From: Lentimicrobium sp.
GTDB lineage: Bacteria > Bacteroidota > Bacteroidia > Bacteroidales > Lentimicrobiaceae
Direction of reading: 5' to 3'
Assembly: GCA_024709105.1 (NCBI GenBank)
Contig: JANJXJ010000095.1
Span: 1 to 38,637 of the forward strand
DNA: 38,637 nucleotides
The notes under the pieces are model-generated. The model had not been told where the DNA came from. It searched no databases and saw only the letters and a list, made by a program, of their open reading frames with translations. This document shows, piece by piece, positions 1 to 38,637 of the stretch; positions within the stretch are counted from its first letter, which is position 1; every line of letters begins with the position of its first letter. Position numbers and translations under genes: made by a program.

Positions 1-254
1 CCTGGGAAGTAATCAATAAAACCGGAGAAGTAGAAATTTATCCTAATCCGGCTGATGATCAAATCCGCGTTTTAACCGGGGAACCGCCTGATTATCTTGC
101 CATATACAATTGCCTGGGTGCACAAGTATTCCTTCCCTCAAGTTACGAAGGCAATGGGCTTACACTTGAGGTTTCGGGTCTTTCGCAGGGTATTTATTTT
201 ATTACCTATACATTGGGCGATAAGTTGGTCACCCGGCGTTTTGTGAAAAAATAG
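1..254 (+). CDS. C-terminal end of a T9SS-exported protein (partial)
   Basis: An open frame enters from the left edge (first full codon at 3) and ends at TAG 252-254, giving 84 residues. The visible part is a type IX secretion type A sorting domain: it opens with an EIYPNPADD motif, has a central LAIYNCLGAQVF strand pair, then LSQGIYFITY and a basic end (TRRFVKK). Such domains direct cargo through the T9SS across the outer membrane of Bacteroidota and are then cleaved. The catalytic or binding part lies outside the window, so its function is unknown. The stop is 36 bases before the next gene's start, and that gene has its own promoter-like box. Confidence 0.85.
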   Translation, partial: WEVINKTGEVEIYPNPADDQIRVLTGEPPDYLAIYNCLGAQVFLPSSYEGNGLTLEVSGLSQGIYFITYTLGDKLVTRRFVKK

Positions 255-255
255 T

Positions 256-263
256 TAGCTTTG
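256..263 (+). promoter_or_regulatory. Bacteroidetes -7 box TAGCTTTG
   Basis: TAGCTTTG matches the Bacteroidetes primary-sigma -7 consensus TAnnTTTG. It ends 27 bases before the ATG at 291, which argues for that start rather than the upstream in-frame TTG at 261. The same nine bases, TAGCTTTGC, occur upstream of the efflux operon at 32042. No well-spaced -33 TTG is evident. Confidence 0.5.
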
Positions 264-290
264 CAGGTTCAGGGTTTTAAATTATGTGGT

Positions 291-2633
291 ATGGCAAAAT
301 TGAGGGTAATTGCAGTTTTTTTGATGCTGGGCATGCTTGGCTTGCCGGTGATGAGGTTGTATGCACAAACCTACGACACCATTTCAAATTGGGAAAATAT
401 CACACCCAACTGGGTGGTTTGGGCCGGGCCGGGTCAGGTTACTGATAATCCTGCTCCGGGGGCGGTAAATCCTTCGGCACATTGTATTCAGCTTACAACC
501 AATTCCAACCCCTACAACCTGATGTTGCTGGATATGGAAGCCCCTGCCGATTTCGACCGCTACCCCCGCTACAGCCTGCTTGTGCTTGCGCCTGCAACAG
601 GCGGCGATGTGGTGCTTAAATTTGAAAACAGCGACAATACTTCTTCACGCGAATTGTTGCTTACCCCGCAGCCCGGGCAATGGACACGGCTTGAATTTGA
701 TTTCTCGGGTCAGACTTACGAAAATTATACCCGCATGGTAATCTTCTTCGACTTCCTCGGAACCAACCCCGATCGCCTTTGGTACATTGATGATGTGGTG
801 AAAGAAATTCCTGAGCCGGTGACTTTTTCTTCAACCATGCCTATTGTGGTGATCAACACCAACGGAGTGGATATTCCCAATGAGCCCAAAATTCCCGGAA
901 CCATGGGAATTATTTACAATGGCCCCGGCAATCTGAACAGTACCAGCGATCCGTTTAATCATTATAACGGGGACATTGGCATAGAAATAAGGGGGCAATC
1001 ATCGCAGATGTTTCCAAAAAAATCTTACTCCTTTGAAACCCGCACTCCTCAGGGAGACAACAATAACGTTGCCCTGCTGGGAATGCCTAAGGAAAACGAC
1101 TGGGTTTTGTATGCTCCTTACACCGACAAATCCATGTTGCGCAATGCAGTAACTTTTGGCATCGGGCATAAAATGGATGGATACTGCACCCGCACCCGCT
1201 TTGTCGAAGTAATTGTAAATACCGATTACAAAGGTATTTACGTGTTGATGGAACGGATCAAAAGAGACAAAAACAGAGTTAATATTGAAGAGCTTACACC
1301 GTCAATAACTACATTGCCGGGCCTCTCGGGAGGGTATATTGTTCGTGTGGATAAAATGGATCCCGACTTTACTTTAGGAACAGATGGCTGGTTATCAGAG
1401 GTTTATCCGGTTTATAATTATGCAAATCGCTCTGTTTTCCAGTATTATTATCCAAAAGCCGATGAAATTGTTCCTGAACAACGCAATTATATCAAACAAT
1501 TCATCACTTCGGCCGAAGTGGCACTCAACAGCAGCCGGTTTAAAGAGCCCGGCTTTGGATATATGAAATATTTCGATCTGCCTTCTTTTGTGGATTTTAT
1601 GCTGCTGAACGAAATCAGCAAAGAGGTGGATAAGTATAAATTCAGTACTTATTTTTTTAAGGAAAATGACAATCAGGGAGGGAAACTGTTTGCCGGCCCC
1701 GCATGGGATTTTAATCTGGGTTATGGAAATGTGGACTACTGGCCTCCGGGTTTAAGTACTTCCGGCTGGATGTATTCATCCGTGAAGAATGAGTCGTTGA
1801 TGATGTACTGGTGGCAAAGGCTGATGGAGGACAACTATTTCAGAGACCTTGCCAAAACCCGCTGGCTGAGCTTGCGGCAAAACCTTATTACCAACGCTTT
1901 TGTGGAACAACTTGTGGATTCCCTTATCAGCGAATTGTCTCCCTCGCTTGAACGCAATTATGAAAGGTGGCCCATACTTGGGCAATACGTATGGCCAAAT
2001 TACGACTGGCAAAACAATACCTATGAGGATGAAACCGATTATTTCAGGAATTTTCTATTCACCAGACTGCAGTGGATGGATAACAATATGCCCGGAAATG
2101 CTCTTCGGCCCTGGGCTGCCATCAGTTCGTCAGCAAACAAAATAACCCTGACTCTGTATGGCGATTATTTCAGGCGGAACATCATTTCAAAAGAAAGTTT
2201 TACGCTGAATGGTGCACCGGATTTTGTAAAAATTCAGGGGGTGGAATACAAAGGCCCTGCTTCCTGCGAAATTACTCTTACTACCGATGCTTCTGCACAT
2301 CAGAATCTTTCGGTAGTGATTGCAGACCGGCTGCTCAATACACTCACTCCGCTCGAAAGCAATAAACTTGCATCGGTGGGAATGCCCGAAGCAAACCCTG
2401 AATCAAGCAAAGTAACTGTGGGTTATTTTGATCATGCACTGGTGATACGCAGATCCGGAACAGGCATTTCCGGAAAAGGAATACTTCGGGATATGTCAGG
2501 GCGGAAGGTTAGCGAAATTTTAATATCAGGAGGCGAGGTGCAGACCATTCCGCTTTCGCTGAGCCCGGGCGTTTATATCTACTCCGAAGCAGGAAAATCA
2601 GGGTGGATTTCGGTTAAGATGGTGGTTCTCTGA
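291..2633 (+). CDS. Secreted CotH kinase-family protein with T9SS-like C-terminus
   Basis: The protein is 780 residues from ATG 291. A signal peptide spans residues 1 to about 26 and ends in LYAQ. Residues ~30-175 look like a beta-rich carbohydrate-binding-like domain. From ~185 to ~600 it carries CotH family hallmarks: GQSSQMFPKKSY near 235-247 (lysines expected to bind ATP), DKSMLRN, LMERIKRDKNRV near 318-329, GGYIVRVDK, and AGPAWDFNLGYGN near 468-480 with the presumed metal-binding Asp. CotH proteins are atypical secreted kinases, known from Bacillus spore coats. The last ~70 residues resemble a T9SS sorting domain (GKGILRDMSGRKV, then SPGVYIY and KMVVL), without a clear PNP opening. It is probably exported to the surface or outside. 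The substrate is unknown. Confidence 0.85.
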   Translation: MAKLRVIAVFLMLGMLGLPVMRLYAQTYDTISNWENITPNWVVWAGPGQVTDNPAPGAVNPSAHCIQLTTNSNPYNLMLLDMEAPADFDRYPRYSLLVLAPATGGDVVLKFENSDNTSSRELLLTPQPGQWTRLEFDFSGQTYENYTRMVIFFDFLGTNPDRLWYIDDVVKEIPEPVTFSSTMPIVVINTNGVDIPNEPKIPGTMGIIYNGPGNLNSTSDPFNHYNGDIGIEIRGQSSQMFPKKSYSFETRTPQGDNNNVALLGMPKENDWVLYAPYTDKSMLRNAVTFGIGHKMDGYCTRTRFVEVIVNTDYKGIYVLMERIKRDKNRVNIEELTPSITTLPGLSGGYIVRVDKMDPDFTLGTDGWLSEVYPVYNYANRSVFQYYYPKADEIVPEQRNYIKQFITSAEVALNSSRFKEPGFGYMKYFDLPSFVDFMLLNEISKEVDKYKFSTYFFKENDNQGGKLFAGPAWDFNLGYGNVDYWPPGLSTSGWMYSSVKNESLMMYWWQRLMEDNYFRDLAKTRWLSLRQNLITNAFVEQLVDSLISELSPSLERNYERWPILGQYVWPNYDWQNNTYEDETDYFRNFLFTRLQWMDNNMPGNALRPWAAISSSANKITLTLYGDYFRRNIISKESFTLNGAPDFVKIQGVEYKGPASCEITLTTDASAHQNLSVVIADRLLNTLTPLESNKLASVGMPEANPESSKVTVGYFDHALVIRRSGTGISGKGILRDMSGRKVSEILISGGEVQTIPLSLSPGVYIYSEAGKSGWISVKMVVL

Positions 2634-2762
2634 TAATTCAGGCCAAAAATTTGTACCAAAGGTGGAATGGTGATTTTTAATTAAAAATTGGTTAAGAGAA
2701 TTCAGCTCGTGCTGCTCCAGATGAGGTAAGTCATTGAGTTTGTGCCATTCTGCTGCAAATGA

Positions 2763-2848
2763 TTTTTCTGCCAGGCTTGGATGTAAATACAAGCCTTTGT
2801 AAATGAGAAAATAGCTATTTTTGTTTTTAAAAAGAGTTCCTGAGAATG
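2763..2848. repeat. Direct repeat, copy 1 (86 bp)
   Basis: Matches 3864-3949. The last 60 bases (2789-2848) are identical to 3890-3949, and the first 26 differ at about five positions. Weaker similarity continues a little on both sides. The copies lie 1101 bp apart and flank the 5' ends of two unrecognised secreted-protein genes. No terminal inverted repeats or target duplication were seen. Confidence 0.9.
2796..2823 (+). promoter_or_regulatory. Promoter-like TTTG-N16-TATTTTTG in repeat copy 1
   Basis: TTTG (2796-2799) and TATTTTTG (2816-2823, TAnnTTTG consensus) are 16 bases apart, close to the spacing reported for Bacteroidetes promoters. It is conserved exactly in the second copy. Transcription would start near 2830 and leave a leader of about 125 bases before ATG 2958. 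Confidence 0.4.
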
Positions 2849-2957
2849 CTTTTGGGGATATTTCATACCTTATTGAGCCAAGTGTGCTCATTTTCAGCCC
2901 TTGATCAAATAGTTATGAATCAACATGCCTTATGTATTATTATTAAATCTAATTCAC

Positions 2958-3836
2958 ATGAAGTTTAATCCAATTTTCCTTTTAGCTTTTTTGCTATTAT
3001 TTGTTAGCTGCAGGAACAATAAGTATGAAACGGTTACTTATACAGCTAAAGTTCCCTTCTCCCCAGAGTATTATAGAAGTATTGAGTTTGTTAATTATAA
3101 TGACTCTGTATTTATTATTCAAACAATGGATCTGAGTTATGATTTTACTGATATAATCAGTCATTTAACAATTTCAACGGGTAAAATTTTCAAAATTGAT
3201 AAATACTTTTATACAAAAGATGATTTGACAGGTGAAACCATCCTCTTCTCTACGGATGGAGATTATCTTCAATTTTATGGTAGTCGATATGACAATTTGA
3301 ATTTCAAAAAAGAGAAAGATGATGTTTATGAAAGTGATTTTGATATTAACGAGGATAATTTCAGAAAAAGGATTTACTTAATGGAATTAGCTGAGAATCT
3401 AAGTTCGTATAAAGAAATGATTGAGGATGTAGATTCTTCCAGAAATAAAGAAATTGTTCTTGTAAATGATAGCATTGTAGAATTTTCAAATCATTTTGGC
3501 TTAAGTATACATTTGTATAATGACTCAACATATGATTTTACAATTGAGAATTTGTTGTTTAGTACCGGCTATTGGAAATTTGAAAAAGGTTGTTTAATTT
3601 TTGATGAATCTGTCATTTTTTCAAATCGAAATTATCCTTATGAAATTCCTGATAAACTATTAATTTATATTGAGAAGAATGAAAACATCTACACTTCATA
3701 CTTGGTTGACGATTCTACATTATTTATGGGTACTTTGCCTTTTGCTCAGTCATGTGTAATTATGAGAAAGGTGCGACCTGACATCAAATCTGACTTCTTT
3801 AATAGTTTGCGTGCGACAGGTCAGTTGCCAGAATAA
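2958..3836 (+). CDS. Putative lipoprotein of unknown function
   Basis: The protein is 292 residues from ATG 2958. An in-frame ATG at 2925 is less likely because the later one opens a clean lipoprotein signal, MKFNPIFLLAFLLLFVSC, with the lipobox Cys at residue 18. The mature part is acidic and rich in Tyr, Asp and Asn, with many short beta-strand-like segments. Near residues 195-215, a pattern of the type NDSTYDFTIEN followed by STGYWKFEKGCLIF resembles the Gly-x-Trp beta hairpins seen in many small Bacteroidetes lipoproteins; this is only a resemblance. Codon and base use is AT-richer than the flanking genes, and no family was recognised. It starts about 110 bases after repeat copy 1, which may supply its promoter. 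Confidence 0.6.
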   Translation: MKFNPIFLLAFLLLFVSCRNNKYETVTYTAKVPFSPEYYRSIEFVNYNDSVFIIQTMDLSYDFTDIISHLTISTGKIFKIDKYFYTKDDLTGETILFSTDGDYLQFYGSRYDNLNFKKEKDDVYESDFDINEDNFRKRIYLMELAENLSSYKEMIEDVDSSRNKEIVLVNDSIVEFSNHFGLSIHLYNDSTYDFTIENLLFSTGYWKFEKGCLIFDESVIFSNRNYPYEIPDKLLIYIEKNENIYTSYLVDDSTLFMGTLPFAQSCVIMRKVRPDIKSDFFNSLRATGQLPE

Positions 3837-3863
3837 TTTTTCTATTTTTTTCGCAGTCAATTG

Positions 3864-3949
3864 TTTTTCTGTCAGGCTTTGATGCGAAAACAAGCCTTTG
3901 TAAATGAGAAAATAGCTATTTTTGTTTTTAAAAAGAGTTCCTGAGAATG
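3864..3949. repeat. Direct repeat, copy 2 (86 bp)
   Basis: Second copy of the element at 2763-2848, with 60 identical bases at 3890-3949. It starts 28 bases after the stop of the upstream lipoprotein gene and ends 30 bases before ATG 3980. In both copies the minus strand keeps the same open frame, reading ...TFSGTLFKNKNSYFLIYKG... in copy 2, so the element may instead derive from a coding fragment. Confidence 0.9.
3897..3924 (+). promoter_or_regulatory. Promoter-like TTTG-N16-TATTTTTG in repeat copy 2
   Basis: TTTG (3897-3900) and TATTTTTG (3917-3924) are identical in sequence and spacing to copy 1. Predicted transcription would begin near 3931, about 50 bases before ATG 3980. Confidence 0.4.
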
Positions 3950-3979
3950 TTATTTTGGATATTACTCACAATATCACAG

Positions 3980-4774
3980 ATGAAAATTTATTGCATATTG
4001 TTTCTTTATTTATTGATTCTTGTATTGGGTAAACAGGGCTTTTCCCAATACTCTGGAATTTACTCCTCAAAATACGGAGAATTTGTTGATTTCTCTCTTC
4101 AAGGAAAATTTTATGCATTAACCGAATGGGGTTCTAAGTTTTCTAACACAAGAATGGAATTTGATTGTGGCATTTATGAAATAAGTAATGATACTTTGTA
4201 TTTTCTATCTGATAATCATCCAAATAACAAAATAGTTAATATAGTCACCTTTGTCAAGAACTCTGCATTTGAATTTGTTAGCTTCAATTTCGTTTGCATT
4301 GATATTTATAAAATACCCTCCTCTATACTCAAATTGGAGTTTTATTATGAAGGGAGTGACTCTATAGAGACATTTTGTTTGAAGGACGAAGAAAAAATTA
4401 AAGTGCATAGTTCAGGTATTAATAAAGTAGATTGTTCATATATATTGGATAGTAGAGAGTTGATTAAATTTTCTCTTTCAGGTAATGATATTTTTGGGAA
4501 TGATATTACGATACATTCAATTCATCCGACTAAAACCATGCAAAATAAAAAGTTTCTAATAAAAGATTTTTCAGATATTTCTTTAACTTTGATTGGCCCT
4601 GTAATACAAGATTATAAACGAAAAAATCGAATCAAATGGTTTCAATCCTTTCGGAATTGGCCATGGAAATGGAATTTTCGCAAATCACATTGGTATGATC
4701 CGCTAGAGAAGAAATTAATATTTAATCAATGCAAAAAAATGTATTTCTTCTCTTGTAATAATGAATATCCCTGA
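3980..4774 (+). CDS. Putative secreted protein of unknown function
   Basis: The protein is 264 residues from ATG 3980; the in-frame ATG at 3947 lies inside the repeat copy and would add 11 residues before the signal peptide. MKIYCILFLYLLILVLGKQGFSQ is a signal peptide with likely cleavage after FSQ. The mature N-terminus (YSGIYSSKYGEFVDFSLQG...CGIYEISNDTLYF, residues 24 to about 78) has the short beta-strand pattern common in small secreted Bacteroidetes proteins. The C-terminus is basic and rich in Trp (WFQSFRNWPWKWNFRKSHWY). No family was recognised. It is AT-rich like its neighbours and may be co-regulated with the 2958 gene through the shared repeat. Confidence 0.55.
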   Translation: MKIYCILFLYLLILVLGKQGFSQYSGIYSSKYGEFVDFSLQGKFYALTEWGSKFSNTRMEFDCGIYEISNDTLYFLSDNHPNNKIVNIVTFVKNSAFEFVSFNFVCIDIYKIPSSILKLEFYYEGSDSIETFCLKDEEKIKVHSSGINKVDCSYILDSRELIKFSLSGNDIFGNDITIHSIHPTKTMQNKKFLIKDFSDISLTLIGPVIQDYKRKNRIKWFQSFRNWPWKWNFRKSHWYDPLEKKLIFNQCKKMYFFSCNNEYP

Positions 4775-4866
4775 CATTCAAGTGCTTTTAATGCTTGAAT
4801 TCCGGGCTCATTCATTCAATTATTCACGGCAACCAACAGTTCACAGAACCCAAATGATGGAAGAAT

Positions 4867-5607
4867 ATGCAACACGTTATTGGAGTTTATTTTAGAAATA
4901 GTACTTCTTTTTATTGTGAAGTATTTTCGGGAATTAAAATCCCGATAATTTTTCTTTTTCTGTCCTTATTCTTTAATGCTGTTTCAGGACAAGAAATAAA
5001 GGATGAGGTTGTGGTTGTGCCCAATGATTCTATTGTGGTACTTAAAAAGCGGGAAACATCAGTTTCTATATCAGTAACGTTTAAGAATATGTCAAATGCA
5101 GATACGTTGATTCTGAAAAATGTAACCGGCATATTATACCCTGATTTAGCTGATTTTGCTCCTGGTACTTCTTTTTTCGAAAAGGAATGTTATAAGAACA
5201 AATTAAATTTCAGAATTGAGGATTTAAATGGTGAAATCATGCAGCCTCAAAACATAAATTATGTAAATAATACAATAGAAATTGACAGTAATTATTATGA
5301 AACAAAACAAAGTTCCGGGCTGAAGGGTAGTTTTAAAAGAAAGCACAAAACAAACGATTGCCTGAAAAGAGGAAGCATTTCACTTACTCAGGACTCTACC
5401 GTTATTGTTTGTCCTTATTTGGGAAGGCATTACTTGTCAAAAGGAGTGTATTACTTATACATTTATTATTGCAATAGTTATGATACAAGGTATGGCTTAA
5501 AATATGAGTCTGCGCTTATTAAAACGAGCCCTTCTGTTGGCAGAGTCAAAAAAAAGGTTTTTATTGGCCAGTTTACTTCTCAACCTATTAAACTCATTGT
5601 AAGGTAA
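4867..5607 (+). CDS. Putative secreted protein of unknown function
   Basis: The protein is 246 residues from ATG 4867. The first 23 residues are polar and are followed by a hydrophobic signal core, IPIIFLFLSLFFNAVSGQ, so the true start may be later, although no alternative ATG, GTG or TTG fits. The mature region has an Ig-like or stalk-like composition (SVSISVTFKNMSNADTLILKN), then a charged middle with a KGSFKRKHKTNDCLKRG segment, then a Tyr-rich beta section. Five Cys residues follow the signal core. No family was recognised. The 92-base gap upstream holds a 7-bp inverted repeat (4776-4782/4794-4800) and no clear promoter. Confidence 0.5.
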   Translation: MQHVIGVYFRNSTSFYCEVFSGIKIPIIFLFLSLFFNAVSGQEIKDEVVVVPNDSIVVLKKRETSVSISVTFKNMSNADTLILKNVTGILYPDLADFAPGTSFFEKECYKNKLNFRIEDLNGEIMQPQNINYVNNTIEIDSNYYETKQSSGLKGSFKRKHKTNDCLKRGSISLTQDSTVIVCPYLGRHYLSKGVYYLYIYYCNSYDTRYGLKYESALIKTSPSVGRVKKKVFIGQFTSQPIKLIVR

Positions 5608-5653
5608 TAAAACGGAAAAGATAATATTTGGTATCTTCATTTTGCATTAGTGT

Positions 5654-5872
5654 TTGTCGATAGCATTGGATATTTATATTGCATTTTTACTGGACAAGTG
5701 TGGTTATGAGGCCTCATTACTCTTTATTGGAACCTTGTTTTCCGGTATGAGAATGCTTTTAAAGGAGGATAAGAGTTGTTTACCTCTCAATGTTTTGCTG
5801 ATTATAACTACGGCACTTCTAATTATAATATTATTTGTATTTGCTATTTGTGCATTTCTTAGCTGTGTATAA
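5654..5872 (+). CDS. Possible small membrane protein
   Basis: A 72-codon frame begins at TTG 5654, directly after an in-frame stop at 5648. It would encode two hydrophobic segments: about residues 19-33 (EASLLFIGTLFSGMR) and about 44-70 (LNVLLIITTALLIIILFVFAICAFLSC), separated by a short charged loop. No ATG is available before residue 32, so it could be a remnant of a longer membrane gene. It follows the 4867 gene by 46 bases on the same strand. Hydrophobicity alone supports it. Confidence 0.3.
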   Translation: MSIALDIYIAFLLDKCGYEASLLFIGTLFSGMRMLLKEDKSCLPLNVLLIITTALLIIILFVFAICAFLSCV

Positions 5873-6363
5873 ATCATTCCGAACTAAATAGCTTATGCAA
5901 GTCAACTTCCAACTCCTTCCGAAAGTATTAACGATCATTTCGAAAAACTGGTAAATTTGAATCAGAATATAAACACTACCTTGCATAAAAAACTTTTCTT
6001 TTAGGAATAAGTATGAATTCCTTTAAGTACTTTCTGGAATAGTACCCTTGTAAAGTGTATTTGTTAGATCCTTAAATATTGTTCATATTGGACTCTTCCC
6101 AAAATAAAGACAATGATTATTCTTTTCTCAAAAAAATGGAGATAATTATTTTTTGGGTTCAGGCTTTAAAATATGATAAAGATCTTAAAGCAAACGGACA
6201 TTTTAAGAAATATTAATCGAGGAGAATTTGCATTTTGCTTGGCGTACTATTTTATGCAATTGTTATTGCCATGGCTAACATTTTTAAATAAAAGATTATC
6301 AGTCAACCTGTCTTTTAATTCTTTTTTATTGACTATTTTAAAGCCCCCCACAGTAACTTGCTA
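5873..6363. other. AT-rich region without a clear gene
   Basis: About 490 bases with many stops in all frames. A 77-codon plus-strand frame (6173-6406) runs into the 3' end of the opposing deacetylase gene and has no family resemblance, so it is not called. No hairpin terminator or repeat stands out. Confidence 0.5.
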
Positions 6364-6978
6364 TTATTCTATCACTGAAAATCTGCAGGCTTTTTCGCTG
6401 AAATAGTCCAGAAACCTTGGCAGTGCATACAACATATTATCGGCGGCTTTCAGGCTGTCGTGGAAAACAACTATGCTGCCTGAGGTGGTGTTTTCGATCG
6501 CATTTCTCAGAACTTTTTCAGGCTGCAGGTTTCTGTCGTAATCGCCGGTAAGCACCGACCACATAACGATTCGGTATTCCTTCTTAAGTTGCTGAATCAC
6601 CGAGGGGCGTATGCGTCCGTAAGGTGGTCTGAATAAGCTGCTTTGAATAACCCGGCTGCAGAGGGCGACATCTTCAACATATGCTTCGGCAGTGGTTTTC
6701 CAGCCATTGAGATGATGAAAGGTGTGGTTTCCTGTGGCATGGCCGGCCTGCTGAATCTGCCTGTAAACATCGTGGTGCTTTGCAGCATTGTCGCCAACGC
6801 AGAAAAAAGTAGCCCTGGCTTTATATTTATCAAGAATGGAAAGGACTTCCGGGGTGATGCCGGGTATTGGGCCGTCATCAAAAGTAAGGAAAATCTCACC
6901 GGGCCTGTTGTTTATCTCCCAGGTTAAATTTTTGTGAGTGAGTGTTCGCAGCAGCGCAGGCGATTTGGTAATGTGCAT
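6364..6978 (-). CDS. Polysaccharide deacetylase (NodB homology domain, CE4)
   Basis: The protein is 204 residues, almost entirely one NodB domain. All five carbohydrate esterase 4 motifs are visible: TFDDGP at 32-37 (catalytic base and metal Asp, D34/D35), HTFHH at 85-89 (metal His), RPPYG at 117-121, a W-containing block followed by GDYD near 138-150, and VVFHDS near 171-176. These enzymes remove N-acetyl groups from chitin-like oligomers, peptidoglycan or exopolysaccharide with a divalent metal. No signal peptide is evident, so it may be cytoplasmic or exported in another way. Neighbours do not reveal the substrate. It lies 158 bases downstream of the CobW-type gene on the same strand. Confidence 0.9.
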   Translation of the reverse strand: MHITKSPALLRTLTHKNLTWEINNRPGEIFLTFDDGPIPGITPEVLSILDKYKARATFFCVGDNAAKHHDVYRQIQQAGHATGNHTFHHLNGWKTTAEAYVEDVALCSRVIQSSLFRPPYGRIRPSVIQQLKKEYRIVMWSVLTGDYDRNLQPEKVLRNAIENTTSGSIVVFHDSLKAADNMLYALPRFLDYFSEKACRFSVIE

Positions 6979-7072
6979 ATACTTTTTCTTCAGAAATTTA
7001 ACTTTACCCTAATCAGAAAAATAAGAGTCTGATATTCAGGGTTTAGCCGGATTTCTCCTGATTTGTTTTGGT

Positions 7073-8137
7073 TTAATTAGTTCTGCTCAGCAACGAAACA
7101 CTGCGCTGCAGGTCGCCTGCGAGCAGCTCAATCAAACTTTCATCAAGCCTGAGTTTATTCAGTTTTTTCCCGATAAAGATGATGCGGCTCACCCGTTCTT
7201 CGTTTTCCCAAAGATCGCCCGACGAGATCATAATATGCTCTTTAACCGATTGAACCACAACTTTCTGGGCAACCTTGTCGAAGCTGATAATACCTTTGAT
7301 CCGGTAAATGCCTCCGCCGTAATATTCAATCAGGTGGTCGAGCCAGAAGTTGAACTTGTGCGGATCGAAATTGCGTGTAAAGGTGTAGCTGTGCGATTCA
7401 ATATCGTGGTGCGGGGTCTGGTGTTTCTGAATACTGGCAAAGCCAACCGGTTGAAGTATGCTTCCTCCCGGCCTTAATCCGGTAGCTTTTTTCGAAAAGT
7501 CTTCAATCACCGGCGGAGCATACGACCAGGTGTCAATCACCGGAATCTGGTCAATGTTTCCAAAGCTGGTTTTAAAAATCCCGGCATAAGGATTAAACGA
7601 TCTTACTAATGCTTCGGTTTCAGCAAGTTCCGCATCGCCGGTAAGGTCGCATTTGTTGATGATGATTCGGTCGGCATAGGATATTTGCCTGGCAGCCAAT
7701 GTGGTATCAGCAGAAATAGCTTTTATATTTTTGGCATCCACCAGGCAAACCACGCTGTCGATTCTGTAAAAGGTTTCAATTTGTTCCGACGACATAAACG
7801 CCTGCACCACTGTTGAAGGATCGGCAATTCCGGTAGTTTCAACAATCAGGTGAGTAAGTTTGTGCCTGATATTTAGCAAATCGAACAGCAGTTCGGCCAA
7901 TTCGCCATTCAGGGTACAGCAGATGCACCCGTTCGACATTTCGTAAATGTTTTCGCTTTCAATTCCTACGATCAGGTCGTTGTCAATGGGAATTTCGCCG
8001 AATTCATTTTCAATTACGGCAAACTTATTATCGTGATTTGATTTGATAAGGTTATTCAGCAAAGTGGTTTTCCCCGCTCCCAGAAAACCGGTAAGTATGG
8101 TCACTGGCAGGCGGTCGTCGTCGGTGTAGTCAATCAT
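7073..8137 (-). CDS. CobW/COG0523-family G3E GTPase (metal chaperone-like)
   Basis: The protein is 354 residues from ATG 8137. The frame is open up to 8233, but a TAnnTTTG box at 8153-8160 lies inside that extension and supports 8137. Walker A is GFLGAGKT at 17-24, the metal-binding CICC is at 71-74, VVCLVDA sits near 129-135 and the NKCD base-specificity motif is at 161-164. A CobW C-terminal domain follows from about residue 255 (HSYTFTRNFDPHKFNFWLD). The family uses GTP to deliver zinc, cobalt or other metals to client enzymes; the metal here cannot be read from sequence. It has its own promoter 146 bases downstream of the helicase stop. The first 15 residues are acidic. Confidence 0.9.
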   Translation of the reverse strand: MIDYTDDDRLPVTILTGFLGAGKTTLLNNLIKSNHDNKFAVIENEFGEIPIDNDLIVGIESENIYEMSNGCICCTLNGELAELLFDLLNIRHKLTHLIVETTGIADPSTVVQAFMSSEQIETFYRIDSVVCLVDAKNIKAISADTTLAARQISYADRIIINKCDLTGDAELAETEALVRSFNPYAGIFKTSFGNIDQIPVIDTWSYAPPVIEDFSKKATGLRPGGSILQPVGFASIQKHQTPHHDIESHSYTFTRNFDPHKFNFWLDHLIEYYGGGIYRIKGIISFDKVAQKVVVQSVKEHIMISSGDLWENEERVSRIIFIGKKLNKLRLDESLIELLAGDLQRSVSLLSRTN

Positions 8138-8152
8138 ATTTTTTCTTTTATG

Positions 8153-8160
8153 CAAAATTA
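8153..8160 (-). promoter_or_regulatory. Bacteroidetes -7 box for the CobW-type gene
   Basis: The minus strand reads TAATTTTG (plus CAAAATTA), matching TAnnTTTG, 15 bases before the ATG at 8137. A well-spaced -33 TTG is not clear. Confidence 0.5.
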
Positions 8161-8282
8161 ACAATACTTCCGATGTGAAAAACATGAAGCCAAAAGCAGC
8201 ACTGTTTAAAGCTTGCTGAAATATTCTCAGCATATCGCCCTGGAGGGAATTATTGTCCTTGCCTGCGGGTATCTGATGTTTT

Positions 8283-10148
8283 TCAGGAATTATTTTTTTT
8301 GCGATTGCTTTTTTTTGTGCTTTTTTCTTTACGGTTCGACTTTAAAACTTCAAGTTTTTCTTTGATTTGTATCTGCAAATCATCTGCTTTTTCAACATCA
8401 GGCTCTACAGGAAGCATAATGTAAAGTTTGTTTCTCAGCTCCTTAAGAAGTAAGTTTATCGCTTCAAGCAGGCGTGCATCCTGCTTTAAGTGCGAAACGA
8501 TTTTCCTCTGTTTCTTCCGGTCTTCGGCTTCTGAATATTTAATATCGTACTGTTGATCAGTTACTTGAATATGGTTTTCGTTTAAAAGGAAGCGGACTCT
8601 GTAATAAATTCGGTTGATAAAACGGGTAAGAATACCAAGGATTTTTAATCTTTGCGCTGCCGGTGCATTTTCTACAGCCGTGACCATAAATGCAACAGCA
8701 GCCTGAAAATCTTTTCTGAGGAAGGCTGCAATAGCCATGGAAGTGCTGCTTGCCGATTTCCCCGATTCAAGTTCCTTGAGTAGCAGTGTTTCAGGGGTTT
8801 CCTGTCCTGCAAATTCGAGCACAGCGGCATCGGTAAATATGGCGTTACTTGTAAGTCTTGATTTAAGCAATACCCCTGAGAATGATGTGCACCGGCTTAA
8901 TGCAACATAAACTTGTCCGGGAGCAAATGCCTCGCCCAGATCGGCAATAATTTTTTCGAATGTAAGCCCCTGACTTTTATGCACCGTAATGGCCCATGCC
9001 AATTTCAGGGGATATTGTACAAAACTTCCGATTACCTCTTCGGTGACTTTATTTTCGGAATTATCCCAGGTGTATTTGATGTTGTTCCACTCCTCGCGCA
9101 CAACCGATATAAAGTCACCTTCGGGCAAAGCAACAAACAGGCCTTCATCTGAGATTTCAGCAACATGCCCGATTTTGCCGTTGTAATATTTTTTATTTCT
9201 GTCGTTGCGAAGAAACATTACCTGTGCGCCCACTTTAAGCCGCAAAGTTGCATCAGCCGGGTAACTGTTTGCCGGGAAAGTACCTTCGACCAGCGCCTCG
9301 AAATGATGCATCGGCTCTTTTATTTCGAGCAGTCTGCGCTCATTGATTTCTTCAACCATCCGGTTATGGGTGGCAAGAATGATGTATTCCTCTTCCGATT
9401 CCGGCATAAATCCATGCAGAAAACGGCTGTTCAGCATTTCAAGATCATTATGGCGGAGTTTGTTTACCCGGATTCTGTTCAGCAGTTCAATAAATTGCTG
9501 ATCTGTTTGCCGGTAAACTTTCTTGAGTTCAATAAAAAGCGGTTTTTGCTCAGAAATCACTCTTGAATTGAAGAAATACGGGCTTTGATAAAACTGTCTG
9601 AGAATGTTCCAGTCGTCCTGATTTGTTATGGGCGGCAACTGAAAAGTGTCGCCGATAAGCACCATCTGCACTCCGCCAAACGGAACCGACTGCCGCTTTC
9701 TGTAGATTCTCAGCAGACTGTCAATCACATCCATCAGATCGCACCTCACCATCGAAACCTCATCAATCACCAGCAATTGCAGGCCGCGGATGATTTCAAG
9801 CTTGTCGCGGTTCATCCTGAAGTGATCATAAACTCCGGTTTTGTCGGGATCGTCAGGCGGAATAAAGGTTCTGAGCCTTTTGTCGCCAGGAACATACACC
9901 GAAGGCCTGATGTTGAAAAAAGAGTGAATGGTTTGTCCGCCGGCATTCACAGCTGCAACGCCTGTGGGCGCAAGCACAACCATATTCTTCTGGCATCTTG
10001 ACTTGATGTAACGCAGGAATGTGGTTTTACCCGTGCCGGCTTTTCCGGTGAGGTAAAGCATTTTATTGGTATGCTCCACAATTTCAGCAGCATACCTGAA
10101 TTCCTGATTGTTGTCGTCAAATTTTATTTCTACTTCTTCCTCAAACAT
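8283..10148 (-). CDS. PIF1/RecD2-like superfamily 1 DNA helicase
   Basis: The protein is 621 residues. SF1B helicase motifs appear in order: GKAGTGKT (35-42, Walker A), PTGVAAVNAGG (61-71, motif Ia), LLVIDEVSM (125-133, Walker B), GDTFQLPP (166-173, motif III), KKVYRQTD (motif IV), AITVHKSQGLTFEK (motif V) and YVALSRCTSFSGVLL (motif VI). Known PIF1-family enzymes unwind DNA 5'-3' and resolve G-quadruplexes or replication blocks. After motif VI there are about 150 residues of mostly helical, charged sequence without a recognised domain, ending in a Lys-rich tail (KSNRKEKSTKKSNRKKNNS) that could bind nucleic acid. Several antisense frames over this gene are shadows. Confidence 0.9.
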   Translation of the reverse strand: MFEEEVEIKFDDNNQEFRYAAEIVEHTNKMLYLTGKAGTGKTTFLRYIKSRCQKNMVVLAPTGVAAVNAGGQTIHSFFNIRPSVYVPGDKRLRTFIPPDDPDKTGVYDHFRMNRDKLEIIRGLQLLVIDEVSMVRCDLMDVIDSLLRIYRKRQSVPFGGVQMVLIGDTFQLPPITNQDDWNILRQFYQSPYFFNSRVISEQKPLFIELKKVYRQTDQQFIELLNRIRVNKLRHNDLEMLNSRFLHGFMPESEEEYIILATHNRMVEEINERRLLEIKEPMHHFEALVEGTFPANSYPADATLRLKVGAQVMFLRNDRNKKYYNGKIGHVAEISDEGLFVALPEGDFISVVREEWNNIKYTWDNSENKVTEEVIGSFVQYPLKLAWAITVHKSQGLTFEKIIADLGEAFAPGQVYVALSRCTSFSGVLLKSRLTSNAIFTDAAVLEFAGQETPETLLLKELESGKSASSTSMAIAAFLRKDFQAAVAFMVTAVENAPAAQRLKILGILTRFINRIYYRVRFLLNENHIQVTDQQYDIKYSEAEDRKKQRKIVSHLKQDARLLEAINLLLKELRNKLYIMLPVEPDVEKADDLQIQIKEKLEVLKSNRKEKSTKKSNRKKNNS

Positions 10149-10260
10149 CGGGGTTCTTTTGGCAGGCGCTAATTTAGCGATTCTTTACGGATTGCTGTGC
10201 TTCAAAATCCAGTTTACATAACTGCAGAAGCCCGGATTATCACACTTATCCATATAAAAA

Positions 10261-10286
10261 TCCCGGAAAGCAGATGCCTTCCGGGA
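10261..10286 (-). terminator. Rho-independent terminator of the BACON-protein gene
   Basis: An 8-bp stem (TCCCGGAA 10261-10268 / TTCCGGGA 10279-10286) with a 10-base loop. On the minus strand it is followed by a T run (plus 10256-10260), as expected downstream of the minus-strand gene ending at 10335. A plus-strand T run (10294-10303) also follows, so it may work in both directions. Confidence 0.8.
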
Positions 10287-10334
10287 GTTGATTGTTTTTT
10301 TTTCAGGAATTCCTGATGCGGTTTCAGATGAACT

Positions 10335-12959
10335 TTATTTGTTGAGCATTATTTTTCTGCGGTACTCCTGTTCCTTGCTTCTGATAACGATGAAGTAAGT
10401 GCCGGCAGGTTGTGCGGAAATATCTGCAAACACCATTTTTGTTGAAGTATAGGATTTAAAATCGCTAACTGTTGTGCCGGCTGAGTTTAAAATCCCGAGT
10501 GTGAAGTCTCCGGTAACTGCATTGGGAACAACAATGGTAATTTGTCCTGTTGTTGGGTTGGGATAGACTTTGAAATCCTGTGAATCAGGTTTTTGTACAT
10601 CAGTTAGTAAGCCTTCCTGGGTGAGTGAAACCTGCACATCGCTGCTTCCGATAGCTGAGACAGTAAGTATGGCCGTGCGGTCGTTGTTGGTTTGGTTGGC
10701 TGCAAATTCAACCATAATATTTCCGTTTCCAGTGCCTGATGAGGTAGGAGTGCACCAGTCAGCATCACTCACAACACTCCACACAGAATTGGATGAGACA
10801 TTGTATATGGCGGTTCCTGCATTGTGCCCGACCACCTGTTGGTCAGGGGTTACGGCCAGGGTAGCTTCGATTCCTGCCTGTATTACGGTAACAATTTCTT
10901 CCGGGGCACCGGTTACTGTAACTGTGATGGTGGCAGAACGGGGATAAATGGTGGTGTTCTCTTCGAAAAGTGCTATCAAATCTTCGTTTCCGGAGCCGTA
11001 AGGCGTGGTAATGCACCAGGGCTCACTGGAATTGGCCAGCCATGAAGTATTGGATAGAATTGTAAAAGTTGCTGAACCTGCTGCAGGAGTGACATTCTGG
11101 AAGGAAGGCGCTATTGCAAAAGATATGGCGGTTCCGAATTGTGTTACGGTTACCTGCTGATCGGTCGTGCCATCGGCCGAAATGGTAATCACTGCCGTCC
11201 TCTGATCGGTGGATGTGTTGTCGCTGTATGTTGCATTAAGGATGCCACTGCCAGAGCCCGAAGGAGTTACGGTACACCAGGTGGCATCGCTGGTTGCAGT
11301 CCACTGGGTATTGGAGGCCACATTGAATTCGGTTACACCGGCATAGGGTTGCACTGTTTGTGATGCCGGACTCACTGCCAGTGTGGCAGCGGCTCCTGCC
11401 TGAATCACTGTAACTGTTTGTACAACTGTACCTCCTGCTGTTGTTGTTATGGTGGCAGTTCTGGATGTCAGCTCTGTATTTGCGGTGTAGCTGGCTGTTA
11501 ATGTGCCATTGCCGCTACCCGATGGAGTAACGGTGCACCAGGATGCATTGCTGGCCGATGTCCAGGGTGCATTTGAAGCCACACTGAAATTAGTAGTACC
11601 TTGTGCTGCTGCCACCGACTGCGATGCAGGACTTATTGCCAGTGTTGCTGCCGCTGCCGCCTGCACCAGAGTGACTGTTTGAATAAGTGTGCCGGCCGCT
11701 GTAACAGTAATGGTTGCGGTTCTGGAAGAAAGGGCGGTGTTTTCGGTATAGCTGGCATTCAGCGACCCGTTTCCACTGCCCGATGGGGTGACTGTGCACC
11801 AGTCTGCGTCACTTTGAGCAGTCCAGCTGCTGTTTGAAGAAATACTGTAATTTACTGAACCCGCTGCTGCACTTGCGTTTTGTGTTAACGGCGACACTGC
11901 CAGAGTAGCGGTAACTCCGGCCTGTATTACGCTTACAGTCTGGCTTCCGGCCCCGGCAGCATCAATGGTAATGACTGCTGTGCGGGAGCCGGGCGAAGTG
12001 TTTTCTGAATAATTGGCGGTAAGTGTTCCGCTGCCACTCCCCGAAGCTGTAACCGTGCACCAGGAGGCACTGCTTTGCGCGGTCCAGTTGGCCTGCGTGG
12101 AAATATTAAAATTAACCGATCCAGCTGATGATGAAACGTTTTGCTGCAGCGGATTTACTGCAAGAGTTGACCCACCCTGCTCATAAGCGATGGAAGCGTC
12201 AAATAGCTCAGTAACCAGTTGAGGGGCAACAAGTTCGGTTGCTGCTGCGTTGGGGTGGCTGTCGCTGTTGCTCACGGCATAATCAAGTATCATAAATCCC
12301 TGATCGTTGGTGAGTTTTGAGAAATAGTCAAAAACATATATGTTTGGAGGGAAGGCTCCGTAAACAGGATCCAAGCCGGCAGCGAGTGTATCTTTTGCCC
12401 ATTCGCAGAATTGTTTGGAGAGTGCAGCGGCATTGGCATTGGTATTACCCGGTGTATGAGGCGCATTGGTCCAGATCATAAAGAAATTCTGCGGCCTGGC
12501 AGCCATGCGGCTTACAATATTGCGCCAATGCCATTTGTAATTGTAATTGGTCTTCAGGGTAGGAGTGAGGGTGTCAGTTGCCTGTCCCCAGCCCACCATT
12601 TCGGATGATGGATAACAGGTTTTAACAATTACAATTTTATTGGCATTCATAATCGGGGTAATGTTGGCGGTGGGATCGGTGCCATCAAAAATATTGTGCC
12701 AGCGGGCCCATTCGTTGTCCCATGGATTCAGAGGCCACGACTGTGGCATAATGAGTGAAACTGCCTGAGTGCCGGTGTATCCGTGCAGGGCATTGTATGC
12801 TGCAATTTCCTGTGGAACACTGGTTGATGAGCCATTGGGTCCCCATATTCTTGCTCCCGAAGAATGTGGCAGCAGGCGCCCGCTCCTGAATAACTCCTGT
12901 GCATCAGAAGTAATTGATAAAGAAAGTAAGGCAAATAAGATGGGTAAAATGTTTCTCAT
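10335..12959 (-). CDS. T9SS-exported SGNH-like protein with six BACON repeats
   Basis: The protein is 874 residues from ATG 12959; an earlier in-frame ATG at 13007 would place 16 residues before the signal peptide. The signal peptide is residues 1-21. Residues ~25-262 look like an SGNH/GDSL-type domain: KIVIVKTCYPSSE near 108-120 and DSHPN at 233-237 (the usual Asp-x-x-His region, here D-S-H). Six BACON (Bacteroidetes-Associated Carbohydrate-binding Often N-terminal) repeats of about 86 residues follow at 266-786, each with a W-C-T-x-T-x-x-G-S/T-G core and an RTAxITxxAxG strand. Residues 787-874 are a T9SS sorting domain (FKVYPNPTTG ... YRRKIMLNK). It is probably a surface or secreted protein acting on glycans or mucin. 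The enzymatic activity is uncertain because the nucleophile Ser block is not canonical. Confidence 0.85.
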   Translation of the reverse strand: MRNILPILFALLSLSITSDAQELFRSGRLLPHSSGARIWGPNGSSTSVPQEIAAYNALHGYTGTQAVSLIMPQSWPLNPWDNEWARWHNIFDGTDPTANITPIMNANKIVIVKTCYPSSEMVGWGQATDTLTPTLKTNYNYKWHWRNIVSRMAARPQNFFMIWTNAPHTPGNTNANAAALSKQFCEWAKDTLAAGLDPVYGAFPPNIYVFDYFSKLTNDQGFMILDYAVSNSDSHPNAAATELVAPQLVTELFDASIAYEQGGSTLAVNPLQQNVSSSAGSVNFNISTQANWTAQSSASWCTVTASGSGSGTLTANYSENTSPGSRTAVITIDAAGAGSQTVSVIQAGVTATLAVSPLTQNASAAAGSVNYSISSNSSWTAQSDADWCTVTPSGSGNGSLNASYTENTALSSRTATITVTAAGTLIQTVTLVQAAAAATLAISPASQSVAAAQGTTNFSVASNAPWTSASNASWCTVTPSGSGNGTLTASYTANTELTSRTATITTTAGGTVVQTVTVIQAGAAATLAVSPASQTVQPYAGVTEFNVASNTQWTATSDATWCTVTPSGSGSGILNATYSDNTSTDQRTAVITISADGTTDQQVTVTQFGTAISFAIAPSFQNVTPAAGSATFTILSNTSWLANSSEPWCITTPYGSGNEDLIALFEENTTIYPRSATITVTVTGAPEEIVTVIQAGIEATLAVTPDQQVVGHNAGTAIYNVSSNSVWSVVSDADWCTPTSSGTGNGNIMVEFAANQTNNDRTAILTVSAIGSSDVQVSLTQEGLLTDVQKPDSQDFKVYPNPTTGQITIVVPNAVTGDFTLGILNSAGTTVSDFKSYTSTKMVFADISAQPAGTYFIVIRSKEQEYRRKIMLNK
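10602..12164 (-). repeat. Six tandem BACON-domain coding repeats
   Basis: About 1.56 kb made of six diverged units of 258-261 bases each, in register with the protein domains. The most similar neighbours are units 2, 3 and 4. Units 5 and 6 have diverged (WCITTPYGSG and WCTPTSSGTG in place of WCTVTPSGSG). Such an array can expand or contract by recombination. Confidence 0.85.
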
Positions 12960-13035
12960 AACAACTGTTTTAATTAACAATGCACTGCTTTTGGCAGTGT
13001 AAATCAAAAAGAAATTTGTTTTTGTAGTCCCCTTT

Positions 13036-13043
13036 CAAAAATA
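13036..13043 (-). promoter_or_regulatory. Bacteroidetes -7 box and 5' UTR hairpin of the BACON gene
   Basis: The minus strand reads TATTTTTG (TAnnTTTG), about 77 bases before ATG 12959. The predicted leader contains a 6-bp hairpin, CACTGC (12983-12988) / GCAGTG (12994-12999), with a 5-base loop. Confidence 0.4.
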
Positions 13044-13171
13044 ACAATTAATTGGGGGTTGTGTTCAGAAAACAATGCAATGACTTAATAATTAACAAAA
13101 TAATAACAATCATCTGCTGATAAAGGCCTACTTTCATTTCTGATTTTTTATTTCAGTAATACTTATGATTC

Positions 13172-13738
13172 TTAATTCTCCAGCCAGTTTTTTATAATTC
13201 TTTTTCCTTCGGGGGTCATAACGGATTCGGGGTGAAACTGCACTCCGCAAATATTGTATTGCTTATGCCTGAGCGACATGGGGATTCCCCTTTTATCGAA
13301 GGAGGTAACAATCAGGCCCGATGATTCAGGAATATCTTCAACTGCCCAGCTGTGGTATAGTCCGGCTTCAAAACCTTTTTCAATGCCTTTGAAAAGAATA
13401 TCAAACGGTTCTGATGGTATTACAAAAGCAGTTTCGCCGTGCAGTATTTGACCAGGCTGAAAAAGCCTGCCCCCGAATACTTCTGCAATGGCCTGCATTC
13501 CCAGACAAACACCAAGAATTTTCTTTTCAGGGCCGGCTCTGCGGATCAGGTCCTTTAAAATGCCCGCTTCCGCTGGTAGTCCGGGGCCGGGCGAAAGTAC
13601 TATGGCTTCGTATTCCATAAAGTCAGCTTCAGGATCATCGTTTCTTCTGATTACTACTTCCTCTGCCCCGGCTTCTTCGAGCAACTGGCGCAAATTGTAG
13701 GTGAAAGAATCGTAATTGTCGAGCAGCAGTACTTTCAT
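13172..13738 (-). CDS. pabA: Aminodeoxychorismate synthase glutamine amidotransferase (PabA/TrpG type)
   Basis: The protein is 188 residues, the normal length for this class I glutamine amidotransferase. It begins MKVLLLDNYDSFTYNL. The oxyanion-strand motif SPGPGLP is at 49-55, the nucleophile is C78 in GVCLGMQ, and H169 and E171 lie in QFHPES, completing the triad. It hydrolyses glutamine and channels ammonia to the chorismate-binding subunit. PabA and TrpG cannot be told apart by sequence alone and often are one shared protein; the divergent pabB-pabC pair 181 bases away and the absence of other trp genes favour PABA synthesis. Confidence 0.88.
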   Translation of the reverse strand: MKVLLLDNYDSFTYNLRQLLEEAGAEEVVIRRNDDPEADFMEYEAIVLSPGPGLPAEAGILKDLIRRAGPEKKILGVCLGMQAIAEVFGGRLFQPGQILHGETAFVIPSEPFDILFKGIEKGFEAGLYHSWAVEDIPESSGLIVTSFDKRGIPMSLRHKQYNICGVQFHPESVMTPEGKRIIKNWLEN

Positions 13739-13754
13739 ATGCGGAATTCAACTG

Positions 13755-13762
13755 CAAAAATA
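13755..13762 (-). promoter_or_regulatory. Bacteroidetes -7 box for pabA
   Basis: The minus strand reads TATTTTTG (TAnnTTTG), 16 bases before the ATG at 13738, implying a very short leader. It shares the 181-base divergent interval with the pabB promoter. Confidence 0.45.
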
Positions 13763-13893
13763 CAGCTTTATGCTTATGTGGCATTCATGCTGTAAAGTTC
13801 CGGAATGCCTAATTTATTTGAACTGCGTTCAGGAGATTATTTTCAGGGATTTTCAATCTTTCTGAACATCTGAACCAACACTATAAAATGTTG

Positions 13894-13901
13894 TATTTTC
13901 G
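13894..13901 (+). promoter_or_regulatory. Weak -7 box for pabB
   Basis: TATTTTCG differs from TAnnTTTG at one position and ends 18 bases before ATG 13920. It is called mainly from its position, opposite the pabA box. Confidence 0.3.
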
Positions 13902-13919
13902 CGTCACATTCAGGATAAT

Positions 13920-14897
13920 ATGTTTGAGAATTCTGCGGTCTTTCAGAAAATGAACCAATTCGGACAGGAAAGAAAACCATTTCTGTTTATGATTGATTTT
14001 GAATGTGAAAGGCCTGTGATGGTGCCGCTTGCCGAAGCTGCAGCAAAGGGATTGTTTTATAATTTCAGGGGAATTACCAACGAGGAACAGTTAATTCCTG
14101 ATCCGTTTATTCCTTTGGAATTCAGTAAAATGCCAAAAAGTTTCGAAGAATATCTTCATGCCTGGGAAATTGTTATGAAAGGCTTGAAGTTCGGTAACAG
14201 CTATCTGGTAAATCTGACCATGGCAACACCCATAGAAATCAACATATCGCTGAAGGCTGTTTTTCAGCGCAGCACTGCTCCCTATCGCCTGCTGGCCGGG
14301 GACGATTTTGTTGTTTTTTCTCCTGAATGCTTTGTCAAGATTGAGAAGAATACGATTTTATCATTCCCGATGAAAGGGACGATAGATGCCGGCATACCCG
14401 GAGCTGCAGAGATACTGATGAACGATCCCAAAGAACTTGCTGAACACAATACTATTGTTGACCTGATTCGCAACGACCTGAGCATGGTGTCGTCCGGAGT
14501 AAAAGTGAACAGATTCCGTTACCTGGATCACATCACCACCAATCAGCGCAATTTGTTGCAGGCCAGCTCCGAAATCAGCGGCCTGCTGCCTTCTGACTGG
14601 AATTCCTGTTTGGGAGATATCATCGCAACGCTGCTGCCTGCCGGAAGTATTAGCGGAGCTCCCAAACGGAAAACGGTTGAAATCATCCATGAAGCAGAAC
14701 AAGGGCCAAGGGGTTTTTACACGGGCGTTTGTGGTATATTTGATGGCAGCAACCTCGATTCTGCAGTTATGATCAGATTTATTGGGAAGGAAAACGGTAA
14801 ATTTGTATACCGCAGCGGAGGTGGAATTACCATCAACAGTGAAGCCCGCAAAGAGTATCAGGAGTTAATTGACAAGGTTTATGTCCCTTTTGTTTGA
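13920..14897 (+). CDS. pabB: Aminodeoxychorismate synthase component I
   Basis: The protein is 325 residues, a compact chorismate-binding enzyme without the long N-terminal domain of enterobacterial PabB. Conserved blocks: FPMKGTID at 149-156, EHNTIVDLIRNDLS at 175-188, LLPAGSISGAPKRKT at 238-252, GPRGFYTGVCG at 262-272 and a GGGITINS end. The Lys in PMKGT (K152) is the residue that distinguishes aminodeoxychorismate synthase (PIKGT, covalent Lys intermediate) from anthranilate synthase (Ala). It converts chorismate plus ammonia to 4-amino-4-deoxychorismate for folate. Its last 17 bases overlap the next gene's start, consistent with translational coupling to the lyase. Confidence 0.9.
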   Translation: MFENSAVFQKMNQFGQERKPFLFMIDFECERPVMVPLAEAAAKGLFYNFRGITNEEQLIPDPFIPLEFSKMPKSFEEYLHAWEIVMKGLKFGNSYLVNLTMATPIEINISLKAVFQRSTAPYRLLAGDDFVVFSPECFVKIEKNTILSFPMKGTIDAGIPGAAEILMNDPKELAEHNTIVDLIRNDLSMVSSGVKVNRFRYLDHITTNQRNLLQASSEISGLLPSDWNSCLGDIIATLLPAGSISGAPKRKTVEIIHEAEQGPRGFYTGVCGIFDGSNLDSAVMIRFIGKENGKFVYRSGGGITINSEARKEYQELIDKVYVPFV

Positions 14898-15480
14898 AAC
14901 CATCAGCATCCGTGAAGGCAAGCCTGAAAATCTTTTCTGGCATCAGGCCCGCATGGACCGGTCGGTGGAACATTGTTTGGGCCGCAAAAACAAAATTGAA
15001 CTGATCAGAGAAATTTCAATACCTGATTTTGCACGCTCCGGACATTTCAGATGCCGGATTGATTACACCACCACCATCACAAAAATAGAATTCAGCAGCT
15101 ATAGACTGGCTGATATTAAGAACCTTAAAATGGTTGATATTCAGGATTATGAATATTCCTTTAAGTTTGCCGACAGGAATACGCTGAATGAATTTTTCAA
15201 GCAAAAAGAAGAATGCGATGATGTGCTCCTGGTGAAAAATGCTTGCATTACTGATAGTTCTTATGCCAACATTGTTTTTTGGAACGGCAAGGAATGGATA
15301 ACTCCGGATACACCATTGCTCAAGGGTACCTGCAGAGCCCGATTGCTTGCATCCGGAGTAATCAGAGAAAAAAGAATACTTACAAACGATCTGAAAGATT
15401 TCCTTTATTTCAGGTTGATTAATGCCTTGCGGGGTTTTGAGGATAGTCCTGATATTCTGATATCGGCAATAAGGCTATGA
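14881..15480 (+). CDS. pabC: Aminotransferase class IV, probable 4-amino-4-deoxychorismate lyase
   Basis: The protein is 199 residues from ATG 14881; ATG 14869 in the same frame would add four residues. It is short for fold-type IV PLP enzymes, which are usually 270 or more residues; the N-terminal domain is reduced. The PLP lysine is probably K95 in SFKFADRNTL, and ITDSSYANIVF (123-133) matches the family's E/D-x-S-x-x-N phosphate-binding region. TPLLKGTCRARLL (144-156) is typical of the lyase subgroup. It would cleave aminodeoxychorismate to PABA and pyruvate. Overlap with pabB gives strong context. A D-amino acid or branched-chain aminotransferase is less likely because of size and neighbours. 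Confidence 0.8.
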   Translation: MSLLFETISIREGKPENLFWHQARMDRSVEHCLGRKNKIELIREISIPDFARSGHFRCRIDYTTTITKIEFSSYRLADIKNLKMVDIQDYEYSFKFADRNTLNEFFKQKEECDDVLLVKNACITDSSYANIVFWNGKEWITPDTPLLKGTCRARLLASGVIREKRILTNDLKDFLYFRLINALRGFEDSPDILISAIRL

Positions 15481-15518
15481 ATGCAGTAAGTTAAATTATT
15501 GATTGAGAGGATATAAGT

Positions 15519-16784
15519 ATGAAGAAAGATAATCCGGTTATTGTTAAAGACCTGCAGTACTATAAGTTCTGTGCTTACGGCTTTTTCAAAAACCTCAGGT
15601 TTTTTGAGCCATTTCTGTTGCTTTTTCTGCTTTCAGAAGGCGTTTCTTATCTCGAAATCGGCACCCTTTATGCCATCAAGGAGATTACCATCAATATTTT
15701 TGAGATACCTACCGGAGTTTTGGCCGACAGCATTGGCAGGCGAAGAGCTATGATCTCGGCTTTTGTGTTTTATATCATTTCATTTGTAATCTTTTATCTG
15801 TCAGATACATACTGGATGTTTGTGCTGGCAATTCTTTTTTATGCCTATGGCGATGCCTTTCGCACCGGAACCCACAAAGCCATGATTTTTGAATATCTCA
15901 AAATCAACGGCTGGCAGAATCAAAAGGTTCACTACTACGGGCATACCCGTTCATGGTCGCAGATGGGTTCGGCAGTTTCGGCGCTGCTGGCTGCGTTTAT
16001 TGTTTTTGTTACGGGTGAGTATCAAACAGTTTTTTTGTTTTCGGTGATTCCTTACCTGCTCGACCTGGCTTTGCTAAGTTCATATCCGAAATCGCTTGAC
16101 GGTCAGCGCAAGCGCCCGGCAAAAGGGGAGCTGATTAACAGTTTTAAATCAACCATTAACGATTTTATTTATTCTTTCAGAAACATTCACATGCTCAGGG
16201 CAGTACTCACCCAGTCGGTTTACACCGGATATTATAAAGCTGTGAAGGATTACCTGCAGCCGGTGATTAAGACGTTTGCCTTAAGCCTTCCTTTTCTTGT
16301 TTATCTCGAAACCGGGCAGCGCTCGGCTTTGCTGGTGGGAATAGTATATTCACTTATTTACCTGCTTACCTCCTTTACTGCGCGTAATTCTGGCAAATTT
16401 GCTTCCCGTTTCAGTGATCTGGCTCTGCCATTGAATGTAACCATGCTGGCCGGACTTTTATTGGGATTGCTGAGCGGACTGTTTTTTTACAATGGGTTGT
16501 ATCTGTTTGCCATTGTGTTTTATGCCGGAATTTACCTGGTTGAAAATCTCAGAAAGCCAATTGGTATTTCTCTGGTTGCTGACAGGCTCGAAAAAGACAT
16601 TCTTGCAACAGCTTTATCGGCTGAATCTCAGGCCGAAACATTATTTGCTGCCCTGCTTGCGACGCTGCTGGGCTTTGCTGCCGACCAATGGGGTGTTGGT
16701 ATTGCATTGATGCTGGTTTCAGGAATGCTGATACTTTTAATGCCACTTTTTTCAGCAATGAAAACGATGAAAATTGATGAGTAA
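15519..16784 (+). CDS. MFS transporter
   Basis: The protein is 421 residues with about 12 hydrophobic segments in two halves, split by a charged loop near 195-215 (KSLDGQRKRPAKGE). The MFS motif A analogue GVLADSIGRRRAM lies at 66-78 between helices 2 and 3. It resembles the 'EIPTGVLAD' subgroup of uncharacterised inner-membrane MFS exporters. The substrate is unknown. It follows pabC by 38 bases on the same strand and may be co-transcribed, but a link to folate metabolism is only positional. Confidence 0.8.
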   Translation: MKKDNPVIVKDLQYYKFCAYGFFKNLRFFEPFLLLFLLSEGVSYLEIGTLYAIKEITINIFEIPTGVLADSIGRRRAMISAFVFYIISFVIFYLSDTYWMFVLAILFYAYGDAFRTGTHKAMIFEYLKINGWQNQKVHYYGHTRSWSQMGSAVSALLAAFIVFVTGEYQTVFLFSVIPYLLDLALLSSYPKSLDGQRKRPAKGELINSFKSTINDFIYSFRNIHMLRAVLTQSVYTGYYKAVKDYLQPVIKTFALSLPFLVYLETGQRSALLVGIVYSLIYLLTSFTARNSGKFASRFSDLALPLNVTMLAGLLLGLLSGLFFYNGLYLFAIVFYAGIYLVENLRKPIGISLVADRLEKDILATALSAESQAETLFAALLATLLGFAADQWGVGIALMLVSGMLILLMPLFSAMKTMKIDE

Positions 16785-16903
16785 CCTGGGATAATCATTA
16801 ATCTGCCCGAATTTGAAGTTTACGTTTTCACCAACTGTAAGGCTTATTAAATATATTTCCTTCAAAATCCTGTAATTTTTCTCTCAATTATTCCTTAAAA
16901 TGC

Positions 16904-16911
16904 TACTTTTG
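16904..16911 (+). promoter_or_regulatory. Bacteroidetes -7 box for ridA
   Basis: TACTTTTG matches TAnnTTTG and ends 29 bases before ATG 16941. The same octamer precedes the lipid kinase gene at 22798. Confidence 0.5.
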
Positions 16912-16940
16912 AAGTCAGAAATCAACCGAAAAACCTATAT

Positions 16941-17318
16941 ATGAAAAAGATCATCCACACCGACCATGCTCCCAAGGCAGTCGGACCTTACAGTCAGGCC
17001 ATTGAAAGCAATGGTACTCTTTACATTTCGGGCCAGATACCCATTGACCCTGCCACCGGCAAGTTTGTTGAAGGCGGCATTAAGGAACAAACCGAGCAGG
17101 TAATGAAAAACATAGGTGCAATTTTACAAGCTGCCGGCTATACCTACGAGGATGTTGTAAAGTCAACCTGCCTCTTGTCGGATATGGATAACTTTGCTGC
17201 CATGAATGAGGTATATGGAAAATATTACCCTCAGAATCCTCCGGCACGCGCCGCTTATGGCGTTGTAAGACTTCCGTTGGGTGCACTGGTTGAAATCGAA
17301 ACCATAGCAACCAAGTAA
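16941..17318 (+). CDS. ridA: RidA family enamine/imine deaminase (YjgF/YER057c/UK114)
   Basis: The protein is 125 residues, the standard length. Family signatures: GPYSQAI (15-21), LYISGQIPIDPATG (27-40), the catalytic Arg in NPPARAAYGV (R103, equivalent to R105 in characterised RidA) and LVEIETIA (116-123) with the conserved Glu. The archetype hydrolyses reactive 2-aminoacrylate and related enamines released by PLP enzymes such as threonine or serine dehydratase, protecting PLP enzymes in the cytoplasm. It has its own promoter box upstream and a hairpin terminator downstream, so it is probably monocistronic. Confidence 0.93.
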   Translation: MKKIIHTDHAPKAVGPYSQAIESNGTLYISGQIPIDPATGKFVEGGIKEQTEQVMKNIGAILQAAGYTYEDVVKSTCLLSDMDNFAAMNEVYGKYYPQNPPARAAYGVVRLPLGALVEIETIATK

Positions 17319-17341
17319 TCACTTTTACGTTTTCAAAATTC

Positions 17342-17373
17342 TTCCCCGGCTTGTTTTAACCGGGGAAATTTTT
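17342..17373 (+). terminator. Rho-independent terminator after ridA
   Basis: An 8-bp stem (TTCCCCGG 17342-17349 / CCGGGGAA 17360-17367) with a 10-base loop, then ATTTTT. It sits between the ridA stop at 17318 and the S46 peptidase start at 17393. Confidence 0.85.
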
Positions 17374-17392
17374 CTTTTAATAACTCAGAAAG

Positions 17393-19555
17393 ATGAAAAG
17401 ATTTTCTTTACTAATTGTTGCACTTGTCTTGTCATTCCGCCTCAGTTTTGCTGTGGAAGGGATGTGGTTGCCCATCCTGCTGGAACAGCTGAACGAACCC
17501 GAAATGAAAAGTATGGGCATGCGTATCAGTGCCGAAGATATTTACAGCATAAACAAATCGAGTCTCAAAGATGCAATCTTGCTTTTTGGCCGGGGTTGTA
17601 CTGCCGAAATTATTTCGGATGAGGGATTAATCCTGACCAACCACCATTGCGGTTATGGACAGATTCAGCGTCACAGCTCACTCGAAAACGATTACCTGAC
17701 CAATGGATTCTGGGCAATGGACAGAAGTCAGGAACTCCCGAATCCTGGATTGAGCGTAACACTGCTCATCCGCATGGAAGATGTTACCAAAAGGGTATTG
17801 CAGGGCGTTGAATCAGGAATGACTGAGCAGCAGCGTGAGCAAAAAATCAAAGCAAATATTGCAGTTCTTGAAAAGGAAGCGACTTCAGGTAATAAATACG
17901 GCGCAAGAGTCAGGCCTTTTTATTACGGAAACGAGTATTACCTGTTTGTTACCCAAACTTTTAACGATGTCAGGCTGGTAGGAGCACCTCCTTCAAACAT
18001 CGGCAAATTTGGCGGCGATACTGATAACTGGATGTGGCCCAGACACACCGGAGATTTTTCATTGTTCAGGATTTATGTTAACAAAGACAATGAGCCGGCT
18101 GAATATTCGGCTGATAATGTTCCCTACAAGCCCAAACATCATTTGCCGGTTTCCCTGAAAGGCGCCGAAAAAGGCGATTTTACCTTTGTTTTCGGTTATC
18201 CCGGAACCACACAGGAGTATCTTCCTTCTTTTGCAGTGGAAATGATCACGGCTCATGAAAACCCGCCGGCCATCCGCCTCAGAGGCAAACGCCTCAGTAT
18301 TTTTGACAGCTATATGCAACAAAGTGACCTTGTGCGTATTCAGTATTCGGCCAAACATGCGGGTGTTGCAAATTTCTGGAAGAAAATGATCGGCGAAAAC
18401 AGAGGAATCAAGCGTTTGGATGCCGTTGAAAAAAAACAGGCACTGGAAGCGGAATTTATAAAATGGGCTGCCGCTGATCCCGAAAGAAACAAACTGTATG
18501 GCAGACTTATTCCTGAGTTTGAGAAATTATACGGTGAATTTACCGCTCTCAATGTTGATGAAACCTATCTTATTGAAGCCGGACTGAGCATTGAAGTAAT
18601 GCGATTTGCCTACTCTTTCGGCCAGCTGGCTGCGTTAAGCCAAAAAAAGGATGCATCTCCCGAAGAACTTGAAAAATTACTTGCCCGGCAGAAATCTGCC
18701 ATGGAAGGGCATTTCAAAAATTATCACAAACCACTGGATCAAAAGGTGTTTGCCGAAATGATGAGTGATTGGTTCGGGCACGGTGATGCAGTTAATATTC
18801 CTGCAGGATTACAGACCGCATTGGCAAAATATGACGGAAATTACGAAGCATGGGCCGAAGATGTTTTTAAGAAAACCATTTTTGCAGATGAAGCCCGGCT
18901 GACTCTGTTTTTGAATAAATACAAAAAGTCAGGGTATAAGACCATACTTAAAGATCCGGCTTTTATTTTAGCTTCTGCCATTTACAGCCATTATTTCGAT
19001 AAAATTCAGAAAGATATCGAAAAACTAACAGTTCGTCGCGACAGCCTTCAGCGGGTATATATGACTGGTCTTATGGCATTTCAGCCCGATCGCAGGTTTT
19101 ATCCCGATGCCAATTCTACATTACGGGTAAGTTATGGACAAGTTGATGATTATTTTCCACGCGATGCTGTTCACTATCGTCATTATACTACCCTGGAAGG
19201 TATAATGGAAAAAGAAGATCCGGATATCTACGACTATGTTGTTGAGCCCCGGCTCAAAGAATTGTATCAGGCTAAGGATTATGGCCGTTATGCCGCAGCC
19301 GACGGAACCATGCGCATTGCATTTATTGCCAGCAATCATACTACCGGCGGAAACTCAGGAAGCCCTGTACTTAATGCCGACGGACATCTGATTGGAGTTA
19401 ACTTCGATCGCAACTGGGAAGGTACCATGAGTGATCTGATGTACGATCCTGATCAGTGCCGGAACATCAGCCTTGATATAAGGTATTGTTTGTTTGTCAT
19501 TGATAAAATGGCAGGTGCCGGTCATCTGGTGAAAGAGATGACTATTATTGAATAA
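17393..19555 (+). CDS. S46 family dipeptidyl peptidase, DPP11-like
   Basis: The protein is 720 residues, with a signal peptide at 1-20 ending in SFA. Family S46 is a periplasmic serine exopeptidase family of Bacteroidota that releases dipeptides. Catalytic residues visible: H85 in LTNHHCGYG, an Asp in the GGDTDNWMWPRHTGDF block (208-222, probably D221) and S655 in GGNSGSPV. R673 in GVNFDRNWEGTMSD occupies the position that, in Porphyromonas DPP11, is Arg and reads acidic P1 residues (Asp/Glu); DPP7 has Gly there. It therefore probably cleaves after Asp or Glu. It supplies dipeptides from extracellular protein breakdown. It ends at a strong bidirectional terminator. Confidence 0.93.
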   Translation: MKRFSLLIVALVLSFRLSFAVEGMWLPILLEQLNEPEMKSMGMRISAEDIYSINKSSLKDAILLFGRGCTAEIISDEGLILTNHHCGYGQIQRHSSLENDYLTNGFWAMDRSQELPNPGLSVTLLIRMEDVTKRVLQGVESGMTEQQREQKIKANIAVLEKEATSGNKYGARVRPFYYGNEYYLFVTQTFNDVRLVGAPPSNIGKFGGDTDNWMWPRHTGDFSLFRIYVNKDNEPAEYSADNVPYKPKHHLPVSLKGAEKGDFTFVFGYPGTTQEYLPSFAVEMITAHENPPAIRLRGKRLSIFDSYMQQSDLVRIQYSAKHAGVANFWKKMIGENRGIKRLDAVEKKQALEAEFIKWAAADPERNKLYGRLIPEFEKLYGEFTALNVDETYLIEAGLSIEVMRFAYSFGQLAALSQKKDASPEELEKLLARQKSAMEGHFKNYHKPLDQKVFAEMMSDWFGHGDAVNIPAGLQTALAKYDGNYEAWAEDVFKKTIFADEARLTLFLNKYKKSGYKTILKDPAFILASAIYSHYFDKIQKDIEKLTVRRDSLQRVYMTGLMAFQPDRRFYPDANSTLRVSYGQVDDYFPRDAVHYRHYTTLEGIMEKEDPDIYDYVVEPRLKELYQAKDYGRYAAADGTMRIAFIASNHTTGGNSGSPVLNADGHLIGVNFDRNWEGTMSDLMYDPDQCRNISLDIRYCLFVIDKMAGAGHLVKEMTIIE

Positions 19556-19572
19556 GCAGCTTTTCTCTTTTT

Positions 19573-19616
19573 AAAAATTTATCCCTTCAATTCCGGAATT
19601 GAAGGGATAAATTTTT
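19573..19616. terminator. Bidirectional terminator, perfect 44-bp palindrome
   Basis: The arms 19573-19594 and 19595-19616 are exact reverse complements, 22 bp each without spacer; the hairpin core is AATTCCGGAATT. T-rich runs lie at both outer edges, so it can stop transcription of the plus-strand S46 gene (stop 19555) and the minus-strand regulator (stop 19637). Confidence 0.85.
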
Positions 19617-19636
19617 TCAGGCAGTTATGCTCTGTG

Positions 19637-21022
19637 TTACTTGTCTTCGGCTTTTCTCCTTTTCTTGCCTGAAGTAGCCCTTAAACCATACTTGTCAATT
19701 TTTGCATTCAGGGTAGGGCGGGTAATGTCAAGGATTCTGGATGCTTCCAGTTTATTCCAGTTGAGTCTGTCCAATACTTTCTGAATATGGACTTTTTCAA
19801 TGGCTGCAATAGGAATAAGAATTTTATCATCAGATTCAGCCTGGTCTTTGTCGTTATTGGTGTTTAATACTAAGTGCTCCTTTTCAAGCACATCGCTGCG
19901 GGTCATAATCATGGCCTGCATCAGTGTATTTTCCAGTTCTCTGACGTTGCCAGGCCAGGAATGGTAATTCAGCATCTCCAGCACTCCGTCGCCAATCTTG
20001 ACAATACGCTTGTTGAGTTTTCGGTTCAGCTTCTGTACCAGATGTTTCACCAGTTCATCTATATCGTCTTTGCGGCTGCGCAGCGGCGGCAGGGCAATGG
20101 TAAACACCTTGAGCCGGTAATACAGTTCTTCTCTGAATTTTCCGGCTCTAACCAGCGCTTCCAGATCTTTGCTGGTGGAGGCAATAATTCGGGCGGTGAG
20201 AGGAATGGGTGCAGGAGCACCGGGTTTTTCGATTTCCATTTCCTGTATTACCCTCAATAACCGGGTTTGCATGGCTTCGCTCAGGTCAGCAATATCGTCA
20301 AGGAAAATGGTGCCTTCTGCTGCCTGTTCAAATTTGCCTTTGCGACCGGTCTGAGCATTTGGGAAAGCCCCCGCTTCATAACCGAAAAGCTCATTTTCGA
20401 GAACTGTTTCGTTCAGCGCTGAGCAGTTTACAACCACCATAGGGTGTTCACGGGTTACACCGCTGAAGTGTATCAGCCTTGCAATCAGCTCTTTGCCTGT
20501 TCCGGTTTCGCCGGTAATCAAAACATTCACCTTGTTGATGGAGATTCTTCCAACATTCTTGAAAATCTCACGCATCACCGGTGTTTTGCCTACCAACTGG
20601 TTCTCTTCAATTACTTTACGAATTTCAGGGGTGATGGTTTCGGTAAGCGATTGACTTTGCCTGCTGATTTCAAGCCCGTTTTTGATGATTTCAAGTACTT
20701 CCTGAATCTGAATTGGCTTTTCAATAAAATCGTAAGCTCCAACCTGTATGGATTTGATGGTAAGTGCAACATCTCCGTGCGCTGTAAGCAGGATTACAGG
20801 AAGACCCGGCTGGGTTTTCTTAAGTTCTGTAATTACATCCAGCCCCGATATGCCAGGCATCTGATAATCAGTAATTACGATATCAGGCTTCTCTTCAGCA
20901 GCTTTTGCAAGCCCTGTTTCTCCATCCGAAGCTGTAATCACGTCGTATCCGGCTTTGCTCAGGCTGTTTGAAAGCAGCGTTCTGATGATGGAATCATCGT
21001 CAATGGCCAGTATCTTGCTCAT
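19637..21022 (-). CDS. NtrC-family response regulator with altered sigma-54 contact loop
   Basis: The protein is 461 residues. The receiver domain (1-115) has acidic D8-D10, phospho-acceptor D52, T80 and K102. The AAA+ domain (about 143-385) has Walker A GETGTGKE (171-178), Walker B FLDDIAD (240-246) and NVRELEN (359-365). The sigma-54-contacting GAFTGA loop reads GAFPNA (218-223), and Walker B has Asp in place of the usual Glu (FLDE). A FIS-type helix-turn-helix is at about 408-447 (NKLEASRILDITRPTLNAKI), followed by a basic tail. It would control genes by phosphorylation-driven remodelling of sigma-54 polymerase, or might act without sigma-54 given the altered loop. No histidine kinase is adjacent. 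Confidence 0.9.
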   Translation of the reverse strand: MSKILAIDDDSIIRTLLSNSLSKAGYDVITASDGETGLAKAAEEKPDIVITDYQMPGISGLDVITELKKTQPGLPVILLTAHGDVALTIKSIQVGAYDFIEKPIQIQEVLEIIKNGLEISRQSQSLTETITPEIRKVIEENQLVGKTPVMREIFKNVGRISINKVNVLITGETGTGKELIARLIHFSGVTREHPMVVVNCSALNETVLENELFGYEAGAFPNAQTGRKGKFEQAAEGTIFLDDIADLSEAMQTRLLRVIQEMEIEKPGAPAPIPLTARIIASTSKDLEALVRAGKFREELYYRLKVFTIALPPLRSRKDDIDELVKHLVQKLNRKLNKRIVKIGDGVLEMLNYHSWPGNVRELENTLMQAMIMTRSDVLEKEHLVLNTNNDKDQAESDDKILIPIAAIEKVHIQKVLDRLNWNKLEASRILDITRPTLNAKIDKYGLRATSGKKRRKAEDK

Positions 21023-21059
21023 AGTTATGTGGTTTTGAGTTTTTTTTGAGTTGGTGAGG

Positions 21060-21067
21060 CAAATATA
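21060..21067 (-). promoter_or_regulatory. Bacteroidetes -7 box for the response regulator
   Basis: The minus strand reads TATATTTG (TAnnTTTG), 37 bases before ATG 21022. Confidence 0.45.
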
Positions 21068-21682
21068 AGAGTTTATCTTTAAATAATGTAAAAGATTTTG
21101 ACTCCATAAAGTTACGAAAAATCAAACGGCTATTGCAAGTAATTATGTAAAATTTGAATTACTCATTTTTGGCAGGATATAACATTATTAATCCAACTAG
21201 ATTTAAAATGTTGTAAATGTATGAAATACAATAATATACGACTGTAAGGAACTGGCAATACTTCAGATGCTGTTTATTTCTGAGAGGCTGAATCTTGTGA
21301 GACATTCTTTGAAACCGGGAGAAAAAAAAAAGGGCTAAACAAGAAAAACTGACGAATGAAAGTGGACATTTTTTTGTAAAAATTGCCGTTAACTACATGT
21401 GCTTTGTGTCGGTATGTATATGTTTTTAGTAGTTTTTAAATCAACCTGAGGTATAAAATTATACTACTCATTTCGCCCTTATCATTCTGTTTAGTTTTTG
21501 TAAACTGCAGAAATACAGTACTTAAGTTATTATTTTAATAGCCATGAATTAATTTTAAGGTATTTTAGGGTTTCGATAATCAAGCCAAAAACTACAAAAA
21601 CAATTTTCCTGAATTTACGTTTAGGATGGCACCAATAAAGCGTGGAATGGTTTTTGATTTAGTTTTCTCAATTCAAAACCCG

Positions 21683-21690
21683 TATCTTTG
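21683..21690 (+). promoter_or_regulatory. Bacteroidetes -7 box for the lipoprotein gene
   Basis: TATCTTTG matches TAnnTTTG, 57 bases before ATG 21748. A TTTG at 21653-21656 is 26 bases upstream, longer than the usual spacing. Confidence 0.5.
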
Positions 21691-21747
21691 CATAGTCAAA
21701 CCACGGATGTGATCAACCAAACATAGTTTAACCAAAACCAAGGAAAA

Positions 21748-22641
21748 ATGAAAAAGTGGAGTTTTCTTTTTATGGCCCTTCTGATGTCGGCCGCAGTTAT
21801 GTTAACCTCTTGCGGAGGTGATGAGGAAGAAACCGATCCGGGCCCAAGCCTCAGTCTTAAAGGCGGAGCAGCCTACACTTCAGCAGATGCTACAGTACAA
21901 ACCAATTCAACCATCAGGGTTGGTGTAAACGGACTCAAAAGCCCTGTTTCCGGACAAAAATTAGTTCGCTACAAATTCTCTATCACAGCCAACAACGTGC
22001 CTACCGTTTTTGTTGACTCAACCTTCTCCTCAGATTCTTTTACCTGGGAAACTGATCTTACACTTACGGGTGTGGGTACAATCAGGCTATTGTTCGAAAT
22101 CTGGGACAAAGGCGGAATGAAAACCGATCAGGCATTTAATGTAACCATCGAAGATCCGGGTACACAAATAAACAAATTTCTAAATGTTGAGTTTGGATCC
22201 TGGAACGACCCTGTCGGAAGCTTCTTCTCAACTGCCGAAGGTATTACCTACACTGTTACGCAAACCAGAAACATTCCTGCAAACCAGGCAAAAATTGATT
22301 TCCTTTTCTTTAAAGGAAGTTCAAATGCCAACACATTTGCAGCACCGGATGATGCAGATGCAGGCACCATCGCTGATCTTGGCCCGCTCACCAACTGGAC
22401 AAACAAAAACCAGACCCGTTTTAATCCTACCACCATTACTGCAGCTCAGTTTGATGCCATTGGTGACACCTATCAGTTCCCCAACTTTGACCTGGGTGCT
22501 CAAACCACCAAGATGAACAACCTCGTAAACGGTCAGGTATTTCTCTTCAAGACCAAGAATAACAAACTTGGCCTTATAAAAATAGTTGACCTCTACAGTC
22601 GCGGTGATCGCGCCAAAGCCAGCATTATTGTTCAGAAATAA
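21748..22641 (+). CDS. Putative lipoprotein of unknown function
   Basis: The protein is 297 residues. The signal peptide ends in the lipobox LTSC with C22, followed by an acidic GGDEEETDPGP linker typical of surface-exposed lipoproteins in Bacteroidota. The rest is predicted beta-rich. An N-terminal Ig-like half (about 35-135) has TIRVGVNGLKS and FTWETDLTLTG strands. A C-terminal half (about 145-297) ends in NNKLGLIKIVDLYSRGDRAKASIIVQK, a pattern common in secreted Bacteroidetes lipoproteins. No enzyme motif was recognised. It stands alone with its own promoter box and terminator, and its codon use resembles that of well-expressed neighbours. Confidence 0.8.
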   Translation: MKKWSFLFMALLMSAAVMLTSCGGDEEETDPGPSLSLKGGAAYTSADATVQTNSTIRVGVNGLKSPVSGQKLVRYKFSITANNVPTVFVDSTFSSDSFTWETDLTLTGVGTIRLLFEIWDKGGMKTDQAFNVTIEDPGTQINKFLNVEFGSWNDPVGSFFSTAEGITYTVTQTRNIPANQAKIDFLFFKGSSNANTFAAPDDADAGTIADLGPLTNWTNKNQTRFNPTTITAAQFDAIGDTYQFPNFDLGAQTTKMNNLVNGQVFLFKTKNNKLGLIKIVDLYSRGDRAKASIIVQK

Positions 22642-22660
22642 CTTTTGAACCAATTTTTTA

Positions 22661-22689
22661 AGGCTGTCCGTTTGGGCAGCCTTTTTTTT
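22661..22689 (+). terminator. Rho-independent terminator after the lipoprotein gene
   Basis: A 9-bp stem (AGGCTGTCC 22661-22669 / GGGCAGCCT 22674-22682, one G-T pair) with a 4-base loop, followed by eight Ts. Confidence 0.9.
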
Positions 22690-22797
22690 GCTCTGGTTGC
22701 TTTGTTTGAGTTTTATTCCCCTCTGATGGTCAGCTTATTCATGGCAAAACGAAGCCAGATATTAGCTGCAATTTACCTGCATTTCACCGATAATCCG

Positions 22798-22805
22798 TAC
22801 TTTTG
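22798..22805 (+). promoter_or_regulatory. Bacteroidetes -7 box for the lipid kinase gene
   Basis: TACTTTTG, 27 bases before ATG 22833. It lies on top of an upstream in-frame TTG at 22803, so that earlier start is excluded if the promoter is real. Confidence 0.5.
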
Positions 22806-22832
22806 CACAAAAAACTGAGAAATTCAGTAAAA

Positions 22833-23723
22833 ATGAAAAAAATAGTTTTCCTGGTAAACCCGAATTCCGGTGTAAATCATTCACGCAAAGCTCTGCTTAA
22901 AGACTATGCAGCGCAGGTGCTGGATGCTGAAAAATATACCTGGGAAATAATTTTCAGCAAATCGGCCGGGCACCTGTTTGAGTTGAGTAAATCAGCGGCT
23001 GAAAATGGTGCTGACATTATTGTTGCAGTTGGTGGCGACGGCACAGTTAATCAGGTAGCCAAAGGAATGTTTGGCTCTTCAGCTGTGCTCGGGCTTGTGC
23101 CTGCAGGCTCAGGCAACGGACTGGCGCATCACCTGAATATTCCCGTGGATATTCCTGCTTCGCTGGAAGTAATAAATAAAGCCGAAGAAAAAGTTATTGA
23201 TACCTGCTCAGTTAACGGTGAGTTATTTGTTTCAATAGCCGGAGTTGGTTTTGATGCGCTTGTTGCTAAAAAATTTGCTGAAACAAAGCGGAGGGGCTTC
23301 CTCTCTTATCTGAATATCGTTACCAATGAATATACCTGGTACCGCCCACGCAAGTATAAACTGAATATTGACGGCAAAATATACAAACGTGAAGCGCTGT
23401 TTGTAAGCTTTGCCAATACCAATCAGTTTGGGTACAATACCATTATATCGCCCGATGCAAGTATTGAAGATGGCCTGATTGATGTTTGCATCATGAAAAA
23501 AGTGCCGCTATTGCTTGCTCCCGGGATCATCGGTTTGTTGCTTACCCGGAAAATTGACTCCTCGGGATATGTTGAAATCATTAGAGCAAAGGAGGTAAGC
23601 TTTACCCGCCGGAAAAACCGTCCGGTAAATATTGACGGCGAACCTGTGAAACTTACTCCCGAACTTACTGTAAAGGTTAATCCTGCATCACTCAGAGTAC
23701 TTGTTCCCGGATCTGCAAAATGA
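22833..23723 (+). CDS. Diacylglycerol kinase-family lipid kinase (YegS/DgkB/LCB5-like)
   Basis: The protein is 296 residues from ATG 22833, of typical length. The DAGK catalytic domain shows the nucleotide-binding motif VGGDGTVNQV (66-75), PAGSGNGLAHHL (90-101), GVGFDALVAKKF and a C-terminal NIDGEPV (acidic, metal or lipid-phosphate related). It probably phosphorylates a lipid such as diacylglycerol or a sphingoid base at the inner membrane, using ATP. The exact lipid is not readable; a sphingosine kinase role is possible because many Bacteroidota make sphingolipids, but nothing nearby supports it directly. Confidence 0.88.
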   Translation: MKKIVFLVNPNSGVNHSRKALLKDYAAQVLDAEKYTWEIIFSKSAGHLFELSKSAAENGADIIVAVGGDGTVNQVAKGMFGSSAVLGLVPAGSGNGLAHHLNIPVDIPASLEVINKAEEKVIDTCSVNGELFVSIAGVGFDALVAKKFAETKRRGFLSYLNIVTNEYTWYRPRKYKLNIDGKIYKREALFVSFANTNQFGYNTIISPDASIEDGLIDVCIMKKVPLLLAPGIIGLLLTRKIDSSGYVEIIRAKEVSFTRRKNRPVNIDGEPVKLTPELTVKVNPASLRVLVPGSAK

Positions 23724-23844
23724 GTTTATGTTTTGTCAAAAACTCAGTAACTGGATTCTCTTTAACTTGCCGGTCTGAAAATTGGTTTTTTAAGATCAGA
23801 TCTGGTTTTTTCAAAGACAACAACTTTAATTGAGAATTTTTAAA

Positions 23845-24192
23845 ATGAAACAAGGAAAAAATCAAAAAGCCGAGGGGATAGTTTATTCAACCAATCCTGA
23901 TTTTCAGTATCAATATAATACTGAGCCTGAAAAGGAGACACTGCCGCCTCAGCAGCAAAATCTGCGAATCATGCTTGATAAAAAACTGAAAGGTGGGAAA
24001 AAAGCAACCTTAATCACTGGTTTTGTTGGCAAAGAGTCCGATCTGGCTGATCTGGCAAAGCAATTGAAAAATCTTTGTGCAGCCGGAGGTAGTGTTGTAG
24101 AAGGAGATGTTCTTATTCAGGGTGATTTCAGACAGAAAGTTTTTGATTTTCTCATAAAGAAGGGCTTTAAGGCAAAAATGGCCGGTGGTTGA
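23845..24192 (+). CDS. SUI1/eIF1-like translation factor (YciH family)
   Basis: The protein is 115 residues from ATG 23845. The N-terminal ~40 residues are a low-complexity linker (NPDFQYQYNTEPEKETLPPQQQ). The C-terminal SUI1 domain has RIMLDKKLKGGKKATLITGF (about 43-62), a LAKQLKNLCAAGGSV segment and DVLIQGDFRQKVFDFLIKKGF, the conserved core of the family. In bacteria the homologue YciH affects the fidelity of translation initiation and is dispensable. It lies between the lipid kinase and a glycosyltransferase and ends 26 bases before the latter. Confidence 0.9.
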   Translation: MKQGKNQKAEGIVYSTNPDFQYQYNTEPEKETLPPQQQNLRIMLDKKLKGGKKATLITGFVGKESDLADLAKQLKNLCAAGGSVVEGDVLIQGDFRQKVFDFLIKKGFKAKMAGG

Positions 24193-24218
24193 TTTAACAC
24201 ATTCATTTAACAAACATT

Positions 24219-25847
24219 ATGGCGAAAGGACTGATTACTTTTTTTAACAGAAACCCCTGGTTTTTTTATGCACTGGGAATCTTTATGCTTTTTCCTGCCT
24301 TATTCTGGCATCTGGGTTTTCTGGCCATCAACTTCCCTACAGATGAACCCACCCGTTCCATTGTGGCGCTGGAGATGATACTCAGCGGGAATTACATTAC
24401 CCCAACCATAAACGGAGAATTTTATTACAACAAACCCCCGCTCTATAATTGGATAATCATTCTTTATTACAAAATGGCTGGAAATTATTCTGAGTTCACA
24501 CTCAGGCTTCCGGTGGTGATTCATTTGTTGCTTTTTGCACTCACCATATTTCTTTTTGTAAGAAAACATTACGGCACAAAACAGGCGTTTATCACAGCCA
24601 TGCTGTTTGTTACATCAGGGCGGATTTTATTCTGGGATTCATTTTTGGGATTGATTGACATTACGTTCTCGTGGTTGGTTTATCTGTCTTTTATGGTGAT
24701 TTATCACTATCACCAGAAGAAAAACTACCTGGCGCTGTTCATGTTGTCTTATCTGCTCACTGCAGTAACCTTTTTAATGAAAGGGCTGCCCTCTCTGGTA
24801 TTTCAGGCAACCACGCTGCTGGTGTTTTTTATTTACAATAAAGAATTCAGGAAACTTTTTGCCTGGCAGCACTTTGCAGGAATCGGGCTGTTGGCTGCAA
24901 TTGTTGGAAGTTATTACGTTGCCTATTTTCAGTTTAATACACTGGAAAATGTGTTTACTACTCTTTTTTCGGAATCAGAAAAGAGAACCATCATAAATTA
25001 CGGATGGGTTAGGTTTGTGACTCATTTGTTCACATTCCCCCCCGAAATGTTCTATCATTTTTTCCCCTGGTCGGTGCTGTGGATTTATTTTTTCAGAAAA
25101 GGATTCCGAAAAGAAGTGTTTGCAGATCCCTTCCTGAAATTCAACTTTATGGTGTTTATATTTAACATCATCATTTACTGGACTTCACCCGAATCATATC
25201 CCCGGTATATCTTTATGCTTTTTCCACCACTCTTTACTGTGTTGGTGCATATGTTTTTCAGAGACCGGGAAACGAATGGTTTGTACAGCCGCATAGTCGA
25301 ATATTTTCTGCTGGGAGTGATGGTTTTGGGGGTGGTTGCCGCCATTCCCATGCCCTTGCTTAAACAAACCGGTTTTGTTGATCAGGCCTGGCTCAAAGCA
25401 GCAGTGATGTTTGTGGTTATGATGCTGTTGACTTTCCTTTATTTTAAATTAAAGGAACAGCGCCTCGTAATTTTTGTTTCGGCCATGCTTATGCTTCGCA
25501 TAGGATTTGACTGGTTTATCATCCCTCCTCGGTATAATGATTTTCAGGTACATAAGGAAGGTGCCCTGGCTGCCGCAGCCATAACAGGCGATGAAGATCT
25601 ATACATTTTCAGGGATTCTGAAACCGAACATGCTACTTCATTTTATATTGCACTGGGTAAACAGCAAGTGCTCAGGTTTAAACATGCTGACTTCAGCACA
25701 GATGAGTTTTATTACCTTGATCCACGGCTGTTGCCCGAAGATGCATACACCACTTATTATGATTTTCAGTTATTCAGGCATGATCAGCCTCTGAAAATTG
25801 TAAAACTCAAGCCTGAAACAGTTGAACAACTCAATAAAGCGGATTGA
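24219..25847 (+). CDS. ArnT/PMT-like membrane glycosyltransferase (GT-C fold)
   Basis: The protein is 542 residues with about 10-12 transmembrane segments. The first periplasmic loop holds INFPTDEPTRS (38-47) with D42-E43, matching the catalytic Asp/Glu of GT-C enzymes, followed by EFYYNKPPLYNW, the hallmark of the ArnT/undecaprenyl-phosphate-sugar family (GT39/GT83). It would transfer a sugar from a polyprenyl-phosphate donor to lipid A or another envelope acceptor on the periplasmic side. The C-terminal ~110 residues form a soluble domain. The next gene starts one base after its stop, so the two are probably translated from one mRNA. Confidence 0.85.
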   Translation: MAKGLITFFNRNPWFFYALGIFMLFPALFWHLGFLAINFPTDEPTRSIVALEMILSGNYITPTINGEFYYNKPPLYNWIIILYYKMAGNYSEFTLRLPVVIHLLLFALTIFLFVRKHYGTKQAFITAMLFVTSGRILFWDSFLGLIDITFSWLVYLSFMVIYHYHQKKNYLALFMLSYLLTAVTFLMKGLPSLVFQATTLLVFFIYNKEFRKLFAWQHFAGIGLLAAIVGSYYVAYFQFNTLENVFTTLFSESEKRTIINYGWVRFVTHLFTFPPEMFYHFFPWSVLWIYFFRKGFRKEVFADPFLKFNFMVFIFNIIIYWTSPESYPRYIFMLFPPLFTVLVHMFFRDRETNGLYSRIVEYFLLGVMVLGVVAAIPMPLLKQTGFVDQAWLKAAVMFVVMMLLTFLYFKLKEQRLVIFVSAMLMLRIGFDWFIIPPRYNDFQVHKEGALAAAAITGDEDLYIFRDSETEHATSFYIALGKQQVLRFKHADFSTDEFYYLDPRLLPEDAYTTYYDFQLFRHDQPLKIVKLKPETVEQLNKAD

Positions 25848-25848
25848 C

Positions 25849-27117
25849 ATGATTTTTCTTCAAATCGGAACAGGTATTAAGGAATGGCTTACGGGTCAGG
25901 GATTTTCGCATGGTTTTGCCAGTGGCTTTTCTGAGGTTACTGATTTTTTAATTGCACTGGCTTTTATAACAGCCATTTATTACATACTTAAAACGGTTGT
26001 GCTCGCGCTGGTAAGAAAACTTACCCGAAAATCAAGCACAACCTGGGACGATGCACTGTACCACAGTCGTTTCTTTCACAAAGTTTTATTACTTGTGCCC
26101 GGCGTTTTGCTAGGATTTGCAGCTCCGTTTACCTTAGATGAATTTCCCGGGGCACTTAACCGGGTACTTCAGTTTACTCAGATTTATCTGGTTTTTGTAA
26201 GTCTTTTGTCGGTAAATGCTTTTCTGAATGCCATTTATGAGATTTACCAGGGCTTTGAGGTGTCAAAATCAAAACCTATCAAAGGCTATCTGCAGGTTTT
26301 TAAGATTGTTTTGTTTGTTTTCGGAACAATCATAGCCATTTCAATGCTGTTGGGCAAATCTCCGGTGTATCTTCTCGGAGGTTTGGGCGCTTTTTCAGCC
26401 ATTTTACTTTTGATCTTTAAAGATCCAATTCTCGGGCTGGTGGGTGGAATTCAACTATCGGCCAACGATATGGTTCGACCCGGAGATTGGATTGTTCAGC
26501 AGAAATCGGGCGCCGACGGAGTTGTAACCGAAATTTCACTTACTACCGTTAAAGTTCAGAACTGGGATAAAACCATTACCACTGTACCTACCTATTCTTT
26601 GGTTTCTGAAAGCTTCACCAACTGGCGGGGCATGGAAGAGTCTGGCGGCAGACGCATCAAACGGTCAGTTTTTATTGATGTGAACAGTGTTAAATTCTGT
26701 TCGCAGGAAATGATTGACCGTTTCAGGAAAATTAATCTGGTTAGTGATTATGTTGAACAAAAAGAATCGGAACTGGCAGAATACAATAAGTCCAACAATG
26801 TTGACAATTCAGTTCTTGTTAATGGCCGTCGCCAAACCAACCTGGGTGTTTTCAGAGCCTACCTGATGGCATATCTGCGCAGCAATCCCAACATCCGGCA
26901 GGATATGACCTTTCTGGTTCGTCAACTTCAGCCGGGCGAAAGCGGAATACCCATGGAAATTTATGTATTCAGCAAGGTGCAGGAATGGGCCAGTTACGAA
27001 AATATTCAGTCTGATATCTTTGATCATGTACTTGCCGCAGTCCCTGAATTTGAACTTCAGGTTTTTCAGAATCCTTCGGGTGCCGATTTCAGGCGGCTTG
27101 GATTCCCGGTTTCCTGA
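25849..27117 (+). CDS. MscS-family mechanosensitive channel, YbdG-like
   Basis: The protein is 422 residues from ATG 25849 (an open frame extends to 25822, but the ATG one base after the upstream stop is the natural start). About five hydrophobic segments lead into the pore helix region LLGGLGAFSAILLLIFKD and the MscS beta domain (GDWIVQQKSGADGVVTEIS, then TTVPTYSLVSESFTNWRGM and SGGRRIKRS). The NWRGMEESGGRRIKRS stretch is characteristic of the YbdG/MscM subgroup, about 415 residues in E. coli. It likely opens on membrane tension to release osmolytes. Its last 29 bases overlap the 3' end of the opposing crtY gene. Confidence 0.88.
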   Translation: MIFLQIGTGIKEWLTGQGFSHGFASGFSEVTDFLIALAFITAIYYILKTVVLALVRKLTRKSSTTWDDALYHSRFFHKVLLLVPGVLLGFAAPFTLDEFPGALNRVLQFTQIYLVFVSLLSVNAFLNAIYEIYQGFEVSKSKPIKGYLQVFKIVLFVFGTIIAISMLLGKSPVYLLGGLGAFSAILLLIFKDPILGLVGGIQLSANDMVRPGDWIVQQKSGADGVVTEISLTTVKVQNWDKTITTVPTYSLVSESFTNWRGMEESGGRRIKRSVFIDVNSVKFCSQEMIDRFRKINLVSDYVEQKESELAEYNKSNNVDNSVLVNGRRQTNLGVFRAYLMAYLRSNPNIRQDMTFLVRQLQPGESGIPMEIYVFSKVQEWASYENIQSDIFDHVLAAVPEFELQVFQNPSGADFRRLGFPVS

Positions 27118-27802
27118 TTTTATTATCCCTGCTCCTCAGCCACTCATATATGGTGGTATTCATCAACAGCATAAACAGGCCGTAAACAGTGTCTTCTATG
27201 GGTATGGTGCCTAAGCGTATGCCCAGATTGCGAGTATCGTCATACCAAACCACCGGCTCGGCCGAAAACATGCCTGTAAGTGCACCGTTAACAATAAAAA
27301 ACGGGATCAGGGTAACAAAATACATTACATAAAATCTTCCCAGATAAGGCGCTTTGATTACGAAAAGGTGCAGGGTAAGAAATACAGCCACCAGCAGAAA
27401 GGTGATAAATGTATACCATCTGTCGGGGTTAAGCACTGCCACAACTAATAAAACCACGATCAGTGCGGCGGTGAATGGCCGGGCAAATTTACCCAGGTAA
27501 TCTTTTTTGATAAGGTACTCAAATGCATGGTATGTAAACAGGCAGGCATACGGTATGGCTATAAAGAAAAGCCATTCCTCAACCGGAAGATTTGAAATAT
27601 ACCAGCCCTGCAGGTGGTCGGGGTTAAATCCCCATACCCCGAGTTTGGTTTTTAAAATATCCCAGGGGATAAAAACCAGCATGGTTGCCAGCATTGCCGG
27701 GAAAAGATATTTCCAGTTGTTGTAAAACTTGAGTCGCTTGTCGAACCCGGCAATAAATGGTATGGAAATCGAAAGCAGATTAATCCAGAAATAATACGAC
27801 AC
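27089..27802 (-). CDS. crtY: Lycopene cyclase, fused CrtYc-CrtYd type
   Basis: The protein is 237 residues with about seven transmembrane segments and starts with GTG at 27802, three bases after the crtZ stop. It consists of two homologous cyclase halves. The first carries FIPWDILKTKLGVWGFNP (44-61) and LPVEEWLFF (71-79). The second carries NGALTG, VVWYDD and IPIEDTVYGL near 180-210. The paired Pro-x-E-E/D motifs are the proposed active sites. It cyclises both ends of lycopene to beta-carotene in the membrane. Actinobacteria split the two halves (crtYc, crtYd); the fusion is usual in Bacteroidota. It is last in the crt operon and overlaps the mechanosensitive channel gene tail to tail. Confidence 0.9.
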   Translation of the reverse strand: MSYYFWINLLSISIPFIAGFDKRLKFYNNWKYLFPAMLATMLVFIPWDILKTKLGVWGFNPDHLQGWYISNLPVEEWLFFIAIPYACLFTYHAFEYLIKKDYLGKFARPFTAALIVVLLVVAVLNPDRWYTFITFLLVAVFLTLHLFVIKAPYLGRFYVMYFVTLIPFFIVNGALTGMFSAEPVVWYDDTRNLGIRLGTIPIEDTVYGLFMLLMNTTIYEWLRSRDNKIRKPGIQAA

Positions 27803-27805
27803 AGC

Positions 27806-28282
27806 CTACCCTTTCTGTGCCTTTCGGGCACGGTTTTTCGTAAATTCCTCGATGTAATATTTCATAGGGGCTATCAAAAATCCGTAGTTGTAATGTGCAT
27901 GCGGATTGTGGTGTTCCAGATGTGCTTTTACTGTTGCCCTGAGATAACGGTTCGAGAAATTCCTGAGTATGGGTATGCGCTGATGTACATATACATCGTG
28001 GAACATAAAATAGGCAAATCCATAAAGGAAAATGCCGATTCCGAAACTCAGCATATAACTGTTGGGATTTACTACCCCAAAATAGATAAGCAGTATGCTT
28101 GGAATGGCAAAAATCACCGCAAAAACGTCGTTCCACTCAATTTTTCTACCATCGCGCACATGATGGTCTTTGTGAAGTACCCACAAAAATCCGTGCATTA
28201 CGTATTTATGGGTAAACCAGGCCATAAATTCCATGAAGAAAAAGGCCAGAATTACAAGCAAGATGTTGAATATTAATTCCAT
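27806..28282 (-). CDS. crtZ: Beta-carotene hydroxylase
   Basis: The protein is 158 residues, a di-iron membrane hydroxylase of the fatty acid hydroxylase superfamily. Its four His motifs are complete: H25-x4-H30, H37-x2-HH (HKDHH, 37-41), H95-x4-H100 (HDVYVH) and H121-x2-HH (HLEHH, 121-125). It hydroxylates the 3 and 3' positions of beta-ionone rings, giving zeaxanthin. It ends three bases before crtY. It is separated from idi by 77 bases holding a GGGGA/TCCCC hairpin, so a second mRNA species could begin or be processed there. Confidence 0.93.
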   Translation of the reverse strand: MELIFNILLVILAFFFMEFMAWFTHKYVMHGFLWVLHKDHHVRDGRKIEWNDVFAVIFAIPSILLIYFGVVNPNSYMLSFGIGIFLYGFAYFMFHDVYVHQRIPILRNFSNRYLRATVKAHLEHHNPHAHYNYGFLIAPMKYYIEEFTKNRARKAQKG

Positions 28283-28330
28283 GGTTGGTTTGTTTTAATT
28301 TTGTTGGTTAGATTTTTAAACACTTTTAAG

Positions 28331-28348
28331 GGGGATTTTTCCTTCCCC
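28331..28348 (-). promoter_or_regulatory. Hairpin in the idi-crtZ gap
   Basis: A 5-bp GC stem (GGGGA 28331-28335 / TCCCC 28344-28348) with an 8-base loop, in the only sizeable gap of the operon. On the minus strand it lacks a T run, so it is more likely an mRNA processing or stability element than a terminator. Confidence 0.25.
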
Positions 28349-28359
28349 GCAGGAGGCTT

Positions 28360-28893
28360 TTAACTTTTTTTAAGTTCCCTGTTCAGGTAATACTCTGCAA
28401 CTCTTTCAAATGCAATCTGAAACCAAACAGTAAACAGTTCCGGATTCTCAGCCATTTCAACGGAAATGTCGTCAAGCGTGGCGAAGCGATAGGATTCTAC
28501 TTCTTCGGGGTTAATCACAGGCAGTGTATCGCTGAATCCGACAAATACATGATCTACTTCGTGCTCGGTGAGGTTATTGTCGAAAGGTGCTATGTAGGTG
28601 AAATGAAATATTTTGGTCAGGGTACAATCAAAACCCATTTCTTCCTGAAGTCTCCGGTGTGCTGCGGCTTCGGTTTCTTCTCCCGGCCTGGGGTGACTGC
28701 AGCAGGTATTTGTCCATAAACCCGGTGAGTGGTATTTGCCCAATGCCCTTTGCTGAAGCATAAGTTCGCCTTTACTGTTGAATACAAATACCGAAAATGC
28801 CCGGTGCAGCAATGCTTCGCGGTGTGCCTGAATTTTTTCCATTACTCCGGTTTCCCGGTCATCTTGGTCAACTAAGATTACTAGTTCTTCCAT
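28360..28893 (-). CDS. idi: Isopentenyl-diphosphate delta-isomerase, type I
   Basis: The protein is 177 residues of the Nudix-fold type I enzyme, close to the 182 of E. coli Idi. Visible catalytic elements: LLHRAFSVFVF (28-38) with a metal His, the active Cys region LWTNTCCSHPRPGEE (59-73; C65 aligns with E. coli C67), the Nudix-like AAAHRRLQEEMGF (76-88) and NLTEHEVDHVF (107-117) with the catalytic Glu. It interconverts IPP and DMAPP and so supplies the allylic primer for GGPP, the carotenoid precursor. It follows the secreted unknown gene by two bases in the crt operon, so translational coupling is likely. Confidence 0.95.
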   Translation of the reverse strand: MEELVILVDQDDRETGVMEKIQAHREALLHRAFSVFVFNSKGELMLQQRALGKYHSPGLWTNTCCSHPRPGEETEAAAHRRLQEEMGFDCTLTKIFHFTYIAPFDNNLTEHEVDHVFVGFSDTLPVINPEEVESYRFATLDDISVEMAENPELFTVWFQIAFERVAEYYLNRELKKS

Positions 28894-28895
28894 AG

Positions 28896-29414
28896 TTAGT
28901 TGGAGAGTGTTTTTAATCCGGCTTTTTCATTGGCAGTAAGTTGTTCGGAGTCAAGCATAAATGCTGCAATGCGTTTGGCAGTTTGCTCGTTTCCTTTTAT
29001 GTTTCTGAATGCCGGCAAGTGAGTGAGAATAAATTTTTTGTCTTCGTTCAGGTGGGTGTTGTATCCCAGAAATGCAGGTGCCTTGCTCTGTGTTGCAAAT
29101 CTCAGAAATCTGATTTCCAGATTGTAAGGTGAGTTTTGTGCTGCATTGTCAAGCAATTGTTTTCCCTTGCGGAAATTAGCAATTTTTCGTGCAGGATTGG
29201 AAACACAGGCAGGCGAAGCAGCTGTTGAGGCTCCATAATATGCGTTTAGCAGTGGATCTTTAGGCGGTTGCTCATCAAACAAATTGCTTAATTTGAGCGA
29301 ATTGCACTGGTCTTTGTCCATGCTGAAATACATTTCGCGGGCTGTATTCAGGTCAACCTGTGCCTGAGCGACAAAAGTTCCGAGTAAAAGAAAAATTATT
29401 ATTTTTATTCTCAT
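28896..29414 (-). CDS. Secreted protein of unknown function in the carotenoid operon
   Basis: The protein is 172 residues with a signal peptide, MRIKIIIFLLLGTFVAQA, and likely cleavage before Q19. The mature protein is helical in character (RKGKQLLDNAAQNSPYNLEIRFLRFATQ) and has two cysteines, C37 and C70, that could form a disulfide in the periplasm. Helix pairs around 80-115 are loosely TPR-like, but no family was recognised. It sits between crtB (3-base gap) and idi (2-base gap), so it is almost certainly co-translated with the carotenoid enzymes. That placement suggests a role in handling, sensing or delivering the pigment at the envelope; this is inference from position only. Confidence 0.8.
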   Translation of the reverse strand: MRIKIIIFLLLGTFVAQAQVDLNTAREMYFSMDKDQCNSLKLSNLFDEQPPKDPLLNAYYGASTAASPACVSNPARKIANFRKGKQLLDNAAQNSPYNLEIRFLRFATQSKAPAFLGYNTHLNEDKKFILTHLPAFRNIKGNEQTAKRIAAFMLDSEQLTANEKAGLKTLSN

Positions 29415-29417
29415 GGG

Positions 29418-30254
29418 TTAAAGCAGGTTGAGCTGATGTTTTAAGTAGGATGTAAACAGCAGTTTGTATTTGGTGCGATTGGGAATACGTATTCTTTCCT
29501 GCATAATCTGCGAAGAACGGGTACTTCTGATTTTCAGGAAAAGTTTATGGAAATAAACATAAGCCATGTATACACCAAATCTTGCACCTTTGGGGAGATT
29601 TCTAATGCCTTCGAGGCCATTGGCAAAATCAATAGCTATATCGTCTTCAATTTTTTGCTTGGTCTCTTCATTGAATTTACTCAGGTCAACACCAGGGAAA
29701 TAAGACCTCCCGAGATCTTTGTAATCGGCTTTCAGGTCGCGCAGGAAGTTTATTTTCTGGAAAGCACTGCCCAGGCGCATGGCCGGATATTTTAGTTCCT
29801 GATATTTTTTGTCATCACCTTCGCAAAAAACTCTCAGGCACATCAGTCCAACTACTTCGGCCGAGCCCAGTATGTATTCCTCAAAGGCAGGCTGGTCGTA
29901 GGTGATGTCGCGAAGGTCCATCTCCATGCTGTTCAGGAATTTATCTATCAGTTCCCACTCAATATTGTATTTATTCACCGCCCATTGAAAATTATTGAGG
30001 ATTGGGTTTAGGCTGATTCCTTCATCAATGGCTAAGCGGGTGTCGTTGCGGAAACGTTGCAGCAGTTTGGCTTTGTCAAACCCATGAAATGAATCTACGA
30101 TTTCATCAGCAAACCTTACAAAACCATAGATTGCATAAATGGGGTCATGGTATTTGCGACTGAAAAAACGTATTCCCAGTGAGAATGAAGTAGAGTAAGT
30201 GACTGTGGCCAGTTTACTCGATTTCTTCGATATCATGTCAAATAAGTCTTTCAT
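29418..30254 (-). CDS. crtB: Phytoene synthase (squalene/phytoene synthase family)
   Basis: The protein is 278 residues. The first Asp-rich motif is DEIVD (50-54) and the second is NFLRDLKADYKDLGRSYFP (169-187) with N169, R172, D173, D177 and G182-R183, all in place for Mg-diphosphate binding. STSFSLGIRFF (21-31) is the usual N-terminal signature. It condenses two GGPP to phytoene, the first committed step. It starts eight bases after crtI. A C30 dehydrosqualene synthase (CrtM) is the alternative, but the C40 enzymes downstream (CrtZ, CrtYcd) favour CrtB. Confidence 0.93.
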   Translation of the reverse strand: MKDLFDMISKKSSKLATVTYSTSFSLGIRFFSRKYHDPIYAIYGFVRFADEIVDSFHGFDKAKLLQRFRNDTRLAIDEGISLNPILNNFQWAVNKYNIEWELIDKFLNSMEMDLRDITYDQPAFEEYILGSAEVVGLMCLRVFCEGDDKKYQELKYPAMRLGSAFQKINFLRDLKADYKDLGRSYFPGVDLSKFNEETKQKIEDDIAIDFANGLEGIRNLPKGARFGVYMAYVYFHKLFLKIRSTRSSQIMQERIRIPNRTKYKLLFTSYLKHQLNLL

Positions 30255-30262
30255 AGTGCCGG

Positions 30263-31735
30263 TTAGTTTAGTTTAATGATTTCGCGGGCAGCAATTTGTC
30301 CCGAGATAATAGCCGGAGGTACTCCCGGGCCGGGAACGGTAAGCTGTCCTGCATATAACAAATTTTTAACCTTTGGGTTTCGCATTTTGGGTTTGAGAAA
30401 CGCAGTTTGCATCAGCGTATTGGCCAGGCCATAAGCATTTCCCTTGTATGCATTGTAGTCTTTTTCAAAATCGGCATGGGCATAGCTGCGTTCAAAAACC
30501 AGATGTTCTCGCAGCTGCTGTCCGGTATAACGTTCCATACGCGCAATGGCCATGTCAAGATATTTCTTTCTCGTTTCAGCAGTGTCTTCCAATCCGGGAG
30601 CAACCGGAATAAGAACCATTACATTTTCATGGCCTTCGGGCGCAACGGTGGAGTCGGTGCGTGAAGTACAACTCAGATAAACCGAGGGTTTTTCAGGCCA
30701 GTGAGGATTTTTGTAAATAGAATCGGCATGGCCTGCAAAATCTTCGTCGAACAACAAGGTGTGATGGTCGAGTTTGGGAATTCTGGTGTTGAATCCCAGG
30801 TAAAATATCAGGCTCGAAGGCGACAATACTCTTGAATTCCAGTACTTTTCATCGTAATTCCGGTAAGCTTCAGGCAAAAGATGCTGTTCCACATGATGAT
30901 AATCAGCCGAAGCAATTACATAATCGGCTTCGTATTCAATTCCGCCTGCAGTTACTGATTTTAGCTTGTTCCCTGCAATGTTCAGGGCTGTTACCGGTGA
31001 GTCATAAATAAATTCTGCACCTTTTTCCTTTGCCAGACTTTCCATAGCTTCAACTACCGAATACATACCCTTCTCGGGATACCACGTGCCCTGAACCATA
31101 TCGCTGTAATTCATCAGGCTGTAGAGCGCAGGCGTTGTTTTGGCTGTTCCGCCCAGAAAAAGCACCGGAAATTCCAGCATTCGGTTGATTTTTTCGCTCT
31201 TGAAGAACTTGCGGGTGTAAGCCCCGAAAGAACTGAGCATATTCAGCCTGATTCCGGCTGCAAATATTTTCCAGTGGAGGTATTCTGTTATCGAATGGCT
31301 GGGCTTCTGAACAAACTCACCTATCCCGATACGGTACTTGTATTCAGATTCTGTCAGAAACCTTTTGAGCCCGGTTGAACTACCAGGTTCTATTTGTTCA
31401 TAAAGTTTGTATATATCGTCGAGTTCTGAAGGAAGTACCACCTCATCTCCTGGACCAAAGTAAATTTTGTAGGATGGGTTGATTCGGTGAAGTCTGTAAT
31501 AGTCCGAAACCTTTTTGCCAAATGAAGCGAAGTAATTCTCAAAAATATCGGGCATCCAGTACCAGCTGGGCCCCATGTCGAAAGTAAACCCCTCTGATGT
31601 AAATTTCCTGGCCCTTCCTCCCGGAATTGAATTTTTTTCAAGCACCTTAACGGTATACCCGGCATCAGCAAGGGTAGCTGCTGCTGCAAGTCCGGAAAAT
31701 CCTGCTCCTATAACAATAATACTTTTTGAAGACAT
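30263..31735 (-). CDS. crtI: Phytoene desaturase (CrtI type)
   Basis: The protein is 490 residues, the normal length. The N-terminal Rossmann motif IGAGFSGLAAAATLADAG (9-26) and VLEKNSIPGGRAR (31-43) bind FAD. The C-terminal signature NLLYAGQLTVPGPGVPPAIISG is typical of the CrtI/CrtN group. It inserts four double bonds into phytoene to give all-trans lycopene, working at the membrane. It is the first gene of the operon. A 37-bp palindrome lies about 65-100 bases upstream of its ATG and probably binds its regulator. Isorenieratene- or CrtN-type alternatives are less likely in this gene set. Confidence 0.93.
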   Translation of the reverse strand: MSSKSIIVIGAGFSGLAAAATLADAGYTVKVLEKNSIPGGRARKFTSEGFTFDMGPSWYWMPDIFENYFASFGKKVSDYYRLHRINPSYKIYFGPGDEVVLPSELDDIYKLYEQIEPGSSTGLKRFLTESEYKYRIGIGEFVQKPSHSITEYLHWKIFAAGIRLNMLSSFGAYTRKFFKSEKINRMLEFPVLFLGGTAKTTPALYSLMNYSDMVQGTWYPEKGMYSVVEAMESLAKEKGAEFIYDSPVTALNIAGNKLKSVTAGGIEYEADYVIASADYHHVEQHLLPEAYRNYDEKYWNSRVLSPSSLIFYLGFNTRIPKLDHHTLLFDEDFAGHADSIYKNPHWPEKPSVYLSCTSRTDSTVAPEGHENVMVLIPVAPGLEDTAETRKKYLDMAIARMERYTGQQLREHLVFERSYAHADFEKDYNAYKGNAYGLANTLMQTAFLKPKMRNPKVKNLLYAGQLTVPGPGVPPAIISGQIAAREIIKLN

Positions 31736-31799
31736 AGTCTGTTTTGTTCAGTTTTAGCGTGCTTCTTAGTGCACAACTTTAATAACAAGAGTGGTGCAG

Positions 31800-31836
31800 T
31801 TTTGTTTAATTAATGCTTGGCATAAATTAAACAAAA
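31800..31836. promoter_or_regulatory. 37-bp palindrome upstream of crtI, candidate operator
   Basis: Left arm TTTTGTTTAATTAATGC (31800-31816), spacer TTG, right arm 31820-31836; the arms are complementary at 16 of 17 positions. The right-arm half-site AAACAAA (31829-31835) is repeated at 31840-31846, exactly 11 bp or one helical turn further out. The palindrome begins 18 bases upstream of the weak crtI -7 box, so a bound protein would cover the -33 region. Confidence 0.6.
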
Positions 31837-32041
31837 TGTAAACAAACAATTTTTAGGTTGATTGCTGATAATTTTCTAGGCAGGATTTTTCCTGGAGATA
31901 AATGATAATATATTAATTATCAACTTGTTTGCCAGTGTTTCTTCTGATTTTGTGCTGATATCCTGGAAAAAAAATCAAAAAAAGTGATTGTTAAAGAATT
32001 CATAAAGTTTGGTTAAAATAAGAATAGAATCAGTTAATTCT

Positions 32042-32049
32042 TAGCTTTG
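32042..32049 (+). promoter_or_regulatory. Bacteroidetes -7 box for the RND efflux operon
   Basis: TAGCTTTG (TAnnTTTG), identical to the box at 256. The predicted start of transcription is near 32056, which lies inside the longest frame opening at 32047 and so supports ATG 32125 as the real start. Confidence 0.5.
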
Positions 32050-32124
32050 CAATTATGTTGTTCAGGTCTTCTGCCGGGCTGTTCTGTCCGGCTTTCTCCT
32101 TTACCGGAATTAGTAAAAAAATAT

Positions 32125-33198
32125 ATGAACAGAATTTTAAAACGGATTATTTCCGTGGTTTTGATTGTCGCAGTATTGTTGCTGCTGATTGGGAAAAAAG
32201 CCGGATGGTTTGATGAGAAAAAAGAAACAGCTTCAGCCGGACAAGGTCCTGGAGCAGAGGTATTGCCGGTAAGTGCGGTTGTTCTTAAGCCAGGTGGCTT
32301 GTCAGACATAATTATAAGTACGGGTACGGTGCTTGCCGATGAGCAGGTTGAATTAAGTCCTGAAGTTGCCGGCAGGATTACCTCTCTGGGATTTAAGGAA
32401 GGAAGTCGTGTGAAAAAAGGCGATTTATTGCTTACCATTAATGATGCTGAGTTACTGGCACTGCAGCGCAAAAACAATTATGCACTTAAGCTTGCCGAAG
32501 AGCGTGAAGCCCGGCAGCGCTCCCTCCTTGCCAAAGAAGCTATAAGTCAGGAAGTTTATGACCGCGCTCTTACCGAACTTAATACTGTGCAGGCCGAAGC
32601 TGCGTTGATTGAAGCACAGCTTTCAAAAACAAAACTGATTGCACCTTTTGAAGGCATTATCGGCTTGCGTTATGTGAGTGAAGGGGCATATGTAGTTCCC
32701 GGACAAAAAATTGCCGGATTGGCAAAGACCTCGCCAGTGAAAATCGAATTTACTGTTCCTGAACGTTTTGCTGCTTCAGTAAAACCAGGCGAAAAGGTGC
32801 AGTTTACAGTGGAAAGCATTAACCAGTCCCTGTTTGCTGAAGTGTATGCCATCGAACCCCGCATTGACCCTGTAACCAGGGCTTTAACCGTAAGAGCTCT
32901 ATACCCTAACAAGAGCGGAGAACTCAATCCCGGAACTTTTGCAAGGGTTGAATTTAAGCTCAATCACATGGAAAATGCATTGACTGTCCCTGCTCAGGCT
33001 GTGGTTCCTGAACTGGGCGGTTTTAAAGTTTTTGTTTACAACAGCGGAAAAGCTGAAGCAAGAAATATAACCATTGGTATCCGAAGCAGCGATGCAGTGC
33101 AGGTAACTTCGGGACTGAATGCCGGTGATACTTTAATTACAACCGGTATTTTGCAGATGCGCAGCGGATTGCCGGTGAGTATTGACAAGCTAAACTGA
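32125..33198 (+). CDS. RND efflux periplasmic adaptor (membrane fusion protein, HlyD/AcrA family)
   Basis: The protein is 357 residues from ATG 32125. One N-terminal membrane anchor (residues 7-23, RIISVVLIVAVLLLLIG) is followed by the standard order: a lipoyl half-motif VAGRITSLGFKEGSRVKKGDLL (about 82-103), an alpha-helical hairpin (about 105-170, KLAEEREARQRSLLAKEAI), the second lipoyl half KLIAPFEGIIG, a beta-barrel (VKIEFTVPERFAASVKPGE) and a membrane-proximal domain ending in ILQMRSGLPVSI. It bridges the inner-membrane pump and the outer-membrane channel. It is the first gene of a three-gene operon, with nine bases to the pump gene. Confidence 0.93.
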   Translation: MNRILKRIISVVLIVAVLLLLIGKKAGWFDEKKETASAGQGPGAEVLPVSAVVLKPGGLSDIIISTGTVLADEQVELSPEVAGRITSLGFKEGSRVKKGDLLLTINDAELLALQRKNNYALKLAEEREARQRSLLAKEAISQEVYDRALTELNTVQAEAALIEAQLSKTKLIAPFEGIIGLRYVSEGAYVVPGQKIAGLAKTSPVKIEFTVPERFAASVKPGEKVQFTVESINQSLFAEVYAIEPRIDPVTRALTVRALYPNKSGELNPGTFARVEFKLNHMENALTVPAQAVVPELGGFKVFVYNSGKAEARNITIGIRSSDAVQVTSGLNAGDTLITTGILQMRSGLPVSIDKLN

Positions 33199-33207
33199 TT
33201 TTACTCC

Positions 33208-36200
33208 ATGAATATTTCATCACTAAGCATTCGAAGGCCTGTACTGGCAACGGTTATGTCAATCGTAATCGTTCTTTTCGGGTTGATTGGACTGGCTTCG
33301 CTTGGCATCAGGGAGTATCCGAGTGTTGATCCTCCTATTGTAACTGTAAGTACCGGTTATGTTGGTGCAAATGCCGACGTTATTGAATCGCAGATTACCG
33401 AACCATTGGAAGAATCCATCAATGGAATCGCAGGCATCCGAACCTTAACCTCTACCAGCCGCGATGGAAGAAGCAACATCAGGGTGGAGTTTGATCTGGA
33501 TGTTGATCTCGAAACAGCAGCCAACGATGTACGCGATAAGGTCTCAGGAGCCATTCGCAGCCTGCCTCCCGATGTTGACCCACCGGTAGTTACCAAAGCC
33601 GATGCCGATGCCAATCCAATCATCTTTGTAAATATACGCAGCGAACAACGCAGCCTGCTCGAACTCAATGAAGTAGCCGAACGAACTTTTAAGGAAAGGT
33701 TACAAACCATACCGGGAGTAAGCCAGATTCAGATCTGGGGTCAGCGTCGCTATTCCATGCGCTTGTGGATGGATCCTGCACGTATGACTGCCTTCGCAGT
33801 TACTCCTGTGGATGTTAGAAACGCTTTGCAGCGCGAAAATGTTGAACTTCCATCCGGAAGAATCGAAGGCCGGAATATTGAACTCACCGTGCGAACCATG
33901 GGCCGGCTTACTACTCCCGAAGACTTTAATAACCTGATCATCAAACAAAATGGCGATAACATTATTCGTTTCCGCGATGTAGGTTACGCTGAACTCTGGC
34001 CCGAAAATGACAGGTCACTGCTCCGCCGCGATGGAGTGCCTATGGTTGGTAATGTGATAATTCCTCAGCCCGGGTCAAATCACATAGAAATTGCCGATGA
34101 ATTTTACCGCAGGCTTGAACAGATTAAAAAAGACCTTCCTGAAGATATTTCCGTAGGCATTGGTTTTGATACTACTACTTTTATCCGCGACTCCATCAAG
34201 GAAGTGGAACAGTCCATTTATCTGGCTTTTGTGCTGGTGGTGCTCATTATTTTCCTTTTCCTGCGCGACTGGCGTACCACCATCATTCCGGTTATTGTTA
34301 TCCCCATCTCGCTGGTTGGTTCATTCTTCATCATGTATGCCGCTGGTTTTTCAATCAATGTACTTACACTGCTCGGAATTGTGCTGGCCATTGGTCTGGT
34401 GGTTGATGATGCCATTGTGGTATTGGAAAACATTTATGTAAAAATTGAAAAGGGAATGCCACCGCTCGAGGCGGGAATGAAGGGGGCTGCCGAAATTTTC
34501 TTTGCAGTAATTGCTACTACAGTGGCCCTGGCAACGGTATTCCTTCCGGTAATTTTTCTCGAAGGGATCACAGGCCGACTTTTCAGAGAATTTGGCATTG
34601 TGCTGGCCGGTTCTGTAATTATTTCTTCGTTTGTTGCGCTCACACTCACGCCTATGCTGGCAACCAAAATCCTGAAAAGGCGGGAGAAACACAACTACTT
34701 CTATAACCTTACGGAACCTTTTTTTGAAAGACTGAACAAGGCATACAGCAACTCCCTTGCATGGTTTCTGCGTTACAAATGGCTGGCATGGGTGATCAGT
34801 ATTGCATCGGTGTTGATAATTCTGGGATTGGGAAGTTTACTGCAGTCTGAACTTGCCCCCATTGAGGACCGCTCAGGGATGCGGCTGGTAGCAACAGCTC
34901 CCGAAGGTATTACTTTTGAGTATATGGACAAATATATGCTTGAAGTATCTGAAATGGTACGTGCAAAAGCCCCGGAAGCCGAAGCGGTAATCACCATTAC
35001 ATCGCCGGGCTGGTTTGGAGGAACCAATTCCGGCTTTATCAGAATACGGCTGGTTGAACCCGACCAGCGCAATCGAAGCCAGCAGGAAATAGCATCAGCA
35101 TTGGGCCGGGAAGCTCGCAAATATTCTGCCGCCAGAGCTTATATATCACAAGATCAGTCTATTGGTGGCGGTGGAGGTGGTTTGCCTGTACAGTATGTAA
35201 TTCAGGCACCTAATCTTGATAAATTAAAGAAAATTCTGCCTGAGTTTATGTCGGAAGTGCAGCAAAGCGATGTTTTTCAGTTTGCTGAACTCAATCTCCG
35301 GTTCAACAAGCCAGAGGTCAGGGTGGAAATCAACCGCGAAAAGGCCCGTATTGCCGGAGTTTCGGTTCTGGATATCTCACAAACCCTGCAGCTCGCACTC
35401 AGCGGGCAGCGATTCGGGTACTTCATTATGGATGGCAGGCAGTATCAGGTGATTGGTTTGCTCGAAAGGCCATACCGAAGTCAGCCACTCGATCTCAGAT
35501 CGTTATCCGTGCGCAATGCTTCGGGCGAAATGTTGCAGCTTGATAATTTTGTAACTTTGAATGAGGATATCAACCCTCCGCAGCTTTTCAGGTACAACCG
35601 CTTTGTATCTGCAACCGTTTCAGCCAATCCCGCCGACGGAAAAACCATTGGCGATGGTATTCTGGAAATGGACCGCATAGCAGATAAAGTACTGGATGAT
35701 ACTTATTCTACCTCCCTTTCCGGTGCTTCCAAAGATTTTGCTGAAAGTTCTTCAAGCCTGGTGTTTGCTTTTGTACTGGCGCTGGTATTGATATATCTGG
35801 TGCTGGCAGCACAGTTTGAAAGTTTCCGCGATCCGTTCATCATCATGTTTACTGTGCCGCTTGCACTGGCTGGTGCAGTGCTCAGTCTTTGGTATTTTGG
35901 CAACACACTGAATATTTTCAGCCAGATTGGTGTAATTATGCTTATCGGCTTGGTTACCAAAAATGGAATTCTAATTGTGGAATTTGCCAATCAGCGCAAG
36001 GCCGCCGGACTTTCGAGGCTCGAAGCCATTACCGATGCTGCAGCCAGCCGTTTCAGGCCGATTCTCATGACCAGTTTGTCCACCATTCTGGGCGCATTAC
36101 CCATAGCACTGGCGCTGGGTGCAGGTTCCGCCAGCAGGGTTTCTATGGGAACCGCCATCATTGGAGGACTAACCTTCAGTACTCTGCTTACCCTTTATGT

Positions 36201-36306
36201 GGTTCCGGCGATGTACGACTATATTTCCGGTAAAACAAAGGCAGTGTCCAATGTAGATTCAAACTTACCTTTATCAGATTCAAACCATGAACAGCCGCAA
36301 GATTAA
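33208..36306 (+). CDS. RND multidrug efflux pump (AcrB/MexB family)
   Basis: The protein is 1032 residues, of normal length. It starts MNISSLSIRRPVLATVMS with TM1. Two large periplasmic loops (about 35-330 and 550-860) alternate with two six-helix bundles. The proton relay is intact: D400-D401 in GLVVDDAIVVLENIY and K918 in GLVTKNGILIVEF, matching D407/D408 and K940 of AcrB. A Gly-rich GGGGGG loop lies near residue 651. It expels hydrophobic or amphiphilic compounds using the proton gradient; the substrates are not predictable. The TolC-like gene overlaps its last 20 bases. Confidence 0.95.
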   Translation: MNISSLSIRRPVLATVMSIVIVLFGLIGLASLGIREYPSVDPPIVTVSTGYVGANADVIESQITEPLEESINGIAGIRTLTSTSRDGRSNIRVEFDLDVDLETAANDVRDKVSGAIRSLPPDVDPPVVTKADADANPIIFVNIRSEQRSLLELNEVAERTFKERLQTIPGVSQIQIWGQRRYSMRLWMDPARMTAFAVTPVDVRNALQRENVELPSGRIEGRNIELTVRTMGRLTTPEDFNNLIIKQNGDNIIRFRDVGYAELWPENDRSLLRRDGVPMVGNVIIPQPGSNHIEIADEFYRRLEQIKKDLPEDISVGIGFDTTTFIRDSIKEVEQSIYLAFVLVVLIIFLFLRDWRTTIIPVIVIPISLVGSFFIMYAAGFSINVLTLLGIVLAIGLVVDDAIVVLENIYVKIEKGMPPLEAGMKGAAEIFFAVIATTVALATVFLPVIFLEGITGRLFREFGIVLAGSVIISSFVALTLTPMLATKILKRREKHNYFYNLTEPFFERLNKAYSNSLAWFLRYKWLAWVISIASVLIILGLGSLLQSELAPIEDRSGMRLVATAPEGITFEYMDKYMLEVSEMVRAKAPEAEAVITITSPGWFGGTNSGFIRIRLVEPDQRNRSQQEIASALGREARKYSAARAYISQDQSIGGGGGGLPVQYVIQAPNLDKLKKILPEFMSEVQQSDVFQFAELNLRFNKPEVRVEINREKARIAGVSVLDISQTLQLALSGQRFGYFIMDGRQYQVIGLLERPYRSQPLDLRSLSVRNASGEMLQLDNFVTLNEDINPPQLFRYNRFVSATVSANPADGKTIGDGILEMDRIADKVLDDTYSTSLSGASKDFAESSSSLVFAFVLALVLIYLVLAAQFESFRDPFIIMFTVPLALAGAVLSLWYFGNTLNIFSQIGVIMLIGLVTKNGILIVEFANQRKAAGLSRLEAITDAAASRFRPILMTSLSTILGALPIALALGAGSASRVSMGTAIIGGLTFSTLLTLYVVPAMYDYISGKTKAVSNVDSNLPLSDSNHEQPQD

Positions 36307-37624
36307 AACCGGCAAATTTGCAATTTTACTGATCTCTACAGCCATGGTTGTGCTGATGCCTCATTTATCAGCGAAAGCTCAGCAACTCAGCCCGGGACAA
36401 GCTGTACAAATTGCGCTTGAGCAAAACTACAACATCCGCTTAGCGCGGCTCACCGAAGAGGAAATCAGGAATAATCTCTCTTATGGCAATGCAGGGTTCC
36501 TTCCCGGACTCACGGCAGGAGCCACGCAAAGCAACAGCATCACCAACTCCCGGCAGGAATACCTCTCGGGACAAATCAACGAAAGGGAAGGGGCTAAATC
36601 AAATACCTTCAGCTCAAACCTGAGCCTGAATTGGACAATTTTCGATGGTTTCAGAATGTTTAACCAATACAGCCTGCTATCGAAACAACTTGCTGCCGGC
36701 GAACTCTCTACCCGCGTGCAGGTTGAAAATACCATAACCGCTGTGCTTGGGGGTTATTATAACATTGTTCAGCTTAAAAACAGGGCCAGGGTTTATGAAA
36801 AAGCTGTTCAGCTGGGCGAAGAACGTGTGCAGATTGCCCGCGATATGCAGGTCATTGGCTCGGGTTCAGGGCTCGAAGTATTACAGGCTGAGGTAGATTT
36901 TAATACCGACCGCTCACAATTGCTCGACCTTCAGAAACGTATTGCCGAAGCCGAAATAGCGCTCAATCTGCTGCTGGCCCGCGATCCTGCAACCTTATTC
37001 TCAGTGGAGGATACCATCGCGCTGATGCCGCCATTTGATTATGAACAGCTCCGCAATAAAATGGATGCCGGAAATGCAGCTTTGCAAATCAGTGAAATGG
37101 AAACTGAAATGGCCATGAACAGATTAAAAGATATTCAGGGCAGGCGCTGGCCCGTTGTAGGGGTAAATCTGGGCTATAACTTCAATGTTCAGTCGAGTCA
37201 GTCGGGTTTTGTGATTGATGGACGTACATCGGGTGTTAATTACGGCATAACAGCTTCCATGAGCATTTTTGATGGCTTTAATGTAAACCGGCAGCAAAAG
37301 AATGCCCGCATCGGACTGGAGTCGGCCCGTTTGCAGCTTGAGTCGCATAAAAGCGAACTTGAAGCACTGCTGCTTTCCACACACAAAGCCTATCAGGCAA
37401 GATTGCAGATGCTTGCCCTCGAAAAAAGCAACCGGGTAACCGCCGAAGTTAATTTTGATGTAGCCTCCGAAAGATTCCGGCTGGGTGAACTCTCCGGCCT
37501 CGAATATCGCGAAGCCCAGAAAAACCTGCTTCAGGCCGACGAACGTTTGATCAGTGCAGGATACGAAGTGCGCTTACTCGAAATTGCCCTGCTGCAAATC
37601 AGCGGCGCGGTGCTGCCGGAATAG
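36287..37624 (+). CDS. TolC-family outer membrane efflux protein
   Basis: The protein is 445 residues with a signal peptide of about 32 residues ending in AKAQ. Two internally homologous halves each contain long coiled-coil-forming helices (for example 150-215 and 340-415) and beta segments such as NLSLNWTIFDGFRMFNQYS (near 108-126) and ITASMSIFDGFNVNRQQ (near 320-336), the duplicated strand-turn signature of TolC proteins. It forms the trimeric exit channel. The start ATG 36287 overlaps the pump gene by 20 bases, indicating translational coupling. Confidence 0.93.
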   Translation: MNSRKIKTGKFAILLISTAMVVLMPHLSAKAQQLSPGQAVQIALEQNYNIRLARLTEEEIRNNLSYGNAGFLPGLTAGATQSNSITNSRQEYLSGQINEREGAKSNTFSSNLSLNWTIFDGFRMFNQYSLLSKQLAAGELSTRVQVENTITAVLGGYYNIVQLKNRARVYEKAVQLGEERVQIARDMQVIGSGSGLEVLQAEVDFNTDRSQLLDLQKRIAEAEIALNLLLARDPATLFSVEDTIALMPPFDYEQLRNKMDAGNAALQISEMETEMAMNRLKDIQGRRWPVVGVNLGYNFNVQSSQSGFVIDGRTSGVNYGITASMSIFDGFNVNRQQKNARIGLESARLQLESHKSELEALLLSTHKAYQARLQMLALEKSNRVTAEVNFDVASERFRLGELSGLEYREAQKNLLQADERLISAGYEVRLLEIALLQISGAVLPE

Positions 37625-37720
37625 GGGATTTCTTTACTCTTTGGTTTTATTATGATGTTACCAACTATGATTCAACAACGAATCATCCGCACATCAGCAC
37701 CGCATCAACTCCGGTTTTAA

Positions 37721-37781
37721 ACGGACTTGATACGGACTTGATACGGACTTGGTACGGACTTGGTACGGAGTTGGTATGGAC
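37721..37781. repeat. 11-bp tandem repeat array
   Basis: Five full units and a partial sixth of ACGGACTTGRT (starts at 37721, 37732, 37743, 37754, 37765, 37776), where R is A in the first two units and G afterwards. Unit 5 has a C to G change and the sixth a C to T change. The period is exactly one helical turn and is not a multiple of three, so it is non-coding. It sits between convergent genes. Confidence 0.95.
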
Positions 37782-37790
37782 ATAGCATTG

Positions 37791-37810
37791 CGATATCCCG
37801 GGAAATATCG
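37791..37810. terminator. Possible hairpin between convergent genes
   Basis: A 6-bp stem CGATAT (37791-37796) / ATATCG (37805-37810), with CCCGGGAA between the arms. GTTGTTTT follows on the plus strand, so it could end the efflux operon transcript, but the T run is weak. Confidence 0.3.
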
Positions 37811-37839
37811 GTTGTTTTAGAGCCGGGCCATCAGCCGGT

Positions 37840-38637
37840 TCACCTGTTATACAAGCCCTCAGCAGTTTTTACACACACATTGCTGCAGGCTTCCGGCGAA
37901 AGGGTGTCTAAGAATACATCGTAACGGCTGAGTTCTATGCCCAAACGTTCGAACCGGGTAACCAGGTCGGAGCCAAGGCAAAACCGGTGACTGTATTTTT
38001 CGATCAGTTCTGTCCAGCTGGGGTCGGGAATTCCTCCGGGGCAGATGATTTCATCAAAAATGATCCACGAGATATCCATATAAAGATGTGGATACTGATC
38101 GAGCAACCTTTCGGTCATTTTGTAATAAAATGGCACACTGATGCGGCGCGAAATTCCGCAATGGGCGAAAACAAAAGTGGTTTTCGGGAAATTGCGCAGG
38201 GCATCTTCAAGTTCGTATAAATAGACCGGATAATTGGGTTTGGTTACCGAGCTGATGTTCTGATGCATCAGTACAGGCAGGTTTTTATCGGCGGCAAACT
38301 CAAAAACAGGGTAAAGTGCCTGATGATTGGCCCGCGCGGGTTCACCGTAAGTAAATGCTGTCAGGTCGTCGTGCCTCAGAAGCAATTCTCCAATGCCTTT
38401 CCAGAACCCGGGGTAGAGATTGTAAATGCGTTCCACATCGCGGATGGCATACTTATCTACCGGATTAAATCCGCAAAACAGCGGTAAAAACCTGTGCTGC
38501 TGTTCTGCAGGCATGGAAGTTACAAACTGATGAAGCATCACATCCGTAAGCTGGTAATAATAACATCTGCTGTCGTTGCTCAGGTAATAGTCGGGTGCTT
38601 CGCGATCGTGTTCGGCCCACAGTTTTACCACCGGAAG
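37840..38637 (-). CDS. Amidohydrolase 2-family protein (5' end missing)
   Basis: The frame is open through the right edge; the first visible codons read LPVVKLWAEH, so the GTG at 38629-38631 is probably internal. About 265 residues are visible. Metal-dependent hydrolase fold signatures: GIGELLLRHDD, PVLMHQN (metal-site His), TTFVFAHCGIS (His) and FCLGSDLV with the C-terminal Asp expected to bind or activate water. The N-terminal HxH motif lies outside the window. Members act on amide, ester or decarboxylation substrates, or as lactonases; this one cannot be assigned. It is convergent with the TolC gene and ends 59 bases past the tandem repeat. Confidence 0.75.
   Translation of the reverse strand, partial: LPVVKLWAEHDREAPDYYLSNDSRCYYYQLTDVMLHQFVTSMPAEQQHRFLPLFCGFNPVDKYAIRDVERIYNLYPGFWKGIGELLLRHDDLTAFTYGEPARANHQALYPVFEFAADKNLPVLMHQNISSVTKPNYPVYLYELEDALRNFPKTTFVFAHCGISRRISVPFYYKMTERLLDQYPHLYMDISWIIFDEIICPGGIPDPSWTELIEKYSHRFCLGSDLVTRFERLGIELSRYDVFLDTLSPEACSNVCVKTAEGLYNR

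Follow-up and report, generated by a model that had tools for sequence, protein, structure and literature searches.

A palindrome upstream of the carotenoid genes of a Lentimicrobium species is probably one copy of a conserved operator for a CarH/LitR-type repressor

The carotenoid (crt) operon of Lentimicrobium sp. lies on the minus strand just downstream of a conspicuous palindrome, which raises the question of what this element does and which protein would bind it. It is contained in a stretch of 38,637 nucleotides (assembly GCA_024709105.1, contig JANJXJ010000095.1), referred to below as the window. The closest named records to the crtI gene of the window come from Lentimicrobium sp. and from Bacteroidales MAGs. 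The operon is made up as follows:

30263 to 31735, minus strand: crtI-type phytoene desaturase (NF058655 CrtID, 705.7 bits)
29418 to 30254, minus strand: crtB-type phytoene/squalene synthase (PF00494)
28896 to 29414, minus strand: ORF of 172 aa within the operon, with no Pfam or NCBIfam match
28360 to 28893, minus strand: isopentenyl-diphosphate isomerase (NF002995)
27806 to 28282, minus strand: fatty-acid-hydroxylase-family protein in a crtZ-type position (PF04116)
27089 to 27802, minus strand: lycopene cyclase (PF18916 / TIGR03462)

A preliminary description had reported a near-perfect 37-bp palindrome here, and its geometry was confirmed. Two 17-nt arms (31800-31816 and 31820-31836) are 94% complementary, with a single mismatch and a 3-nt loop, and the heptamer AAACAAA occurs both at 31829-31835 and at 31840-31846, an offset of exactly 11 bp. 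An inverted repeat of this grade (17-nt arms, at most one mismatch, loop no longer than 8 nt) was found in 0/60 dinucleotide shuffles of the whole window and in 1/3000 when the 311 nt upstream of crtI (31736-32046, GC 0.28) were shuffled. The sole other repeat in the window to pass this threshold is a perfect hairpin at 19574-19615, between ORFs on the plus (17393-19555) and minus (19637-21022) strands; it is probably a transcription terminator.

Alignment of the crtI upstream regions of related species separated the palindrome into two parts: its outer arms are kept in 15 congeners, but its inner bases and the 11-bp repeat are not. All 15 other species of the genus whose assembly includes a readable crtI upstream stretch carry TGTTTA-N18/19-TAAACA or a one-base variant, in the form GTTTA (GTCTA in 2), 18 or 19 bases, and TAAAC (TTAAC in 2), located 79-131 bp from the start codon. 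The inner 19 bp form 7 of 9 possible pairs in the species of the window, a pairing that is not conserved in relatives; over 64 orthologous or regulon sites, inner-base complementarity was 0.35 vs. 0.33 expected from composition. A second half-site 11 bp beyond the dyad was present at 2 of these 64 sites, with no copy on the other outer side and one on the inner side. Since neither the inner bases nor the 11-bp half-site is conserved, the conserved unit in these alignments is a gapped dyad, and the extended palindrome and phased repeat are additions particular to this species. Outside this order, the dyad was absent from all 74 crtI loci searched, most of which belong to other orders of Bacteroidota. 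A role as an RNA hairpin is unlikely, given the short A/U-rich arms and the 18-nt loop. The elements of the site are the following:

31803 to 31833, minus strand: conserved dyad TGTTTA-N19-TAAACA, core of 31800-31836 and proposed operator (conservation at crtI, spacer enrichment)
31803 to 31808, minus strand: right arm TAAACA (crtI strand), a half-site whose AAC is also the proposed crtI -35 (AAC-N16-xGTTW, 12/12)
31828 to 31833, minus strand: left arm TGTTTA (crtI strand), a half-site that lacks an evident promoter function at crtI
31781 to 31788, minus strand: TTGTTATT, proposed -10 of an ECF-type crtI promoter (conserved in congeners)
31839 to 31844, plus strand: further TAAACA, offset outwards from the dyad by 11 bp and not conserved in relatives

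The dyad proved to be widespread in the genome. In counts that rest on pattern searches, TGTTTA-N18/19-TAAACA occurs at 15 places in the genome of the window, vs. 4 for the reversed control, and the N18 form was found 127 times over the genus, vs. 14 for its control. When the spacer was varied from 3 to 33 bases (with TGTTTAA as the left word), lengths 18 and 19 together gave 14 places and no other length was comparable. The 17-bp arm, which the preliminary description had suggested as a search motif, was of little use: its 3-mismatch matches (44+27 vs. 25+19 in the control) are mostly due to chance, and an additional pair on C183 falls within coding sequence resembling glgB.

Nearly all dyads in this genome are intergenic and stand before genes; those inside genes (e.g. 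an ABC-F-like gene at L116 and the gene of L129/L213) were treated as chance. They are found before crtI and the ECF sigma gene beside carH, and before genes for a fasciclin protein, YceI, a cobalamin adenosyltransferase, a short-chain dehydrogenase, an antiporter-like protein and a TonB-type outer-membrane protein. Other copies stand before PTPS, behind which lies a folE-like ORF recognised by reading, before a peroxiredoxin gene divergent from recA, and before the gene for a secreted protein that has a DoxX-like neighbour. Orthologous sites were found in the sampled genomes, that of the window included, for PTPS (8), the secreted protein (8), the sigma gene (7), fasciclin (7), peroxiredoxin (6), the TonB-type protein (6), adenosyltransferase (4) and the antiporter (4). 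A gene cluster at L222-L224 that bears the dyad, with genes for a large secreted protein and for DoxX-like, SRPBCC-like and EamA-like proteins (the last two called by reading only), is also conserved in the genus. Many copies in unrelated intergenic positions had been named beforehand as grounds for discarding the operator idea; copies are indeed many, but they mark a coherent and orthologously conserved gene set. The dyad is thus predicted to be a real, conserved operator, and the palindrome to be the crt copy of a DNA switch that recurs about a dozen times in this bacterium.

Examination of the surrounding bases revealed two nearly exclusive arrangements of dyad and promoter. ECF sigma promoters typically have an AAC-containing -35 at N16 spacing. 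In class 1, xGTTW stands 14-16 bases past the right arm TAAACA, which yields AAC-N16-xGTTWA; this was seen at 12/12 crtI sites with exact arms, 4/4 antiporter, 5/7 fasciclin and 4/8 secreted protein sites. At crtI, a TGTTWA-like element 14-15 nt past the right arm is conserved in congeners. In class 2, an AAC precedes the left arm at a single fixed offset to form AAC-N16-TGTTTA, with no other offset comparably enriched (PTPS 8/8, adenosyltransferase 4/4, TonB-type 6/6 and peroxiredoxin 5/6, or 23/24 in all). An AAC at -35 distance upstream of the left arm was found at 0/12 crtI sites, and a downstream xGTTW at 1/24 class 2 right arms. Neither class accommodates the YceI sites, some of the DUF4397 sites or several of the single-copy sites. 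One dyad arm would therefore double as an ECF-type promoter element, the -35 in the crtI class and the -10 in the PTPS/adenosyltransferase class. In these main classes the dyad thus covers one promoter element, and its second arm lacks an evident part in the promoter, as would be expected of an operator.

The same element also precedes other genes. AAC-N16/17-xGTTW precedes carH in 18/18 members of the genus and in 3/6 others (a match at -264 in G055 was excluded), and the photolyase gene in the genome of the window, examined after the rule was set, is preceded by GAAC-N16-TGTTTA. AAC-N16-xGTTW, a putative promoter element, is thus common to crtI, carH, photolyase and the regulon genes. The photolyase promoter (L228, about 1985-2037, minus strand) has no clear right dyad arm. 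The motif TAnnTTTG, the Bacteroidota -7 box, which also appears in published work, lies inside the dyad at 5/7 sigma-gene sites, unlike the 12 crtI dyads, where it is absent. One arm of the palindrome, which the preliminary description had placed over the -33 region of crtI, coincides with the proposed crtI -35; a housekeeping -33/-7 promoter inside the crtI dyad was rejected.

Which protein might bind these sites? The preliminary description had expected a CarH/LitR-type MerR gene outside the window, and we located one at C165:20752-21663, beside an ECF sigma gene. It is one of two MerR-family genes in this genome at the cut-off used, and its product of 304 aa combines MerR and B12-binding domains. 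The CarH-like gene at L002:823-1737 (minus strand) matches PF13411, PF02607 and, weakly, PF02310. The NCBIfam CarH equivalog model scored 94.3 bits, far below its cut-off of 400. A profile search of the PDB with the CarH-like family retrieved CarH structures (E 1.4e-20), and the predicted fold (mean pLDDT 85.4) gave 5c8e and 5c8d as top Foldseek matches.

CarH homologues are defined by the Wx9EH and ExHxxG motifs (PMC8156234). The adenosyl-capping motif Wx9EH is present in 19/20 aligned CarH-like proteins, including that of G000. The B12 motif ExHx2Gx41SxV/Tx22-27GG can be followed in the G000 protein through E196-W-H198-E-L-G201 and, at x41, S243-I-T245, to a final GG that reads TG (272-273), i.e. 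it departs at a single residue. The residue after the capping Trp is Gln in 20/20 aligned proteins of the order (residue 150 in L002:823-1737), vs. His132 in Thermus. His132 is the light-state ligand of Thermus CarH and is important for break-up of the tetramer (PMC10442372), but it is not among the motifs that define CarH (PMC8156234). The substitution therefore weakens the claim for a light step rather than that for CarH membership; found in all 20 proteins, it suggests that the light switch of a Gln-bearing CarH may work differently. The TAAACA of both dyad arms fits the published CarH half-site, TnnACA (PMC9304148).

We next considered whether dyads and CarH occur together. In the genome of the window, carH adjoins the ECF sigma gene, an arrangement that recurs in many other families of this order; three genomes (G003, G007 and G008) have a second, close ECF sigma paralogue (83-84% identity) at another locus. 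In 9 families beyond the genus, perfect dyads sit next to carH, most often in front of the sigma gene; some genomes there carry the dyad upstream of carH itself, as does G018 within the genus. Outside the genus, the ratio of dyads to controls was 76:39 in 34 genomes with CarH vs. 78:111 in 66 genomes without (Fisher p 3e-5; label permutation p 1e-4), and crtI co-occurred with CarH in 10/12 vs. 4/29 cases (p 5e-5), although these p-values are somewhat generous because genomes of one order are related. No CarH was detected in two members of the order, G099 (dyad to control 6:0) and G100 (5:0). Dyads without a detected carH or sigma gene were also seen in G014, whose assembly is 83% complete. In G047, which has crtI without CarH, the right arm and the -10 are kept and the left arm is lost, a single case, but one that would be expected if the left arm serves CarH alone.

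Taken together, the palindrome is probably the crt copy of a regulon-wide TGTTTA-N18/19-TAAACA operator, bound by the CarH/LitR-type repressor encoded at C165:20752-21663 and overlapping the promoters of its partner ECF sigma factor. The dyad could instead be a genuine operator of another transcription factor that shares targets with CarH and the sigma factor, for instance an oxidative-stress regulator. The 24-bp distance between equivalent half-sites, which matches no published CarH operator that we found, would fit such a factor, as would the dyads of G099 and G100; we nevertheless consider it rather unlikely, since dyad enrichment tracks the presence of CarH, the dyad adjoins carH in nine further families, and one of the targets is cobalamin adenosyltransferase, the enzyme that produces the CarH chromophore.

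TAAACA and TGTTTA are reverse complements of each other and each could serve as a promoter element, so that dyads might also arise from tandem or divergent ECF promoters, as -35 and -10 boxes with no repressor involved. This is very improbable, as only one arm per site has a promoter partner (0/12 for crtI left arms, 1/24 for class 2 right arms), and both arms and the 18-19 base spacer are conserved nonetheless. Tandem 11-bp direct repeats, the published type of CarH operator and the one proposed in the preliminary description, are suggested at this locus by TAAACA at 31828 and 31839, exactly 11 bp apart, an arrangement shared by one congener (L050). The rarity of the phased copy over the 64 sites (2 on the outer side, 0 on the other, 1 on the inner) makes this scarcely credible, and we rejected it. 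The phasing thus fails as a CarH-like hallmark, and the reasoning built on it with it; the class of regulator named there, CarH/LitR, was probably right.

Our best reading of the dyad is a LitR/LitS-like light circuit of the Bacteroidota that uses an inverted dyad in place of tandem 11-bp repeats, for which we infer the binder and the parts played by B12 and light. We propose a circuit based on repression because of the analogy with Streptomyces LitR/LitS and Pseudomonas class II LitR. In the dark, CarH loaded with AdoCbl would occupy the dyads, presumably as a repressor, which would silence the housekeeping promoter of the sigma gene and obstruct RNA polymerase at sigma-dependent promoters. 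Light would break the Co-C bond and CarH would leave the DNA. The sigma factor could then be made and would transcribe the crt, antioxidant, pterin, DNA-repair and B12-adenosylation genes, together with carH, by which repression would be restored afterwards. By this analogy, a B12-based light sensor and its partner sigma factor most likely turn on pigment, antioxidant and related genes together. More tentatively, this may be a distinct Bacteroidota B12 circuit, with a Gln-bearing CarH, dyad arms that serve as sigma -35 or -10, competition between repressor and sigma factor for the same six bases, and a B12-adenosylating enzyme among the targets; we regard this as quite possible, without leaning towards it.

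CarH/LitR operators have been described in Thermus, Bacillus, myxobacteria, Streptomyces and Pseudomonas; the literature searched yielded no CarH operator or regulon from the Bacteroidota. What emerges from the present analysis is a motif exact enough to test, together with a signature for promoters of the partner sigma factor and, in the group related to Lentimicrobium, a regulon comprising about a dozen operons. A repressor half-site with the sequence of a sigma promoter element, as predicted here, would be a compact way to tie a regulon to both proteins. The Gln-for-His change is relevant to how a B12 light switch can operate if no bis-His state is available to it.

In Streptomyces coelicolor, the B12-dependent MerR protein LitR and the ECF sigma factor LitS, which drives the crt genes (PMC12705666), are a close parallel: a MerR-B12 gene lies beside an ECF sigma gene, LitR acts on the sigma gene promoter and the sigma factor directs crt, as we propose by analogy for Lentimicrobium. 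Unlike in S. coelicolor, the carH-sigma pair is unlinked to crt here, the proposed operator is also found on sigma-dependent promoters, and carH has a sigma-type promoter of its own upstream. The CarH proteins of Thermus thermophilus, Bacillus megaterium and Myxococcales (PMC9304148, PMC8156234) share the fold, the Wx9EH and ExHxxG motifs, the TnnACA half-site and a site overlapping the -35 of a crt promoter; their operators, however, are tandem 11-bp repeats rather than one inverted dyad with an 18-19 bp spacer, and the light-state ligand, His132 in Thermus, is replaced by Gln. The Pseudomonas class II LitR proteins PplR/PmlR recognise TGTACA-N12-TGTACA and control a regulon that includes photolyase, FolE and a short-chain dehydrogenase (PMC9758184). 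A LitR-family repressor is likewise proposed here, and similar genes recur, as do spaced half-sites located over the -35 or between the start site and the start codon, whereas the Pseudomonas spacer is 12 rather than 18-19 bases, the promoters are of the sigma70 type and light is sensed through a LOV protein rather than B12.
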